From positions 1 through 64,000 of the forward strand of contig NZ_CP030128.1 of assembly GCF_003568845.1 (NCBI RefSeq): 64,000 nt of DNA. The letters run 5' to 3'. Made by a program: the position numbers and the translations under genes. Origin of the DNA: Indioceanicola profundi. GTDB lineage: Bacteria; Pseudomonadota; Alphaproteobacteria; Azospirillales; Azospirillaceae. This document shows positions 1 to 64,000 of the stretch, in pieces. Under the pieces are notes generated by a model. That model did not search any database, was not told where the DNA came from, and saw only the letters and a list, made by a program, of their open reading frames with translations. Within the stretch, counting starts at the first letter, position 1. Each line of letters begins with the position of its first letter.

Positions 1-74
1 CCGACAGCAAGAACCATAGTCGGCATAAGCCGTTCTGATGACCCAGCGCGGCTTGCAGCAGGGGGACATTCGCA

Positions 75-1142
75 ATGCGGAAGATGTCTATACTCGTCGC
101 AGCTCTGGCCACGACGTCTCTATCCACTGCCAACGTTGCCTTCGCGGACACGATTAATCTCAGACTTGGGTCCGGTCATCCGATCGGGATGCTTGCCTAC
201 ACGGAAACCGCCAGTAAGTGGTTCGCACCGGAGCTGAAGCGCCGCATCGAGGGGCGCACTGACCATAAGGTCAAGCTGCAGGAGCTTCATGCCGGTCAAG
301 TCGCGCGAGTAACTGAGGTTCTGTCGTCCACACGCGACGGCATTCTCGATATCGGCTTTATCAGCATGATCTTCGAGCCCTCCAACCTCTTCCCGCAGAA
401 TTTCACGCTGTTCCTGCCCTTCGGTTCGGGCGATGCCCGCCAGGTGACGGCAGCGGGGAAGGCGGCTTATGAGGCGTTTCCCGAACTTCACACGACGTTC
501 GAGGAAAATTTCAACCAAGTCTATCTCGGCGGCGCATGCCTGGAGAATTATGGTCTCGGCACCACCTTCGACTGGACTAAGTTCTCGGATCTGCAAGGAC
601 GCAAGATTGCGGGCGCGGGCACCAATCTCGACTGGATCGTTGGCGCGACGGCGGTGGCCTCGAACCTCAACGAAGCCTACCAATCCATGCAGTCCGGTGT
701 CTACGAGGGCTATATCAGCGCCTCGAGCTGGTGGCACTCCTTCAAGCTGAACGAAGTCGCCCCGTTCTTCACCAAGGCGGATTTCGGCGCGCAGTATCTG
801 AACGCCGTGACGATCAACAAGCAGAGCTGGGATCGGCTGCCACCGGAGGTCCAGGAAATCCTGCGTGAGGTCGGTGCGGAATGGGCCGACGTCACCGCGG
901 AGGTGTGCGCCCGAAACGATGCGGGTGGGCTTGAGCAACTGCGCAAACTCGGCGTGGATGTGCGCGAGATCGATGCGGCGGCCAAACAGGATTGGGCGAC
1001 TGCGCTTAGCGCATTTCCCCAGCGCATGGCCGACGAGATGCGCTCGCGTGGGCACGCAAGCGGAGCTGAGATCATGAATTTCTACATGAGTGAGCTCGAG
1101 AAGCACGGCCACAAGTGGGCCCACCGTTACGAAATCAAGTAA
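75..1142 (+). CDS. dctP: TRAP transporter substrate-binding protein (DctP family)
   Basis: Periplasmic solute receptor that captures an organic acid or related ligand and hands it to the DctQ/DctM permease encoded just downstream. The 355-residue product has a Sec signal peptide (about residues 1-24, ending VAFA before DTINLRLG) and then a DctP fold typical in length for the family. The ATG follows an AGGGGGA ribosome site about 7 nt upstream. It is the first gene of a TRAP unit with a cyclase-type hydrolase and an amidase behind it, so the ligand may be an amide or a ring compound processed by these enzymes; that is inference. The true ligand cannot be read from the sequence. Confidence 0.9.
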   Translation: MRKMSILVAALATTSLSTANVAFADTINLRLGSGHPIGMLAYTETASKWFAPELKRRIEGRTDHKVKLQELHAGQVARVTEVLSSTRDGILDIGFISMIFEPSNLFPQNFTLFLPFGSGDARQVTAAGKAAYEAFPELHTTFEENFNQVYLGGACLENYGLGTTFDWTKFSDLQGRKIAGAGTNLDWIVGATAVASNLNEAYQSMQSGVYEGYISASSWWHSFKLNEVAPFFTKADFGAQYLNAVTINKQSWDRLPPEVQEILREVGAEWADVTAEVCARNDAGGLEQLRKLGVDVREIDAAAKQDWATALSAFPQRMADEMRSRGHASGAEIMNFYMSELEKHGHKWAHRYEIK

Positions 1143-1215
1143 ATCGCAAAGAGCGATAGAGCTGAAAGGAATTGCCGTAACGGCGGTCGCGCCGGATTGA
1201 ACGGGAGTCTTCGCT

Positions 1216-1743
1216 ATGCTTCTTGCGATTGATCGAGCTTTTGAGGGCATTACGCTGCTCTTGAAGTACTTTGCTGCGGCGCTTCTCCTGGCAGTGGCGC
1301 TTCTGATCACGCTCGATGTGACGATGCGGTTTTTCTTCAACCAGCCGATCATCGGCATCGCCGAGATTGTCTCCAACGGCATCGTCATCATCGCATTCCT
1401 GCAGTTGGGCTACTCGGTGCGCATTCGGAGCATGCTGCGCTCCGACTTCCTGCTCTCCAGGCTTGGATTGGGCGGAAAGATCACCGTCGAGGTGGTCACC
1501 TGCATGCTGAGCATCCTCTTTTTCGGCCTGATCGCCTGGGCATCCTGGTCGCCGATGATGCGCTCCATCGAAATCGGCGAGTTCATCGGCCATGCCTCCT
1601 TCCAGATGCCGACGTGGCCACTGCGCGTCACCATCGTCGGCTGCTCGCTCTTGGCGATCGCAAACTACGCGCTTCTTGCCCTGCGAGCGCTGATCCTGCG
1701 CGACACGGGCGAGAATGACGAGACCGCCCAGGTCGCCGTCTGA
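1216..1743 (+). CDS. dctQ: TRAP transporter small permease (DctQ family)
   Basis: Small membrane subunit that joins DctM to form the permease of a tripartite ATP-independent periplasmic transporter. The 175-residue protein has four hydrophobic segments (about residues 15-37, 47-69, 92-115, 130-155), and the stretch LDVTMRFFFNQP in the first third is typical of DctQ. The gene lies 73 bp after dctP with a GGGAG ribosome site, and 59 bp before dctM, so the three are one operon. Confidence 0.88.
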   Translation: MLLAIDRAFEGITLLLKYFAAALLLAVALLITLDVTMRFFFNQPIIGIAEIVSNGIVIIAFLQLGYSVRIRSMLRSDFLLSRLGLGGKITVEVVTCMLSILFFGLIAWASWSPMMRSIEIGEFIGHASFQMPTWPLRVTIVGCSLLAIANYALLALRALILRDTGENDETAQVAV

Positions 1744-1802
1744 GCGCAGCAACGCGCTAGCCCCCGGTTGGTGCCTCCACCACAAGTCTGAAGGGAAAAC
1801 CG

Positions 1803-3134
1803 ATGGCCGGCCCGGAATTCGCCATCGCGATCATCGCGATTCTCATCCTACTCATCCTCTGCAGCATTCCAGTGGTGATCGCGCTAGGCCTGTGCAGTTT
1901 CGTCGGGCTTGCCTATCTCACTGGCAGCTTCACGGTCGCCAGCTCACTTCTCGCGAACACAACGTATGAATCAATCCGCGACTACGTTTTCGCCGTGATC
2001 CCCCTTTTCGTCCTGATGGGAGAGTTCATCTCCCGCTCAGGTGCGGCCGGGGACCTCTACAGCATCATCAATCGCAGCTTCCGGCGCCTTCCGGGCCGGC
2101 TGGCACTCGCCACGGTCGGCGGTAATGCGGTGTTCGGTGCCGTCACAGGTGTCAGCATCGCCTCTGCGGCTGCCTTTGCCCGCATCGCATATCCCCAAAT
2201 GGTTCGCCATGGCTATGACAAGGGCGTGGCACTGGGTTCGATTGCCGGCAGCGCCTGCCTTGGAATGCTGATCCCGCCAAGTGTGCTCCTGATCGTCTGG
2301 GGCGTCATCGCGGAGATCTCAATTGGGCGTTTGTTCGTCGCAGGCGTGCTGCCCGGCATCCTGCTGTCCTTGATGTTCATGATCTTCATTCTCGGCTACG
2401 CCATGCTGCGGCCCGAAGTATTCGGCGGCCCTGCCGGTGACGCCGAGGACATGCTCACTTCCGATGAGGACCGCGCCCAGCGGCGGCGGGAAGCCATCGG
2501 GGGATTGGGTGCCCTCGTACTCATCGCAGTTGTGCTGGGCGGCATCTGGCTCGGCGCCTTCACGCCGACCGAGGCGGCGGGCGTGGGCGTTCTGTTCGCC
2601 CTGGTCCTCGCAATTGTTAAAGGCGTCAAGCCCCGCGGACTGGCCGAAGCGGTCCTTGAGACGGGTCGCATCTCAGCGCCGCTTCTCTTCCTGCTTATCA
2701 CCGCGCAGATGTACTCGCGGCTACTGGCGCTTGGCGGCATCAACGATTTCGTGCAGGGGCTCTTCCTGTCACTCGGCGACAGCCCGCTTCTGATCCTAGC
2801 CTTGATGGTGTTGATCTGGTTCGCGCTCGGGATGTTCATTGACTCCGTGTCGATTATCCTGCTGACGGTCCCGATCTTCGCGCCGATTTCAGTCACCCTC
2901 GGCTATGAGCCGCTCGCCTTCGCGATCATGGGAATCGTCGCGATCGAGGCGGGTCTCCTAACGCCTCCACTCGGCCTGTGTGTCTATACGGTGAAGGGAT
3001 GCGTTAGCGACCGAGATGCAACATTGGCGCGCATATTTATGGGCTCCATCCCCTACTGGATCATCCTTCTCCTGCTCGTTTTCCTGATCGCCGCCTTCCC
3101 CGGCATCGCAACCTGGCTTCCGGCGCAGATGTGA
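1803..3134 (+). CDS. dctM: TRAP transporter large permease (DctM family)
   Basis: Twelve-segment ion-coupled permease subunit that carries the substrate across the inner membrane using a sodium or proton gradient. At 443 residues it has the usual DctM length. Family landmarks visible are the glycine-rich stretch GNAVFGAVTGVS near residue 110, IPPS near 159, and the C-terminal TPPLGLCVY segment near 395. The start follows an AAGGGAA ribosome site. It ends the TRAP trio and lies 51 bp before the hydrolase gene, so co-transcription is likely. Confidence 0.92.
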   Translation: MAGPEFAIAIIAILILLILCSIPVVIALGLCSFVGLAYLTGSFTVASSLLANTTYESIRDYVFAVIPLFVLMGEFISRSGAAGDLYSIINRSFRRLPGRLALATVGGNAVFGAVTGVSIASAAAFARIAYPQMVRHGYDKGVALGSIAGSACLGMLIPPSVLLIVWGVIAEISIGRLFVAGVLPGILLSLMFMIFILGYAMLRPEVFGGPAGDAEDMLTSDEDRAQRRREAIGGLGALVLIAVVLGGIWLGAFTPTEAAGVGVLFALVLAIVKGVKPRGLAEAVLETGRISAPLLFLLITAQMYSRLLALGGINDFVQGLFLSLGDSPLLILALMVLIWFALGMFIDSVSIILLTVPIFAPISVTLGYEPLAFAIMGIVAIEAGLLTPPLGLCVYTVKGCVSDRDATLARIFMGSIPYWIILLLLVFLIAAFPGIATWLPAQM

Positions 3135-3185
3135 AGTCTCACCGCCGAACACCCCATCCCGAAATCCAATATGAAAGGTCCTACC

Positions 3186-3890
3186 ATGGCACGACGCATC
3201 GTTGATCTGAGCCTCACCATTGAGGACAACATGCCGGCGCACAAGCTCTTCCAGAGCCCGGTCTACCTGCCTGCGCTGACGCATGAAAGCACGGCATCCT
3301 TCGGCCTGGGTGTCGAGGGCGATCCAATGACCTTCCAGACGAACTATATCGGCATGCTCGACCATGTGGGCACTCACGTTGACGCCTTCCTCCACGTCAA
3401 CCCGAAGGGTGCGGCAATCGACGAGATGCCGCTCGATCTTTTCATGGGTAAGGCGGTCTGCTTCGACCTGCGCCATATTGGTGATCTGGAGGACATCACC
3501 GCCGAGCACATGGCCGAGGCGGAGACGAAATCGGGTGTGACGGTGGACGGGCACATCGTGCTGCTCTGCACCGGTTTCCACGCCCGCAACTGGGGTGACC
3601 GCAAACAGATCGTCTGGGGCAATCCTGGCCTGACTGTCGAGGCGACCCGCTGGCTTTATGACCGCCGCTCGCTCATGCACGGCGTGGAAGGCCCGTCGAC
3701 CGACAAGCCAAGCGACAACATTTTCGCCCAGCACCGTCTCTGCCGGGACCTCGGCATGACCCACTTTGAGTGGCTGGTGAATCTCGAAGAGCTGATTGGC
3801 AAGGGCGAGTTCGAGTTCATCGGGCTGCCCCTGAAGTTCAAGCGCGGGTCCGGTTCTCCGGTCCGTGCCATTGCTCTCCTTGACGAATAA
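3186..3890 (+). CDS. Cyclase family protein (kynurenine formamidase-like metal hydrolase)
   Basis: Metal-dependent amide or ring hydrolase of the cyclase/KynB family (PF04199). The signature HxGTHxDxxxH is present as HVGTHVDAFLH around residue 60 and supplies metal ligands. The start at 3186 (MARRIVDLSL) is preferred over an in-frame ATG 15 nt earlier because it has an AAAGG site at proper spacing. The 234-residue length fits the family. Members hydrolyse N-formylkynurenine, isatin and related amides; the substrate here is unknown. It sits between a TRAP transporter and an amidase, suggesting a joint role in taking up and opening a nitrogenous compound. Confidence 0.8.
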   Translation: MARRIVDLSLTIEDNMPAHKLFQSPVYLPALTHESTASFGLGVEGDPMTFQTNYIGMLDHVGTHVDAFLHVNPKGAAIDEMPLDLFMGKAVCFDLRHIGDLEDITAEHMAEAETKSGVTVDGHIVLLCTGFHARNWGDRKQIVWGNPGLTVEATRWLYDRRSLMHGVEGPSTDKPSDNIFAQHRLCRDLGMTHFEWLVNLEELIGKGEFEFIGLPLKFKRGSGSPVRAIALLDE

Positions 3891-3898
3891 ACCCCAGT

Positions 3899-3942
3899 GC
3901 TGATGCGCGAAACGGACTCTTCAGTCCGGCTCGCGCATCAGC
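3899..3942 (+). terminator. Long hairpin between cyclase and amidase genes
   Basis: A 12-bp perfect stem (3899-3910 with 3931-3942) encloses a second 6-bp stem (3913-3918 with 3923-3928) with a 4-nt loop. There is no clear T-run behind it, so it may be a weak terminator, an mRNA-stabilising stem for the upstream TRAP/cyclase message, or a pause site reducing amidase expression. Confidence 0.55.
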
Positions 3943-4001
3943 GGCCCTCCGGTCCGCGTTACGACGCGATGCCGTAATGCTCTTCGCAGAGAGTTAATGC
4001 C

Positions 4002-5399
4002 ATGTCCGATTTCGCTTTCAAAACGATTCGCGAACTGAGCACTGGACTGGCCCGAAAAGCGTTTTCGCCAGTCGAACTCCTCGATGACGTGATCAGCCGC
4101 TGCGAGCGCCTCGAGCCAAAGCTCAATGCCTTCGCACACACCGACTTCGAGGGCGCCCGCAAGCAGGCACAAGCCGCCGAGAAGCGCCTGATGCGGGGCG
4201 AGAAGTTGGGGGTTCTCGACGGCATACCAACATCCATCAAGGACCTGATTGCGGTCGAAGGAATGCCCCAGCGCTTCGGGTCCCGGAGCACGGCCAGCAC
4301 GCCGTCGGTAGCGGATGCACCGTCGGTCGCAAGGCTGCGGGCGGTCGGCGCGGTGATCCTCGGCAAATCCACCACCAGCGAGTTCGGCTGCAAGGCCGTA
4401 GGTGACAGCCCGCTGACGGGCATCACGCGCAATCCCTGGAACCTCGACATGACGCCCGGCGGATCAAGCGCCGGCGCGGCGGCTATGGTCGCGGCCGGTC
4501 TCGTTCCCTATGCGATCGGCACCGACGGCGGCGGCTCTCTCCGTATTCCTGCCGCACTGAGCGGTCTATTTGGCATCAAGTCACAGTTCGGGCGCGTAGC
4601 GGTATTTCCGACGTCGGCAACACCGACGCTCGCCCATGTCGGTCCGCTGACGCGTACGGTGGAAGATGCGGCACTCGTCCTCACCACGATTGCTGGCTTC
4701 GATGCACGCGACCCGTTCTCGATTAAAGCGCCGCAGCCTGATTTCGTCTCCGCGACCCGGACCCGCCGGGCTATGCGCATTGCCTGGAGCCCGACGTTGG
4801 GTTATGGCCGGGTTGATCCAGAGGTCGCTGATCTGACGCGACAGGCTGTCGAGGCCATTGCTGCGCTCGGTTTTGAGGTAGAGGAAATCGACCATGTCAT
4901 GGAAGATCCGATCGCAATGTGGACAGCGGAGTTCTATGCCGGCGTCGGTACAAGGCTGCGTGACACCATCAGTGAGCAGCCCGACCTGCTTGATCCAGCC
5001 GTGCTCGACGTGCTGCGCGCGGCGATCGCGCAGGACATGAACACTTACTATCAGACCGTCTTCGAGCGGTATGCCTTCCGCGAACGGCTCCGCCAGTTCT
5101 TCGAGAAATATGATCTCCTCCTGACGCCGACCATTCCAGTCGCCGGCGTTCCGGTCGGGCGCGACGTGCCGCCGGGCTTTGAGGACAAGAACATCGTCTC
5201 CTGGGCGACCTTCACCTATCCGTTCAATTTGACCGGAAACCCGGCTGCTTCCCTGCCCGTCGGATTTACCCAAAGCGGCCTTCCCGTCGGCCTTCAGATC
5301 GTGGCTTCGACCTATGATGAGGTTTCCATTCTCTCCTTGGCCGCAAGCTATGAGAGCTCGGCCAAGATGCCGAGCAATCTGCCGCCCGCGCTGACGTGA
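4002..5399 (+). CDS. Amidase (amidase signature family)
   Basis: Hydrolyses a carboxamide to acid plus amine or ammonia. The Ser-cisSer-Lys triad of the family is visible: Lys in GIPTSIKDL (about residue 80), the cis-Ser in GGSSAG (about 155) and the nucleophile in GTDGGGSLRIPA (about 178). The 465 residues match typical signature amidases. There is no signal peptide, so it is cytoplasmic. It follows the cyclase gene after a 111-bp gap containing a large hairpin. GatA-like sequences share the signature, but no gatB or gatC is nearby, so a catabolic amidase is favoured. Confidence 0.85.
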   Translation: MSDFAFKTIRELSTGLARKAFSPVELLDDVISRCERLEPKLNAFAHTDFEGARKQAQAAEKRLMRGEKLGVLDGIPTSIKDLIAVEGMPQRFGSRSTASTPSVADAPSVARLRAVGAVILGKSTTSEFGCKAVGDSPLTGITRNPWNLDMTPGGSSAGAAAMVAAGLVPYAIGTDGGGSLRIPAALSGLFGIKSQFGRVAVFPTSATPTLAHVGPLTRTVEDAALVLTTIAGFDARDPFSIKAPQPDFVSATRTRRAMRIAWSPTLGYGRVDPEVADLTRQAVEAIAALGFEVEEIDHVMEDPIAMWTAEFYAGVGTRLRDTISEQPDLLDPAVLDVLRAAIAQDMNTYYQTVFERYAFRERLRQFFEKYDLLLTPTIPVAGVPVGRDVPPGFEDKNIVSWATFTYPFNLTGNPAASLPVGFTQSGLPVGLQIVASTYDEVSILSLAASYESSAKMPSNLPPALT

Positions 5400-5416
5400 G
5401 CCTGAGCTACGCGTGA

Positions 5417-5640
5417 TGGGACGGTCAAGTTTGCGGTGACCGGCGCGGCAGCTGTTTAGACGGGTCATGATGAGATCGTCCCATCCCAGCTACGCTGGCT
5501 ACCGGTTTCCGCCCGCGGTGATCAGCCACGCGGTCTGGTTCTATTTCCGTTTTCCGCTGAGCCTGCGGATGGTGGAGGAGATGCTGGCGGCCCGCGGCAT
5601 CGTGGTCAGCCACGAGACGGTGCGGCAGTGGGGCCTGAAG
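5417..5640 (+). pseudogene. IS6-family transposase 5' remnant, copy 1
   Basis: The reading frame from 5467 encodes only about 58 residues of an IS6-family N-terminus (helix-turn-helix part with YRFPP and HETVRQWGLK) and is then cut at 5640, where an IS481 end begins. The catalytic DDE domain is absent. The same segment, with its upstream bases, occurs at 36401-36640. The gene is dead. Confidence 0.75.
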
Positions 5641-6591
5641 TGTATTAGCTACGACTTGATCTGACAGGTGAAGGATTGTCCGGTTTTGGCGGACTGTCCG
5701 ATTGCAGATTATGCGGCCATGAGCTTTTCCTTTGCCAGTGGAAGCGTGTCGAGGAAGGTCTGCATTGGGGTCTTGCCATAACACCAGCGCCCCTGGTGTG
5801 ATCGCTCCTCATTGTACTGGCGCATCCAGGCGTCCAGATCCGCCTGCAGCTGCTCGATGCTGGCGTAGATGCGCTTGCGGAACGCGATCCGATAGAACTC
5901 GTCCAGGACGGTTTTGTGGAAGCGCTCGCAGATCCCATTGGTCTGCGGGCTCCTGGCCTTGGTGCGGCTGTGGTCGATGTTCTCCACCGCCAGATAGAGC
6001 TCATACTCATGGCTCTGGTGGCTGCCGCAGAACTCCGTGCCACGGTCGGTGAGGATGCGGCTGATGCGGATGGCGTGCTCGTCAAAGAAGGGCACCACCC
6101 GATCATTCAGGATCTCGGCCGCGGTGATCGGTGTCTTGCGGTCATAGAGCTTGGCGAAGGCCACCTTGCTGTAGGTGTCGATCACGGTCTGCTGGTACAC
6201 CCGCCCCACACCCTTGAGCGTGCCCACATAGAAGGTGTCCTGGGCCACGCAATAGCCCGGGCATTCGCTCTCGAACTCGCCATGCGCCTCCTGGTCCTGG
6301 CGGGCCTTCTCCAGGGCCGCCAGCTGCGCCTCGGTGAGCACGCCGCCCTCCTGGGCCATCTTGGCTTCCAGCGCTTTCAGGCGCTTCCTCATGGTTTCCA
6401 GATCGTGGCGCTGCCAGACACAGCGCACACCGGCCGGGGATACGGACAGGCCTTGCTGCTTGAGCGCATTGGCAACCCGCAGCTGGCCCCAGGCCGGCTG
6501 TTCGACGGCGAGTTCGACAACAGCACGCTCGATCTCGGGGGCGACCTGTTGATCCCGGGTGAATACTCCCCAGAAGCGCCGAACGAAATCT
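5641..6591 (-). mobile_element. IS481-family element, 3' part, broken by ISL3
   Basis: Starting at 5641 the sequence TGTATTAGCTACGACTTGAT resembles an IS481 terminus, and a minus-strand IS481 transposase frame follows. Its left boundary lies exactly where the IS6 remnant stops, so it inserted into or recombined with that element. The other end is lost at the ISL3 element (6591). Confidence 0.65.
5709..6591 (-). pseudogene. IS481-family transposase, 5' truncated
   Basis: The DDE integrase core is present: Asp in [12 protein letters not shown], Asp in [10 protein letters not shown] and Glu in [10 protein letters not shown], followed by the usual C-terminal RCYGKTP-like part. The N-terminal end is missing because an ISL3 element lies directly upstream (at 6591). 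The open frame continues into ISL3 DNA up to 6668, but those first residues are not transposase sequence. Not expected to be active. Confidence 0.75.
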
Positions 6592-8324
6592 GGTTCTCCC
6601 GCAATTTGTGTGGAGGGATGAGCATCAGACGGCTTGGAGGACGCGGCTGCGGAGCAACTGGAAACCACCCCGGCCGTACATGGTGCGCTTGATCAGCTTC
6701 AGCCTGTTGATCTGCCCTTCGACCGGACTGGTGGACCAGGGTTCACTGATTGCTGCCTCCACTGCTTCCCTGTCCTTTGCCAATCCGGAGGCGAACGCCT
6801 TCAACGGTGTCGTGGTCGCTGCGTCCAACCATGACCCAAGTGCCTCGGCCGTCTCCTTGCGCAGGATAGCTGCCAGCCGGCGAACCAGATCCACGCTGCA
6901 GGCCAGGGCTGGCGCCAAGTTCTGCAGGCGCGTGACGAACTGGCGATCAGCATCAGTGAGGGTAGTAACGTCACTCTGGAGCAGGCGGGCGGTGCGCCTG
7001 GGAGACGGCTGTTTCCAACCAACGATCAGGGGAGCAGCAAGATTATTTGGCGGACCAGCCGCCGCTAACCGGGTTTTGATCCAGGACTGCAATGTAGTGC
7101 GTGGAACAGAGCAGCCGCGGGCCGCCAGTTCCTGCTGGAGAACGGAAATTCGACGGCATCCAACATCCCAGCGCTGCTGCAGGTAGACGGCCTGGGCATC
7201 CAAGGTGCTTCCGGTGCGACGCTTGCTCCAGGACGGCGCCTCCTCCAGGTTCAGCCAAGCCCGAACAGTTTTTCGGTCCATGCCGAGCGTGCGCGCCATG
7301 GCGCTGATGCTGGCACCGGTCTGCTGCAGCTTGACCAGGTCCACATGACGGCTCTGCCGAACTTCGTGCTTCGCTGCCCGTTGCGTCAGGGTGGCGGACG
7401 GTAAAGGCGCTTTCTCCGGCTCCGCCGGCACGGTGGGCGCGAGGGTTGCAACCGTCTCCCGGGCGGCCTGGCGCAAAGCGGCAGCGTTCTGGCCCAACAC
7501 GGTCTCGAGGGCATGGCCGAGATTGCGCAGCAGATGCCAGCGATCAGCAACGTGGGTTGCCGCCGGAGCGCCTTGCCGGACGCCACTGCCATAAACCTCG
7601 GCCCGGTCGCGGGCGACCATGTGAATGGCTGGATGCTCGTGCAGCCACTTTGCTACGCTGTCCGGGTTCCGGTCGGGGAGGAGATCGACGATGCGATTGC
7701 GCTCCAGATCGACAATGATGGTGCCGTAGCGGCGGCCTTTGCGCCAAGCCCACTCGTCGATGCCGATGATCTTTGGCGCGGGCGGTGCTGGAAGCGGTGC
7801 AGTGCAGACCATGCGGATCAGCGTGTCTGGGCTGGCCGGGATAGAGAGGCGTTTGGTCATTCGGCTGCCAGCCTCACCGCCCAAGGCGAGGCCAAGATGC
7901 TGCTGAATGTCGGCCAGCCGCTCAGACCGGCGGGCAAAGGGGCGGGCAACGTCCGGCATTGGCTCGGCAAAGGTCCGACGTGGACAGCCCTGATTGCGGC
8001 AGGCCAAACGGCGAACCTCCACCTTCAGCTGGACCGGCCGGCCCTGCCACGGCAGATCGGCCAGGGTTCGATGGTAACGGCCATGGATGCTGGTGGAGAC
8101 GGCTCCGCAGCCTGGGCAGCAGGCCGGATCAGTGATGACGGATGCGGTCAGGATGATGATGCGGTCGGGCTCAGGCCGGATTTGCACAGCCTTCAGCGCC
8201 GCCGGGATAAGGGTCGGCAGGGGTTTGGGCACGGTTCACAATGTGGATACGGGCGTTGTTCCTGCTATGTGCTTTCCGAACAAGCCCATTCCCAGGTGCC
8301 TCCACACAAAGTGCGGGAGAGCCA
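6591..8324 (-). mobile_element. Complete ISL3-family insertion sequence
   Basis: An element of about 1.73 kb bounded by near-perfect 26-bp inverted repeats. The left end at 6591-6616 reads TGGTTCTCCCGCAATTTGTG, and the right end (8299-8324, complement) reads TGGCTCTCCCGCACTTTGTG; 24 of 26 positions match. It encloses one full-length transposase gene. No exact 8-bp target duplication was found: the left flank ends CGAAATC and the right begins AATCCATT. Flanks have therefore been rearranged, consistent with different IS fragments on each side. Confidence 0.85.
6625..8232 (-). CDS. ISL3-family transposase
   Basis: Full-length 535-residue transposase. An N-terminal zinc-finger-like region (CCPGCG about residue 38, then [11 protein letters not shown] about 78) is followed by an HTH segment and the DDE core beginning [12 protein letters not shown] (about 160). 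The conserved C-terminal [20 protein letters not shown] motif is intact. It fills its element between the two inverted repeats and has no visible frameshift, so it may be active. Confidence 0.92.
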
Positions 8325-8574
8325 AATCCATTCCGGTATTTACACACCGGGCTCGCTGGCCACCTTGGTCTCGCGCACCACCCGGCCCTTGGCGTCCACC
8401 ACGCACACGCTGCTCAGTTCCAACGACACGTCGATCCCGGCATACTGCTCCATGGCTGCTCTCCAATGATGCTTGGGGCCGACCCGCGTGGACCCCGTTC
8501 CTCACACCATCACTCTGGGGGACAGCCACCCAGCACGTCATCCTTTGGCCCAAGCCCATTACGGCATCTAGGGC
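8325..8574 (-). pseudogene. IS110-family 5' end remnant, copy 1
   Basis: On the minus strand an ATG at 8453 starts MEQYAGIDVSLELSSVCVVD, the RuvC-like start of an IS110 transposase with its first catalytic Asp (GIDVS). The frame is lost after about 35 codons near the ISL3 boundary. The roughly 120 bp upstream of the ATG (8454-8574) is also conserved with a second copy at 51036-51265, so the element's own noncoding end is kept. In intact IS110 elements the noncoding end carries the bridge RNA. Confidence 0.7.
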
Positions 8575-9021
8575 CATCACCGAATCTGCGGAAGAGCCCA
8601 GTTTCACATGTCGCCTGAAAGGCCCAGAGCAGATGCCAGCGCAGGCCCGGAATCGCCTGTCGGTTCGGCCAACAACGCGGCAAATTGCCCTATTACATGA
8701 TGGCGGGAAGTCGGTCATCAACAGGCCTGTCCCGCCGAGCTCCCCCACCCGATCCGTTTGCGACCCAGAGACGTGGGCCTGTAGGCGCGCGCCACCTGCG
8801 GTAAACGGATTTGACCAGAGACCGTCTAAATAAAAAAAACCTTACCTTTGCAGGGGTTAAAAACCTGTTACCGTTCCATGAAGATCAGGTGTGAGAACGC
8901 AAGGGTTGGTCCCCGCGCTCAAAAAAATGATCGTTGTGGGAATAGCTAGGATTGCGGGAGTCCGCCGGTCCATTCCAAGGCAAGGTCAACCTGCCGAATG
9001 ACATGGAGAAGGCTGCCTAGA
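8575..9021 (+). promoter_or_regulatory. Non-coding stretch upstream of the mau cluster
   Basis: No convincing gene is seen here. The 3' half turns AT-rich (8828-8870) and contains CTTACCTTTGCAGGGGTTAA around 8838-8857, which resembles CTTACCTACAGGGGTAGGG about 30 bp beyond mauN. The promoter of the cytochrome c/mau operon probably lies between here and 9000, but no confident -35/-10 pair can be named. Confidence 0.35.
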
Positions 9022-9390
9022 ATGATGCGCTCTTCCCTTTTCATTTTGATGCTTAGTACTGCTTGTTGGACTGCATCTCCTGTCTTCGCACAGGAGCCAT
9101 CACCTCCGAAGGCATGGTCCGGTTGCGCCTCGTGCCATTCCTTGAAGCCGGGCGAAAACAAGGCCGGACCGAGCCTGCATGGCGTCGTTGGGCGTCAGGC
9201 TGGCAGCCTGGAGGGCTTCAATTTTTCCCCAGCTATGAGGGACTCCGGGATTACCTGGGATGACGCATCGCTCGACGCCTTTCTGACAAACCCGCGCAAG
9301 CACATTCCTGGAAACAGGATGTTCTTCGGCGGAGTGTCAAGCGAGGCGCAGCGCAAAGAACTTATTGGCTTTCTGAAAGCGCATAACTGA
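9022..9390 (+). CDS. Small periplasmic c-type cytochrome heading the mau cluster
   Basis: A class I cytochrome c of about 122 residues with a Sec signal peptide (MMRSSLFILMLS to VFAQ), one haem-binding CASCHS motif and a likely axial Met in GNRMFFGG. An upstream in-frame ATG at 8998 is possible; 9022 is chosen because it starts cleanly with the signal peptide. It precedes mauF in the same direction. Since the cluster has no amicyanin gene, this cytochrome is a candidate electron acceptor for methylamine dehydrogenase or its redox partner; that role is inferred from position. Confidence 0.85.
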   Translation: MMRSSLFILMLSTACWTASPVFAQEPSPPKAWSGCASCHSLKPGENKAGPSLHGVVGRQAGSLEGFNFSPAMRDSGITWDDASLDAFLTNPRKHIPGNRMFFGGVSSEAQRKELIGFLKAHN

Positions 9391-9517
9391 TGCCGAGAAC
9401 TCAGCCATCCGGGCTTGATCTTAAAGAAGCCTGCATCGCAGCGAGGCCGTCAGGATGAGGTGCTCATAGACGTCCCATCATCTTGATGTCCGTCGCAGCA
9501 TAAAAAGGGAGGGTTAC

Positions 9518-10393
9518 GTGACGTTACACTCCACTGAGTTGCTGGATGGAATTGGGCCTGACGCGACGCCCGATCCCAAACTTCGTTCCGCGCCCAAGGT
9601 TCGCATCGAAGATCGCGACATTTTCCCAACGGAATCCCGTGCCACGTCGCGTGCACTGGCTGCATTGAGCGGTATTGGGATCGGTGCCACCGCCGGCGCC
9701 GTATCCGGCGCGCTCGACACGTCGAGCGGAATGATTCCTGCTCTTGCAGGGCTTGCCTTTATCGGCGGGCTGCTTTCGACTTGGTCGCCCTGCGGCTATT
9801 CCTCGCTTAGCCTGCTGAGGCCGCGCGGGTCCTACAGCGCCCGTTCCATCGCCGGATGGACGCCCACCTTCCTCATGCATGCGCTCGGCTATGCGGCAGG
9901 CGCCCTGCTCCTTGGAGCAATGCTGGGCGGGGCGGCGCTGATGCTTCCGGTATCGCCGGATGCGGGCTGGGTGCCCATTGCACTCGGATTGCTGGCCCTG
10001 GGCTACGGGCTGCATCAGCTCAAGTTCTTCAGCTTGCCCTATCCCCAGCGGCGGGCCCAGGTGCCGCATGATGCGCGGGCTAGATTCTCGCTTCCTATGG
10101 TCGGCCTGCTCTACGGCTTTTCCCTGGGTTTGAACTTCCTCACCTATGTAAGGACTCCCATCCTTTATGTGACTGTTGCCGGCGCGCTGCTGAGCGGCTC
10201 ATTCACTTCAGCCATGATCCTGACCGCTGCCCTCAACGTGGGACGGTTCCTTCCCCTGATCGTCAATGCTTTCCCGGTCCAGGACTGGACGATTCAGCGC
10301 TGGCTCGCCGGCACGGAAACCAGGGCAGTGCTGGCAGACGGCTTTGTTCTTGCCCTGGCGGGCTCGGCATTTGCCGCCGCGGCCCTGGCCTGA
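9518..10393 (+). CDS. mauF: Methylamine utilization protein MauF
   Basis: Polytopic inner-membrane protein (291 residues, six to seven hydrophobic segments) required in known mau systems for making methylamine dehydrogenase. It resembles CcdA/DsbD-type membrane proteins: LSTWSPCGYSS near residue 87 is a CcdA-like first-helix motif. The start is a GTG at 9518 preceded by AAAAAGGGAGGG. Its place directly before mauB matches the conserved mauFBEDA order. Confidence 0.87.
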   Translation: MTLHSTELLDGIGPDATPDPKLRSAPKVRIEDRDIFPTESRATSRALAALSGIGIGATAGAVSGALDTSSGMIPALAGLAFIGGLLSTWSPCGYSSLSLLRPRGSYSARSIAGWTPTFLMHALGYAAGALLLGAMLGGAALMLPVSPDAGWVPIALGLLALGYGLHQLKFFSLPYPQRRAQVPHDARARFSLPMVGLLYGFSLGLNFLTYVRTPILYVTVAGALLSGSFTSAMILTAALNVGRFLPLIVNAFPVQDWTIQRWLAGTETRAVLADGFVLALAGSAFAAAALA

Positions 10394-10435
10394 GGCCATA
10401 AAAGCTCAAATCAAATCCAACGGGAGGAAACAGTG

Positions 10436-11698
10436 ATGCGTCGAGCAAACGTCGCCACAGAACGCCCGAAGTCCAGTCGGCTTGGCACGCTCCTTTGTGC
10501 CACGGCATTGATCGGCCTCGTGGCCATTCCGTTCTCGGCTTCGGCCCAGAACCAGACACAAAGTCAGGCTGGCAAACAGTCCGGCACGGACATCCCGACC
10601 CATGTTACCGAAGAAGCCACCGTTGTCCCCGAAGAAGAGACCGGGATCCTGGAAGCCCCGGCTCACAATCCCCGCCGGGTCTATGTGGCCGACCAGGATA
10701 ACTTCAACGTCATCAACCGGATCTATGCGATCGATGGCGAACAGGGCAAGCTCCTGGGCATGCTGGATGGTGGCATGCTGGTCAACGTCAATCTCATGCC
10801 AGATGATGGCCGCATCGTCGTGAGTAATACGCTGTTCGAGCGCGTCTCGCGCGGTGCCCGCAACGACTTCATCGAGATCTGGGACCCAAAAACTCTCAGC
10901 GTGACGCAGGAAATCGACATTCCGGAAGAGCGCTTCTTGCTCATGCCCATGGATGCCATGTCCCAGATCACGCCCGATGGACAGTTCCTGCTCTATTACC
11001 GTTTCTCTCCGGCCCCAGGGGTCGGCATCGTGGACCTGCAGAATAACAAGCACATCACGACAGTCGATGTGCCAGACTGCTATTTTGTCATGCCCACAGC
11101 GCCGGATCGCTTTTACATGCATTGCCGGGGCGGTTCCCTGCTGAAGGTGGCCTTCACCCGTGACGGCGAGACAAAGACCACAGAGAGCAAACCCTTTCAT
11201 CCGCCGGAGCAGCATATCTACGACCACCCGCTGTTCTCGGCCAAAACCGGCAAGGCGTATTTCATCTCCTATGATGGAACGGTTTACCCGGCTGATCTCA
11301 GCGGTGAGGATCCCCAATTCGGCCAAAGCTGGTCCATGTTCTCGGATCAGGAGCGGCAGGAGAATTGGCGGCCCGGCGGATGGCAGGTGGCCGCTTATCA
11401 TACGCCAACCAATCAGATCTACGTGCTGGTCCGGCAGGGCGGCGAGTTCACGCACGCTAATCCCAGTAAGGAAGTCTGGGTTTACGATGCGAATAATGGC
11501 AAGCGCCTCAAGAAAATTCCGCTTGAGAATAGCACGAATTCCATTGCGATCAGCCAGGACCAAAATCCGCTCCTCTTCGCGTTGGATACCCACCATTCCA
11601 CGCTGGAAATTTATGATACAGGCACCGGCCAGCGCCGGTCCTCGATCCCAAATTTAGGCGTCACGCCGCATATTGTCGTGACCTCTTCTGGATCGTGA
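10436..11698 (+). CDS. mauB: Methylamine dehydrogenase heavy (alpha) subunit
   Basis: Large subunit of the periplasmic alpha2-beta2 enzyme that oxidises methylamine to formaldehyde and ammonia. The 420-residue precursor has a signal peptide ending SASAQN (about residue 39) and a seven-bladed beta-propeller body with repeated strands such as RVYVADQDNFNVINRIYAID and EVWVYDANNGKRLKKI. A GGGAGGA site lies 8 nt before the ATG at 10436; a GTG sits one codon earlier. The short linker to mauE and the strict order FBEDA leave little doubt. Confidence 0.96.
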   Translation: MRRANVATERPKSSRLGTLLCATALIGLVAIPFSASAQNQTQSQAGKQSGTDIPTHVTEEATVVPEEETGILEAPAHNPRRVYVADQDNFNVINRIYAIDGEQGKLLGMLDGGMLVNVNLMPDDGRIVVSNTLFERVSRGARNDFIEIWDPKTLSVTQEIDIPEERFLLMPMDAMSQITPDGQFLLYYRFSPAPGVGIVDLQNNKHITTVDVPDCYFVMPTAPDRFYMHCRGGSLLKVAFTRDGETKTTESKPFHPPEQHIYDHPLFSAKTGKAYFISYDGTVYPADLSGEDPQFGQSWSMFSDQERQENWRPGGWQVAAYHTPTNQIYVLVRQGGEFTHANPSKEVWVYDANNGKRLKKIPLENSTNSIAISQDQNPLLFALDTHHSTLEIYDTGTGQRRSSIPNLGVTPHIVVTSSGS

Positions 11699-11708
11699 GG
11701 GAACTGCC

Positions 11709-12287
11709 ATGACCTATCTCCACGATCCAACCCTCGTGGTCTACGGGCAGGTTCTCCTGGCCCTTGTTTTCAGCGTTGCGGGTGCGCAAAAGCTCCGCCA
11801 GCGTGAGGAATTTGTCGGTATCGTCCGTAACTTCCGGATTCTGCCACCCCGTGTTGCCGAGCCTGCAGCCAGACTTCTGCCCTTTGCCGAACTCGCGCTT
11901 GCAGCAGCCTTGCTTGTTCCTACTCTTCTGCAGGTGACAGGCGGGGTAGCCTTTTTGCTGCTTGCCATCTTCAGCCTGGCCGTGGCCGTCAATCTTGTCC
12001 GTGGCCGCCAGAACATCGATTGCGGCTGCTTCCGCACCGGGGCCGGCCAGCATCTGAGCTGGTGGATGGTGGCACGGAACCTCGGGCTGATGGGTCTGGC
12101 CCTGCTCCTGGCCACAAAGCCGGCTACCGCGGCCGCACCTGGTCTGCTGGACCTCATAACGGCCAGCCTCGCAGCGGCCGTGACCGCCCTCCTCTATGTC
12201 GCGGCGACACAGATCCGTGTAGCCGCCTCGCTTATCCCCGCCGCTGCGCACGCGCATGCCCACCATCACGAGGTCAAATCATCATGA
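11709..12287 (+). CDS. mauE: Methylamine utilization protein MauE
   Basis: Inner-membrane protein (192 residues, four to five hydrophobic helices) of the DoxX/MauE group, needed with MauD for correct disulfides and stability of the small subunit. A Cys-containing stretch QNIDCGCFRTG (about residue 102) is typical of MauE. A His-rich C-terminus (HAHAHHHE) is present. The stop overlaps the mauD start (ATGA at 12284), so the two are translationally coupled. Confidence 0.93.
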   Translation: MTYLHDPTLVVYGQVLLALVFSVAGAQKLRQREEFVGIVRNFRILPPRVAEPAARLLPFAELALAAALLVPTLLQVTGGVAFLLLAIFSLAVAVNLVRGRQNIDCGCFRTGAGQHLSWWMVARNLGLMGLALLLATKPATAAAPGLLDLITASLAAAVTALLYVAATQIRVAASLIPAAAHAHAHHHEVKSS

Positions 12288-12919
12288 TCGAAGCTCTCAT
12301 CATCTCCAATGTGCTGCTCTGGATCGGTCTGGTGGCGAGCATCGTGCTGCTCATCGGCCTGGCGCGCCAAATCGGTCTGCTACATGAGCGCTCCGCCCCG
12401 TTGGGCGCCATGATGACGGACAAGGGTCCCGATGTTGGGGATGCCGCCCCCGCCTTCACGCTAAAGGACCAGAATGAGCGGGCCGTCTCCATCGGCGGTG
12501 TGCAGGCCAGCGGAATGGATCAGCTTCTGCTGTTCGTCTCCCCGACCTGCCCGATGTGCGAGAAGCTGCTGCCGGTGGCGAAGTCGCTGGTTCGGGACGA
12601 AAAGCTGCGCTTGGTCCTGATCAGCGATGGAGATCCGGCAGACCATGAGCGCTACCTGAAAAGCCACGATCTCACTGGCATTCCCTACGTCCGGTCGGCC
12701 GAAGTCGGAATGCGCTATCAGGTCGGCCGCGTCCCGCACGCCGTCATTATCGACGGGGACGGCATCATTCGCTCGAAAGGCCTGGTCAACACCCGCGAGC
12801 ATCTGGAGAGCCTGGTTGAATCCCGCAGGACCGGCCATGCCTCCATTCAGGCTTTCCTGCGCAGCACCGGCCAGATGCCGACGCCGAAGGTCGAGCCAGA
12901 GGCTCAGCTTCTCCACTGA
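12284..12919 (+). CDS. mauD: Methylamine dehydrogenase accessory thiol protein MauD
   Basis: Membrane-anchored thioredoxin-like protein (211 residues) that helps form or isomerise the six or more disulfides of MauA. An N-terminal anchor helix (about 8-28) is followed by a thioredoxin fold with the active motif SPTCPMCEKL (CPMC, about residue 90) and the cis-Pro segment GRVPHAVIID. It overlaps the end of mauE by 4 nt and precedes mauA by 34 bp. Confidence 0.94.
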   Translation: MIEALIISNVLLWIGLVASIVLLIGLARQIGLLHERSAPLGAMMTDKGPDVGDAAPAFTLKDQNERAVSIGGVQASGMDQLLLFVSPTCPMCEKLLPVAKSLVRDEKLRLVLISDGDPADHERYLKSHDLTGIPYVRSAEVGMRYQVGRVPHAVIIDGDGIIRSKGLVNTREHLESLVESRRTGHASIQAFLRSTGQMPTPKVEPEAQLLH

Positions 12920-12953
12920 CCACGGATAAAACCAAGATAAGGGAGGTATGGGA

Positions 12954-13493
12954 ATGCTGTTCAAAACACGGTTCGACGCGCTGGTCGAGGGCGTGACCCG
13001 ACATGTGGCGCAACGCACTTCACGAAGGGGCTTCCTCGGCAGGATTGGAGTCATCGTGGGTGGAGCCACGGTGCTGCCCCTGCTGCCGGTGGACCGGCGC
13101 GGAATGAAACAGGCGCACGCCACCATGCCGGACGGCGGCTGGCAGCCACAGGCAACCGACGCCCAGGCTTGCGATTACTGGCGGCACTGCTCGCTGGACG
13201 GCAACGTCTGCGACTGCTGCGGCGGAACGATGACACAATGCCCGCCAGGAACATCCCTTTCCCCAAGCTCTTGGGTGGCAAGCTGCTTCAATCCCGAGGA
13301 CAAGGTAACCTACCTGATTGCCTATCGGGATTGTTGCGGCAAGTCATTCTGCGGGCGTTGCGGCTGCTTCAACACCCAAGGCGAGCTGCCGATCTATCGG
13401 CCCGAATTCAGCAACGACATCATCTGGTGCTTTGGTGCCGAGGGGATGACCTATCACTGCACGATTTCCCCGATCGTTGGGAAAGCCGCGTGA
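12954..13493 (+). CDS. mauA: Methylamine dehydrogenase light (beta) subunit, TTQ-bearing
   Basis: Catalytic small subunit carrying tryptophan tryptophylquinone. With the start at 12954 (GGGAGG 7 nt upstream; an ATG at 12948 is too close) it has 179 residues. A Tat signal TSRRGFLGRIG is near residue 22. The two TTQ tryptophans are Trp107 (SWVASC) and Trp158 (IIWCFG), 51 residues apart as in characterised MADH. The catalytic acids correspond to Asp82 and Asp126 (YRDCCG). The mature part has 14 Cys rather than the usual 12: the extra ones are Cys89 (CDCCGG) and Cys133 (SFCGRC). Two residues are missing after FGAE relative to the Paracoccus and Methylobacterium sequences as I remember them. Confidence 0.96.
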   Translation: MLFKTRFDALVEGVTRHVAQRTSRRGFLGRIGVIVGGATVLPLLPVDRRGMKQAHATMPDGGWQPQATDAQACDYWRHCSLDGNVCDCCGGTMTQCPPGTSLSPSSWVASCFNPEDKVTYLIAYRDCCGKSFCGRCGCFNTQGELPIYRPEFSNDIIWCFGAEGMTYHCTISPIVGKAA

Positions 13494-13500
13494 GGTTACT

Positions 13501-13524
13501 GGCGCCCGTTTACCGGCGGGCGCC
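13501..13524 (+). terminator. Hairpin after mauA
   Basis: An 8-bp GC stem (13501-13508 GGCGCCCG with 13517-13524 CGGGCGCC) lies 8 nt after the mauA stop, followed by TCCTTTCC. It probably acts as a partial terminator or mRNA-stabilising stem, raising structural-subunit expression (mauB/A) over the downstream mauJ, G, L, M, N genes. Confidence 0.6.
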
Positions 13525-13553
13525 TCCTTTCCCTCCAATCGGGATCATCCATC

Positions 13554-14483
13554 ATGTGGATTCCACATAATGCGATACCACCGCTTCGCGGGGACTCTTC
13601 GCCAGACATGGTGCGCGCCTCGCGGGAGGATCGCGCGGAGCGCGAATTCCTGGTGGCTGTTTACCTGCTGAACCCGCTGACCCGCGCTTGGGACATCGAC
13701 CTCCTGCTGGAGGCTGAATTCAGTATCGCCGCCCCAGGTGGAGCAGAAATCCAGATTGCCGCGGCGAATGGCGCAAACGGGCGCCTGGGAGAGCTGATCT
13801 GCCGAAGCCAAGCTGCTAGTGCCGAAGCTGCCGTCGAGCTGGTCTATGACGCGGTGGCCGATCTGCTTGGCCGATGGTGCGTTACCCATGGTCGCGGGAT
13901 GGAAATCGCCGGCCTGCGCGTGGCCGACATGGTTCATCAGGCAAAATGGCGTGCCGTTCCGTTCCGCCCTAGCACGATTGATGCCACAGCGGATATCGGC
14001 GATGGCCTCACGGCAGAACATCGCGCCCTGGCTGCCCTCTACCGGCAGGCCCGCAATGCCTCCAGCCCAATCCAGCGCCTGCTCTGCGCAATGCGGATTC
14101 TGGACAGCTTTGCAGCAGGGCAGCGCCATCTGAAATCTCTGCCAACGGGCAGCTGCACCCATAACATGTTTGATAACTGCTCCGGCTTTCGCGTGAGCCG
14201 GGAAATGCTGGTCCTCTCCGGAGCCTGGAGCCGCCATGCCGACCTGGAGGGACAGGATCTTCATGTTCTGATCCAGACATTACAGCCTGTGCGCACCCGC
14301 CTGCTAGGCATGCTGGCGGGGGAGGCACTTGACACGGACATCGGAACCTACAGCTGGCTTTTCCAACTGAGCGGGCTGGCAAATCTGGCTGATTGTGCGG
14401 CGCACCAAATACTCAGTGGCGATTTTGCGCTTTGGCGTCAGTCACGTTCATCAGATTATTATGATATGGAGGAAGTTGTTTAG
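13554..14483 (+). CDS. mauJ: Methylamine utilization protein MauJ
   Basis: A 309-residue soluble protein with no signal peptide, placed after mauA as in other mau clusters, where mauC normally lies between them. The function of MauJ is unknown. Identification rests on position and overall resemblance (hydrophilic, about 300 aa, C-terminal DYYDMEEVV). The start at 13554 has no good ribosome site, and an internal ATG at 13611 (MVRASREDR) could be used. It is not needed for methylamine growth in some methylotrophs, so its presence without mauC is notable. Confidence 0.65.
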   Translation: MWIPHNAIPPLRGDSSPDMVRASREDRAEREFLVAVYLLNPLTRAWDIDLLLEAEFSIAAPGGAEIQIAAANGANGRLGELICRSQAASAEAAVELVYDAVADLLGRWCVTHGRGMEIAGLRVADMVHQAKWRAVPFRPSTIDATADIGDGLTAEHRALAALYRQARNASSPIQRLLCAMRILDSFAAGQRHLKSLPTGSCTHNMFDNCSGFRVSREMLVLSGAWSRHADLEGQDLHVLIQTLQPVRTRLLGMLAGEALDTDIGTYSWLFQLSGLANLADCAAHQILSGDFALWRQSRSSDYYDMEEVV

Positions 14484-14540
14484 AGGGCATGAGTCAACGG
14501 ACCAGCATCGGCAGTGGAGGGGCTAATACCGGAGGTCATC

Positions 14541-15674
14541 ATGAGTGAAATCATCCTCGCCAAGTCCGCTCCACCCGCCTACGTGAGCCGACCTTCTGTT
14601 CTGGATCGGCGTCCCGGCCAGTTTCCGTCCGGGAACCGTCGCCAGGCACTCCAGCCCGGCAGCAGGATCCTGGGCACGGCCACAGATGGGTTCAAATCCT
14701 TCACCAAAAGCTTTGGCGAAGACCCCGAGAACATCGTCGACAGAGTTGGCGTGCCGGTGCAGCTCTTGGACAACCCGTCAATCATGCTCGAACTAAACTC
14801 CTTCTGCGCCCTGTTTGAAGAGGCCGCCCGACGTACCCGGCACAGCAATTACGGCTTATGGTTCGGACACCAGTTCGACCCAATCCGGCTGGGGCCGATT
14901 GGCGAAACCATCATGTCGGCCCCGACCGTCCGGGCGGCAATGACCAACTTAGTTGAGTTCTATTTGTATTTCCAACAGGCCAGTACCGTGCGGCTGGTGC
15001 GCGAGGACGGCCTGTTGCGTCTTGAATACAAAATCCTGGACGGCCGCATCCTCGAACGCCGCCAGGATGCCGAACTGACCATGGGCATTTTTGCCAATCT
15101 GTTCTGGCGGACCATCGGATCAAACTGGCGGCTTGAGGAGGTCCAGTTCGAGCACCCGCACCCCGAGGCCTCGAAAGAGCATGAGGCTGCATTCCGGGCT
15201 CCGGTGTACTTCGAGCAGCGAACCAACGCGCTTGTGTTCCGCGACCATGGCCTCGATGCGCCGATGCCCGGTGCGGATCTCATGCGAATGGTGACGGCGC
15301 GCCAGAAACTGCTTGGTACCTTCGATACCGTCGGTGCTGTGGATGTACTGGATATTCTCACATCCGAACTGATGAGCCGCCTGCCCCAGGGGGTCCCTAA
15401 GCTGGAGGAAATTGCAACAGGCACTGGTATTGCCGTTGCGAAGTTCCGGCATGGGCTCGACTATAAGGGCCTGACCTACACAGCCTTCGTGAACGACCTG
15501 CGCAAGCGTCTGGCGAGCAGGTATCTGGGCTTGCAGTATCTTTCCATGAATGAGGTGTCCATGCTGCTCGGCTTCACGGAAGCAAGCGCGTTCAGCCGTG
15601 CCTGCCGCGGGTGGTTCAATGCCTCGCCACGCATGTTGCGGGCCGGCATCCTGCTGTCTCTGGCGAAATCCTGA
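14541..15674 (+). CDS. AraC-family transcriptional regulator inside the mau cluster
   Basis: A 377-residue regulator: an N-terminal Arabinose_bd-type ligand domain (PF12625-like, about residues 60-240) and a C-terminal AraC helix-turn-helix (about 280-375) containing LASRYLGLQYLSMNEVSMLLGFTE-type helices and the FSRACRGWF signature. The ATG at 14541 has GGAGG 5 nt upstream, and is preferred to a GTG at 14514. It lies between mauJ and mauG on the same strand. Known mau clusters are controlled by the LysR-type MauR, which is absent here, so this gene may be the methylamine sensor; that is inference. Confidence 0.85.
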   Translation: MSEIILAKSAPPAYVSRPSVLDRRPGQFPSGNRRQALQPGSRILGTATDGFKSFTKSFGEDPENIVDRVGVPVQLLDNPSIMLELNSFCALFEEAARRTRHSNYGLWFGHQFDPIRLGPIGETIMSAPTVRAAMTNLVEFYLYFQQASTVRLVREDGLLRLEYKILDGRILERRQDAELTMGIFANLFWRTIGSNWRLEEVQFEHPHPEASKEHEAAFRAPVYFEQRTNALVFRDHGLDAPMPGADLMRMVTARQKLLGTFDTVGAVDVLDILTSELMSRLPQGVPKLEEIATGTGIAVAKFRHGLDYKGLTYTAFVNDLRKRLASRYLGLQYLSMNEVSMLLGFTEASAFSRACRGWFNASPRMLRAGILLSLAKS

Positions 15675-15756
15675 CCCGGATGAGTACGGGCCGGCAGACA
15701 CCGTATTTCCCCCGGTGTCCTGGCCATGAACCCAAAGGTATGAAGGGGGACATGAC

Positions 15757-16785
15757 GTGCGGAAATGGATGATGTGCCTTTTCCTGGCCGGCCTTGCTGC
15801 TCACACATTTGGTGGGGCAGCGGCCCAGCCGCAGGAGGCAACCGGTAGCTTGGCGGAGTTGAAAGCAAAATTCAAAAGACCGGACGCGATTCCATCCCGG
15901 CGGGACAATCCGTTGAGCCCTGAGAAAGCGGCGCTTGGAAAGGTTCTGTTCTTTGATCCGCGCCTGTCGGCGTCCGGAACGGTTTCCTGCAGCCGCTGCC
16001 ACGATCCCGCATTGGGATGGCAGGATGAATTCGCCAAGGCCGTTGGCCATGAGGGAGCAATCGGCAGGCGACGCTCTCCGCCGGTGGCGAATCTGGCCTG
16101 GGCGTCCGCTTTCATGTGGGATGGACGCGCAGAAGATCTGGAAACCCAAGCTGCATTGCCGATCGCAGCGCCAGAGGAGATGAATATGGATCCGGCGCAG
16201 CTGCCTGAGGTCCTGGACAGTATTCCCGGATACGCGCCCTTGTTCGAGGCCGCCTATGGCGACCCCGCCATCACAACGGACCGGATTTTGGCGGCTCTGG
16301 CCACCTTTGTCCGCACCATCGTATCGGACGAGGCACCCTTCGACCGCTGGATAGCTGGTGAGAAGACTGCAATATCGGATGAGGCCAAGCGCGGCTTCAT
16401 TTTGTTTAACACCAAGGCCCGCTGCGCAAAATGCCATAGCGGCTGGCGCTTCACCGATGACAGCTTTCACGATATCGGCATTTCCCGGGGGGATCTCGGA
16501 CGGGGAGCCTTTGTCCCGCCCGAAATAGAGGTGCTGCAGCACGCCTTCAAAACGCCAGGCCTGCGCGATGTCTCCCGGCGTCAGCATCTGATGCATGACG
16601 GATCGCTGGTCAGCCTTGGCGCGGCCATTGACCACTATGTGAATGGAACGGAGCCGCGCCCCAGCCTCTCGCCCGAGTTCCAGCGCATCCAGTTGGACGC
16701 CAGCGAGCGGGCGGACTTGATTGCCTTTCTGCAAACCCTGACGGCCCCCTTGTCCGAATTGAGGGCGCCCGAACTGCCCCACTAG
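15757..16785 (+). CDS. mauG: Di-haem TTQ maturase MauG
   Basis: Periplasmic di-haem protein of the cytochrome c peroxidase family that completes TTQ synthesis on MauA by six-electron oxidation. The 342-residue precursor has a signal peptide (about 1-22), the first haem motif CSRCHD (about residue 81) and the second CAKCHSG (about 226), followed by the FKTPGLRDV segment typical of the family. The GTG start at 15757 follows a G-rich ribosome site. The sixth ligand of the second haem (Tyr in Paracoccus MauG) cannot be assigned by eye; a Met is present in LMHDGS. Context (mauG-L-M-N) supports MauG over an ordinary peroxidase. Confidence 0.9.
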   Translation: MRKWMMCLFLAGLAAHTFGGAAAQPQEATGSLAELKAKFKRPDAIPSRRDNPLSPEKAALGKVLFFDPRLSASGTVSCSRCHDPALGWQDEFAKAVGHEGAIGRRRSPPVANLAWASAFMWDGRAEDLETQAALPIAAPEEMNMDPAQLPEVLDSIPGYAPLFEAAYGDPAITTDRILAALATFVRTIVSDEAPFDRWIAGEKTAISDEAKRGFILFNTKARCAKCHSGWRFTDDSFHDIGISRGDLGRGAFVPPEIEVLQHAFKTPGLRDVSRRQHLMHDGSLVSLGAAIDHYVNGTEPRPSLSPEFQRIQLDASERADLIAFLQTLTAPLSELRAPELPH

Positions 16786-16840
16786 GCCAGGACCGGTGCG
16801 GTCATCGAGAATGATCTTGGGATGTTTTGCGGAGGTTATG

Positions 16841-17200
16841 ATGCGAGCAATATGGGTAGGTGCTGCAACCACTCTGATGATCGTTGCCATCGGTGCGCCA
16901 GCCTGGACCTTTGCACGAGACGTCGTCATCTCGATCCAGGAACGTGAGCTGCCCGACCGGATCACAGTGGATGCCGGAAGTAAGCTCGTCATCGTCAATG
17001 AGGATGAGGTTTTCCATAGCCTCTTTTCGGATACGACTGGCCACAAATTCAATATGGGCACGCAACTGCCCGGCCAGACCAAATCCGTTGCCCTCGACAC
17101 CCCAGGGGACCTTCAAGTCCGCTGCTGGATTCACCCTTCCATCAGAATGGACGTGCATGTCCAGGACGGAACGAGGGACTTGACTGATGGGCAACCATAA
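16841..17200 (+). CDS. mauL: MauL, cupredoxin-like periplasmic protein
   Basis: A 119-residue protein with a Sec signal peptide (MRAIWVGAATTLMIV to TFA, about residue 25) and a small beta-sandwich. A complete type-1 copper ligand set is visible: His59 (VFHS), Cys95, His98 and Met103 in RCWIHPSIRM, with spacing C-x2-H-x4-M as in plastocyanin. The start at 16841 has GGAGG 5 nt upstream; an ATG one codon earlier is too close. The gene overlaps mauM by 14 nt. MauL has no settled function. In a cluster lacking amicyanin it could carry electrons from MADH, or deliver copper; both are inference. Confidence 0.82.
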   Translation: MRAIWVGAATTLMIVAIGAPAWTFARDVVISIQERELPDRITVDAGSKLVIVNEDEVFHSLFSDTTGHKFNMGTQLPGQTKSVALDTPGDLQVRCWIHPSIRMDVHVQDGTRDLTDGQP

Positions 17201-17870
17201 TCCCAAGCCACGCGCTAAAGGAACTGTGAGCCGCCGGGACTTCATCGCCGGCGCTGCAAAGTCGGCGGGCGGCGTCTGTGCTGCTGGCTTTGCGCTCAGC
17301 CTTTATGCGGAATCCGCAGGCTCTCAGCCGGTTCAGGCGCTGAGGCCGCCAGGTGCGATTGCGGAGGAGGATTTCCAGTCCGCCTGCGTGCGCTGCGGCC
17401 TCTGCGTCCGCGCCTGTCCCTATGACACACTGAAGCTGGCGGAATTCGGAGACGATGTGGCCTTGGGCACACCCTTTTTCGTTGCCCGGGACGTGCCTTG
17501 CTTCATGTGCCCGGACGTGCCTTGCGCCCGGGCTTGCCCCACCGGCGCCCTGGATGCGGAAATTCCATCCATCAAAGAGGCCACAATGGGAACAGCCGTT
17601 CTCAGTGACCATGAGAACTGCCTGAATTATCGCGGCATGCATTGCAGCGTCTGTCACCGTGTCTGCCCGATCCGGGACGAGGCCATTACGCTTGAAAAGC
17701 ACGTCATCAACGGTAAGCCGAGACTGATCCCGACAGTGCATTCTGATCACTGCACGGGATGTGGAAGGTGCGAGGAACAATGCGTACTCGCCGAAGCCGC
17801 GATCCGGGTCTACCCTGTCGACATCGCGCGCGGCTCGATCGGCGTTAACCGGGCAGGGCGCCGAATATGA
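17187..17870 (+). CDS. mauM: Ferredoxin-type protein MauM
   Basis: A 227-residue iron-sulfur protein related to NapG, with a Tat-type signal (VSRRDFIAGAAKSAGG) directing it across the membrane. Four cysteine clusters for [4Fe-4S] centres are visible: CVRCGLCVRACP, CPDVPCARACP, CSVCHRVCP and CTGCGRCEEQC. It overlaps mauL upstream and couples to mauN by an ATGA overlap at 17867. With MauN it probably forms a quinol-linked electron path, as NapG/NapH do. Confidence 0.92.
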   Translation: MGNHNPKPRAKGTVSRRDFIAGAAKSAGGVCAAGFALSLYAESAGSQPVQALRPPGAIAEEDFQSACVRCGLCVRACPYDTLKLAEFGDDVALGTPFFVARDVPCFMCPDVPCARACPTGALDAEIPSIKEATMGTAVLSDHENCLNYRGMHCSVCHRVCPIRDEAITLEKHVINGKPRLIPTVHSDHCTGCGRCEEQCVLAEAAIRVYPVDIARGSIGVNRAGRRI

Positions 17871-18799
17871 AACTCATCGATCTCGCGGGAGAGCCGAGGC
17901 GCGGCGCCATACGCTCCAAAGGCTGGCTGAAGGCTCATAAATACTGGCTTCTGCGGCGGACATCCCAGATTTCGCTGCTGCTGCTTTTCGCCATCGGCCC
18001 CTGGCTGGGCCTCTGGTTCGTCCAGGGAAATTTTGCCTCAAGCCGCGTCCTCGACAGCGTTCCCCTGAGTGACCCCTTTATTCTGCTGCAGTCCGCAATG
18101 GCAGGGCATGTGATGGCCACGGCCGCTCTGATCGGGGCTTTGGTTGTCGTTCTCTTCTATGCCTTTGTCGGGGGGCGGGTGTACTGCTCCTGGGTCTGTC
18201 CCGTCAATATCGTAACCGATACGGCCCACTGGCTACGGGAGCAGTTGGGCATCACGCGGGATCGCAAGCTGAACCGGAATGCCCGCCTCACCATCCTGGC
18301 GGCCGCCTTGGGTGCTTCCATGGTGACCGGCACCATCGCTTGGGAACTGGTCAACCCTGTCTCGGTCCTGCAACGCGGCATCATCTTCGGCATCGGCTTC
18401 GGCTGGGCGCTGATCGCTGCAATCTTCCTGCTTGATCTTTGCATCACGCGCCGGGGATGGTGCGGACATCTTTGCCCGGTCGGTGCTTTCTATGGGCTTC
18501 TGGGCGCCAAAAGCGTGATCCGCATATCCGCGAGGGGCCGACAGGGTTGCGAAAACTGTGGTGCCTGTCTTCGCGCCTGCCCTGAACCCCATGTAATTGC
18601 CCCTGCCTTGAAGGGCAATGTGCCGCTGGTATTGTCACGCGACTGTACGACCTGCGGCGGCTGCATTGATGCGTGTCCGAGCGACGTCTTCTCGCTAGCT
18701 ACACGGTTTCAAATTGCAAATCATGAAGGGGGCTGCAATGGCGAGACCAAAATGCACAGACAGGTCAGTGGCGACACTGCTTTAATCCAGCCGAAATAG
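17867..18799 (+). CDS. mauN: Membrane ferredoxin-type protein MauN
   Basis: A 310-residue NapH-like inner-membrane protein with four to five helices, the cytoplasm-facing CxxxCP motifs (SWVCPVN and CGHLCPVG), and two [4Fe-4S] motifs near the C-terminus (CENCGACLRACP and CTTCGGCIDACP). It is the last gene of the mau run, coupled by 4-nt overlap to mauM, and is followed by a terminator-like hairpin about 135 nt downstream. Confidence 0.92.
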   Translation: MKLIDLAGEPRRGAIRSKGWLKAHKYWLLRRTSQISLLLLFAIGPWLGLWFVQGNFASSRVLDSVPLSDPFILLQSAMAGHVMATAALIGALVVVLFYAFVGGRVYCSWVCPVNIVTDTAHWLREQLGITRDRKLNRNARLTILAAALGASMVTGTIAWELVNPVSVLQRGIIFGIGFGWALIAAIFLLDLCITRRGWCGHLCPVGAFYGLLGAKSVIRISARGRQGCENCGACLRACPEPHVIAPALKGNVPLVLSRDCTTCGGCIDACPSDVFSLATRFQIANHEGGCNGETKMHRQVSGDTALIQPK

Positions 18800-18934
18800 C
18801 CGGGCAGCAATAACGGCATCGACAGGATATTTCTTACCTACAGGGGTAGGGTAAAATTTTACTTTTTTGCATTAAAACTGGATACATAAATATGAAACTC
18901 TTTTTAAGCGCTTCAGTGAGAGTTCTCCTCAACT
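18800..18934 (+). other. AT-rich segment after mauN
   Basis: Much richer in A/T than its surroundings. It holds CTTACCTACAGGGGTAGGG near 18833, an imperfect inverted repeat (TTACCTAC with GTAGGGTAA) that resembles a sequence 5' of the cluster, and a 17-codon frame from 18892 with no family resemblance. A small RNA ending at the downstream hairpin is possible but unproven. Confidence 0.3.
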
Positions 18935-18967
18935 GCCCGTCATGAGGAATCATGGCGGGCTATTTTT
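18935..18967 (+). terminator. Rho-independent terminator
   Basis: A 10-bp stem (18935-18944 GCCCGTCATG with 18951-18960 CATGGCGGGC, one G-T pair) and 6-nt loop are followed by TATTTTT. It is the best intrinsic terminator downstream of the mau operon, or of a small transcript starting in the AT-rich stretch before it. Confidence 0.75.
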
Positions 18968-19011
18968 GTCGACTCCGCCGCTGACGTTATGGGGTGGACG
19001 GCCCCTGACCC

Positions 19012-19130
19012 AGCGATAGCATGGTGATCTGGCACATGCTGACCAAGGGCGAGGACGACGTGTGGGCCCGGCCGGCGTTGCCGGCTCGCAAGCTTCGCGC
19101 CGTGCAGCTCAAGGCCGGCGCCGCTCCGGG
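19012..19130 (+). pseudogene. IS110-family transposase 3' fragment
   Basis: The frame reads MVIWHMLTKGEDDVWARPAL followed by ARKLRAVQLKAG, the characteristic C-terminus of IS110/IS116/IS902 transposases. Everything upstream of this tail is missing, and the frame passes into unrelated IS DNA after about 38 codons. Confidence 0.65.
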
Positions 19131-19500
19131 CAGGCGGCTCTGGTCGCCATCGCCGAGAAGGTCGCGGCAGCCCCATCAGGCAAGGAGGATCCGCCGCCGC
19201 TGGACGCGTTCCTCGCTGGCCTGCGCACGGCTTGGCAGGGTGGCGAGGTTAGGCCCACGGCCCTGCCGAAGGCCAAGCAGAAGCGTGCTCGCCGACGCCC
19301 TGACCCATTCGCCGCGGTGGACAGCCAATTGCGCGACTGGTTTCTCGCGGAGCCCTGGCGAACCAGCCGCGAGTTCCTGGACCGCCTGCAAAGCGAACAT
19401 CCCGGCCGTTACCCTGATGGCCAGATACGCACCCTGCAGCAGCGGCTCAAGATCTGGCGCATGGAGCACGCCCACGCACTGGTGTTCGGCAGCGGCAACA
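19131..19500 (+). pseudogene. IS21-type transposase C-terminal fragment
   Basis: In the frame starting 19062 the segment LRDWFLAEPWRTSREFLDRL followed by EHPGRYPDGQIRTLQQRLK resembles the C-terminal part of IS21-family IstA proteins. The integrase core is absent and the start is joined directly to the IS110 tail. It is a dead fragment. Confidence 0.5.
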
Positions 19501-19511
19501 AATTAGACGCT

Positions 19512-19542
19512 CACGCGGATGCTCCCCGGGAGCATCCGCGTG
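19512..19542 (+). repeat. Perfect 15-bp inverted repeat with partial tandem copy
   Basis: CACGCGGATGCTCCC and its exact complement flank one base. A related unit GGGAGCATTCTCGGATGAGGCAACA recurs about 36 bp further on, matching GGGAGCATCCGCGTGAGGCAACA. Repeated end units of this kind are typical of IS21-like termini, fitting the adjacent fragment. Confidence 0.6.
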
Positions 19543-19848
19543 AGGCAACAGGTGCGGCTCATGGGAGCATTCTCGGATGAGGCAACACGTCTCTCACTCA
19601 GATTGTCGCGCCATAGCGTGATGCCGTCCAGCGTGAGGCCGGGTTCCAGGCGCGCCAGGCCAGCCACCATGAGCACAAGGTCGTCACTAGCAATCGAGGT
19701 GGACCTCAAGCCAGTGGTCCGCACCATTCGATCGTATATTCATCCTTTCTGACTGCTGCTCATCGCGCCTTGCCGCTGTCCGTCGCAGGAGCACAGCCGG
19801 GCAGCTTCAGCGCGGTAGGGTTGGCCGTCCGGCTACCCTCACCGAGAG

Positions 19849-20694
19849 ATGAATATGGCCCTGGTAGATACAGCACCTGATATATCCCCCTCGATCCTCC
19901 CCGGCAGAGCCGTCGCTGACCGCTGGCTGGCCCGTGCTGCTGGACTGTGGATGCTGGTCGCCTTGACGGGGCAACTTATCTTTGCCGTCTACATTGCCGC
20001 CGTGTATGGCGGGGTCCTGCTGGGTGGAGGGCCAGAAAGCTGGAACCGCTCCCCAGCCCTGGCCTACCGGCCCGACGACCTGTTTGGAAACTTAATGTTT
20101 GGGCTGCATGCCCTGTTTGCCCTCATCATCATAGCCGGTGGGATGCTCCAGATGATTCCTGCGATCCGGCGACGGTTTCCAGCCTTCCATCGCCGCGTGG
20201 GGCAGACTTATCTGGTAGCCGCGACCATCCTCGCCACAGGTGGCATTATCCTAATCATCTGGCGTGGAACGGTGGGCAGCACCGTGATGCAAATCGGCTC
20301 CTGCCTTAACGGAATCGTTATTCTGGTCTGCGCCAGCTTCACCTGGGCCTATGCTTACCGGCGCCGCTTCGACCAGCATCGCCGCTGGGCCTTGCGTCTG
20401 TTCCTGTCCGTCAGTGGCGTCTGGTTCTTCCGTATCTCTTTGATGCTATGGCTGCTGATTTTTCAGGCGCCCGTCGGGTTCGATCCGGACAGCTTCACAG
20501 GACCCTTGTTGCTGATCTTGACCTATGGCCAGTTCTTGCTGCCATTGGCCATCTTGGAGCTTTACTTCTGTGCACAGAATGGAGGTAGCGCGGCCACGAA
20601 GCTCGGCATGGCCTGCCTGCTGGTCGTGCTGGCACTTCTGACGGCAGGTGGTATCTTCGGCGCAGCGATGGGCATGTGGTTACCCCGGATGTGA
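19849..20694 (+). CDS. DUF2306 family membrane protein
   Basis: A 281-residue integral membrane protein with seven or eight hydrophobic segments. Conserved features of DUF2306 are the FHRRVGQTYL and FDQHRRWALRL stretches between helices (His/Arg-rich, possibly haem-linked; unproven). It immediately precedes a LytS-type kinase and LytTR regulator (8-bp gap), so it may be their sensor partner. Its substrate and activity are unknown. Confidence 0.75.
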   Translation: MNMALVDTAPDISPSILPGRAVADRWLARAAGLWMLVALTGQLIFAVYIAAVYGGVLLGGGPESWNRSPALAYRPDDLFGNLMFGLHALFALIIIAGGMLQMIPAIRRRFPAFHRRVGQTYLVAATILATGGIILIIWRGTVGSTVMQIGSCLNGIVILVCASFTWAYAYRRRFDQHRRWALRLFLSVSGVWFFRISLMLWLLIFQAPVGFDPDSFTGPLLLILTYGQFLLPLAILELYFCAQNGGSAATKLGMACLLVVLALLTAGGIFGAAMGMWLPRM

Positions 20695-20701
20695 TCCCGG
20701 C

Positions 20702-21817
20702 ATGGCGGTCATGGCGAGCGAAATCAATGAATGGCCTGCAGCGGATCCGGCTCCGGACTGGCGGCAACGACTGAACCGGCTATTCGGCTGGCGGCGGCTG
20801 CGCACCGTTATCGTAACGGTACTTCTGATCTGGCTACTCCTGCTGCCAATTTGGCAAAGTGGCTGGGCCGGTCTGCTGCTGCGGCTGCTGTCCATTGGAC
20901 TGCTCGCCATGCTGGCTTTCGGTGTTTGGGAACAATGGCCGAAGCGGCTCCCCCGCTGGATTACCCGTTGGGTGCTACAGGTGCTGGCGGTGGCCCTGTC
21001 CATTCCACCGGCCGTGTTGACGATTTATATCCTGTCCACGCCGGATGTCGGTCCACCGCTATGGCAGGACCGGGAGCGACTGTTCGGTCTGTTCCTTCTC
21101 ACAGCCATTGGCATACTGGTTAGCCCCTGGGTGGCACTCGGTGCACTCGTCAGACAGAAGGAGGCATTGGCCCGGAACCAGGCCCTGACTTTTGCCCTGG
21201 AGCGCAGCGAGTTAGAGCGCCGGGCGCTGGATGCGCGCCTCCAGCTTCTGCAAGCGCAGGTGCAGCCGCATTTCCTGTTCAATACTCTGGCGAATGTTCG
21301 GGTTCTGGTAGAAACGACATCGCCTCGGGCGCCGGCTGTTCTGGACAGCTTAATCGCCTATCTGCGCGCCGCCGTGCCGCGCCTGGACCGCTCCGGTGCC
21401 AGCTTGGAAGATGAGTTGACGCTGGTTCGGGCCTATTTAGATATCATGCAGATGCGCATGCCGGATCGCCTGACCTTCCGCATTGAGGCCGCGCCCGACA
21501 GCCTTTCTCTTTACTGCCCGCCCATGAGCGTGTTGACTTTGGTAGAAAATGCAGTGCGCCACGGCATCGACCCAGCCGAGGACGGTGGGGAAATTGTGGT
21601 CGCCACCCAGACCCAGGATGGCACCTGCTTTATACAAGTTGAGGACAGTGGTCTTGGGCTGCGCAGCGGCACGGGCCAAACGGGCACAGGGCTGGCCACA
21701 TTGCGCCAGCGCCTATTGCTGGCCTTCGATTGGGTAGCCGGCGTGAAACTGGAGGAGCGGAAAGGGGGCGGGGTTCGGGCCAGCCTGCACTTTCCCGCTC
21801 GGGCGGCGACATCATGA
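20702..21817 (+). CDS. LytS-type sensor histidine kinase
   Basis: A 371-residue membrane kinase with four N-terminal hydrophobic segments (about 30-150), a short coiled coil, the His_kinase domain with the phosphoacceptor motif QVQPHFLFNTLANV (about residue 200), and a HATPase_c domain with VENAVRHGID (N box) and a DSGLGL G box. The frame extends upstream to 20648, but that overlaps the preceding gene; 20702 or 20711 is preferred. It overlaps the response-regulator gene by 4 nt. Confidence 0.88.
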   Translation: MAVMASEINEWPAADPAPDWRQRLNRLFGWRRLRTVIVTVLLIWLLLLPIWQSGWAGLLLRLLSIGLLAMLAFGVWEQWPKRLPRWITRWVLQVLAVALSIPPAVLTIYILSTPDVGPPLWQDRERLFGLFLLTAIGILVSPWVALGALVRQKEALARNQALTFALERSELERRALDARLQLLQAQVQPHFLFNTLANVRVLVETTSPRAPAVLDSLIAYLRAAVPRLDRSGASLEDELTLVRAYLDIMQMRMPDRLTFRIEAAPDSLSLYCPPMSVLTLVENAVRHGIDPAEDGGEIVVATQTQDGTCFIQVEDSGLGLRSGTGQTGTGLATLRQRLLLAFDWVAGVKLEERKGGGVRASLHFPARAATS

Positions 21818-22602
21818 CTCTGCAGAAACCCACGGCTTTGATCGCCGAGGATGAACCGCTGCTGCGCGAGGCACTGGTTCGGCACCTGTCGGTCGCTTGG
21901 CCCGCATTGCGCATTGTTGCCGAGGCTCGCAATGGTCGGCAGGCCGTGGATATGTACGAAGCGTACCAGCCCGATATCTGCTTCCTGGATGTGCAAATGC
22001 CCGGCCTGTCGGGGGTAGAGGCGGCACAGCACATTGGCCGGCGGGCGCATCTGGTTTTCGTCACGGCATTTGACTCTTACGCCGTGCAGGCCTTTGCGCA
22101 AGGCGCGCTCGATTATCTGGTCAAACCTGTGGAGCCAAAGCGGCTGGCCGATACAGTGGAGCGACTGAAGGAACGATTGCAGACTGCCCGCCCCCTGCCT
22201 GATCCCGAACAGCTGCTGGCGCGGATTGCAGCGCAATTGCGCGTCAGCCCGGACATTACACCGCGCCTCCGCTGGCTGCGAGCGTCAGTCGGGCAGGCCA
22301 TACGCCTGATCGCCGTAGATGATGTGGACTTCCTGCTGGCTGCGGAGAAGTACACCCATGTCTGCTGGCGCGAGAAGGACGGCCGGCCTCAAGAGGCCGT
22401 TATTCGAACACCTTTGAAAGAACTGGTGGAGCAGCTCGATCCCGATCTTTTCAAGCAAGTCCACCGGTCAGCAGTTATCAATCTAAATGCGGTCAGCCAC
22501 GTTGTGCGCGGAGACAACGAGACAGCCAAAATACACCTGAAGGGTCGGGCTGATACCCTGCCCGTCAGCCGCAACTATCTGCATCTGTTCCGGCAGATGT
22601 GA
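21814..22602 (+). CDS. LytTR-family response regulator
   Basis: A 262-residue regulator with an N-terminal receiver domain (acid pair EDE near residue 13, phosphorylation Asp in CFLDVQMPG about 57, Lys in LVKPVEPKR) and a C-terminal LytTR DNA-binding domain containing DDVDFLLAAEKYTHV and FKQVHRSAVINLNAV. It starts at 21814 (MTLQKPTALI), coupled by ATGA to the kinase stop. The pair probably answers a membrane or small-molecule cue sensed with the DUF2306 protein. Confidence 0.9.
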   Translation: MTLQKPTALIAEDEPLLREALVRHLSVAWPALRIVAEARNGRQAVDMYEAYQPDICFLDVQMPGLSGVEAAQHIGRRAHLVFVTAFDSYAVQAFAQGALDYLVKPVEPKRLADTVERLKERLQTARPLPDPEQLLARIAAQLRVSPDITPRLRWLRASVGQAIRLIAVDDVDFLLAAEKYTHVCWREKDGRPQEAVIRTPLKELVEQLDPDLFKQVHRSAVINLNAVSHVVRGDNETAKIHLKGRADTLPVSRNYLHLFRQM

Positions 22603-22644
22603 TTCCAACAGATATTCTTCATAGTCTTGCGGCTGATGCCATCC

Positions 22645-23488
22645 GGCTCTGTTGCATCGTTTTCGGCGGGACGGAGATCGCGTAGAACCTCGGCCGGTTC
22701 GGTGGCTAGGGTGACAAGGTGATGCGCGACGGGAAGGACCCATTCAAGGGCCGGCGGTTCACGGCGGGCGTGATCCTGTGGGCGGTGCGCTGGTACCTGC
22801 AATTCCCGATCAGCTACCGCGATCCCGAACGTATGCTGGCCGACCGCGGCGTGCCGGTCGATCACACGACACTCTACCGCTGGATCCAGGCTTACGCACC
22901 CGAACTGGACAAGCGCTTGCGCCCATACATCCGGATGAGCAGCGGTTCCTGGCGGGTGGACGAGACCTGCATTCGCGTGAAAGGCCGGTGGATGTACCTG
23001 TATCGCGCCGTCCATGCGCGCGGGCAGACGATCGACTTTCTGCTCAGCGCCAGGCGCGATGCTGCGGCTGCCCGGCGCTTCTTCCGCAAGGCGCTGAAGC
23101 AGGCGCATACGGTCAACCCGCGCACTATCACGGTGGACAAGAACGCCGCCTACCCAAGCGCGACCAAGACCATGAAGAGGGCCGGTGAGCTATGGCGCTT
23201 TGCCAAGCTGCGGCAACGCAAGTACCTGAACACCATCGTTGAACAGGACCACCGGCGCATCAAGCGGCTGGTCCGGCCCGGACTCGGGTTCAAAAGCTTC
23301 CATTCCGCCCGCCAGACCATCGCTGGCTACGAGATCATGGTCATGGTCCGCAAAGGCCAGGTCAGGGCTGTTCCCGCCAACGGCATGCCCATACAGGCGA
23401 CCTTCATTGCGAGCCTGTTCGGTGTCGCCGCCTGATGGCGCCGAAATCAAGGCTCCCAAGACCGACCGCCAGACTTCTTAACGGAGCC
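22645..23488 (+). mobile_element. Complete IS6-family insertion sequence
   Basis: About 844 bp. The left end GGCTCTGTTGCA at 22645-22656 is the standard IS6-family terminal repeat. At the right end the complement reads GGCTCCGTTAAG, ending at 23488, a diverged match. The single transposase frame occupies most of the element. No 8-bp target duplication is seen (TGCCATCC left, CATCGAAC right), so one end may have been rearranged. Confidence 0.8.
22719..23435 (+). CDS. IS6-family transposase
   Basis: A 238-residue DDE transposase of full family length: N-terminal HTH (YRDPERMLADRGVPVDHTTL), catalytic Asp in WRVDETCIRVKG, Asp in TVDKNAAYPS, and Glu in VEQDHRRIKRL. No frameshift is present. The start at 22719 is the likely ATG-ATG pair. 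It is of a different subgroup from the two IS6 remnants at 5417 and 36401. Confidence 0.93.
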   Translation: MMRDGKDPFKGRRFTAGVILWAVRWYLQFPISYRDPERMLADRGVPVDHTTLYRWIQAYAPELDKRLRPYIRMSSGSWRVDETCIRVKGRWMYLYRAVHARGQTIDFLLSARRDAAAARRFFRKALKQAHTVNPRTITVDKNAAYPSATKTMKRAGELWRFAKLRQRKYLNTIVEQDHRRIKRLVRPGLGFKSFHSARQTIAGYEIMVMVRKGQVRAVPANGMPIQATFIASLFGVAA

Positions 23489-23504
23489 CATCGAACTCGC
23501 TACC

Positions 23505-24275
23505 TCAGCTTCCGCTAAAATCGGCTTTGCGCTTTTCCATGAAGGCCCGCATGCCCTCTTTCTGGTCGGATGAAGCAAACAGCATCTCGAACAGCCTGCG
23601 TTCCATTAAGAGCCCCGAATTGAGGGCAGCATCGGCCCCTGCCATCGTGACCTCTTTTGTGAGGCGGATCGAGACCGGCGGCATGTCGGCGATGGTGAAG
23701 GCAAGTTCCAGCGCGCGGTCCAGGACCTTTTCATCCGGCACCACCTCGCTGGCCAAGCCCATTGCATAGGCCTCCGTGCCAGATACTGGCTCGCCGGTCA
23801 GCACCATCCTCATGGCCTTGTATTTACCGATCGCCCGGATCAGGCGTTGGGTGCCGCCACCACCAGGCATAACGCCAACACGAACCTCCGGCTGGGCGAA
23901 CCGAGCTGTTTCTCCGGCAACGATAATGTCCGCTTGTAACGCAAGCTCACATCCGCCGCCGAGCGCTACGCCCCGAACTGCGGCAATAATCGGCACCGGA
24001 CAGCATTCGATCGTGTTCCAGAACTGCCGTACCTTCCGCGCCATGATGTCAATCGGCGTGTCGTCCACGATCTCTTTGAGATCGGCACCGGCGGCAAAGG
24101 CCTTTTCATCACCCGCGATTACAATACAGCGAACCGCATCGTCTTGGTTCAACTGCTGGAACTGCTCTGCAATGGCTTGCCGCAGGGCGGTGTTCAAGGC
24201 GTTCCTCGCCTCCGGACGGTTGAGGCGCAACAGGCGCACCCCGTTCGGTAGTTCCTCACAAATAACAAGCGACAT
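23505..24275 (-). CDS. Enoyl-CoA hydratase/isomerase (crotonase family)
   Basis: A 256-residue crotonase-fold enzyme that hydrates a trans-2-enoyl-CoA. The oxyanion-hole segments are visible (EKAFAAGADLKEI about residue 60 and VRGVALGGGCELAL about 105), and both catalytic glutamates are plausible (Glu in GGGCELAL and in PEVRVGVMPGGGGTQ). A strong AAGGAGG site precedes the start. It lies divergent to the beta-oxidation operon, separated by the lysR gene, with its own copy of an operator-like motif at 24391-24420. Confidence 0.9.
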   Translation of the reverse strand: MSLVICEELPNGVRLLRLNRPEARNALNTALRQAIAEQFQQLNQDDAVRCIVIAGDEKAFAAGADLKEIVDDTPIDIMARKVRQFWNTIECCPVPIIAAVRGVALGGGCELALQADIIVAGETARFAQPEVRVGVMPGGGGTQRLIRAIGKYKAMRMVLTGEPVSGTEAYAMGLASEVVPDEKVLDRALELAFTIADMPPVSIRLTKEVTMAGADAALNSGLLMERRLFEMLFASSDQKEGMRAFMEKRKADFSGS

Positions 24276-24390
24276 TTTTCCTCCTTAGCCTGTTTTTGAG
24301 GCCCAGACTGGTCCCGGCAAGCCCTATTCCGGCCTGGTTTTTCTAAAGCCTGCTTCGTCCTAAGGCGTTCGTTCCTGCTAGGCTAAGATA

Positions 24391-24420
24391 GGATTGGCTT
24401 ATTGATCCAATGGATCTTGA
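24391..24420 (-). promoter_or_regulatory. Putative LysR operator, site 1 (enoyl-CoA hydratase)
   Basis: The complement reads CCATTGGATCAATAAGCCAA. Its core ATTGGA-YY-N-ATAAG is shared with a site before the TAXI-TRAP genes and, more loosely, with one in the lysR/3-hydroxyacyl-CoA dehydrogenase intergenic region. It lies about 115-145 bp upstream of the enoyl-CoA hydratase start. Confidence 0.5.
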
Positions 24421-24451
24421 GAATACGCGTTATTCACATATATGATGGAGG

Positions 24452-25351
24452 TCAGAGGCGCTGGCACATCTCTGCCAAAGACTCTCGGAGCCACTGGTGG
24501 CCGGGATCGCGCTCCATATTGTCGTTCCAGATCGCATAGATCGGAATTTTTGGGAACTCGATGGGCGCTCTTAATACTTTAACGGGGAAATATTCCATAT
24601 ACAGCATGGCCATGCGGCGCGGCAGCGTGCATATGAAGTCCGTGCTTTTGACGATCAGCGGCATAGAGATGAAGTGCGGGACCTGCAGGGCGCAGTTCCG
24701 TTCCAGCCCCCGTTTCGCAAGCTCACGATCCACAATCGGGGATTTCTGCGCTAGAACCACGTGCGGCATGGCGATGAACTGCTCCAGGGTCAGCACATCG
24801 TGGATGGTGGGATGCTCGACCCGCACCATGGAGACCAACTCATCCACGATGATGCATTGATTGGTAAATCCCTCCGCCCGAACCTTGAAATAATCGATCA
24901 GGAGATCAATGCTGCCGTCCCGCATCTCCTGCAGCAGATTAGCGTTCTGCTTATTGACGATGTTCGCCTTCAAGGACGGAGCCACCCCCGTTAGCCAGTC
25001 CATCAGGCGCGGCGTGATCACCGCCTCCCCGTAATCTTCGGCGGCGATCGAGAACACCCGTCCGGACTGCGCGAAATTAAACATCGCCGAGTTGGTGCAT
25101 ACAGCACTTGTGATCAGGTCGAGCGCTTGGCGCACCTCCTGGATCATTTGGCGTGCCCGCGGCGTCGGCGTCATTCCGCGTGCCGTGCGGGCAAAGAGCG
25201 GATCGTCCAAAGCAGCCCTGAGCCGGGCCAAGGCGTTGCTTACCGCAGGCTGGCTCATGTTCAAGCGATCCGCCGCACGCGTGAGATTGCCTTCGGTATA
25301 GACCGCTTCGAAAACCACCAGCAGGTTCAAGTCGAGGGTTCTAACATTCAT
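24452..25351 (-). CDS. LysR-family transcriptional regulator of the acyl-CoA cassette
   Basis: A 299-residue LysR regulator: winged HTH at residues 1-60 (LDLNLLVVFEAVYTEGNLTR, then SQPAVSNALARLRAALDDPLF), followed by a NodD-like effector domain (PF03466). The start is taken at MNVRTLDLN (25351). It is transcribed divergently from the 3-hydroxyacyl-CoA dehydrogenase operon with 136 bp between them, the classic arrangement for autoregulation and control of the neighbour. The inducer is unknown, perhaps a pathway acid or CoA ester. Confidence 0.88.
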   Translation of the reverse strand: MNVRTLDLNLLVVFEAVYTEGNLTRAADRLNMSQPAVSNALARLRAALDDPLFARTARGMTPTPRARQMIQEVRQALDLITSAVCTNSAMFNFAQSGRVFSIAAEDYGEAVITPRLMDWLTGVAPSLKANIVNKQNANLLQEMRDGSIDLLIDYFKVRAEGFTNQCIIVDELVSMVRVEHPTIHDVLTLEQFIAMPHVVLAQKSPIVDRELAKRGLERNCALQVPHFISMPLIVKSTDFICTLPRRMAMLYMEYFPVKVLRAPIEFPKIPIYAIWNDNMERDPGHQWLRESLAEMCQRL

Positions 25352-25372
25352 CTTTGTTATAAACAGGATAAT

Positions 25373-25391
25373 GGACATCAATTGGACTTAT
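25373..25391 (+). promoter_or_regulatory. Putative LysR operator, site 2 (lysR/3-HAD divergent region)
   Basis: GGACATCAATTGGACTTAT matches GGATATCGATTGGACTGAT before the TAXI-TRAP operon at 16 of 19 positions. It sits in the divergent spacer between lysR and the catabolic operon, where a LysR activator would bind. Confidence 0.55.
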
Positions 25392-25487
25392 ATGATGCCA
25401 CCCTTTACGTTTTTAGGAAATTCGCGATTTCGGGTCTTTCAGGCTAGTTCGACCTGACAGGGCGGAAAATCGAAAAGGGAGGTAAAC

Positions 25488-27020
25488 ATGACAACGGACG
25501 CCACTACCATCCGCACTGTTGGTGTTGTCGGTGCCGGCTCCATGGGACGCGGCATTGCGCAGGTTGCCGCTACCGGCGGATATCGCACGATCCTGTTCGA
25601 TGCCAAGCCAGGCGTTGCCGAGCAGGCTCGCGACTTCATTTCCGGCTTGCTGTCTCGTAGCGTTGAAAAGGGCAGGATGACCCAGGCGGCCTTCGACAGC
25701 GCGATGGCGCACATCGAGCCGGCGCAAACCCTGGAGGCCATGCAGCCCTGCGATCTTGTGGTCGAGGCGGTGATCGAGAACCTGGATGTGAAACGTGCCG
25801 TGTTTTCCGATCTCGAAGCCTTGGTGCGGGAGGATTGCATTCTCGCCAGCAATACCTCGTCTCTATCCGTGACCGCCATTGCCGCCCAGGCCTGCAGGCC
25901 GGAACGCATCGCCGGTTTCCATTTCTTCAATCCGGTACCGCTGATGCGGCTCGTCGAGGTGATCGACGGCATCCGTACTGCAGCGCATGTGGGCGAATCT
26001 TTGATGGAGGTCGGCAGACGCATGGGGCGCGAGCCGGTGCGGGTCAAGGATGCGCCGGGTTTCCTCGTCAATCAGATCGGGCGCGGCTACACCATCGAAT
26101 CTGCCCACATCGTCGATGAAAACATCGCTTCGACGCATGACATTGACCGCGTCATGCGCGATCTCGTCGGCTTCCGCATGGGGCCGTTCGAACTGATGGA
26201 TCTCACCGGCCTGGATGTGACGCATCCCGCTACCGAACTGATCCACCAGCAGTTCTTTTTCGAGCCCCGCTTCCGGCCTTCCTTGATGATGGCTCAGCGC
26301 ACGGCCGCCGGCGTGCTCGGTCGCAAAACCGGCACCGGCTTCTATGCTTATGCCGACGACAAGCCGGTGGCCGTATCTGAACCGGATGCACCGGTTGTGA
26401 AGCCGGCAAGTGTCTGGATAAGCCCGGCTGAAGCTGAAGGCCGTCGCGCCGTGGTTCGCCTGCTTGAACAGGCCGGTGTTGAGATTGAAGGTGGCGACAG
26501 GCCGAGTGAGCGGGCTCTCTGCCTGGTCACCCCGGTCGGGGAGGATGCCACATCCGCAGCCCTGGCCCAGCAGCTTGATCCCAGCCGCACCGTTGCCGTT
26601 GAGACTTTGTTCTCGATGGAAAAGCGCCGGGTCATCATGCCGACACCGGCAACCACACCTGAAATGCTGGCTGCAGCCCGTTGGACCCTCGGTGCCGACG
26701 GCCAGCCTGTGACCGTGATCCGGGACTGCCCCGGTTTCATCGCACAGCGTGTCGTGGCTATGATTGTGAATATCTGCTGCGCCATTGCGCAGAGCGGGGC
26801 TGCCTCGCCTGCCGATATCGATAAAGCGCCCAAGCTCGCGCTCAACTATCCCGCAGGTCCCCTGAGCCTTGGCGATGAGGTCGGAGCCGATAAGATCTAC
26901 CGCATCCTGAAAAACGCCTATGACGCCTACGGCGACCCGCGTTACCGCCCGAGCCTTTGGCTGTTGCGGCGCGCCAAGCTGGGCTTGTCGCTGAAAACCC
27001 CTGAAACCATGCCGTCCTGA
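25488..27020 (+). CDS. 3-hydroxyacyl-CoA dehydrogenase (PaaH/PaaC type)
   Basis: NAD-dependent oxidation of a 3-hydroxyacyl-CoA. The 510-residue protein has an N-terminal Rossmann motif GVVGAGSMGRGIAQVAA (about residue 10), the HxE region around FHFFNPVPLMRLVEV (catalytic His about 145), the first 3HCDH C-terminal domain (about 190-290) and a second C-terminal domain (about 400-500). This two-domain architecture of about 500 aa is typical of PaaH and related dicarboxyl-CoA enzymes. A GGGAGG site precedes the ATG. It heads a four-gene operon. Confidence 0.92.
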   Translation: MTTDATTIRTVGVVGAGSMGRGIAQVAATGGYRTILFDAKPGVAEQARDFISGLLSRSVEKGRMTQAAFDSAMAHIEPAQTLEAMQPCDLVVEAVIENLDVKRAVFSDLEALVREDCILASNTSSLSVTAIAAQACRPERIAGFHFFNPVPLMRLVEVIDGIRTAAHVGESLMEVGRRMGREPVRVKDAPGFLVNQIGRGYTIESAHIVDENIASTHDIDRVMRDLVGFRMGPFELMDLTGLDVTHPATELIHQQFFFEPRFRPSLMMAQRTAAGVLGRKTGTGFYAYADDKPVAVSEPDAPVVKPASVWISPAEAEGRRAVVRLLEQAGVEIEGGDRPSERALCLVTPVGEDATSAALAQQLDPSRTVAVETLFSMEKRRVIMPTPATTPEMLAAARWTLGADGQPVTVIRDCPGFIAQRVVAMIVNICCAIAQSGAASPADIDKAPKLALNYPAGPLSLGDEVGADKIYRILKNAYDAYGDPRYRPSLWLLRRAKLGLSLKTPETMPS

Positions 27021-27074
27021 TTACGAGATCAAGCACCTTTCATCTCGAAATCCGACTAAAAAAGGAAATACATC

Positions 27075-28271
27075 ATGCTCAATGCTTATCTTTATGATGG
27101 TGTGCGGACTCCTTTCGGCAAGCATGCCGGCAGCCTATCCTCGATCCGCCCCGACGACCTCTTGGGCGCCACCATCCGCGCGCTGATCGATCGCAATCCG
27201 GCTGCCACCGAACATCTCGAAGATGTAGTGGTGGGCTGCGCCAACCAAGCCGGCGAGGACAGCCGCTGTGTTGCACGCCATGCCAGTCTCGTCGCCGGCC
27301 TGCCGGTCGAGATTGGCGGCACCGTGATCCAGCGCAATTGCGGCAGCGGTCTCGGCGCGATCGCAACGGCGGCCCAGGCCATTACAGCCGGGGAAGGCGA
27401 CTTGATGCTCAGCGGCGGTGTGGAAAGCATGAGCCGGGCCGCGTTCGTCATGAGCAAGGCCGATGCCGCCTTCAGCCGCAACATCCAGATTTTCGATTCC
27501 AGCGTTGGGGCACGCTTCCCGAACAAGCAGATCGAAAAGCAGTTCGGCTCGGACACCATGCCGCAAACCGCTGACAATCTGGCCCGCGAATATCAGATCA
27601 CGCGGGAAGAGTCCGACCGCTTTGCGCTGCGCTCCCAGGAGAATTATGCCCGTGCCGCCGCCAGCGGTTTCTTTGATGGCGAGATCGCGCCGGTGCATGT
27701 GCCGCAGCGTCGCGGCGACCCGATCCGGGTAGACAAGGACGAGAACCCGCGTCCCACCACCATGGAGGCGCTCGCCAAGTTAAAGCCTCTGCACGAGGGC
27801 GGCGTCACCACAGCCGGCAGCTCGTCCGGCATCAATGATGGTGCCGTGGCCCTGATCGTCGGCGGTCGGGAAGCCGGCGAACGGCTCGGCAAGGCCCCCA
27901 AGGTGCGAATCCTCTCCTCTGCCGTGGCCGGTGTGGAGCCGCGCATCATGGGCTTTGGGCCTGTGCCGGCCTCCAAGAAGGCGCTGGACCGCGCCGGTCT
28001 GACCGTTAAGGACATGGATGTCATCGAGATCAACGAGGCCTTCGCTGCCCAGGTATTGGCGTGCCTCCGCGGCCTCGACATCGACTTCGACGACAGCCGT
28101 ATCAATCCGAATGGCGGCTCGATCGCCCTGGGTCATCCCCTTGGAGCCTCCGGTCCTCGCCTCTTCCTCACCGCGGCCCGGCAGCTGGAGCAGAGCGGCG
28201 GTCGGTACGGGCTCGTGTCCATGTGCATCGGTGTCGGCCAAGGGATCGCCGTCGTCATTGAGCGCGTCTGA
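27075..28271 (+). CDS. Thiolase (3-oxoadipyl-CoA/acetyl-CoA acyltransferase type)
   Basis: Thiolytic cleavage of a 3-oxoacyl-CoA. The 398-residue protein resembles PcaF/PaaJ in its N-terminus ([20 protein letters not shown]). The active-site Cys is in [11 protein letters not shown] (about residue 91; most relatives have RLCGSG), the second in SMCIGVGQG (about 387), and the His motifs are NEAFAAQ and GHPLGASG. It follows the dehydrogenase by 54 bp with its own GGA ribosome site. Confidence 0.92.
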
Positions 28272-28305
28272 ACCATCCCATAGCGGCCGGCCGGAGAAAA
28301 ACATT

Positions 28306-29538
28306 ATGAGCATCACAAACGTACTGGAGCGAGAGGTTTCCGAGGACCGCTCCGATTTCACCAATCTCGGAGCAACCTTCCAATGGGACGATCCCTTCCG
28401 TCTCGACGATCACCTCGATGATGATGAGCGCATGATCCGGGACAGTGCCCGGCGGTATGCTCAGACCTCCTTGATGCCCCGCATCGTGGAGGCCAACCGA
28501 ACAGAATCCTTTGATCCTGCGATCATGCGGGAAATGGGCGAGTTGGGATTCTTGGGCGCCCCCATCGACGGATATGGCTGTGCCGGCATTAGTTATGTCT
28601 CCTATGGTCTGATCATGCGCGAGCTGGAGCGGGTGGATACTGCCTTCCGCTCGGCCTGCGGCGTTCAGACCACTCTCGCCATGACCCCGATCTACGCCTA
28701 TGGCAGCGAGGAGCACCGCCGCAAATATCTAGCCAAGATGGCAACGGGCGAGCTGCTCGGCTGCTTCGGCCTGACCGAGCCCGACCACGGGTCCGACCCT
28801 GGCAGCATGAAGAGCCGGGCCCGCAAGGTTCCTGGCGGGTACCGCCTTACCGGCAACAAGATCTGGATCACCCATTCCCCCATTGCCGATGTGATGGTGG
28901 TGTGGGCCAAGGATGATGACGGTAAAATCGGCGGCTTCATCCTGGAACGCGGCATGCAGGGCCTCTCGACACCGAAGATCCACGGGAAATTTTCGGTGCG
29001 CGCATCGGTGACCGGCGAGATCGTCATGGACGATGTCTTCGTGCCCGATGACAACCGCCTGCCCTATGCCAGCGGACTTTCCGCCCCGTTCGGCTGCCTC
29101 AACAATGCCCGTTTCGGCATTTGCTGGGGGTCCATGGGGGCCGCTGAATTCTGCTGGCAAGCGGCGCGCTCTTATGTTCTGGAGCGCAAGCAGTTCGGTC
29201 GCCCGCTCGCGGCCAACCAGCTGGTCCAGAAGAAGCTGGCCGACATGCAGACCGAAATCACGCTTGGCCTCTTGGGCTGCCTGCATCTCAGCCGCCTGCG
29301 TGATCGCAAGCAGGCTGCACCGGAGATGCTGTCGCTCTTGAAGCGGAATTGCGCCGGCAAAGCCCTGGAGATCGCCAGGACGGCGCGCGACATGCACGGC
29401 GCCAACGGCATCTCGGATGAATTCCATGTGATCCGTCATGTGATGAATCTCGAAACCGTGAATACCCTTGAAGGCACGCACGACATCCACGCCCTTGTGC
29501 TTGGACGTGCGCAGACCGGAATTCAGGCTTTCCGCTAA
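28306..29538 (+). CDS. Acyl-CoA dehydrogenase, glutaryl-CoA dehydrogenase type
   Basis: FAD enzyme of 410 residues. The family signatures [17 protein letters not shown] (about residue 155), [18 protein letters not shown] and the C-terminal [20 protein letters not shown], with catalytic Glu in LEGTHD, match glutaryl-CoA dehydrogenase most closely. That enzyme decarboxylates glutaryl-CoA to crotonyl-CoA, and the flanking hydratase, dehydrogenase and thiolase could take crotonyl-CoA onward. The start at 28306 ([10 protein letters not shown]) is used; the frame is open further upstream but overlaps the thiolase gene. A related short-chain substrate remains possible. Confidence 0.88.
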
Positions 29539-29575
29539 GGATTGGCGGACACATATAAAAACAGGGAGGAACAAT

Positions 29576-31723
29576 ATGAAAAGAAATTTACAACCACTCG
29601 TAAAGCCCCGGTCAGTCGCCGTTGTTGGTGCATCGTCCGACTTCCGCAAGGTCAGCGGCCGTCCGGTCAAGCACCTGCTTGATAAGGGCTATAAGGGCAA
29701 GATCTACCCGGTCAATCCCAACGTTTCGGAGATCGGCGGACTTCCCACCGTACCGAACATCGATGCCCTGCCGGACGGCGTCGATCTCGCCATTATTGTG
29801 CTGCCCGCCAACGGCGTGATCGACGCCGTGCGGGCTTTAGGGCGCAGAAAGGTTCCGGCGGCCGTGGTTTTTGCCTCCGGCTTTGCCGAGATGGGCGAAG
29901 AGGGCCGCGCGCTGGAGGCTGAGCTGCGCGCGGCGGCCCAGGCAGCCGGTGTGCGGCTCTGCGGCCCGAATTGCCTTGGCATGTTCAATGCCTTCGAGCG
30001 GGTGATCGCGACATTCAGCCAGTATGTGGATGGCGATGTTCCTCCTGGTCCCGTCGCCTTCGTCTCGCAGTCCGGCGCCTTCGGCACGGCGATCTCGGCG
30101 CTGGCCCGCAATCGCGGTCTGGGGCTCGGCTATTTTGTGAATACCGGCAATGAAGCGGATGTGACCTTTGTCGATGCCATGGCGGAGGTGATTGAGGATG
30201 ATCGCATCCGTGTCGGTGCTGGTTATATTGAGGGCCTGAAGGATGGGCGCGGCCTCTGCGCTCTGGCGGATCGGGCCATGGAACTCGGCAAGCCCCTGGT
30301 GCTCACCAAGGTTGGTCGCACCGGTGCCGGTGCCCGTGCCGCCGCCTCCCATACCGGCTCCCTGGCGGGCGAGGATGCTGTCTTCGACGGGGTGGTTCTT
30401 CAGAAAGGTATCCTCCGGGCCCGCAATGAGGAGCACATGCTCGACCTCGTCGAGGTTCTCTCCTTCTGCGGGTTGCCGGACGGCAACGGCATCGGCATTG
30501 CAACCCAGTCCGGCGGGGCGGGCGTGCTCATGGCCGACCGGGCCGAAGAGTTGCAGCTGGACGTGCCCCGGCTCGACGATTTCACGCAGTCCAAGATCCA
30601 GGCCTGCATTCCCGGCTTCGGAACAACCTCGAACCCGGTGGATGTTACCGGACAGTTCGTGGCCCAACCCAGCGTGCTCAGCGACAGCGTCATCCACATG
30701 TTGGAGGATCCGAATGTGCATGTCGGCATTGTCTGGCTGCAGCTGATGGATGCCCATGTGGACACGCTTCTGGCCATCTTCGACAAGATCAAGGCCTCAT
30801 CTAGCAAGCCATTCGTGGTGGCCTGGGTCGTAGCCCCTCCCGCCGCCGTCAAAGGTTTGCACGAGCGCGGCATCGCCGTTCTGCGCGGGGCCGAACCGGC
30901 TGTTGATGCGGTGGCCGGACTGATCCGTTTTGCCGAGATGCGCCGGGCCTGGCTCGCCGACCTGGCCAAGCGCGCCGCCTATGCGCCAACGCCAATCAGC
31001 CTTCCTGCTCTGTCCGGCCCAGTGCCCACGGTGGCGGCGACCGGCCTGCTCCAATCCGCCGGCGTGCCCATGGCGCCCGCGAAGCTTGCCACGACGGCGG
31101 CAGAAGCCGTGGAAGCCGCCGAGGCGCTGGGCTTTCCGGTGGTCATGAAGATCGAATCTGCGGACATCCTGCACAAGACCGAAGTTGACGGTGTCCGCTT
31201 GGGATTGAAGACCGAAGCCGATGTGCAGAAAGCCTTCGAGGCGTTGATGAGCGGCGTTGCCAAGAAGCGCCCGCAGGCCCGGCTGGACGGGGTTGTTGTT
31301 CAGCCCATGCTGAAGGGCGATGTCGAAGTGGTGATCGGCCTGAAGGACGATCCCATCTTCGGCACCGTGATCATGGCAGGGCTCGGCGGCGTGCTGGTTG
31401 AGATCCTGAAAGACGTTGCCTTCCGCAAATGCCCGCTGACCCCTCGCGAGGCGGATTCGATGCTGGACAGTTTGCTCGGCGCCGCCCTGTTCGGCGAGGT
31501 GCGCGGCCGCCCGGCGGTGAACCGCAAGGCTTTGGTGGACATGGTCTGCCGGGTCTCGGAACTCGGCAATGCCTTGGAAGGCCGGATCGACGAGCTGGAC
31601 CTCAATCCGGTGATGGTCTCCGCCAAAGGCGCTATTTCCGTGGATGTGCTGGTGGTGTTGAAAAGTTCAGCCGACGCATCTGCTCCACCGGCATCAACTC
31701 CGCCCCATCTCATCACGGCCTAA
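29576..31723 (+). CDS. ADP-forming acyl-CoA synthetase (acetate--CoA ligase family)
   Basis: A 715-residue fused NDP-forming acyl-CoA synthetase: CoA-binding Rossmann domain (SVAVVGASSDFRKVSGRPV, residues 8-100), succinyl-CoA-ligase-like domains (about 140-430, phosphohistidine likely in AASHTGSLAGEDAVF) and a C-terminal ATP-grasp domain (about 480-700, VVMKIESADILHKTEVDGVR). It makes a CoA thioester from an acid, ATP and CoA, or the reverse. As last gene of the operon it probably activates the transported acid. A GGGAGG site precedes the ATG at 29576. Confidence 0.9.
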   Translation: MKRNLQPLVKPRSVAVVGASSDFRKVSGRPVKHLLDKGYKGKIYPVNPNVSEIGGLPTVPNIDALPDGVDLAIIVLPANGVIDAVRALGRRKVPAAVVFASGFAEMGEEGRALEAELRAAAQAAGVRLCGPNCLGMFNAFERVIATFSQYVDGDVPPGPVAFVSQSGAFGTAISALARNRGLGLGYFVNTGNEADVTFVDAMAEVIEDDRIRVGAGYIEGLKDGRGLCALADRAMELGKPLVLTKVGRTGAGARAAASHTGSLAGEDAVFDGVVLQKGILRARNEEHMLDLVEVLSFCGLPDGNGIGIATQSGGAGVLMADRAEELQLDVPRLDDFTQSKIQACIPGFGTTSNPVDVTGQFVAQPSVLSDSVIHMLEDPNVHVGIVWLQLMDAHVDTLLAIFDKIKASSSKPFVVAWVVAPPAAVKGLHERGIAVLRGAEPAVDAVAGLIRFAEMRRAWLADLAKRAAYAPTPISLPALSGPVPTVAATGLLQSAGVPMAPAKLATTAAEAVEAAEALGFPVVMKIESADILHKTEVDGVRLGLKTEADVQKAFEALMSGVAKKRPQARLDGVVVQPMLKGDVEVVIGLKDDPIFGTVIMAGLGGVLVEILKDVAFRKCPLTPREADSMLDSLLGAALFGEVRGRPAVNRKALVDMVCRVSELGNALEGRIDELDLNPVMVSAKGAISVDVLVVLKSSADASAPPASTPPHLITA

Positions 31724-31755
31724 TCCGGCCTCAGGTCGGTGACAGCCGATCCTGC

Positions 31756-31790
31756 AAAGCCCTGGCCAGCCGCAAGCAAGCCAGGGCTTT
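31756..31790 (+). terminator. Rho-independent terminator after the acyl-CoA operon
   Basis: An 11-bp perfect stem (AAAGCCCTGGC at 31756-31766 with GCCAGGGCTTT at 31780-31790) and 13-nt loop are followed by TGCTTT, 33 nt after the synthetase stop. It separates the catabolic operon from the TAXI-TRAP genes. Confidence 0.8.
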
Positions 31791-32160
31791 TGCTTTCCAG
31801 CCTCTGGCCACCGCGTGGAAACAGCCGCCTGCAGGACTCGCGCTCAGCATTCGAACTGTAAAGCCTCCGGGCTGGTGAAGGTCTCGGGCAATGTTGAGCA
31901 TCTGAATCGGCCGATGGCACCGATGGTGCCGATGATCCTAGGATTTTCCAGGTTGGATATCGGCAGATTGGATAATCTACAGAAAATGTCCCCTCTCGAC
32001 CTTGCACTGCGGTAGATCTCTGGTGCAGGTGCGGCAGTTCCATTTTTCAAAGCATTTTCACAGAGTGCCGCCGCGTTTTAGCGAAGTCTCTGGATATTGG
32101 CGGCCCTGAATTTGTTGCACCGCCACATGTATTATTTGCCTAACACATAGAGAGAATAAA
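31791..32160 (+). other. Non-coding spacer upstream of the TAXI-TRAP genes
   Basis: No gene is supported here. The last part is AT-rich (32120-32165) and leads into an operator-like site, so the promoter of the transporter operon probably lies near its 3' end. Confidence 0.5.
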
Positions 32161-32179
32161 GGATATCGATTGGACTGAT
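32161..32179 (+). promoter_or_regulatory. Putative LysR operator, site 3 (TAXI-TRAP)
   Basis: GGATATCGATTGGACTGAT contains the inverted pair TATC-N9-GATA, the T-N11-A form favoured by LysR proteins, and matches the lysR/3-HAD site at 16 of 19 positions. It lies about 106 bp before the substrate-binding protein gene. Confidence 0.55.
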
Positions 32180-32284
32180 AAGGCGAAGAGGCCCAAGCTC
32201 TTACATTAAGCATGGGATTTAGCGGGACTGCATGCGGAACCTGCTGAGCAATAAGCACAAACGAACAATCTGGGAGGAAACCAA

Positions 32285-33286
32285 ATGGGCTACACGATGA
32301 AGTCGGTTATTACCGCCGGTCTGCTCACGCTGGGCATACAGGCCGCTGGCCTGCAGGCGGCACAGGCTGAGAACTACAGCCTGATGTCTGCCCCCTTCGG
32401 CAGTGGCTCTTATGTGCTTGGCTCCGCTCTCGAGCAGATCGTTGCCGCCAATCATCCCACGATCCGGATCAGCCACAGCGAGAGCCCTGGCTTTGCCTTC
32501 AATCACATGCTCCTGCAAAAGGAGCCTGAGAAGCGCAAGACCATGATCATCGGGTCCGGCCGTGCCATCAGCGCCTTGGCCGTGCGCGGCGAGCCTCCCT
32601 TCAAGGAGAAGCTGCCGCCTGTGAAGGCGCTGGCCAATTACAATCTCGGCAGCAACTTCCTCGCAACGCTCGATCCCAATATCAAGACCGTTGCCGACCT
32701 GAAAGGCAAGCGTGTCGCGCTTGGCCGTCCCACCCAGATCAATTGGACCTTACAGCCCGAAAAGCTGCTCCGGGTGGGCTGGGGGCTCGGCAAGGATGTG
32801 AATATCCAGTTCCTCGGCACGCAGGAGGCCGTAACGGCCCTGCTGGACGGCCAGGTTGATGCTGCTGTGGTCGGCGGCTATTTCGATCCGCTCAGCCAGC
32901 AGATGGAGCTGTCGCCGCAAACCACGGAGTTCGTTGCCGGTGCAGGCGGGCGGGCCCACTTCCTGGAATGGGGTGAGGAGGCCGTAATCAAGACCGACAC
33001 CGCTGGCATGCCGATGGCCCCGATCACCATTCCGGGCAAGGCGCTGCCGACCGGACAGGATCTTGAAGGCTTTGCCGACACGATTTCCTGGACCGTGTCC
33101 GATGAGTTTCCGGAAGAGGCTGCCTACGAAATCACCAAGCTGATCATCGAGAATGTCGACAAGTTCAGCAAGTATCATGCCCTCGGCAAGCTGATGTCGC
33201 CGGAGGCCCTAACCTATGGCTGGAAGCCGGAGGAGTTTCATCCCGGTGCTCTGCGTGCCTACAAGGAAGCCGGTCTGATCAAGTAA
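32285..33286 (+). CDS. TAXI-family TRAP transporter solute-binding protein
   Basis: Periplasmic receptor of the TAXI (TRAP-associated extracytoplasmic immunogenic) family, 333 residues, with a signal peptide ending LQAAQAEN (about residue 30). The family features GSGSYVLGSALEQIV at the mature N-terminus and LKGKRVALG in the middle are present. GGGAGG lies 7 nt upstream. It pairs with the fused DctMQ permease downstream and probably captures the acid degraded by the adjacent acyl-CoA enzymes; the ligand is inferred only from context. Confidence 0.9.
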   Translation: MGYTMKSVITAGLLTLGIQAAGLQAAQAENYSLMSAPFGSGSYVLGSALEQIVAANHPTIRISHSESPGFAFNHMLLQKEPEKRKTMIIGSGRAISALAVRGEPPFKEKLPPVKALANYNLGSNFLATLDPNIKTVADLKGKRVALGRPTQINWTLQPEKLLRVGWGLGKDVNIQFLGTQEAVTALLDGQVDAAVVGGYFDPLSQQMELSPQTTEFVAGAGGRAHFLEWGEEAVIKTDTAGMPMAPITIPGKALPTGQDLEGFADTISWTVSDEFPEEAAYEITKLIIENVDKFSKYHALGKLMSPEALTYGWKPEEFHPGALRAYKEAGLIK

Positions 33287-33297
33287 TCCAGCTTCTA

Positions 33298-33331
33298 CGG
33301 CTTGGCGGTGCATCCCTGCACCGCCAAGCCG
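33298..33331 (+). repeat. Perfect 15-bp stem-loop between receptor and permease genes
   Basis: CGGCTTGGCGGTGCA (33298-33312), loop TCCC, and its exact complement (33317-33331), with no T-run. Such intercistronic stems commonly protect the receptor mRNA from 3' decay or attenuate readthrough, giving more binding protein than permease. Confidence 0.8.
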
Positions 33332-33390
33332 GTTGGGTAACCATGGCAAGGCGCTTTCACCGGCGCCAGCCCTAGCCGAAAGATCTACCG

Positions 33391-35343
33391 ATGGACGTTA
33401 CGAAGATCTTAGACAGGCTTGTTCTTGTGGTCGGACTAGCTGCTGTCGGTTACCATATGCTGATCACGCAAGTCCTGATGGTGGGCTCATTTGAACATCA
33501 AACCATCCATCTGATGTTCGTTATCGGGCTCATTTTTCTTAATGGCATGAATCTCGCCAAATTCTGGGCGGCGCGCATTCCCATGGCGGCTGTGCTCGTT
33601 GCCGGTCTTGTGGCGACAGGTTATATCTTAATGAACCTCTCCCATTTGGAGATGGTTCTTGGATTTCCCGAGACATCAGATGTTCTGATCGGCGTTCTCC
33701 TGATCCTTGTGGTTTTGGAGGGCACCCGGCAAGCTTGGGGCATCGTGATGCCCATCGTCGTATCCATCTTTATTGGATACTTCTTTTTGGGCCATCACCT
33801 GCCGGAACCCTTCTATCACCGCCCCTTCAGCTTCGAATATGTGATCTCCTATCTCAGCGTCGGCCTGACCGGGATCTATGGCAGCTTCCTGTCGATCTCG
33901 GCCAATTACGTTTTCCTGTTCGTCGTGTTTGGTGCCCTGCTTGAACTCCTGAGGGTAAACGAGCTGTTCACCGAGCTAGGGAAGATTGCCGGACGCTATT
34001 TGCGCGGTGGGGCGGGCCAGACGGCCGTGGTCTCGAGCGCCATGGTGGGAACTGTGACCGGGGCAGCCGTGGCCAATGTTGCCATCACCGGTGCCTTTAC
34101 CATCCCCTATATGAAGAAGTGCGGGTTCCAGCCGCATATCGCGGGTGCCATCGAGGCTACAGCCTCGACCGGCGGTCAGCTGATGCCGCCCGTCATGGGA
34201 GCTGCCGCCTTTCTGATGGCCTCTTTCCTGGGCGTCTCTTACTCCAGCATCATGGTTGCCTCGCTGGTCCCGGCCCTGCTCTATTTCTGGTGCTGCATGC
34301 TCAGCGTTCAGCTGATCGCGGTCCGCGCCAAGATCGAGTGTCCGGTGATTGATGTGAATAAGAAGCTGATCGCCAAGCGCTTACCCCTGTTCGTGATCCC
34401 GGTGGGTCTGCTCGTCGTCATGCTGCTCATGCAGTATTCGGCAAATCTCGCCGCTTTCTGGGCCATCATCGTCGGCGTTGCGCTCAGCTATTCCACCTCC
34501 GAGACCCGCCCCTCCTTTGCCGAACTCGGTCGCTGCCTGACGCGCGGTGCTGTGATCGGCGCGCAGATCGGCATCGCACTGGCTTGTGTCGGCATGATGG
34601 CTCAGGCCCTGATCACGACGGGAATGGGCACCAAGGTGGCCGGAATCGTCGAAATGCTGGCGGGCGGCAGCCTGATCATCGCCCTGCTCATCACCATGTG
34701 CGTGTCGCTCGTCCTCGGTCTCGGCATCCCGACCAGTGCCGCTTATGCGCTGGTGGCCATTGTCGTGGTTCCGGTTCTGATCCAGATGGGCGTGACACCG
34801 CTCAGCGCGCATTTCTTCGCCTTCTACTTCGCGGTGGTCTCCGCCGTGACACCACCTGTGGCGCTCGCGTCCTTGGCAGGTGCCAGTATTGCCGGCGCCA
34901 GCTATATGAAGACCTCGATCTGGGCCTTTATCATCGCCATTGCCGGCTTCATCATTCCCTTCCTCGTGGTTTACAACCCGGTTCTGGTGCTAGCGCCCAC
35001 CGACTGGACCTACGGCATCTTCGCCTTGATCGCCGTGCCGATCGGCATCACCACCTTGACCATGTCGATCTTCAACTGCGCCCTCACCATGTTCTCGCTC
35101 CGCGAGCGGCTGCTCAGCATCGCCTCCACCCTGTGCGTGCTTGGCTTTGTCGTGCTTCGGCAGGATCAGTCCCATATGTGGGAATATCCAGTCCTGGCGC
35201 TGGGCCTCGCGGCGTTCGGCCTGCTGATGTATGGCCAGATGAAGAAGCGACGTGTCGAGACCGCCGGTATGAACAAGGCCGAACACGACCCGTCCCGCTC
35301 CGGAATGGTAAACCGGCACATTGAGATGCCGGTAACCGGCTGA
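33391..35343 (+). CDS. TRAP transporter fused permease (DctQM, TAXI type)
   Basis: A 650-residue membrane protein fusing the DctQ-like small part (N-terminal four helices, about 1-130) with the DctM-like large part (about 130-600), as usual for TAXI systems. Landmarks are GAAVANVAITGAFTIPYMKK, STGGQLMPPVMGAAAF and the C-terminal VSAVTPPVALASLAGA. It is followed by a strong terminator, ending the transporter operon. Confidence 0.92.
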   Translation: MDVTKILDRLVLVVGLAAVGYHMLITQVLMVGSFEHQTIHLMFVIGLIFLNGMNLAKFWAARIPMAAVLVAGLVATGYILMNLSHLEMVLGFPETSDVLIGVLLILVVLEGTRQAWGIVMPIVVSIFIGYFFLGHHLPEPFYHRPFSFEYVISYLSVGLTGIYGSFLSISANYVFLFVVFGALLELLRVNELFTELGKIAGRYLRGGAGQTAVVSSAMVGTVTGAAVANVAITGAFTIPYMKKCGFQPHIAGAIEATASTGGQLMPPVMGAAAFLMASFLGVSYSSIMVASLVPALLYFWCCMLSVQLIAVRAKIECPVIDVNKKLIAKRLPLFVIPVGLLVVMLLMQYSANLAAFWAIIVGVALSYSTSETRPSFAELGRCLTRGAVIGAQIGIALACVGMMAQALITTGMGTKVAGIVEMLAGGSLIIALLITMCVSLVLGLGIPTSAAYALVAIVVVPVLIQMGVTPLSAHFFAFYFAVVSAVTPPVALASLAGASIAGASYMKTSIWAFIIAIAGFIIPFLVVYNPVLVLAPTDWTYGIFALIAVPIGITTLTMSIFNCALTMFSLRERLLSIASTLCVLGFVVLRQDQSHMWEYPVLALGLAAFGLLMYGQMKKRRVETAGMNKAEHDPSRSGMVNRHIEMPVTG

Positions 35344-35351
35344 TAAAGCAG

Positions 35352-35387
35352 AGGGCCGGTATGCTGAGCGGCGCACCGGCCCTTTTT
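35352..35387 (+). terminator. Rho-independent terminator after TRAP permease
   Basis: A 9-bp stem (AGGGCCGGT at 35352-35360 with ACCGGCCCT at 35375-35383) is followed by TTTT, nine nt after the permease stop. The next gene lies only 28 bp beyond it, so it may depend on readthrough or its own promoter. Confidence 0.8.
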
Positions 35388-35415
35388 GCGTCTGGACACA
35401 AGGAGTGCCGCGCTC

Positions 35416-36366
35416 GTGATCGGCCCCATCTTCTTCGCGCTCTTCCCAATCTTTCTGCTGATCGCACTCGGCCATGCCATGCGCAGACGCAGCTTCCTGC
35501 CCGATGCCTTCTGGCCCCAAGCCGAGCGTCTCTGCTATACTGTGCTAATGCCAGCCCTGTTTCTGCATGGCCTGGCTACCGCTGATCTCACCGGCATATC
35601 CGTCTCTGGTCTCGTCAGTGCCTTGCTGATCCCTATTATCCTTGTTTCACTTCTTTTAATTCTTCTGAACCGCTTTTTGGCCGCGAATGGTCCAGCCTTC
35701 ACCTCTGTCTTTCAAGGTGCCATTCGATTCAATAACTTCGTCGCGATCTCCGCTGCAGTTGGTCTCTACGGCCAGCCCGCCATTGCCCTTGCTGCCGTTG
35801 CCACGGCCGCAATCGTACCAACCGTGAATGTGTTATCAGTTCTTGTTTTGTCCCGTTACGGCTCGGCCCGTTCGCAAACGGCCGAACAAGGGTTCATCTC
35901 GATCACGCTTAGAGTGTTGCGGGATATCGCCTCCAACCCATTGATCGTGGCCTGCACTACCGGTATCCTTCTTCAGGTCAGTGTTGCTGGATTACCGCCC
36001 GGTCTTGAAAGCACCTTCAAGGCACTGGGTCATGCCTCCCTGCCTTTGGGCCTGCTCTGTGTCGGGGCTGCGCTGAACTGGGAGATCCTGGGCACCGGTC
36101 TTCGGTCCACGCTCAGTGCGTCATTTTTTAAGTTTGTCATCATGCCTTTTGCAACCGCATTGGCTTGCTTTTGGCTGGGTCTCGATACGTCTACAGCGGC
36201 TGTGGCGGTGCTGTTTCAGGCCGTGCCGACGGCCTCCTCTTCCTATGTTCTGGCGCGCCGCTTAGGTGGCGACGCAGAATTGATGGCCGGTATTGTGGCT
36301 TTCCAAACTGTTCTCTGCTTCGTAACGATCCCCATTGTACTTCTGCTGTTTGGTCTTTCACTGTAG
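35416..36366 (+). CDS. AEC-family transporter (auxin efflux carrier type)
   Basis: A 316-residue membrane carrier with about ten hydrophobic helices, of the AEC/Mem_trans family (PF03547), which moves organic acids. The GTG at 35416 with AGGAG 10 nt upstream is chosen; the frame is open to a TTG at 35386 inside the terminator. Typical features are GAIRFNNFVAISAA and the C-terminal QAVPTASSSYVLARRLGGD. It follows the TRAP operon and may export or exchange a pathway acid. Confidence 0.85.
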   Translation: MIGPIFFALFPIFLLIALGHAMRRRSFLPDAFWPQAERLCYTVLMPALFLHGLATADLTGISVSGLVSALLIPIILVSLLLILLNRFLAANGPAFTSVFQGAIRFNNFVAISAAVGLYGQPAIALAAVATAAIVPTVNVLSVLVLSRYGSARSQTAEQGFISITLRVLRDIASNPLIVACTTGILLQVSVAGLPPGLESTFKALGHASLPLGLLCVGAALNWEILGTGLRSTLSASFFKFVIMPFATALACFWLGLDTSTAAVAVLFQAVPTASSSYVLARRLGGDAELMAGIVAFQTVLCFVTIPIVLLLFGLSL

Positions 36367-36400
36367 ACCTGACTGACTGACTGTAGCTCTCCGAGCGCGG

Positions 36401-36640
36401 AATGGGATTGTCAAGTTGGCGGTGACCGGCGCGCTGAGGCAGCTGTTTAGACGGGCCATGATGAGATCGACCTTGCCCAGCTATACTGGCCATCGGTTCC
36501 CGCCCGCGATCATCCACCATGCTGTCTGGCTGTATTTCCGCTTTCCCCTGAGCCTACGCATGGTGGAGGAGATGCTGGCGGTCCGTGGCATTCATGTCAG
36601 CCACGAGACGGTACGGCAATAGGGCCTGAAGTTCGGCCAG
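36401..36640 (+). pseudogene. IS6-family transposase 5' remnant, copy 2
   Basis: Closely related to 5417-5640 in sequence and orientation (shared GCGGTGACCGGCGCG lead-in, then FRFPLSLRMVEEMLA in the frame). A premature TAG replaces the Trp codon in VRQWGLK. About 65 codons remain and the catalytic part is absent. Confidence 0.75.
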
Positions 36641-36641
36641 C

Positions 36642-37028
36642 TTGACGGTTCACGGTCTTGAAGCCAGACTGCTCCAATATGCCCTCAACTGTGCCCGTAC
36701 AGGCTGGGATCAAGCGTCCGTCTTCATCCCGCCTGAAGACCTGTGCGAATATGACGCCCGGCAATGCCGGATCCACCTCAGCATCCACTGTCGTTATGGA
36801 TGGTGGCTGCCCGTCCAGCAAGGGCGCCGCTGGCTGGAAGCGGCGACCGCTCTGGAGGCATCGGGCGGCAAGGCTTTCCAGGACAAGCGACCCGGAGCCC
36901 CTGGTCGCGAGGCGTCTCAACTCGAGAAGGACGCCTTTCACATCCAGAAACCCATAAAGGAGGAGCGCCGCTGCATAGTCGCCGTCTCTGATGATGAGCT
37001 TGATAGGAGTGCGCATGTCCTGGAACAT
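36642..37028 (-). CDS. Unassigned protein, probably 3' truncated
   Basis: The minus-strand frame reads MFQDMRTPIKLIIRDGDYAA and continues for about 129 residues before running into the IS6 remnant (stop at 36597 inside it). I do not recognise the family. It starts 37 bp after the next gene upstream (37065-37583), on the same strand, so the two may be one unit. The N-terminus looks like folded-protein sequence (LLLYGFLDVKGVLLELRRLA); the rest is low in clear features. The natural C-terminus was probably lost to the insertion. Confidence 0.4.
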
Positions 37029-37064
37029 TTGCTGAAATGGAACAATGAGAAACCCGCAAGCCCG

Positions 37065-37583
37065 TCAGGTGCCCGCCGACACGGCTGGCCCGGTGTTCAC
37101 ATTGAGGGCGGCCGGTGCGAGCGGTTTCAGCATGTCGACGGGTACTGATTCCCTGGCGCCAGCGGCCGCCTTGCGGATGAAGTGCCATTGACCCGTCCTG
37201 CGCAGCACATAGCTTGCCCCGATCTCAGCCTTGTTGGACATGCCGCTGGCGAAAGCCTCGATGCTGTCAGCCGTCCAGGGGCCATCCTGGCGGCTCCATC
37301 CATCGTACCAATCGCGATGATAGAACTCGCACATGTCGCCATAACGGCCCATCCATTCCCTGATACCGGGATAGGCATGGTGGAGTGGCGGGTGCGCCAC
37401 CCCCAGATCCGGACCGATCCGGGCAAGGCATCCCATGGCCAGCAGTTTGCCAAGGGCTGTACGATTGCTCCAGGCCTCTTCGAGCACCTTGCCGAGGCGC
37501 GCCGGGTTGCCTTCAAGGTTGCAGTAAACGTAGGTGACGCTTCCGTCCTCGTTCTCAATCCCGATCTGAGCACGTGCCGACAT
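37065..37583 (-). CDS. Conserved protein of a phage-associated type, function unknown
   Basis: A 172-residue soluble protein. Its start (RAQIGIENEDGSVTYVYCNL followed by EGNPARLGKVLEE) and a later FYHRDWYDGW recall a family common in phages and mobile DNA with the pattern YCHWDG...G..L...Y and YHRD; resemblance is by eye only. An FNR-type half-palindrome (CTGAT-N4-GTCAA) lies about 55-67 bp upstream. It is last before the moeA/nap operon on the minus strand, separated by more than 400 bp. No function is proposed. Confidence 0.55.
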   Translation of the reverse strand: MSARAQIGIENEDGSVTYVYCNLEGNPARLGKVLEEAWSNRTALGKLLAMGCLARIGPDLGVAHPPLHHAYPGIREWMGRYGDMCEFYHRDWYDGWSRQDGPWTADSIEAFASGMSNKAEIGASYVLRRTGQWHFIRKAAAGARESVPVDMLKPLAPAALNVNTGPAVSAGT

Positions 37584-37636
37584 GATACCCTCCTGGCTTG
37601 CGGGGCTGATTATCGGCCCTGCGTGCCAGGCGGACG

Positions 37637-37650
37637 CTGATCCAGGTCAA
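37637..37650 (-). promoter_or_regulatory. Putative FNR/NNR-type box
   Basis: On the minus strand TTGAC-CTGG-ATCAG fits the TTGAT-N4-ATCAA consensus of oxygen- or NO-responsive Crp/Fnr regulators at 8 of 10 defined positions. It lies 54 bp upstream of the 172-residue protein gene, a usable activator distance. Confidence 0.4.
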
Positions 37651-38006
37651 AGGCAGCCATATATCTTTGGGCTCGCGCACCCACCATCGGTGAGCATGGC
37701 CCTGCCGGAGCGGGACCTGCCCCGGCGCGGGGCGCGGACCGACGTGCCTGGTCGTCCTCTCGCCGCCTGCCAGCACGACACACTGCGAAACTGCTGGGGC
37801 AATGGTCAGGAAGCCGGCTTCTGCCCGCCGCGTACATGCCTGGCCAGCTCGAAGCCATGACGTTCCGCCTTGGCGGGCAGCCGAGACTGTGAGTCACCTC
37901 ACGCCCTTGAAGCTGCTTTCAATAAGGACGCTCAGAGAGATAGCTGATGATCGTCGGGACGCGCCTGCAGTCTTGGCTGTCGATCGCCAGCCACGGAGTT
38001 GGACCT
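37651..38006 (-). other. Spacer downstream of moeA
   Basis: No supported gene; short frames on both strands lack family resemblance or ribosome sites. The nap-moeA transcript must end here, but no T-run terminator is evident. Confidence 0.4.
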
Positions 38007-39287
38007 TCATGATAGGTTGAGCGTGATAGCGTCGAACAGGTCCCCCGCGGCGGTGTCGGCGCACTTGTCTGGTATGATCATCAATGCATCAGCGCCGACC
38101 ATCGCGGATTGCTGGCCCGAGCCACCATGTCCAAGCCGCCGCGCCACGGCGATGCCGTCCGGGCCAGGGTTCAGCATGACCGGTACATACTCACGACGTC
38201 CCTTCTTGTGGACAAAGCTGTGTGCCGCACGTACGGGCCGTGTGCCGAGCGGCCGGTAAGGTTGGCCGGAGAGGACACGCAACAGCGGCAGGGCCAAAAT
38301 CATCAATGTCACCAGCACCGCATTCGGGTTTCCCGGCAGGCCCAAGAACAGTGCGCCGTTCCGCGCTTGACCTGGTAGCCGCCCCACTGCGACCGGCTTT
38401 CCTGGCTTAATGGCAAGCCGCCACTGGTCGATGCGTCCGCCGATATCGGTTAGCGCCGGGCGCAGGTGATCCTCTTCTCCAACTGACATGCCGCCGGAAC
38501 TCACCAGGGCGTCGCAATCCGTCGCCTGGAGCAGCGCGGCACGAACAGTGGCAGGATCGTCCGCCGCCGTCGGCAGGATCAGAACCTCGAAACCGGCCGC
38601 TTCCAATATACCGGTGATCAGAAAGCGGTTGGAATTATGGATGGTGCCTGGAGTGAGCGGCAGGCCAGGCTCGACCAGCTCTGAGCCGGTGGAGAGCACC
38701 GCGACACGCAGCCGCCGCCGGACCGGTACCCGCGCCAGGCCCAGTGTTGCCGCCGCCGCGAGATGCCGCGGATCCAGCTGCGTTCCAGCCCTGACTGCCA
38801 TCGTCCCCGCTGCCAGGTCGTCGCCCGGGAGGCGGACATTGGCGCCTGGTGCCGGCAGGTGCCGGACGACGATATGCCCGGCGCTCTCCAGGCAATCCTC
38901 CTGCATTGCCACCCGGTCGCAACCGGGCGGCAGCGGCGCACCGGTGAAAATCCGCACGGCGCCCGGTCCGGGCGCCGCTTCTAGCCCGCTGTCCCCGGCG
39001 GCAACCCGCCCGCGCAAGACAAGGACCGGCGCATCCTTCCCCGCCAAATCCTCTGCCCGCAGGGCATAGCCGTCAACAGCGGATCGGGCGAAGTCCGGGA
39101 CGGGCCGGGCGGCAACCAAATCCGTGGCCAGGACCCGCCCCCGGGCGGCGCGGAGATCCGCGAGTTCCACCTCGGAAACGGGGACAAGGCTGGGCACAAG
39201 CCGTCCGAGCAGGTCCTCTGGCAGAGCCAAGCAGGAGCGTGCGGCACCGTCGCCGTGATCCAGCGCTTCCATGCTCCCGCCCGACAT
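38007..39287 (-). CDS. moeA: Molybdopterin molybdotransferase MoeA
   Basis: Inserts molybdate into adenylated molybdopterin, in the cytoplasm. The 426-residue protein has the MoeA N-terminal domains (PVPDFARSAVDGYALRAEDL, about residue 70), the MoCF_biosynth core with SSGGMSVGEEDHLRPAL (about 260), GLPGNPNAVLV and a C-terminal MoeA_C domain. The start at 39287 is set by an ATGA overlap with the napC stop; the open frame runs further upstream inside napC. Being the last gene of the nap operon links cofactor supply to nitrate reductase synthesis. Confidence 0.93.
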   Translation of the reverse strand: MSGGSMEALDHGDGAARSCLALPEDLLGRLVPSLVPVSEVELADLRAARGRVLATDLVAARPVPDFARSAVDGYALRAEDLAGKDAPVLVLRGRVAAGDSGLEAAPGPGAVRIFTGAPLPPGCDRVAMQEDCLESAGHIVVRHLPAPGANVRLPGDDLAAGTMAVRAGTQLDPRHLAAAATLGLARVPVRRRLRVAVLSTGSELVEPGLPLTPGTIHNSNRFLITGILEAAGFEVLILPTAADDPATVRAALLQATDCDALVSSGGMSVGEEDHLRPALTDIGGRIDQWRLAIKPGKPVAVGRLPGQARNGALFLGLPGNPNAVLVTLMILALPLLRVLSGQPYRPLGTRPVRAAHSFVHKKGRREYVPVMLNPGPDGIAVARRLGHGGSGQQSAMVGADALMIIPDKCADTAAGDLFDAITLNLS

Positions 39288-39961
39288 CAGTCTGCCAAGG
39301 CCGGGGACGGGCTGGATGTGGGGAAATAGCCGGCTGCACTCATCCCGCCGCTGGTTCCGGCCTCGCTCCACCCCGGCGGCACCCCCTGCATGTCCGGAAG
39401 GCGGTGCGCAATGCCCTTATGGCAGTCGATGCAGGTGCGCTCGCCCGTAAACAGGAAGGCTTCATGGACCTGCGCGGCCCGCGCACCTTGCCTGGTGATG
39501 TCCATGGACTCGGCGCTGTGGCAGTTCCGGCATTCCAGGCTGTCGTTCGCCTTGAGACGGGCCCATTCGTGCTCGGCCAACTCGCGCCGCTTGGCTTCGA
39601 ACTTGTCGCGCGTGTTGATCGTGCCGAAGATCTTGCCCCAGACCTCCTTGGAGGCCTGCATCTTGCGGGCGATCTTGTCCGTCCACTCGTGCGGGACATG
39701 GCAATCCGGGCAGCTTGCGCGCACCCCTGACCGGTTGCTGAAGTGGATGGTGGTCTTCAGCTCCTCAAACACATTGTCCCGCATCTCGTGGCAACCGGTG
39801 CAGAACTGCTCCGTGTTGGTCACCTCGAGCGCCGTGTTGAAGCCGCCCCAGAAGATAACGCCGGCAACGAAGCCGCCCAGGGTGAGAAAGCCAAGGCTCA
39901 GCTGGGTTGCCGGTTTCGAGATGATTTGCCAGGGGCGGAGCAGGAAACCCGGTATTTTCAT
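39287..39961 (-). CDS. napC: Tetrahaem cytochrome c NapC
   Basis: Membrane-anchored quinol dehydrogenase passing electrons from quinol to NapB/NapA. The 224-residue product has an N-terminal anchor helix (about 18-40) and four CxxCH haem motifs: CTGCH, CPDCH, CRNCH and CIDCH. The start [10 protein letters not shown] at 39961 overlaps the napB stop (ATGA); the longer frame upstream is napB DNA. Confidence 0.95.
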
Positions 39962-40446
39962 GGATGACCTCCACCACCACCCGGCGAGGGTTCGATCAGA
40001 GCATCGAACGGCTTGAAGCGGTTCTCCACGATCGGCTTGGCATCCGTCTGCGGCACATGGCATTGGGTGCAGAAGTACCGCCGCGGAGCCACGGCGCCCA
40101 GGGTCTGCCCCTCCCGGGTCTGGTAGTGGCTGATGCTGATCATCGGCGCCTGCGTCTGCTCCGTGAACTGCCGACTATGGCAGGTCAGACACTGGTTGTT
40201 GTTCCGGGTAACCTGATAGCCAACAATGTTGTGCGGGATGACCGGTGGCTGCTCCGGATAGTTCCGGGTACGGCGCCGGTCGTCCGTGACCTCCTTGGGC
40301 AGCGGCGGCGCCTTTGGTTCATCGGTGAAGTTCACCGGCGGCCGGAACGGCGATTGTATCTCCTCGCTGTCCTGAGCCGTCGCCAGCGCAGCGGCCGTCA
40401 TGACCGCCCCGCTTGTCAGCAGGGCGAGAATGGTGTGAACACGCAT
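39958..40446 (-). CDS. napB: Periplasmic nitrate reductase small subunit NapB
   Basis: Di-haem cytochrome c partner of NapA, 162 residues, with a signal peptide ([10 protein letters not shown] to ALATAQ, about 25). The two haem motifs are CLTCH (about residue 95) and CTQCH (about 133). The conserved [10 protein letters not shown] segment of NapB is present. It follows napA by 12 bp. Confidence 0.95.
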
Positions 40447-40458
40447 GGCCGGTCCCCC

Positions 40459-42975
40459 CTAAGCCGCCACAGGAGTGACCTTGACGGCACACTTCTTGAA
40501 GTCGGTCTGCTTGCTGATCGGGTCAGTGGCATCCAGCGTGACCTTGTTGATCAGTCTGGCGCTATCGAACCAGGGCACGAAGACCACGCCCCTGGGCGGG
40601 CGGTTCCGGCCCCGTGTCTCCACACGGGTGCGGATGAAGCCACGCCGGGACGCCACCTCAACCTCGGACCCGCGGCGCAGCCCGCGTGCCTTGGCATCGT
40701 CGGGATGCATGAAGATCACTGCCATGGGAAACGCCTTGTAGAGCTCGGGCACCCGCATGGTCATCGACCCGGAATGCCAGTGCTCAAGCACCCGGCCCGT
40801 CACAAGCCAGAGGTCGAACTCCGGATCAGGTGCCTCCGCGGGCGGCTCGTAGGGATAGCTGATGATCTTCGCCTTGCCGTCGGACATGCCGTAGAACCGC
40901 ACCCCCTCGCCCTTGGGCACATAGGGGTCGTAGCCCTCCCGGTAGCGCCAAAGCGTTTCCTTTCCGTCCACGACGGGCCAGCGGAGACCCCGAACCTGGT
41001 GGTAGGTGTCGAAGGGCGCCAGATCATGGCCATGGTGACGGCCGAACTCGGCATATTCCTCGAACAAGCCCTTCTGCACGTAGAAACCAAAATGCTGGGC
41101 TTCATGGTTCTCGTAGCCCGCCTCCATGTCGGAGACAGGGTACTTGTTGGTTTCGCCATTGGCGAACACGACCTCATAAAGGGTTTTGCCCCGGTACTCC
41201 GGATTTGCGTCGAGAATCTCGGCCGGCCAGACCTCGTCCGTGGTGAAGCGCTTGGAAAACTCCATCAGCTGCCAGAGGTCCGAGCGCGCCTCCCCGGGAG
41301 CCCGCACGAGCTGGTGCCAGAAATGGGTGCGCCGCTCGGCATTGCCGTAAGCGCCTTCTTTCTCCACCCACATCGCGGCCGGCAGCACGAGGTCCGCCGC
41401 CATGGCCGTCACCGTGGGATAGGCGTCGGTCACCACGATGAAGTTCGCCGGGTTCCGGTAACCGGGATAGGTTTCCTGCTCCGTATTGGGGGCTGCCTGC
41501 AGGTTGTTGTTGCACATCACCCAATAGGCGTTGAGCTTGCCGTCCTTCAGCATACGGTCCTGCATGACCGCATGATAGCCGGGCTCCCCGTTGAGCAGCC
41601 CCGCCGGGAGCTTCCAGATCTTTTCCGCCGTGCCCCGGTGCTCGGGATTGGTGACCACCATGTCGGCCGGGAGCCGGTGCGCGAAAACGCCGACCTCGCG
41701 CGCGGTGCCGCAGGCGGATGGCTGCCCCGTCAAGGAGAAGGGCCCGTTGCCGGGCAGGCTGATCTTGCCGGTCAAGAGGTGGATGTTGGTAACCAGGTGG
41801 TTGCACCAGACCCCGCGGACATGCTGGTTGAAGCCCATGGTCCAGAAGGAGACCACCTTGGTCTTCGGGTCGGCATAGAGCTCGGCAAGGGCCAGCAGCC
41901 GCTCCTTCGGAACACCGGTGAGTTCGGCCGTATACTCCAACGTGTAGGGCTTCACCAGCTCGGCGAAACGATTGAAATCGCAAGGCTTGCTGTCCGCGGC
42001 GTCACGGGCATGCGTGGCCTTCATTTCGAGTTCGTGCTCCGGCCGCAGCCCATAGCCGATGTCGGTGACACCCTCATGGAAGGTGGTGTGGCTGTTCACG
42101 AACTCCGTGTTGACCCGGCCGGTCTGGATGATGTGGTTGGCCACGAAGTTCAGGATCGCCAGGTCGGTTCCCGGATGGAACACCATGGGGATATCGGCCA
42201 GGTCAAAGGTGCGGTGCTCGAAGGTGGAGAGCACGGCCACCTTGACATGGGGCGTGGACAGCCGCCGATCCGTCACGCGGGTCCAGAGGATCGGGTGCAT
42301 CTCCGCCATGTTCGAACCCCAGAGCACAAAGGCATCCGTGGTCTCGATATCGTCGTAGCAGCCCATCGGTTCGTCCATCCCGAAGGTGCGGATGAAGCCG
42401 ACGGCGGCCGAGGCCATGCAGTGGCGGGCGTTCGGGTCGAGATTGTTGCTGCGGAACCCCGCCCGCATCAGCTTGGATTGCGCATAGCCTTCCCAGATCG
42501 TGGCCTGACCGCTGCCGAACATGCCGACGGCCTTGGGGCCCTTTTCCTTCAGGACCCGCTTCCACTGGCGCGCCATCTCGTCGAAGGCCTGCTCCCAGCT
42601 AACAGGCTGGAACTCACCATCCTTGCTATAGGCGCCGTCCCGCATCCGCATCAACGGGGTGGTCAGACGGTCGGCCCCGTACATGATTTTGGAGAGGAAA
42701 TAGCCCTTCACGCAGTTCAGGCCGCGGTTCACCTCGGCCTGCATATCGCCGTGGGTGGCTACGACCTGATTGTCCCGCACCCCCACCATGACGCCGCAGC
42801 CGGTGCCACAGAACCGGCATGGCGCCTTGGACCATTTCAGTTGTGCAGCCTCACCAACCGCGAGCGGCGCCTGCGCCGACGCCGGAAGGCTGATGCCGGC
42901 GGCCACAGCAGCCGTAGCCACGGCCTGGCTCTTGATAAAGTCACGCCGGGATAGGCCGGGGTGGTTGATCTGCAT
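40459..42975 (-). CDS. napA: Periplasmic nitrate reductase catalytic subunit NapA
   Basis: Molybdenum bis-MGD enzyme reducing nitrate to nitrite in the periplasm. The 838-residue precursor has a Tat signal ([20 protein letters not shown]), an N-terminal [4Fe-4S] motif with Cys53, Cys56, Cys60 and Cys88, and a probable Mo-ligand Cys in [13 protein letters not shown] (about 154). The C-terminal molydop_binding domain is complete. The length is standard. The start lies inside the 3' end of napD (35-nt overlap), so translation is coupled. Confidence 0.97.
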
Positions 42976-43240
42976 GGTTCGTATCTCCCCCTTCGTCCTT
43001 CACGCGCTCCTCGTGGTGAAAGACCATGACAGCTGACATCACGCCGGACAGAAGCTGGATCTGGGTCAGGGCCTCGGCGATGGCGCCGGCACTGTTGCCT
43101 TCAACAGTAACGATGACCTTGGCTCCTTCCTCGATCTGCACCTCTGCTCCAGGAATTGTTGCAATATTGGAGCGCACCTGCTCCGCCACTGCGGGTTCGC
43201 GCTGCACCAGCAGGCTGGCGATATGAAATTCATCGGCCAT
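42941..43240 (-). CDS. napD: NapA maturation chaperone NapD
   Basis: Cytoplasmic chaperone that binds the NapA Tat signal. The product is 99 residues, starting [16 protein letters not shown], with the ferredoxin-like NapD pattern IATIPGAEV and [10 protein letters not shown]. The start at 43240 lies 10 nt inside the napF end, and the frame is open upstream but that is napF DNA. The C-terminal 20 residues (Asp/Asn/Pro-rich) are an unusual tail produced by the overlap with napA. Confidence 0.9.
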
Positions 43241-43739
43241 GACCAGCCCCCTCTTCTGCCGGCGCGACACGCACGGCGCCGACGGGACAGACCGATACAC
43301 AGGCGCCACACCCGCTGCATGCCTCTCCATCGACCTGCGCCTTGGCCCGCCCGCCAAGAGTGACCTCGAATCCAATGGCCGTCTCCGGGCACGCATCGCC
43401 GCAACTGCGGCAGTAGGTGCCGCCGGCAGCAAGACAAGCCTCGCCGATACTGGCCACGATCTGCCACGGGTCGAGAGCACGGCTGACGAAGATCGGTTCG
43501 GGGCAGGCGTTGGCGCAATCCCCGCAGAAGCTGCATTCGCCAGTCTCGAATACGGCTTCCGGAAAGCCGCCGTCCCCAGCGACAAGCACGCCGTCAACAC
43601 AGGCCGCGATGCAGGCGCCGCACCGCGTGCAAAGGTCGGTAAAATGCTCAGTCTCCGCCCAGGGGGGGCGCACGGGCTGCGGCCCCGCCGGCTTACCCCG
43701 CCGCAGAAACCAGCGCCGCGACAGATCTACATCCTGCAT
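43230..43739 (-). CDS. napF: Ferredoxin-type protein NapF
   Basis: Cytoplasmic iron-sulfur protein thought to assist NapA cofactor loading. It has 169 residues with N-terminal LSRRWFLRRGKP and cysteine motifs CTRCGACIAAC, CSFCGDCANACPEP, CRSCGDACP and CSGCGACVSVCP, giving three to four [4Fe-4S] centres. The start at 43739 (MQDVDLSRR) is preferred because a GGAGG lies 4 nt upstream; an ATG at 43757 would overlap napE. Confidence 0.92.
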   Translation of the reverse strand: MQDVDLSRRWFLRRGKPAGPQPVRPPWAETEHFTDLCTRCGACIAACVDGVLVAGDGGFPEAVFETGECSFCGDCANACPEPIFVSRALDPWQIVASIGEACLAAGGTYCRSCGDACPETAIGFEVTLGGRAKAQVDGEACSGCGACVSVCPVGAVRVAPAEEGAGHGR

Positions 43740-43749
43740 TGCGCCTCCA

Positions 43750-43962
43750 TCAAACATGGGGCGGGCCCGGCGGACCGGCGATCAACTGATACATCCAGAC
43801 CATGAACCCGTACCCGCCAACCACCGCGACGGCGACGAACGGCCAGATGACAAAGGCAAGAAAGAAAAACATCATCAACTCGCGCCGCCTTTGCATGCGC
43901 GGGTTCAAGGACGGGTCCATGGCAGCGTTGGGCTCCGCTAGAGCTTGCCTGTTCATTGGCAT
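43750..43962 (-). CDS. napE: NapE, small membrane protein of nitrate reductase operon
   Basis: A 70-residue protein with a single transmembrane helix (MMFFFLAFVIWPFVAVAVVG, about 30-49) preceded by a basic stretch (RMQRRREL), matching NapE. It is the first gene of napEFDABC. A shorter start at MDPSLNP is possible. Its role is unproven in any organism. Confidence 0.9.
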   Translation of the reverse strand: MPMNRQALAEPNAAMDPSLNPRMQRRRELMMFFFLAFVIWPFVAVAVVGGYGFMVWMYQLIAGPPGPPHV

Positions 43963-44153
43963 GACCGCGCTCGCTTCAGGGGCGCTGCAGGATACAGCGC
44001 CATACCGGAGGGACAGTTATCAGGGTGAAACCGGCCAAGGTACATGCGGTTCCCCTGATGTAAATTTTTATTAAAGACTATTGCCAGCCCTGTGCAAGCT
44101 ATGCCTAGCATAAAGTCTCCTGGGGTCGCACGAACAAAAGTGAGGAACTCTGG
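43963..44153. promoter_or_regulatory. Divergent promoter region between nap and the DUF4142 gene
   Basis: A 191-bp spacer carrying promoters for both directions. The centre is AT-rich (TGTAAATTTTTATTAAAGA, about 44059-44077). No good FNR box (TTGAT-N4-ATCAA) could be seen by eye. Confidence 0.45.
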
Positions 44154-44816
44154 ATGGGCAATAGAATGAGGTCACCCGCGGCGGTGGCCGGAAGTGTGCT
44201 GGCAATTTTAGTTATTTCCGCGCCAGTTTCATTCGCCGAGATGAATAGTTCGGCCGCAGAAGCATCTGCGGACTATGATGGCATTCTTCTTCAGCAGGTT
44301 TACCAACGCGGCCTTGGTGAGATTGCGCAGGCTGAAATTGCGGCGCAGCGTTCCGAACATCCCCAGGTGCGCGAGCTTGCCCAATTGGTTCTTGTCCAGC
44401 AGCGCAATCTCAATCGCGCCTTGAAGGAGCTGGCGGACCGCCAGCGGATTGCCTTGCCCGCCGCTCCCTTGGACGAGGATCGGCAGGTGCTTGAGCGTCT
44501 GCGAACGTTGCACGGGCAGGCTCTCGACAGCAGCTTCCTGCGCGACCGTGTCCAAGGCCTCATGCGCCAGACGAACATCCTGTATAAGCTGGCGGCGCAG
44601 GGCAGCGATCCTGCTGTGAGGGCGTTGGCCGAGAACCAAGCGCCGAGGATGGATGAGATTCGTCAGCGGGCGCTTGAATTGCGTGTTGCCGTGGCGCCCA
44701 TTGAGGATGGGCCAGTAGGTGCTGTTCCCAACGCATCCCAACCGGCCGAAACCTCGGGCGAGATACCCGGGGATGGTACCGGTGGGCGCGTCAACGCCAC
44801 ATCCTCGTCGAACTAG
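44154..44816 (+). CDS. DUF4142 periplasmic protein
   Basis: A 220-residue exported protein: a signal peptide (to FAEMNS, about residue 25), then a helical DUF4142 domain (about 40-180) with the ferritin-like-looking pattern [20 protein letters not shown], and a low-complexity C-terminal tail (Gly/Thr/Ser/Pro). The family is common in alphaproteobacteria and linked to stress; its function is unknown. It is divergent from nap. Confidence 0.8.
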
Positions 44817-44853
44817 CCCGGGGCCGGCAGCAAGCGAGGGGAGGGCACGCCCG

Positions 44854-45121
44854 ATGGACTACGAGAGCTTCTTCAAGAGCCAGATCGATGGCCTCCGCCG
44901 CGAAGGCCGCTATCGGGTGTTCGCCGATCTTGAGCGCCGGGTTGGCGAGTTTCCGACGGCTTCCTTCTTCCCGGAACCGGATTCGCCGGCCCGGGACGTG
45001 ACGGTGTGGTGCTCCAACGACTATCTAGGTATGGGCCAGAATCCGGTCGTCATCGGCTCGATGATCGAATCGCTGCACAAGTGCGGCGCCGGAGCCGGCG
45101 GCACCCGGAACATCTTTGACC
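44854..45121 (+). pseudogene. hemA: 5-aminolevulinate synthase, N-terminal fragment
   Basis: About 89 residues, [20 protein letters not shown] through [19 protein letters not shown] and [12 protein letters not shown], match the start of alphaproteobacterial HemA. At about 45121 the similarity ends in mid-domain; the frame continues into unrelated sequence to 45198. The PLP-binding Lys region is absent, so it is non-functional. It is either a translocation scar or a duplicated fragment. Confidence 0.8.
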
Positions 45122-45125
45122 TACC

Positions 45126-45448
45126 TTGTAGGGGCGATTGGGGCTGCAGCCCCGGCGATGGCTTCTCCCACCATGACGACGCCCGATGCCATGGGTGAAA
45201 TGACCGCCTTGTCCGATCTGGGCGGACCTGAAATGGCTGCTCAGCCTCCATGATTGGACACCAACGCGGACGGTTACGCACCTTGCCAAGTGATGGACGG
45301 CATGTCCTGCTTTGCCATGTGTGCGATCACGCCGCCCCAGGCTGCCACGCTTGCGGCAATGCGGCCCGCGCATGCGGAATGGCACGTCCAAGACCATCTG
45401 CCGCCGCATATGGTGGCCCCACCGCAGCACCCTCCGCAGACCATCTGA
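45126..45448 (+). pseudogene. Remnant of a secreted Cys/Met-rich protein with an internal stop
   Basis: The frame [20 protein letters not shown] ending AAQPP is interrupted by one TGA (45251) and continues LDTNADGYAPCQVMDGMSCF and AMCAITPPQAATLAAM to 45448. The first part looks like the end of a signal peptide; the start is lost at the hemA junction. Met/Cys content and the cus-type fragment just after suggest a copper-efflux accessory protein; the family is not recognised. Confidence 0.4.
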
Positions 45449-45530
45449 CGACCAGCTGACTCGACCACCGATGTTCCGGGTTGCATTGCGCACCGGGCGG
45501 GGTCCGTTCGACCTGTTCGTTCGGAGGACA

Positions 45531-45878
45531 ATGCATATGAGGCCCCAGGCCATCGTGGCTATTCTGGCCATTGCCGCCGCTGGTGTTGGCGGAGGCGTGC
45601 TTCTGGAACGCCAACTTCTATCGGCAGATGCTGCTTCTCCCGCCACCTCTCAGGACAGGAAAATCCTGTACTGGTGGGAGCCCATGATCCCCGACTACAA
45701 GAGCGATAATCTCGGCAAGTCGCCCATGGGCATGGACATGGTGCCGGTCTACGAAGGCGAGGAGCCCGGCGCAAGCTGGCCGCCCTTGGGGTTTCCGACC
45801 GGCAGATGGAGGAGATCAGAAAGTCACCCAACCACCTTGCCTGCCACCGCGCCCTCCCGGATTGTTCAGGACTGGTAG
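45531..45878 (+). pseudogene. CusB/CzcB-type efflux adaptor, N-terminal fragment
   Basis: The frame begins MHMRPQAIVAILAIAAAGVG (anchor) and contains KILYWWEPMIPDYKSDNLGK then SPMGMDMVPVYEGE, the heavy-metal-binding domain found at the N-terminus of RND copper/silver efflux adaptors. Similarity stops about residue 80; the membrane-fusion domain and partner genes are absent. It is a truncated remnant. Confidence 0.75.
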
Positions 45879-45999
45879 GATGGGAGTTGGGCAGCATCTG
45901 GACAAGACACCGCAAACTAGGTCATTAGCAAGCTGGCTCTATGCCATCGCCCTGCGTAGCAAGTCATGCTGGCCCTCAGCGCCGACCAGTTACACTTGA

Positions 46000-47211
46000 T
46001 TAGGCAGCCATAAGTTCATCGGCTGGACCGAAATACTCATAGTGAATGCGGTGGGACGGCACGCCGACCTGTGACAGGCCTCCAACAAACGTTCGCAGGA
46101 ACGGACGTGGGCCGCAGAGGAAGAAATCTGCCTCGCCGACCGGCGTGTTGGCGGCCAACCATTCCACCGTGATCAACCCGGCACGATCATAATCCTGCCA
46201 GAGGCGGTCCTCTGGCCGCGGCTCCGCATAGAAGGTGACAGCGGTGGTTACGCCAGGGGCTTGCGCGGTTAGGCTGCGTACAAGAGGGCCCATAGCGTGC
46301 GTAGAGCCGTCCTGGGTGCCATGGATGTAGTAGACCGGCACTTCCAGTCGCCGCTCGACGAGGGCCTCCAGCATACTGACCATCGGCGTCAGCCCCACAC
46401 CGCCGCTCAGCAGCACCACGGGCCGCGCGATCGGATAGTCCAGGAAGAACTCGCCCGCAGGCGGAGCGACACGCAATTTGTCTCCTGGCTGAATGCGGTC
46501 GTGCAGCCAGTTGGACGCGATGCCGTTGGGCTCCCGCTTCACCGAAATGCGATAGCTGATCCCATTTGGGCCCGAGGAGATCGAGTAGTTCCGCTTGAGC
46601 GGATGGTGTCCTGGAACATCGAGCCAAAAGGTCAGGTACTGCCCGGGCCGGTGCCGCAGGACGGGTCCGTCATCGGCAGGAAGCAGGGTGAATGAGGTAA
46701 TGATATCGCTCTCTGGCTGCTTGCCGGCCACAGTAAAATCGCGCCAGCCCGACCAGCCGCCGGGGGCCGCGGAAAGCTCGCCATAAATCCGGGTTTCGCG
46801 TGCGATCAGCACGTTAGCCAAGAACCAGTAGGCCTCGCCCCAGGCAGCTAATATTTCGTCGTTAGCAGCATCGCCGAGCACGTCTTTGATGGCCCCTAGC
46901 AGCGCCTCGGCCACGTAGGGATAGTGCTCGGGCAGAATGTTCAGTCCAACATGCTTCTGGGCAATGCGCTCCACGGCAGGTGCCAGGGCGCCCAGATTGT
47001 CGATGTTGCGTGCGTAGGCCAGCACGGCCCCGGCAAGCGCCTTGGGCTGGGAACCGGTCTCGCCGTGGTGGGACTGGTTGAACAGGTCGCGGATGTCCGC
47101 AATCCGAAACAGGCGCTCGTACATGCGCCGGGTGATGGTCAGGCCGTGCATCTCTAGGGCGGGCACGGTCGCCTTCACCACAGCAATTGTCTGCGGGCTG
47201 AGTTCCTTCAT
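46000..47211 (-). CDS. hmp: Flavohemoglobin (nitric oxide dioxygenase)
   Basis: Oxidises NO to nitrate with O2 and NAD(P)H in the cytoplasm. The 403-residue product has an N-terminal globin domain (proximal His in AQKHVGLNI, about residue 85), an FAD-binding domain (RNYSISSGPNG about 207) and an NAD-binding domain (VVLLSGGVGLTPMVSM about 270; FFLCGPRPFL near the end). The start at 47211 (MKELSPQTIA) has a GAGGATAG ribosome site; the frame extends 13 codons further. It fits the nitrate/nitrite context by protecting against NO. Confidence 0.95.
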   Translation of the reverse strand: MKELSPQTIAVVKATVPALEMHGLTITRRMYERLFRIADIRDLFNQSHHGETGSQPKALAGAVLAYARNIDNLGALAPAVERIAQKHVGLNILPEHYPYVAEALLGAIKDVLGDAANDEILAAWGEAYWFLANVLIARETRIYGELSAAPGGWSGWRDFTVAGKQPESDIITSFTLLPADDGPVLRHRPGQYLTFWLDVPGHHPLKRNYSISSGPNGISYRISVKREPNGIASNWLHDRIQPGDKLRVAPPAGEFFLDYPIARPVVLLSGGVGLTPMVSMLEALVERRLEVPVYYIHGTQDGSTHAMGPLVRSLTAQAPGVTTAVTFYAEPRPEDRLWQDYDRAGLITVEWLAANTPVGEADFFLCGPRPFLRTFVGGLSQVGVPSHRIHYEYFGPADELMAA

Positions 47212-47390
47212 CCTATCCTCTCTCCTCCCGATTGCTGGCTGGGCGGTCAACCAGATCGATGGGGGCTGGTTCCCCAGGAGCTTTCAAAACATCGTTTGGC
47301 CGCCTGTACAGTCCATCTGATCAGCATTATTCTCTCCCCGGCCCGCTACCAGGACGACAGCAGACCGGCAAGGAAGCCGGAGCGAGAGCC

Positions 47391-47586
47391 ATGAAACCAC
47401 ATTTTCTCGTACTTGGAGCGGTTCTGCTGGCAGGAGGTTGCAGTTATGATGCCACCTCGCCTGGCCGAACAGGCTGATGCGGAGCGCGCCGCGGCCGAAG
47501 CTTTGAGAGACCACCAGAAACAGGTGCCGGACGGCATTCCCTCGCATGATGGCGGTGCGCAAACGGCAGCCGGTCTTCTGCGATAG
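47391..47586 (+). pseudogene. Small lipoprotein gene, probably frameshifted
   Basis: MKPHFLVLGAVLLAGGCSYD is a lipoprotein signal with lipobox LAGGC; this frame stops at 47477 after 28 codons. Another frame continues from about 47446 with LAEQADAERAAAEALRDHQK to 47586, as if one protein had been split by a frameshift. It may instead be a genuine 28-residue entericidin-like lipoprotein. Confidence 0.4.
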
Positions 47587-47728
47587 GCAGAAGAGAAGAA
47601 GGGCCAGCCTACATGGTTGCAGGCTGGCCCATCTGCCGCCGTGGCCACGAGCTGCTCTCGTGGGCACGGCTGGTGTGCACATCAGTGCCAATGCTTCGCT
47701 GGTGTGGAAGTTCCCGGAGAACGCCTTC

Positions 47729-48646
47729 TCAGCGGCCGACGCCTGCTGTTGTGCTGCGCGCGGCGTGTACTTGGCGGGTACCGGTCTTGCCGCCGAAGGC
47801 GGCTGCGGCAGCGCCTAAGGCCAGTGCGACAAAGCCCCAGATCGCAGCGTGGCTGGCCGCATTGGCGGCGGTTTCGGCCGTCTGCCGGGCCTGGGTTTCG
47901 GCTTGCTGCAGGGCCTGATCGACCTGCGCCTGGATCTGCTCGGGCGTCTGTCCGGCGAGCTGGGCCAGGATCTGGCTTGCCTGCTGCCGCGCCTGCTGCG
48001 CCTGCTCACCGCCCTGGAGCAGTTGCGGGGCGAGGTCCGTCAGTTGCTGGCGAGCCTGCTGCACCTGCTCCGGCGTGGCGTCCGGGGCCACTTGGCTGAT
48101 CAGCTGATCCACCTGACGGCCGATCTGGCCGCCTGTAATGCCGCTGTTCTGCGCCGCCTGGGTTGCCTCTGGTACGGCCCCTGCCGCGCTCTGCAATCCG
48201 CTGGTCAGAGTGTTGAAAGCACCTCCCACCATGCCGCCGATAGCGCTGGTCAGCAGATAAAAGGTCAGCAGAAGCACGAACGCCCAGGTGATCAGACCGT
48301 GGAGCAGTCCGTCGCCGCTCTGGACCACGCCGGCCAGCCGGGCCGCGGTGTATCCGCCCACGAACATGGCAACGAGCATGCTCACCACCCACCAGATCGC
48401 AGCGCCGATGCCGAGCGAACTGGCCGCCGGCGAGCCACCTGGCTGTACCGGGTCAACAGTGGTGAGGCCGATCCCGATGCCTAATAGGCTGAGCAGGATA
48501 TTGACCGCAAGCGCCAGGACGACACCGCCAAACACGGCCCCCCATGAAACGCGACGCGCGGTCGGTACAATGTCGACACGGGCGTCCGTAGCCGGGGCCA
48601 CGCCGGTGGGCCCGCTGCCCGTATCGTATGTCTGCACGCGATCCAT
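47729..48646 (-). CDS. Membrane protein with Gln/Ala-rich domain (TIGR04086/PhnA-like)
   Basis: A 305-residue membrane protein. Helices lie at about 33-60, 80-105 and 115-145, then a 110-residue Gln/Ala-rich helical segment (QQARQQLTDLAPQLLQ, QILAQLAGQTPEQIQAQVDQ) and a final helix about 270-290. Such proteins are often annotated PhnA-like in rhizobia; function is unknown. It is divergent to the stress genes at 48909-50407. Confidence 0.65.
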   Translation of the reverse strand: MDRVQTYDTGSGPTGVAPATDARVDIVPTARRVSWGAVFGGVVLALAVNILLSLLGIGIGLTTVDPVQPGGSPAASSLGIGAAIWWVVSMLVAMFVGGYTAARLAGVVQSGDGLLHGLITWAFVLLLTFYLLTSAIGGMVGGAFNTLTSGLQSAAGAVPEATQAAQNSGITGGQIGRQVDQLISQVAPDATPEQVQQARQQLTDLAPQLLQGGEQAQQARQQASQILAQLAGQTPEQIQAQVDQALQQAETQARQTAETAANAASHAAIWGFVALALGAAAAAFGGKTGTRQVHAARSTTAGVGR

Positions 48647-48908
48647 CGTAATAACTCCTGGATGGCGGTTGCCGCGCCGGTTGCACGGTGCTGCACAAAC
48701 CTTTTCTGTCAGAGCAGGTTCCTTTTATTCAGCGATGCTTATAAAAGCAGAGCAGCGGAATGAAGACGCATGTAAAGCAGCTATAGCTGCCGGCACTTCT
48801 TAGCAACCTAGGGGTATGTAACTGGCTCACCGGTAATTAGGCGGCTTGGAACTTGCCGCCTAGAATTCTGTTGGCCGCCATCATTTCTCAGGACGTGGAG
48901 CAAAGCCG

Positions 48909-49076
48909 ATGGCGGATCAGCCGAGGAAGGTGGGTGTCTATGACACCGACGGCACCAGTACGGCCCCGAAAACGGATGTGAAGGTCGAGCGGACGGAGAC
49001 GGGCGGCAGCAAGACCCTGTGGTGGGTCATCGGTCTCATCATCCTGGCCGTCATCGTCGCCCTGCTCGTATTCTGA
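48909..49076 (+). CDS. Small single-span membrane protein (55 aa)
   Basis: MADQPRKVGVYDTDGTSTAP followed by a C-terminal helix LWWVIGLIILAVIVALLVF. The ATG at 48909 has no perfect ribosome site but is followed by a clean frame. It lies 13 bp before the first DUF2382 gene and is probably co-transcribed. Similar small proteins precede YsnF genes elsewhere; its role is unknown. Confidence 0.65.
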   Translation: MADQPRKVGVYDTDGTSTAPKTDVKVERTETGGSKTLWWVIGLIILAVIVALLVF

Positions 49077-49089
49077 CGGGAGCAAACGC

Positions 49090-49488
49090 ATGGACTCCCG
49101 TCGGACTATTCCCCTGCACGAGGAAGTACTCTCCGTCGGGAAGAAGGCTGTGGAAACCTCGACCGTCCGCGTCGAGACCCATGTGCATGCCCGGGAGCAG
49201 ACCGTCGAGCAGGAGCTGGACAGCACGACGGTCGACATCGTCCGGGTTCCCGTGGGCCGGGTGGTCGAAACCGCCCCCGAGGTCCGCCAGGACGGCGATG
49301 TCCTGATCGTGCCTGTGCTCGAGGAGGAGCTGGTCGTCACCAAGCGGCTGATCCTCAAAGAAGAAGTCCACATCACGCGGCGGGTCAGCCGCCGCACCGA
49401 ACAGATTTCGGCAACTCTGCGCACCGAAGAGGCCAGCGTGACCCGCGACGGGATGCTGGAGCGCAGCGACCAACCAAGCGAGGAGTGA
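49090..49488 (+). CDS. DUF2382 (YsnF/AvaK) domain protein
   Basis: A 132-residue protein made of one DUF2382 domain: IPLHEEVLSVGKKAVETSTV, EELVVTKRLILKEEVHITRR. The domain is common in stress-induced proteins; its activity is unknown. It is followed after 4 bp by a second DUF2382 gene. Confidence 0.85.
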   Translation: MDSRRTIPLHEEVLSVGKKAVETSTVRVETHVHAREQTVEQELDSTTVDIVRVPVGRVVETAPEVRQDGDVLIVPVLEEELVVTKRLILKEEVHITRRVSRRTEQISATLRTEEASVTRDGMLERSDQPSEE

Positions 49489-49492
49489 CCCC

Positions 49493-50407
49493 ATGAGCGA
49501 CAAGACCATTGTTGCGCTTTACGACGACGTGACCACGGCGAACCAGGTCCTGAGCGAACTCGATTCCGCAGGGCTCCGGCGGTCCTTCCAGGTGATGGGC
49601 GGGGCGCATGCCCAATCCGCCGCCGACTTCGGCAATGACCGCGGCGTGTTCAGCAGCTTCGGGCACGACTATGACAGCCCGGGCAAGCGCGTCGGCACGC
49701 TGACCCGCCTGGGCGTTCCCCAGGCCGATGCGGAAGCCTATGCCGAGGGACTGCGCCGCGGCGGGGTGCTGCTGGTCGGCCACGTCAGCAGCAACCATTG
49801 CGACACGGCGATCGAGATCGTTCAGCGCCATGGTCCGGTGGATATCGACGACCGGCTGCGGTCCTATCGGGAGAGCGGCTGGTCCGGCTATGACGCCAGC
49901 TCGGAAGAGTATGACGCCACCCGCGCCACGGAAGAGCGCAGCCGTTACGGCTCCGGCCTGAGCAGGGCGGCGGCGTCCCTGCGCGATACGGACCGCACCT
50001 CGGCCGGCACCGCCACGGGCAATGAGGAGCATATCCCCATCGTCGAAGAGAATGTCTCGGTCGGCAAGCGCGCCGTCGAACAGGGCAGCGTTCGCGTGCG
50101 CAGCTATATTGTCGAGACGCCGATCGAGGAGCAGGTGCGACTGCGCGACGAAACCATCACGGTGGAACGTCGCGCGGTCACCGGCGCCTCCGGCGACATT
50201 CCGGCCGACGCCTTCCGCGAGCGCACCGTGGAGGTGACGGAGACGGATGAGGAGGCGGTAGTTGCTAAGCAGGCCCGCGTGAAGGAGGAGCTTGTCATCC
50301 GCAAGGATGTCGAGGAACGGGCCCAGACCATTTCCGACAGTGTTCGCCACACCGAGGTCGAGGTCGACGACAATCGCGGCACCGCCGGCCGCCGCACCGA
50401 CCGGTAG
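49493..50407 (+). CDS. General stress protein with DUF2382 domain (YsnF type)
   Basis: A 304-residue protein. The N-terminal part (residues 1-100) is of the general stress protein 17M type (TIVALYDDVTTANQVLSEL), followed by a linker and a DUF2382 domain (about 180-290) with IPIVEENVSVGKRAVEQGSV and RVKEELVIRKDVEERAQTI. The pair with the preceding gene forms a stress module; expression control is not visible. Confidence 0.85.
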   Translation: MSDKTIVALYDDVTTANQVLSELDSAGLRRSFQVMGGAHAQSAADFGNDRGVFSSFGHDYDSPGKRVGTLTRLGVPQADAEAYAEGLRRGGVLLVGHVSSNHCDTAIEIVQRHGPVDIDDRLRSYRESGWSGYDASSEEYDATRATEERSRYGSGLSRAAASLRDTDRTSAGTATGNEEHIPIVEENVSVGKRAVEQGSVRVRSYIVETPIEEQVRLRDETITVERRAVTGASGDIPADAFRERTVEVTETDEEAVVAKQARVKEELVIRKDVEERAQTISDSVRHTEVEVDDNRGTAGRRTDR

Positions 50408-50468
50408 CGGCCGACCCGTATACCTGACGAGTGGCGCCCTCGGCGCCACTCGTTCCACCATTAGATGT

Positions 50469-51035
50469 TCAATTCCAGGCTTTGCAGATGGCTTCATAGG
50501 GGGTGAAACCGCTTAAAGTCTTCGTTTGGCGGGCGAAGTTGTAGGCGGTGCCGAAATCGGCCATATGCCGCCGGAGATGGTCATGGCTCTCGTGATGGAA
50601 GCGCTTGACGGTGGCATCCTTGATCGTCCGGTTCATCCGCTCGACTTGGCCGTTTGTCCATGGATGGTGGGGTTTTGTCAGGCGGTGCTCAATGTCGAGG
50701 TCGGCACAGGCCGCTTCGAAAGCGTGGCAGCGAAAAGGCACCTTCTCGGCACGCATTGCCTTGATGTCTTCGGGCGTCCAGGCAGTGCCTGACGGTTCGG
50801 TGAAATGCGTGCCATTGTCCGTGAGGACGGTGTGGATCTTGTAGGGAACGGCCGCTGCAAGAGCCCGAAGGAAATCGCCGGCGACACGGCGAGTGGCTTT
50901 CTCATGCAACTTGGCGACCGTCTTCAGATTGATCTTGTACCGCTTCGCAAACCCCCTCAGGCTCTCTTAACTATGCTGTATCGCTGGACGGACTGCCACT
51001 GCTGTTGTGGCGCTTCCATGGTGAACCTGACCCAT
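50469..51035 (-). pseudogene. IS481-family transposase with internal deletion and stop
   Basis: The start at 51035 reads MGQVHHGSATTAVAVRPAIQ, then HS, a TAA, then ESLRGFAKRYKINLKTVAK, the standard IS481 N-terminus. It is joined directly to LHEKATRRVAGDFLRALAAA and LTDNGTHF, so the first catalytic Asp region is missing. The C-terminal DDE part (DNGTHF, NGQVERMNRTIK) is intact. The gene is inactive. Confidence 0.8.
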
Positions 51036-51265
51036 AGGGCGGCCACCTTGGTCTCGCGGACCACCCGGCCCTTGGCCTCCACCACGCACACGCTGCTCAG
51101 TTCCAACGACACGTCGATCCCGGCATACTGCTCCATGGCTGCTCTCCGATGATGCTCGGGGCCGACCCGCTCGGGCCCCGTTCCTCACACCATTACTCTG
51201 GGGGACAGCCACCCAGCACGCCATCCTTTGGCCCCAGCCCATTACGGCATCTAGCAGTCCCCGCG
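51036..51265 (-). pseudogene. IS110-family 5' end remnant, copy 2
   Basis: On the minus strand an ATG at 51136 starts the same MEQYAGIDVSLELSSVCVV as at 8453, and is cut after about 33 codons. The 129 bp upstream of the ATG is also conserved with 8454-8574, including the CTGGGGGACAGCCACCCAGC tract. The divergence points differ only at the outer edge. Confidence 0.7.
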
Positions 51266-51291
51266 TCTCCATTGCGGCGGCATACGCCGCG

Positions 51292-52245
51292 TCAGTTCAT
51301 ATGGCATTCGAACCACTCCAGGCTCTGTTTCGGCTCGCGTTGAAACCAGCAGTACACACCCCACCGGCGGGTGGCGCCTTCGATCCAGTGCAGTTTCTTA
51401 TCCGCGACGGGAATGTTGTCGAACATCGCTTGCACGTCACTCGGTCGGGTCAACACGTCATCACGGACCTGAAACAGGAAGGTAGGCACGCTCACGCTCT
51501 TGGCCGGTTCCACCGGTGACATCTCGTCAAGATCGAAGCTGGTGATGAGTTTCTGTTCCTGCTCGAACTCATCGATTCGATCTTGCAGGCCGAAATGCTC
51601 CAGCGTCCTTTCCATGATGGACCGAACCGATATGGGCTGCCCCCCCACCATGCAGCGCACGTCCTCGAAGTAGCTCAGGCTGCATGCCATGGCAAACATG
51701 CTGGAGCCGGCACCGAGGCAGCGACTGAACAGGCCGATCGTCATGTCGCTCAGGTCCGATTGCGACCTCGCATAGTTCAGCGAACCGATGACGTCGCGAC
51801 ATTCATACTGCCCATTGCTCTGCATGCCGCCGTTCGCGGCGCCGCTGTGCCCGAAGTTTCGGAAATCGTAGGTCAGGACATTGTAGCCGTTGTCGTGCAG
51901 GATCTTGTAGTCCGGGATAAAGTTCACCTCGAAATCGTTGCCGGCGAAATCTCCGAAAGTCGACTTCCAGGGCTCCATATGCGCCGGAAGTCCGGTCCGG
52001 CTGAAGGAGAGCGGATGGTTTGCAATGATGAGTTTGCGTGATCCCTCGCATGGAATAAACCAGGCTTCGAGCGGCACTCCGTCCTCAGAAGGGAAGGTCA
52101 CATTCTCGAAGCTGAGGCCATGATCGCTCGGCCTATGGAGAAGCGGGGAGCGAATGGGATATCCGAACCCGTGCGCCAGCTTCTTGATCATTCCCCGGAT
52201 CTGTTCCTCGGTTTTTGTCTCCGGAATTGTTGGTGTTTGCGACAT
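51292..52245 (-). CDS. Alpha/beta-hydrolase (FrsA/DUF1100-like)
   Basis: A 317-residue protein with no signal peptide. The alpha/beta-hydrolase fold is suggested by LTYDFRNFGHSG, the nucleophile-elbow-like LFSRCLGAGSSM (about residue 170, Cys rather than Ser at the nucleophile position) and a late His in LHWIEGATRRWG. AAGGAGT lies upstream. Substrate is unknown. It is followed on the same strand by IS remnants and preceded by the SDR genes. Confidence 0.65.
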   Translation of the reverse strand: MSQTPTIPETKTEEQIRGMIKKLAHGFGYPIRSPLLHRPSDHGLSFENVTFPSEDGVPLEAWFIPCEGSRKLIIANHPLSFSRTGLPAHMEPWKSTFGDFAGNDFEVNFIPDYKILHDNGYNVLTYDFRNFGHSGAANGGMQSNGQYECRDVIGSLNYARSQSDLSDMTIGLFSRCLGAGSSMFAMACSLSYFEDVRCMVGGQPISVRSIMERTLEHFGLQDRIDEFEQEQKLITSFDLDEMSPVEPAKSVSVPTFLFQVRDDVLTRPSDVQAMFDNIPVADKKLHWIEGATRRWGVYCWFQREPKQSLEWFECHMN

Positions 52246-52348
52246 TGTGAGACTCCTTTTGAGTGATGAGCGGTCGGCTCGCATCGCGTTCTGAAAAGCG
52301 ATGCGGTGGGCTGGGCGCAGCGCGCGACGCGCGCTGGCCCGTTCCAAC

Positions 52349-53251
52349 TCAGCTGGCCGGGAGATTTGGTCCGAGCAGCCTTTCCAGGCCGATGCGCCGC
52401 AGCATCTCGGCGCGAACCCGGTCGGCGACGCCGTTGACCTCTTCCGCTCCGTCACGAGAGGGATCCACGTGCACACGGAACGGCCGCTTGCCGAACGGCG
52501 TGTCCACGACGCGCACGATGGCTCGGGCGACCTCCGCAGGGTCCGCATCCCCGGGTTCGAGCGAGGCGAGGCCCTGGAGCGCCTGCTGGTCCACCCCTGC
52601 GAGTGGACCATCCATATACGCGGCGGCCACCTCCGGGCTCGCCGGCTTGCCGGCGTGGGCGAAGTGGTTCGTGCCGGAAGTGAACGCGCCGGGCACGATG
52701 ATCGAAGTCTCGATGCCCCAGGGCGCAAGCTCCGCGGCATAGGAGACGGCAAGGGAGTCCATGCCCGCCTTGGCCGCGAAGTAAGGTGCGAGGAAGGGCG
52801 GCGTGCCGCCCCGCGTCGACGAGGAGGAGACCCAGACGACGAGCCCGTGACCCCGCGCCCGCATGGCGGGAAGCGCGGCGCGGTTGACCCGCTGCGTCGA
52901 GAGCACGTTGGTGTCGTAATAGCGAGCCAGGTCCTCGGGCGAGAACGCCTCTGCCGGACCGAAGCCCATGTGCCCGGCATTGTGGATCAGCACGTCGATG
53001 CCACCCGTCTCCGTCTCGATCGCCGCAACGCAGGTAGTAACGGAGTTGTCGTCGGCCACGTCCATCTCCGCGGTGCGCAGGTCTACGTGGTGGTCTCTGG
53101 CATAGGCCGCAGCCTCCTCGACGCGAGGCGCGTTGCGCCCCTTTGTCTTGCGCATGGTGCCGTAGACGGTATGGCCCGCGTCGGCGAGTGCGCGCGCCGT
53201 CATGGCGCCGAACCCGCTCGATGCGCCGGTGATGAGGATGGTTTTGGTCAT
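52349..53251 (-). CDS. Short-chain dehydrogenase/reductase
   Basis: A 300-residue SDR: Rossmann TGASSGFG (residues 8-15), NNAG equivalent HNAGHMGFG, Ser in VSSSSTRGG and catalytic Tyr-Lys in PYFAAKAG. The extended C-terminus is typical of classical SDRs annotated as oxidoreductases. The start MTKTILITGA (53251) has GGAGG upstream (complement of CCTCC). It lies 11 bp after a second SDR gene (53263-54003), in one operon. Confidence 0.85.
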   Translation of the reverse strand: MTKTILITGASSGFGAMTARALADAGHTVYGTMRKTKGRNAPRVEEAAAYARDHHVDLRTAEMDVADDNSVTTCVAAIETETGGIDVLIHNAGHMGFGPAEAFSPEDLARYYDTNVLSTQRVNRAALPAMRARGHGLVVWVSSSSTRGGTPPFLAPYFAAKAGMDSLAVSYAAELAPWGIETSIIVPGAFTSGTNHFAHAGKPASPEVAAAYMDGPLAGVDQQALQGLASLEPGDADPAEVARAIVRVVDTPFGKRPFRVHVDPSRDGAEEVNGVADRVRAEMLRRIGLERLLGPNLPAS

Positions 53252-53262
53252 GTCCGCCTCCC

Positions 53263-54003
53263 TCACACCATGCCGCCATTGGCGCGCAGCGTCTGGCCGT
53301 TGATCCAGCCGCCGTCCGGGCCGGCGAGGAACGATACGGTGGCGGCGATGTCCTCAGGCTGGCCGAGCCGCTCCAGCGGGTTGGCGTGGCTCAAGCCCTC
53401 GATTTGTTCCTCGGTCTTGCCGTCCAGGAACAGGGCCGTCGCGGTCGGCCCGGGCGCCACGGCATTGACGGTGATGTTCCGGCCGCGCAGCTCCTTCGAG
53501 AGAATGGCGCTCATGGCTTCGACGCCCGCCTTGGTCGCGGTGTAGACGCCATAGGTCGGCAGCTTCGCGCCCACGACCGAGGTCGAGAGATTGATGATGC
53601 GGCCACCATCCTGCATCCGTCGCGCCGCCTCGCGCAGCGTGTTGAAGGTGCCCTTGAGGTTCACCGTAATCGTCTTGTCGAAGAGCTCATCGTCGCTTTG
53701 CGCCAGCGGGGCAAGTGGCATGATCCCGGCCGAGTTGACCAGCACCTGCGGCACGCCGAAGGCGTTCTCGGCGCGATCGAAGAGGCTTGACACCTGCTTC
53801 GGGTCGGAGATGTCGGCCTGCGCGGCGACGGCGCGGCCGCCAGCCGCCTCAATCTCCGACACGACCTCCGCCGCGGCAGAAGCGCTGCCTGAATAGTTCA
53901 CCACGACAGCGAAGCCGTCGGCGGCGAGGCGCTTGGCAATGGCCGCCCCGATGCCGCGGGAGGCGCCGGTTACGAGAGCGACTTTCCAATCGTTGATCGT
54001 CAT
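53263..54003 (-). CDS. SDR family oxidoreductase (FabG-like)
   Basis: A 246-residue classical SDR with GASRGIGAAIAKRLA, NSAGIMPLAP, catalytic Ser in LSTSVVG, Tyr-Lys in YGVYTATKAG and the C-terminal FLAGPDGGWINGQTLRANGG. It probably uses NADPH. It is divergent to a LysR gene 117 bp away, which likely regulates it. The substrate is unknown. Confidence 0.9.
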   Translation of the reverse strand: MTINDWKVALVTGASRGIGAAIAKRLAADGFAVVVNYSGSASAAAEVVSEIEAAGGRAVAAQADISDPKQVSSLFDRAENAFGVPQVLVNSAGIMPLAPLAQSDDELFDKTITVNLKGTFNTLREAARRMQDGGRIINLSTSVVGAKLPTYGVYTATKAGVEAMSAILSKELRGRNITVNAVAPGPTATALFLDGKTEEQIEGLSHANPLERLGQPEDIAATVSFLAGPDGGWINGQTLRANGGMV

Positions 54004-54120
54004 GATTTGTCCTTTCCGATTCGCACCCGGCGGTTCTTGCCGGGGTATCCCACATTTGGGTACCGACGGTTCACGGATAATACCTTTCCATTCGGCATCA
54101 GTATCCGAGATACTCGAACA

Positions 54121-55038
54121 ATGGACAGAATTGACGCCATGCGGGTCTTCTGCCGGGTGGCGGAGACGCGCAGCTTCACCAAGGCCGCGGCCGATCTGGA
54201 GCTACCGCGCTCGACGGTGACCGACGTGGTCAAGCGATTGGAAGCGCAGCTCGGCGTGCGCCTGCTCGACCGCAGCACGCGCGTGGTGGCGCCGACGCTC
54301 GACGGCGAGGCCTGGTACCGGCAATGCGTCCGGATCGTAGCCGATGTCGAAGAGGCCGAGGCCGCGTTCAGGGGCGAAAATCCGGAAGGCGAGCTGCATG
54401 TGAACGCGCACGGCACCCTGGCCCGTCACTTTATTCTGCCCGGATTGCCGGATTTCCTCGATCACCATCCCGGGATCCGGCTCACGCTCTCTGAAGGAGA
54501 TCGGCTCGTCGATCTCGTGCGCGAGGGCGTTGATTGCGTCGTCCGAGTCGGCGAGCCTGCCGACAGCGATCTCATCGCAAGACGCCTTGGATCCTTGCCC
54601 GAGATTACGGCGGCATCGCCGGATTATCTCGAACGTTACGGCACGCCCACGAACCTGGACGACCTGCACCGCCATCGCGCCGTCGGCTTTCTGTCCTCCA
54701 GGACGGGGGCAGCGCTGGCCTTCGAGTTCACCGTCGGGGACAGGACAGTCGAGCGCGCGATCCAGCCATCGATCCTGATGACATCGGCGGAATCCCTGGT
54801 CAGCGCGGCGCGGCTAGGGCTCGGCATCGTCCAGGTTCCGCGCTATCACCTGAGCGACGATCTTGCATCGGGTCAGTTGGTCGAGATCTTGCCGGACCTG
54901 CGGCCTAACCCATCCCCCGTGTGTACACTCTACCCGCGTGATAGACAGCTCTCACCGCGCGTTCGCGTCTTCCTCGATTGGCTCGGCCGCATCGATTTCG
55001 GCGGCGAAGTCGACCAGCGACGAGTGGAGGTGTCCTGA
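54121..55038 (+). CDS. LysR-family transcriptional regulator
   Basis: A 305-residue LysR protein: HTH at residues 1-60 (MDRIDAMRVFCRVAETRSFT, RSTVTDVVKRLEAQLG) and a LysR substrate domain to the end. The start at 54121 is the conventional one; the open frame runs upstream without similarity. It is divergent from the SDR operon. Confidence 0.9.
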   Translation: MDRIDAMRVFCRVAETRSFTKAAADLELPRSTVTDVVKRLEAQLGVRLLDRSTRVVAPTLDGEAWYRQCVRIVADVEEAEAAFRGENPEGELHVNAHGTLARHFILPGLPDFLDHHPGIRLTLSEGDRLVDLVREGVDCVVRVGEPADSDLIARRLGSLPEITAASPDYLERYGTPTNLDDLHRHRAVGFLSSRTGAALAFEFTVGDRTVERAIQPSILMTSAESLVSAARLGLGIVQVPRYHLSDDLASGQLVEILPDLRPNPSPVCTLYPRDRQLSPRVRVFLDWLGRIDFGGEVDQRRVEVS

Positions 55039-55084
55039 TCTGACCTGCTTGAACGCCACATGATCGGCAGCCTTCAATACGAAT

Positions 55085-55744
55085 TCACGCGCCATCCTGG
55101 GAGTGCTCCACCGCCGACCTCAACCGGTCCGGTTTGCCGAGTATGCGCTGCGTCCGGAGTGCGGCAAGCCTCTTTTCCAGGGCGAGGGATATGGATTCGT
55201 AGGCTGTGCTTCCGAGCGCAAGACGGAATGGCGGGTTCGATGCATCAGCCGCCACAATCATGGCACCCACAGTGCGCTCGGCATCGCCTTTCACCTCGAA
55301 CTCGCCCCTTATCAGCGCTCTCCGCATCTGCCCGGCGGGCGTGTCGTCATATGCCGTTAGCGGTGCGCCATAGACAAGCCCGGCGCCGAAGTTCGTGCCG
55401 GTCGGACCGGGTTTGATGATGATGAAGTCGACTCCGTAACTCGCTACCTCCTGCGCGACGGATTCGACAAAGCCTTCGATACCCCACTTGGTCGCGTCAT
55501 AGAGGCTGAAACTCGGATAAGCGATCTGGCCACCTTCGGGGGAGACCTGCACGATCCGTCCGCCGGCCTGGCGGGGGAGATGCGGCAGCACCACCCTGAT
55601 GAGTTGGATGGAGCCGGTCAGATTGGTCGCGATCTGGTGCTCGATCTGCGCATCATCCAATTCCTCGGCCGCGCCGAACAGGCCGTAGCCGGCATTGCTT
55701 ACGGCCATATCGATGCGTCCCATTCGAGTAAATGCGGTCTCGAC
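55085..55744 (-). pseudogene. Short-chain dehydrogenase, 5' truncated
   Basis: From VETAFTRMGRIDMAVSNAGY onward this is an SDR (Ser in VSPEGGQ, Tyr-Lys in YDATKWG), but the N-terminal Rossmann strand and TGxxxGxG cofactor motif are missing. The frame upstream to 55825 has no family similarity. It cannot bind NAD(P) normally, so it is a remnant. Confidence 0.75.
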
Positions 55745-56121
55745 ATGCGGTGATCGCGATCTATGAGGCGGTTCTTTTCTCCGGCACTGTTTCCGCCGGA
55801 GTGGCAGGACCACTATCACCAGCATGGGAGAGCACCATGGCGCAGTATGCGGTGTATTTCCGAACCGAAGTTTGACCCCTTAGCTCCCCGCCAAATCAGA
55901 AACTTAGGCGCGCCGATCGGCACAAGACCTCACGCCGATTCACATCCAGGCGGGGCGCGCTATGCTCACTCGAGGGCCGCCTGTCCGCATGCCCCGAGTA
56001 TGAGGCCGCCGCCTGCATGGAACGCGTGCCGCCTGCCCTGACGCCGGTCACATACTTCTCGCTGGCGTTTCCTCGACGGCGTGTCCGATATTGTCTCCCC
56101 ATTCGCACCAACGAGCCCCAC

Positions 56122-56397
56122 ATGAACAAGATCGAAATGATTGCCGCCGTCGCCCAGACCACCGGCCTGTCCAAATCCGACGCCACGAAGGCCGTCGACG
56201 CCGTGTTCGACGGCATTGCAGATGCCTTGAAGAAGGGGGACGACGTGCGCCTGCTGGGCTTCGGCAACTTCGCGGTTGCCCAGCGCGCAGCCCGCCAGGG
56301 CAAGAATCCGCGCACCGGCGAGAGCATAGAGATTGCTGCCTCCAAGCAGCCCAAGTTCACGGCTGGCAAAGGGCTGAAGGACGCCGTCAACGGCTGA
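56122..56397 (+). CDS. HU-family DNA-binding protein
   Basis: A 91-residue nucleoid protein: [20 protein letters not shown], the DNA-arm signature [20 protein letters not shown], and a C-terminal [14 protein letters not shown]. The start at 56122 is the canonical length; a longer frame begins upstream without similarity. Monocistronic, ending in a terminator at 56407. Confidence 0.95.
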
Positions 56398-56406
56398 TGC
56401 AGGCGT

Positions 56407-56432
56407 AAGGGAGCGGCATGCTCCGCTCCCTT
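56407..56432 (+). terminator. Terminator of the HU gene
   Basis: A perfect 10-bp stem AAGGGAGCGG/CCGCTCCCTT with a 6-nt loop, ten nt after the HU stop, but only a short TT run. Confidence 0.7.
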
Positions 56433-56543
56433 GAACCGGGTCAGCCAAATATCTCCCGCCAATCAGCTGGCCCCCCTCACGCGCAGACCGCGAAACGCCC
56501 GCCATTGTCCTCATTGACATGCATGCGGCCGTGAGCCGGCCGG

Positions 56544-56720
56544 TCAGTGGACGCTGCGTCCGACGGTCCACCGGAAGACCTCTGCCTCGGCCCGATCGGC
56601 GGGAACGTCGGGATGGTGAAGGCGGAAGATGAACAGCGCCGCCTCGACGGCGTGCTTCTCGGGTGCGCCGGACGCCTTCATCTCGGCAAAGGCGCGTTCG
56701 ACGGCGGCTTGGCAGCACAT
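56544..56720 (-). CDS. Small conserved protein (58 aa)
   Basis: MCCQAAVERAFAEMKASGAP to the stop, preceded by a very good GGAGGAA site 5 nt upstream. It is a soluble, helical, acidic protein (VEAALFIFRLHHPDVPADRA). The family is not recognised, though similar short proteins occur in Rhodospirillales. A longer frame to 56840 has a weaker start. Confidence 0.55.
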   Translation of the reverse strand: MCCQAAVERAFAEMKASGAPEKHAVEAALFIFRLHHPDVPADRAEAEVFRWTVGRSVH

Positions 56721-57013
56721 GATTTCCTCCGTGCAACGCGGTGATACGTCCCTATGGTCCAAGGATTTTGACATAGACGGGCACAAAGCCAAGTCCACCG
56801 GCGAGCTCGGCAAGGCAGCCAAGCACCGGGCCGACGGCACGCCCCAGCAGCTAGCCTCCTAAAGCCCACGAGGGTTCCCCCTCCGACCAGGGTTGCCGTG
56901 ATGTCTCAGGCCCCAAGCATGTCGAGCGGATGATAACACCCTCGTCGGTCCGGAATGCAGCCTTCCGCAGCAGCCAAGTCCGCGGGCCACGTTCGCCATG
57001 GCCGACCGAGCCT

Positions 57014-57244
57014 TCAAGCTCCCGCACTGCCCCTGGCTCCATAGCGCGCATCGTTGGCCATGTCCTCGCCGTAGCCGAGGAACTCCGCCAGGCCATGATC
57101 ATCGTCGTCCAGGAGAGCCGTGGCATATGAGGACAAGGCATGGCTGGCCTTGGGGACCGTCCTGCGCAGCGCGTCCAGAACAGACGCAGCGTAGGTTGCG
57201 CTGCTGCCGGCGTCGACATCGTTTGCGGCCGATTGCAACTCCAT
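57014..57244 (-). CDS. Possible small protein (76 aa)
   Basis: MELQSAANDVDAGSSATYAA and ATALLDDDDHGLAEFLGYGE look protein-like and acidic, but there is no strong ribosome site and other frames are also open, so this is a weak call. The remainder of 56721-57678 has no supported gene. Confidence 0.3.
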   Translation of the reverse strand: MELQSAANDVDAGSSATYAASVLDALRRTVPKASHALSSYATALLDDDDHGLAEFLGYGEDMANDARYGARGSAGA

Positions 57245-57678
57245 GGGTACAGCGAGCAGCCTGTCGGCGGCTGCGTCGGCAGAGGACGGCATCCCCGGCA
57301 GTCCGGTGCTCTGTGTTCTTCGGGTGGCGGGAATGGCGGTGTCCTAGTAGTGGCTTCCCTTGATCCCAGCCGGGACCACCGCCGAAACCAACGCGCCTGA
57401 AATACAGGTTAGGCGACTGGGATGGCTGCCAAGTGGATAGCGCGAAGGCTCACGCGAAGCGATGAAACCTCGTCGCTTCTATGCATTACGCCTCCAAAAT
57501 CAAGACGTAGCCGCGCCCACCATGCTTACTCAGCCAAGCATAGACATCCAGCGCACGATGTCGCCCGCAAACTCAGGGGGGTAGGTTAATACCTCTTCGC
57601 GGACAAATCCCATTTCGCGATCAATGGTCCCTTAACCTGGAACAGTGACCCTGGCATACGTAGCCAAGGAGATCCCAC

Positions 57679-58119
57679 ATGGCCCGTCGCACCTTCTTCT
57701 CGTTCCATTACCAGCGCGACGTCTGGCGCGTGAACCAGATCCGTAACGGACACCAGTTCATTGGGACCGCCGCCGCCGGCTTCCAAGACGCGTCGCTTTG
57801 GGAGGAGGCCAAAAAGAAGGGCGACAGAGTCATCAAGAGGATGATCGACGACGCTCTGGAATATACTACCGTCACCGTGGTCTGCATCGGCTACAAGACA
57901 GCTGGGCGTACCTACATCAACTATGAGATTGAGCGTTCCCTCGCCCGCGGCAACGGCATCATCGGCCTCATGGTCAACGGGCTGTTGGGTCCTGACCGGA
58001 AGAGCGACCCTGACGGGACGGTGCCCGGCCTGCTCACGAAGCATAAGGCACCGATTTACCGGTACAGGGACGTTGCGTCCTTGGGCGACTGGATTGAGAA
58101 GGCATACCAGAACCGCTGA
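57679..58119 (+). CDS. TIR-like DUF1863 protein (Thoeris ThsB-like)
   Basis: A 146-residue TIR-like domain protein (PF08937, the Thoeris ThsB fold). It opens RRTFFSFHYQRDVWRVNQIR, the typical N-terminal strand and RVNQIRN pattern, and carries a conserved Glu in YINYEIERSLARGNG, the position of the NAD-cleaving glutamate in TIR enzymes. The ATG has AAGGAGA 6 nt upstream. In Thoeris, ThsB senses phage and makes a cyclic ADP-ribose signal. It is the first gene of a TIR/TIR/SLOG operon. No function has been shown for this locus; the role is inferred from the family. Confidence 0.8.
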   Translation: MARRTFFSFHYQRDVWRVNQIRNGHQFIGTAAAGFQDASLWEEAKKKGDRVIKRMIDDALEYTTVTVVCIGYKTAGRTYINYEIERSLARGNGIIGLMVNGLLGPDRKSDPDGTVPGLLTKHKAPIYRYRDVASLGDWIEKAYQNR

Positions 58120-58191
58120 TGGTTGTGTCACCCATCCCGATCGGCACCAATGCCCCCAAGTCCAGGCGTGCAGAGCCCAAACGCCGAATAA

Positions 58192-59385
58192 GTGGGGCTT
58201 TTGATCTCAGTTATGGGGGCTGTGTTGGCCTTGTACGAACTCGGCGTCCTCGGCGGCGCCACGTCCCAAGAACGAAAGTCCCTCTTGGAGACGGTGGGGG
58301 CCCTTGTGGCACCTTTCGGGTTGCGGGTAGGGAGTGAACTGCTGGTCCTCGAGGGCCAAGCCGTGGCCAGCCGGAACCCGAAGGCGGCATTTGCAGCAGC
58401 CTACTTCGGCGGCGATCCGCACGCGGACGAAGAGTTGACCGAACGGGTCGTGCGGTCGAGTGTGCCCGTGATCCCCACCGTGGGACCGGGCGGCGACTTC
58501 ATTCGCGATATCCCGACTTTCCTGCATGCGTCCAATGGGCTGCGGCGTCGGGCCGACGACCAGGGGCTGGTGTTGCTCGCCTCAGCCATGCTCGAGTGCT
58601 TGGGCCTTCTGCGCAGGCAGCGTCGTGTCTTCGTCAGTTACCGGCGAATTGAGTCACGCGCGGCGGCGGTCCAGTTGCACGACCTCTTCACTGCCCGGGG
58701 CTTCGACGTCTTCCTGGACACCCACGACATCCGACCGGGTGAGCCCTTCCAGGACGTGCTTTGGCACCGTCTGTGCGACTCCGACGTCATGGTAATGTTG
58801 GATACGCCCACCTATTTCGAGAGCAAGTGGACACGTCAGGAGATCTGCCGCGCGCGCGCAAAGGAGATCCACGTCCTACGCGTGGTGTGGCCGGGGCACA
58901 GCCCGAGCAGACTGACGGAGATGGCCGAGACCGTCTATCTTGAGGCGGGCGACCTCGAAGGCGAACAGGGACCCATCTCCACCGACAAGGTCGATGCCAT
59001 CGTGCTCGCAGCGGAGGGGCTGCGTAGCCGGAGCATCGCTTCCAGGCACATGTCGTTGGTAGGACACCTTCGTATGGAGGCTGAGAGGGCTGGGGCGACC
59101 ATCGAGGGCGTCGGCGCACACCGGGCAATCTCGCTGCGTTCAATGGGGGGCAAGCATTACTGGGTATACCCGGTCGTCGGAATCCCCACAGCTGAGCTCC
59201 TGAACGACGTTCACGAGAAGGCTGCCCGCGCGGAGCAGCATGGAATGCCGGTGCTTGCCTACAACCATGTGGGCATCAGCGAGCAATGGGTTTCTCACCT
59301 CAAGTGGCTTGACGCCAACATCGCTTCGGTGCGCACGCTGAAGGTCTTGGAAGCCGCTTGGACGCTCGGCGGGTGGGAGGAATAG
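58192..59385 (+). CDS. TIR domain protein with unassigned N- and C-terminal domains
   Basis: A 397-residue protein (GTG start at 58192, directly after an in-frame TAA; no good ribosome site, so an ATG at 58213 is possible). A canonical TIR domain is central (about residues 143-260): RVFVSYRRIESRAAAVQLHD, FDVFLDTHDIRPGEPFQDVL, and the catalytic Glu in SKWTRQEICRA. The N-terminal 135 residues (GGDPHADEELTERVVRSSVP) and C-terminal 100 residues are not recognised. It follows the ThsB-like gene by 72 bp and the SLOG gene starts 1 nt after its stop. It could be the NAD-degrading effector, or a second signal generator. Confidence 0.75.
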   Translation: MGLLISVMGAVLALYELGVLGGATSQERKSLLETVGALVAPFGLRVGSELLVLEGQAVASRNPKAAFAAAYFGGDPHADEELTERVVRSSVPVIPTVGPGGDFIRDIPTFLHASNGLRRRADDQGLVLLASAMLECLGLLRRQRRVFVSYRRIESRAAAVQLHDLFTARGFDVFLDTHDIRPGEPFQDVLWHRLCDSDVMVMLDTPTYFESKWTRQEICRARAKEIHVLRVVWPGHSPSRLTEMAETVYLEAGDLEGEQGPISTDKVDAIVLAAEGLRSRSIASRHMSLVGHLRMEAERAGATIEGVGAHRAISLRSMGGKHYWVYPVVGIPTAELLNDVHEKAARAEQHGMPVLAYNHVGISEQWVSHLKWLDANIASVRTLKVLEAAWTLGGWEE

Positions 59386-59386
59386 A

Positions 59387-60040
59387 ATGCCGGAGGCCGT
59401 TTTCCTCTCGGCCGGGGTCCCCGACCCCAGGCGCGGGCCCGAGTACGCGGCGACGGCTGACGCGGTCGCCATCACGGCCGCAGTCTCGGCGCTGGTGCAC
59501 GTCGTGTTGGGGCGCCGACTGCTAGTCTGGGGCGGCCACCCGGCCATCACGCCGATGGTGGCTATGGTCGCGGAGGCGATCAACGTAGACTACGGTCGCT
59601 GGGTCCGCCTTTACCAAAGCAGCTTCTTCAAGGACGAGTACCCGGAGGACAACGAGCGCTTCCAGAACGTGGTCTACACGGACGCCGTGGGGCAAGACTT
59701 GGGGCGAAGCCTCCAAGTCATGCGTGAGCGGATGTTCAACTCCCACCAGTTCGCGGCAGCCGTATTCATAGGTGGGATGGGCGGGGTCGTCGATGAGTTC
59801 GACCTGTTCCGCGCCATGCACCCGGATGCCGCCGTGGTGCCAGTTCTGTCGACGGGCGGCGCGGCCTTGAGGCTCAAGGACAGGCTCCCGTCAGCGAGCG
59901 AGGATCTGGCCACGGACATGGACTATATCGCGCTTTTCCACCGGCACTTGGAAATACCTGCCAGGGAACGAAGGTACAAACGGCCCGAGGAACAGCCAGT
60001 CTCCCTGCCCGCGCGCATCGTCACCCCCGAGGGGCGCTAA
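59387..60040 (+). CDS. Stand-alone SLOG (cluster 3) nucleotide-sensor protein
   Basis: A 217-residue SLOG-superfamily protein of the LD_cluster3 type. It opens VFLSAGVPDPRRGPEYAATA, followed by LLVWGGHPAITPMVAMVAEA and the LOG-like nucleotide-binding signature AAVFIGGMGGVVDEFDLF (about residue 130). SLOG domains bind nucleotide-derived ligands; in Thoeris ThsA a SLOG domain binds the cyclic ADP-ribose isomer made by the TIR protein. Here it is a separate protein tightly coupled to the TIR gene, suggesting the sensor is split off the effector. Inference from family and context. Confidence 0.78.
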   Translation: MPEAVFLSAGVPDPRRGPEYAATADAVAITAAVSALVHVVLGRRLLVWGGHPAITPMVAMVAEAINVDYGRWVRLYQSSFFKDEYPEDNERFQNVVYTDAVGQDLGRSLQVMRERMFNSHQFAAAVFIGGMGGVVDEFDLFRAMHPDAAVVPVLSTGGAALRLKDRLPSASEDLATDMDYIALFHRHLEIPARERRYKRPEEQPVSLPARIVTPEGR

Positions 60041-60189
60041 CGGTACCAATCTGTGGCGGATAGGCGCGCAAACGCCAACCTAGAAGCGGTAACAGGGACT
60101 TTGCTAACCACCAATTAGCCACGATCAGCGTGATGCCCCTAGACTAGGTGCCGGGCGACCGGCACCAGCAACGGCTTCCGGAGCACGCC

Positions 60190-60400
60190 ATGCCGCTCGT
60201 CACAGAACAGCAGTTGCGGGCGCGGGCTCGGAAGACCGCTTCGGCATCTTTGTCAGCCATTCGACTGCGGACGCCGAGGTAGTGGAAGGCGCACAGCTTG
60301 AGTTGCAAGATCGCGGCTTCACCGTCTCTGTCGATTGGGTCCTGGACAAGGAGCGGGAGCGGAACCCAGGGCCAGCCGCTATTGCGGTACTGAATGGAAA
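60190..60400 (+). pseudogene. Decayed TIR-like gene, frameshifted
   Basis: MPLVTEQQLRARARKTAS (frame from 60190) matches the typical start of a TIR-like protein family; near 60230 the frame shifts, and EDRFGIFVSHSTADAEVVEG, then LELQDRGFTVSVDWVLDKE, continues the TIR fold in another frame. Similarity ends about 60360. So a third TIR gene, adjacent to the TIR/TIR/SLOG operon, has lost function. Confidence 0.7.
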
Positions 60401-60638
60401 AGCCCATAGGTGGCAGGCTGGCCGCCAGCCATCGCGCCATCTCATTCAAGGCCGTTCCAAGCCCGGACGGCGGACGAGGAAAGCCGATTTGGAAGGGGGA
60501 ACAACGCCGCCATGCCCTGGGCGAAGCGCCTCCGCGCGCAAGCCGCTCTTACGGGACCGCCCTTCGCTGGCCAGCCGATGCGACTGACGGCAGCATCGCA
60601 GCAAGGTTCTTCACCCCAGCAGCCGGTCGGTTTCCTGC
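60401..60638. other. Non-coding spacer
   Basis: No supported gene. Short overlapping frames on both strands lack similarity to anything recognised. Confidence 0.4.
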
Positions 60639-61405
60639 TTAATAAGCGGCGTAGCACTCGCAGGACGCAGCCTCCAGGCGGGAGCGGTCGAGCGCGGTGA
60701 TGATGCCGCGCTCGGACGCGATCGCTCCCGCCTTGTCCATGATGTTGACCGCGCCCGTGACGCTGGCCAGGCGGACACCCAGCATCATGGCCATGAACTC
60801 GTGGGTGACCGGGATCCGGTCGGCATGCACTCGGTCGTGCATCATCAAGAGCCAGCGTGCCAGCCGCTCATCCAACGTGTGCCGGACGTTCCAGGCCGCC
60901 ACCTGGGTGGTCTGGACGAGCATGGACTGCATGAGGCGCAGGAAAGGGCAGGCAAAAGGCCGCCACGCTCCATCTTGGCCCGCAAGGCGTCGGCGCTCAT
61001 GCGAAGGGCCCACCCGGGCACCTGGACCATGCTCTCGATATTAGTAATCTCGGCCACCATTGCGACGGAGAAGCCGACCAGCCCCTCGCGGTCGATCAGC
61101 CCGACCTCGATCTCCTGGCCGCCTTCCATGAGGGCCAACTGGGAGATGACGCCTTCCCCGGCGAAATGGATATGTCTGATGGGTTCCCCTGCTTCGTGCA
61201 GGATCTGCCCGTGCGAAAGCTCCACTGGCTCCTCCACCGCAGGCAGGGCGAGCAGGACGCGGTTCTGGATCGTCTGGAAATGCGGCGCTGCCGCTCCCTT
61301 GAACGGTGTAGCGGGAGCACTAGCCTCTCTCAGCCGCCCCCGTCGGTCGTCCCTGGGAGCGATGCGGGGGAGTATGGGCGGATGGGCTGCACATTCCAAG
61401 GGCAT
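60639..61405 (-). pseudogene. Crp/Fnr-family regulator with a frameshift
   Basis: The N-terminal half (frame from 61405) has a cNMP-binding-like domain: LSHGQILHEAGEPIRHIHFA, EIEVGLIDREGLVGFSVAM. At about 60960 the similarity moves to another frame, which gives FLRLMQSMLVQTTQVAAWNV, a dimerisation helix (LDERLARWLLMMHDRV) and the winged HTH (FMAMMLGVRLASVTGAVNIM). Together they would form a 240-250 residue Crp/Fnr protein. The break is in a GGCCTTTT run on the minus strand. It is a pseudogene or a sequencing error. Confidence 0.75.
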
Positions 61406-61536
61406 TGAACAGCGGTAGCGCAGGCATGTGCTCCGGTTCCGAACCGTACCTTGTCCCTTCTTTTCGCAGTGGAGCCGGAGTTGCCGAATGCCAGTCGCCG
61501 GTCAGCGTCCGCGTTCTCAATGGCAGGACTGGCAGC

Positions 61537-61761
61537 ATGACTGATATCGGCTATGCCCAGATCCGGGCGGTTCAGAATGCCCTAGCCGCGCTGCCGCCGG
61601 ACCTCAGGGAGGCACTGGTCCTGGTGACTGTGGAAGGTCTCCGCTACCGCGAGGCAGCTGATCGGCTGAACATCACCATCGCCGCTCTGACCAGACGGAT
61701 TGCGCGTGCCCGCGCCACCCTGGCTACCAACCTGAGCATCCTGCCAGGTCAGGTGGACTGA
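61537..61761 (+). CDS. Sigma-70 region 4-like HTH protein (ECF fragment)
   Basis: A 74-residue protein: MTDIGYAQIRAVQNALAALP, then LREALVLVTVEGLRYREAAD and IARARATL, the sigma70_r4_2 HTH. Region 2 is absent. The open frame runs 44 codons further upstream with no similarity. It may be a truncated ECF sigma factor or a free-standing HTH protein. Confidence 0.55.
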   Translation: MTDIGYAQIRAVQNALAALPPDLREALVLVTVEGLRYREAADRLNITIAALTRRIARARATLATNLSILPGQVD

Positions 61762-61812
61762 GGCGGAGCGGTTGGTTGGGGTCACCGCCGGCCGGCGGTG
61801 ACCCCACCGGGT

Positions 61813-61992
61813 TCAGCGCGACTTGCCCTTGAGGGCGTCCTTGATCCCGCCCACGGCGTTCTGGACCTTGCCTTCGGCCCGGTCCGTCTTGCCTTCGCTC
61901 TGGAGCTTGGAATCACCGGTCACCTTCCCGGCGGCTTCCTTGACGTCGCCCTTCATCTTCTTCGTTGAGCCTTCGCTCCGGTCCTTGTCCAT
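61813..61992 (-). CDS. CsbD-family stress protein
   Basis: A 59-residue CsbD protein: MDKDRSEGSTKKMKGDVKEA, AAGKVTGDSKLQSEGKTDRA, then EGKVQNAVGG. CsbD members are small, hydrophilic and induced by general stress; the biochemical role is unknown. A longer frame to 62118 lacks similarity. It is convergent with the sigma fragment. Confidence 0.85.
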   Translation of the reverse strand: MDKDRSEGSTKKMKGDVKEAAGKVTGDSKLQSEGKTDRAEGKVQNAVGGIKDALKGKSR

Positions 61993-62279
61993 TGCCCGTC
62001 TCCTGTTCCATCGCACGCCTGCGTACGCAAGCGTACCCAGCCCAACAGGTCGGTATCTGCAATGTCGCTGCGCCGGAACCACGGCATTTCGTTCACGCCC
62101 GCGCGCAGGTCCTCCCAAACGAGCCCGCGTCCGGCGCGAGCATTGTTACATCGCGTACCGGCAGGAGGCATGCAATCGCGAATGGACGGAAAGGCAAGCC
62201 CGCCACCTCAGAAAGCTCGGCGTTGCCGCCGGATCAGGATGGCGGACACCGCTGACATCCATGCTCACTCCGCGGTCAG

Positions 62280-62426
62280 CTATCTCAGCTGCGCAACGGG
62301 ATCACCTGCCAGCTGGAACACGGTGGCGGTGCAAGGGTCGAGACCAACGGAACGGCATAGCGATTGGAGCGCCTCCTCGTGTTCAAGCAGCCGTCTCAGT
62401 TCCTCCTTGCACGTATCTACGGCCAT
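62280..62426 (-). CDS. Possible 48-aa protein
   Basis: MAVDTCKEELRRLLEHEEAL and LCRSVGLDPCTATVFQLAGD are helical and look coding, but the ribosome site is only moderate (AGGTCAGG) and there is no known family. The frame is open to 62495. The rest of 61993-62685 shows no supported gene. Confidence 0.35.
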   Translation of the reverse strand: MAVDTCKEELRRLLEHEEALQSLCRSVGLDPCTATVFQLAGDPVAQLR

Positions 62427-62685
62427 GATCCTGACCTCATGGTGAAGCAAGGAAGCCAATCTAGGCGCATGTTTCGGGTGATGGTCCAGCCCCACCTAGA
62501 TACGGTTGCTCACGCCATTGGCCAGGGTGACCGGACCGGCGGTTCGCAAACCGATGTGCCTAAGACCTTCCCCGCCAGGGCGCGTCGTATCTTCCCGAGC
62601 CGATCGGAAACACCGCTCCCGACCAACTGTGCGCAACCAGTCCGTCGTTCCGGTTCGCTTCTCGCAGATCCAGAACATGCGCGGC

Positions 62686-63144
62686 TTACGGGGGCGGTGA
62701 CCGGTTGCATCCGGTCCAGAACCGGGCGCTGGTCTGCATCATCCGCACCAGCCCCCGGTACTCGTTCGGCTTCACCAGGCAGGCATTGGCGCCCAGGCTG
62801 TAGCAGGCCGCGATTGCCCCAGCGTCGGACACGCCGGTGAGCATGACAACGGGCAGCCTCCGTGTCCGCTGATTGCCCCGGAGGCGCTCGAGGACGTCGA
62901 GACCGCTCGCACCAGGCATGTGGATGTCCATGAACATGACGGATGGCCGAAGCCGTGCGGCCGCTGTTCCAGGGTTCTCCAGCAGCGCCTCCAAGGCTTC
63001 GCGACCGGAGCGGGCGACGGACACCTTGCCGCTGAACCCAGCCTCCTCCAAGGCGCAAAGCATCAGGTCGAGATCCATGGGATCATCCTCGACCAACAGG
63101 ATGGAAGCGGGATCAGAACTGGTGGCGGTCAGGTTGGCATTCAT
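62686..63144 (-). CDS. Single-domain response regulator (Rcp1-like receiver)
   Basis: A 152-residue receiver-only protein: acid pocket VEDDPMDLDLM, phosphorylation Asp in SVMFMDIHMPG, Thr in VVMLTGVSD and Lys in CLVKPNEYRG. It has no output domain. This subtype (EDDPxDxxL start, ELxRGxDG-like middle) acts with phytochrome-like or stress histidine kinases. It is followed upstream by another receiver gene in the same direction. Confidence 0.85.
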   Translation of the reverse strand: MNANLTATSSDPASILLVEDDPMDLDLMLCALEEAGFSGKVSVARSGREALEALLENPGTAAARLRPSVMFMDIHMPGASGLDVLERLRGNQRTRRLPVVMLTGVSDAGAIAACYSLGANACLVKPNEYRGLVRMMQTSARFWTGCNRSPPP

Positions 63145-63168
63145 GGGTGCCGCGATCTGAACAGGCCG

Positions 63169-63564
63169 CTAATGTGCCAAGGCTCGGCCATCCATTGGCC
63201 CGAGGTTCGTCGCCTTCCAGACGGCCGCCTCGATCTGCTCCGGGGTGAAGGGCTTGGGCACTGCTGCCGAGGCGCCGACCAGAGTGGCCTCGCGCCTGCC
63301 GACCGTTCCTGACACCATGATGACCGGAATGCCGAGCGTGCTGGAAATGGCAGCCGCGGCGACCAGGCCTGAGGTCCCTTCCGCCAGCACCCCGTCCATG
63401 GTGACCAGATCCGGGCGATGCTGTCGCGCAAGCTCCAGCGCCTCAGGCCCAGTGCGGGCCATCCAGCAGACTTCATGGCCCAACTCGGCGAGCGTGTCTT
63501 CCAGCGCCATGGCGATCAGCGCCTCATCCTCCGCCACAAGGACCTTGAAGATGTTCGGTGCCAT
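63169..63564 (-). CDS. Single-domain response regulator
   Basis: A 131-residue receiver: VLVAEDEALIAMALEDTLAE, Asp in PDLVTMDGVLAEGTSG, Lys in AVPKPFTPEQIEAAV. The CheY-like core is complete, but an output domain is absent. It is separated from the 62686 gene by 24 bp, so the two are probably co-transcribed. Confidence 0.85.
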   Translation of the reverse strand: MAPNIFKVLVAEDEALIAMALEDTLAELGHEVCWMARTGPEALELARQHRPDLVTMDGVLAEGTSGLVAAAAISSTLGIPVIMVSGTVGRREATLVGASAAVPKPFTPEQIEAAVWKATNLGPMDGRALAH

Positions 63565-63783
63565 TTGGGTACCTCACAAACTTCTAATGAACGGAGCGCC
63601 AACGTGCGCCTGCCAAGGGAGTTCCGCTACGCATTGTAGGTACCGTAACGCATATTGCGTCCGGGACCAGGTTGGAAAGGTGCCGGGCAGCGAACAGGGT
63701 TTGATGTATTCTCCGGGCGGAGGCAGCAATCAGCGCGGAAGGCAGAGCAGGCTTGGGCCATCTCCGGGGTCGGGCCACCAGCT

Positions 63784-64000
63784 TCACGAACTCGGCGGCG
63801 GGCTTATCAGTGCAGCCATGGCCGCCGTGAGGGACTGCCGGGAGAACGGCTTGGCCAGGCGGGGCGCGTCTCCCCAATCCGCATCCAGCACGTCCTCATA
63901 GCCTGTGCACAGCAGGACCCGAATGCCACGGCTGCGCAGCCGCCGGGCCAGGGGCAATGACGAGCACCCGTGCATATCCACGTCCAGCACGGCGGCATCC
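63784..64000 (-). CDS. Response-regulator receiver, 3' part (runs off the window)
   Basis: The frame entering from the end of the window reads AVLDVDMHGCSSLPLARRLR, then IRVLLCTGYED and the Lys-containing RLAKPFSRQSL, the second half of a receiver domain with its Asp just inside the window. The N-terminal half is not in the window. It stops at 63784. Confidence 0.75.
   Translation of the reverse strand, partial: DAAVLDVDMHGCSSLPLARRLRSRGIRVLLCTGYEDVLDADWGDAPRLAKPFSRQSLTAAMAALISPPPSS

Follow-up and report, generated by a model that had tools for sequence, protein, structure and literature searches.

Amicyanin, encoded by mauC, binds copper through His53, Cys92, His95 and Met98 (PMC12723479). 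P. denitrificans is reported to depend crucially on its mau genes when growing on methylamine (PMC4543880). Of the mau genes found in other clusters, mauL has so far had an unclear role: in the open-licence literature searched, one relevant paper names MauL, as an accessory protein (PMC2474590), and another gives it inside the name of a cluster (PMC4109929). The clusters of Methylophilaceae are listed as mauFBEDAGLMNO, a list that includes mauL and not mauC; in this family a small cytochrome whose gene lies within or next to the cluster is presumed to take up the electrons from methylamine dehydrogenase (MADH), and the few neighbours that are conserved include an AraC-type regulator (PMC4109929). 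With regard to copper sites that have no axial methionine, laccases with hydrophobic Ile or Leu axial residues hold type-1 copper, and the exchange of such a Leu for Met lowered the potential by 140 mV (PMC4220974).

The stretch of DNA analysed here (64,000 nucleotides of Indioceanicola profundi, hereafter the window) carries a mau cluster whose genes follow one another on the plus strand in this order:

8998..9390, plus strand: small class I cytochrome c, separated from the downstream mauF by 127 bases (PF00034, 24.8 bits; over cut-off)
9518..10393, plus strand: mauF, homologous to the annotated MauF of three plasmid clusters (L042-L044)
10433..11698, plus strand: mauB, MADH heavy chain (PF06433 361 bits; TIGR02658 392 bits, under the cut-off of 454)
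11709..12287, plus strand: mauE (PF07291 102 bits)
12284..12919, plus strand: mauD (TIGR02661 273 bits, over cut-off)
12948..13493, plus strand: mauA, MADH light chain (TIGR02659 301 bits, over cut-off)
13554..14483, plus strand: mauJ-like gene (PF17419 18 bits, under cut-off; same place as mauJ in L042-L044)
14514..15674, plus strand: AraC-type regulator (QhpR model 246.7 bits, cut-off 250)
15757..16785, plus strand: mauG, diheme enzyme of TTQ formation, immediately before mauL (PF03150 183 bits; TIGR03791 398 bits, under the cut-off of 444)
16841..17200, plus strand: mauL, predicted exported cupredoxin of 119 residues (ORF; ten-member MauL alignment; AlphaFold model; VIA-align match to amicyanin with Z 12.0)
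17187..17870, plus strand: mauM, NapG-type ferredoxin (TIGR00397 293 bits, over cut-off)
17867..18799, plus strand: mauN, NapH-type membrane ferredoxin (TIGR02163 350 bits and NF007013 394 bits, both over cut-off)

Thus, mauL lies directly after mauG and before mauM and mauN, and the first possible start of mauM overlaps its end by 14 bases. As the preliminary description of this DNA had implied, mauC is missing here: mauA and the mauJ-like gene are 60 bases apart, so that it does not lie between them. MauA clearly exceeds the cut-off of its MADH model, but MauB and MauG fall short of theirs; the enzyme may thus differ from an ordinary MADH, and its substrate may be other than methylamine. The regulator is of the AraC type and not a LysR-type MauR; QhpR, whose model it approaches, is named for quinohemoprotein amine dehydrogenase. 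A pattern search for regulator sites returned 119 matches against 152 expected. The cluster is flanked by transposase genes of the ISL3 and IS6 families (6628-8232, minus strand; 22719-23435, plus strand), and within the window's order (82 genomes) the light-chain family is matched in just five others, with mauF seen in none of them: the cluster may hence have been acquired.

It had been proposed that MauL carries a complete type-1 copper ligand set, formed by His59, Cys95, His98 and Met103, and that the spacing of these residues is that of plastocyanin rather than that of amicyanin. All four residues are found at the positions claimed and the C-x2-H-x4-M spacing is present, the motif reading CWIHPSIRM. 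Their grouping is unlikely to be due to chance, as the pattern H-x25-45-C-x2-4-H-x2-4-M appeared in only 479 of 200,000 shuffles of residues 26-119, which were taken as the mature part. We then compared ten MauL proteins, which come from the window's class as far as their labels tell (L042 by name from Alphaproteobacteria). Here, His59, Cys95, Trp96, Ile97, His98, Pro99 and Ile101 are invariant, and the resulting Cys-Trp-Ile-His-Pro-x-Ile motif, a name coined in this analysis and not taken from a database, is present in the window protein. Conservation among homologues, the check put forward in the preliminary description, holds for the three equatorial ligands and breaks down for the fourth: residue 103 is Met in six of the ten (window, L042, L104, L105, L107 and L134) and Arg, Ala, Leu and Ser in L135, L136, L137 and L138, respectively. 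These four proteins form one clade with support 100/99, and no MauL outside it lacks Met103; this was probably a single loss with later drift, not four independent events. Judged by sequence, all ten MauL combine the His/Cys/His set and a hydrophobic axial residue. The codons concerned are:

17015..17017, plus strand: His59, predicted equatorial copper ligand, equivalent to amicyanin His53 (invariant in 10 of 10; aligned with the amicyanin His)
17123..17125, plus strand: Cys95, predicted equatorial copper ligand, equivalent to amicyanin Cys92 (invariant in 10 of 10; aligned with the amicyanin Cys)
17126..17128, plus strand: Trp96, invariant in MauL, where all 13 amicyanins have Thr or Ser (alignments)
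17132..17134, plus strand: His98, predicted equatorial copper ligand, equivalent to amicyanin His95 (invariant in 10 of 10; aligned with the amicyanin His)
17141..17143, plus strand: Ile101, at the position of the axial Met (all ten MauL have Ile here; the residue aligned with it is Met in all 13 amicyanins)
17147..17149, plus strand: Met103, the fourth ligand of the preliminary description, not conserved (Met in 6 of 10; otherwise Arg, Ala, Leu or Ser)

The register of this region was analysed by profile and structural comparison. An AlphaFold model of MauL, with a nine-sequence MauL alignment as input, has a mean pLDDT of 82.8 and a pTM of 0.65 and shows a helix at the N terminus (2-18) and eight strands; Met103 lies within the final one (102-108). 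Its best match among solved structures is amicyanin 4p5r (VIA-align: Z 12.0, rmsd 2.1, 84 residues), with which plastocyanin 2plt is tied (Z 11.7); Foldseek likewise placed amicyanin first (1id2, E 8.6e-7), with its M98L and M98A mutants next. The predicted fold, together with the invariant His/Cys/His set, bears out the claim that MauL is a cupredoxin. Alignment of the MauL and amicyanin families by hhalign gave a probability of 97.9 and an E-value of 4.6e-13, and HMMER against solved structures gave a best E-value of 3.9e-7 for a P94F amicyanin entry and 1.6e-6 for wild-type amicyanin. In both alignments Cys-x2-His-Pro and the last strand are free of gaps and Ile101 falls upon amicyanin Met98: at this position, three residues on from the second His, all 13 amicyanins and none of the ten MauL have Met. 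The end points of the structural alignment are in agreement, given that residue 108 of the model pairs with amicyanin 105, an offset of three that Cys95/Cys92 and His98/His95 share. In the alignment with plastocyanin, the offset at the end and that at the Cys differ by two (from the ranges of the structural alignments and the plastocyanin numbering), as would be expected if the MauL loop is the shorter one, of amicyanin length. The C-x2-H-x4-M spacing thus arises because Met103 stands two residues past the axial position, and neither the complete ligand set nor the plastocyanin-type spacing can be upheld. Met103 as axial ligand, on a loop of the plastocyanin type that would exceed that of amicyanin by two residues, was considered and rejected: judging from the alignments and the model it would be in the wrong register, it is conserved in only six of ten proteins and it is predicted to lie inside strand 102-108.

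General family models recognise MauL poorly. The window protein scores 17.0 bits against PF00127 (cut-off 21.2) and matched no NCBIfam family at E-values up to 1, including the amicyanin model TIGR02657, to which seven of the ten MauL show a weak match (best E 1.1e-4). It is the most divergent MauL, with 23-39% identity to the other nine, and a profile of these nine scores it at 59.5 bits (E 2.5e-19); next come a Ciceribacter cupredoxin (L096, 38.5 bits) and two amicyanin-like proteins (L118, 33.1; L114, 31.0), with the cluster amicyanins at 29.1 bits or less. In a tree of 28 cupredoxins (five extra rows uncounted), MauL and amicyanin form separate groups, each supported by 99/99, and the window protein is found, in no firm branching order with a Neorhizobium fragment (L095), at the base of the MauL side. 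As phmmer with the window protein scores this fragment (42 bits) about equally to the Methylobacterium MauL (40 bits), the assignment of the window protein to MauL rests also on gene order and motif. The fragment stems from a plasmid on which a mauG-like gene adjoins the MauL-like cupredoxin gene (L095:4724-6210), both broken across frames, and no MADH genes were seen within the 12.2-kb stretch; its tail, read in another frame, has Met at both +3 and +5, which from sequence again points away from the +5 Met as the ligand. On plasmid pLVM1 of Methylobacterium sp. DM1, mauL (L042:12112-12453) is an ORF without a gene entry in the PLSDB table.

In total, 22 MADH clusters including that of the window were examined: three from plasmids (L042-L044; 3 of 30 plasmid records with MauA were taken in), one from MauA family searches (L062), twelve from MauF searches of 31, 369 and 297 genomes (L097-L108) and five from MauL searches of 18, 103 and 20 genomes (L134-L138), the latter being MauL-positive by construction. 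Weak MauF matches (G891, G1446, G1428 and G1357; E 1.3e-5 to 9.1e-4) were left out, and most PF02975 matches, being TTQ dehydrogenase clusters with no mauF in view, were left out of the MauL counts; a MauA scan of genome contigs gave five loci, with mauF seen in none (L006 starts inside its cluster). L102 ends inside mauA, L103 ends 548 bases after mauG, and L137 starts inside mauB, so that no mauF is visible, and ends at the contig end. Within the mauF-less loci, the TTQ dehydrogenase light chains of four from one family (f202; L059, L060, L065, L066) score 218-230 bits to that of the window and those of the others 195 or less; no mauF or mauG was seen in these four.

MauL was found in ten clusters (window, L042, L104, L105, L107 and L134-L138), and in each of them mauL directly follows mauG. 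It was not found in L043, L044, L062, L097-L101, L103, L106 and L108, nor in the extensions L109-L111; mauG was not seen in L101 and L106. The genes mauM and mauN accompany nine of the ten MauL clusters (L137 ends too early); in seven they come directly after mauL, and in L136 and L138 they lie at another place in the stretch, on the opposite strand. Conversely, MauL was not found in the eight clusters without visible mauM/mauN (L062, L097-L101, L103, L108), nor in three where they are present (L043, L044 and L106, the last of which has mauC as well and no mauG that was seen). Amicyanin is encoded in 13 clusters: L042-L044, L101 (a divergent form), L104-L107 and L134-L138. This places it in nine of the ten MauL-positive clusters, or in four of five when those found through MauL are set aside. 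The eight clusters without amicyanin are the window, L062, L097-L100, L103 and L108, and only the window has MauL; L062 and L097-L100 are genomes of one genus (g330) and not independent, making up five of the seven in which neither protein was found. As a separate observation, three loci of family f15 (L120:1-1812, L121:1423-1818, L122:706-1197) encode amicyanin-like proteins with another residue in place of the copper Cys (motif DTLHSTM), and in L120 and L122 these genes adjoin amicyanin-like genes with an intact motif.

The suggestion that MauL replaces amicyanin in this cluster fares badly against these counts, and as a general rule it is ruled out by co-occurrence. For the window cluster itself we consider it unlikely that MauL acts as the electron acceptor of MADH. 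The missing mauC, the amicyanin-like fold of the model and the Methylophilaceae gene list with mauL and without mauC (PMC4109929) all speak for such a role, as does the own genome: across its four contigs (completeness 98.86) an amicyanin query returned no match, a weak negative that had no known positive as control, and four of its five PF00127 matches are by eye multicopper-oxidase-like (L002, L003) or copper-type proteins rich in His and Met (L001, L005), the fifth being a short frame of 54 residues (L004). However, amicyanin is encoded beside MauL in nine of ten clusters, MauL was not found in seven of the eight amicyanin-less ones (five of the seven from one genus, and L103 ending shortly after mauG), and a cytochrome c gene stands beside mauF. 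This cytochrome (8998-9390) is the more likely acceptor in the window cluster and the better candidate because the layout resembles that of Methylophilaceae clusters, where a small cytochrome is assumed to take this part (PMC4109929). Homologues of it occur in four of 38 TTQ dehydrogenase/MADH loci besides the window: in L057 and L058, two genomes of the window's family, and in L063 the gene adjoins the heavy-chain gene on the same strand, and in L056 it is 2.7 kb away from it. Amongst the other amicyanin-less clusters, a small cytochrome c is encoded between mauJ and mauG in L103 and L108, and a CXXCH-bearing protein after mauG in L097-L100 and L062.

On balance we favour the explanation that MauL is an exported, Met-less cupredoxin, likely to bind copper, that acts as an accessory of MADH maturation together with MauG and not as a substitute for amicyanin, the acceptor in the window being the cytochrome c. 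From the computed fold, conservation, axial position, gene order and co-occurrence we infer copper binding, potential, partners and role as follows. MauL would be a paralogue of amicyanin that keeps His59, Cys95 and His98 and has Ile101 in place of the axial Met; most likely it binds copper as a trigonal type-1 site of rather high potential and passes single electrons in the periplasm in support of MADH maturation with MauG, possibly being fed by MauM/MauN. Copper binding is plausible by analogy with laccases, given that three equatorial ligands and a hydrophobic axial residue are present, and the amicyanin scaffold itself appears to hold copper after replacement of Met98, since among the top structural matches the M98L and M98K entries are titled "oxidized" and the M98A and M98Q entries "Cu(II)". 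It is improbable that MauL has ceased to bind copper and that its conserved motif now serves structure or docking: the axial Met is gone in all ten proteins and the window protein stays below the PF00127 cut-off, as this would predict, but the three equatorial ligands are invariant in spite of the low identity of the other nine to the window MauL. A maturation role is suggested by the position of mauL after mauG in ten of ten clusters and by co-occurrence. That MauL instead serves as a copper chaperone or loading factor for amicyanin seems very doubtful to us; amicyanin in nine of ten MauL clusters and an axial vacancy that could ease release of the metal would suit this function, but MauL is present without amicyanin in the window and, by gene list, in Methylophilaceae (PMC4109929), and L043, L044 and L106 have amicyanin with MauL not found.

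More tentatively, and with rather low expectation, MauL could be the missing redox partner of MauG: a high-potential protein at the end of a quinol-fed chain from MauN (NapH-like) via MauM (NapG-like) to MauL, which would supply or remove single electrons during the building of TTQ, with the invariant Trp96 beside Cys95 as the electron exit or even itself oxidised by MauG. Such a partnership would account for MauL tracking mauG, mauM and mauN rather than a lack of amicyanin. In M. extorquens AM1, mauL insertions reportedly abolished growth on methylamine although amicyanin was present, and mauM and mauN insertions are said not to have done so. If so, the role of MauL there differs from that of amicyanin and the link to MauM/MauN is not essential; growth of the mauM and mauN mutants would speak against an essential MauN-MauM-MauL chain. 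Returning to the accessory role that we favour, the Paracoccus clusters L043 and L044, which have mauM/mauN and in which MauL was not found, argue against a general requirement, given the reported importance of the mau genes to P. denitrificans on methylamine (PMC4543880): as Paracoccus manages without mauL, MauL is not generally needed and any role must be lineage-bound. L106, with mauC and mauM/mauN but with neither MauL nor mauG seen, is a further case of this kind.

Reading MauL as a Met-less relative of amicyanin makes a mau gene of unclear role concretely testable, by its blue-copper spectrum, its potential and TTQ formation, and separates two questions that had been merged, namely the job of MauL and the replacement of amicyanin in clusters without mauC. 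Amongst known systems, amicyanin is closest: it shares with MauL the cupredoxin fold, the His...Cys-x2-His-Pro arrangement and common gene clusters, and is its best structural and profile match. The two differ in the axial position (Met in each of the 13 amicyanins, Ile in all ten MauL), in the residues between Cys and His (Thr/Ser-Pro, or Ser-Ile in L101, versus Trp-Ile), in gene position (between mauA and mauJ versus after mauG) and in their separate groups in the tree. The Methylobacterium MauL (L042) has the same place after mauG and the same CWIHPxIRM motif as the window protein, but is only 31% identical to it and its own cluster also encodes amicyanin. Two His, one Cys and a hydrophobic axial residue, as predicted for MauL, are likewise found in the laccase type-1 site (PMC4220974). 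Laccases are, however, multicopper oxidases, and the comparison is by analogy only. The purple cupredoxin of Nitrosopumilus (5fc9) is, like MauL, a single-domain cupredoxin and matches the model with Z 11.4 and rmsd 2.3 over 82 residues. Its copper site is an open one, and this protein is not known to be linked to methylamine. CorA/MopE, finally, resembles MauL in being a copper protein encoded with a diheme protein of the MauG family, but its ligands are two His, a water and a kynurenine (PMC3912023).
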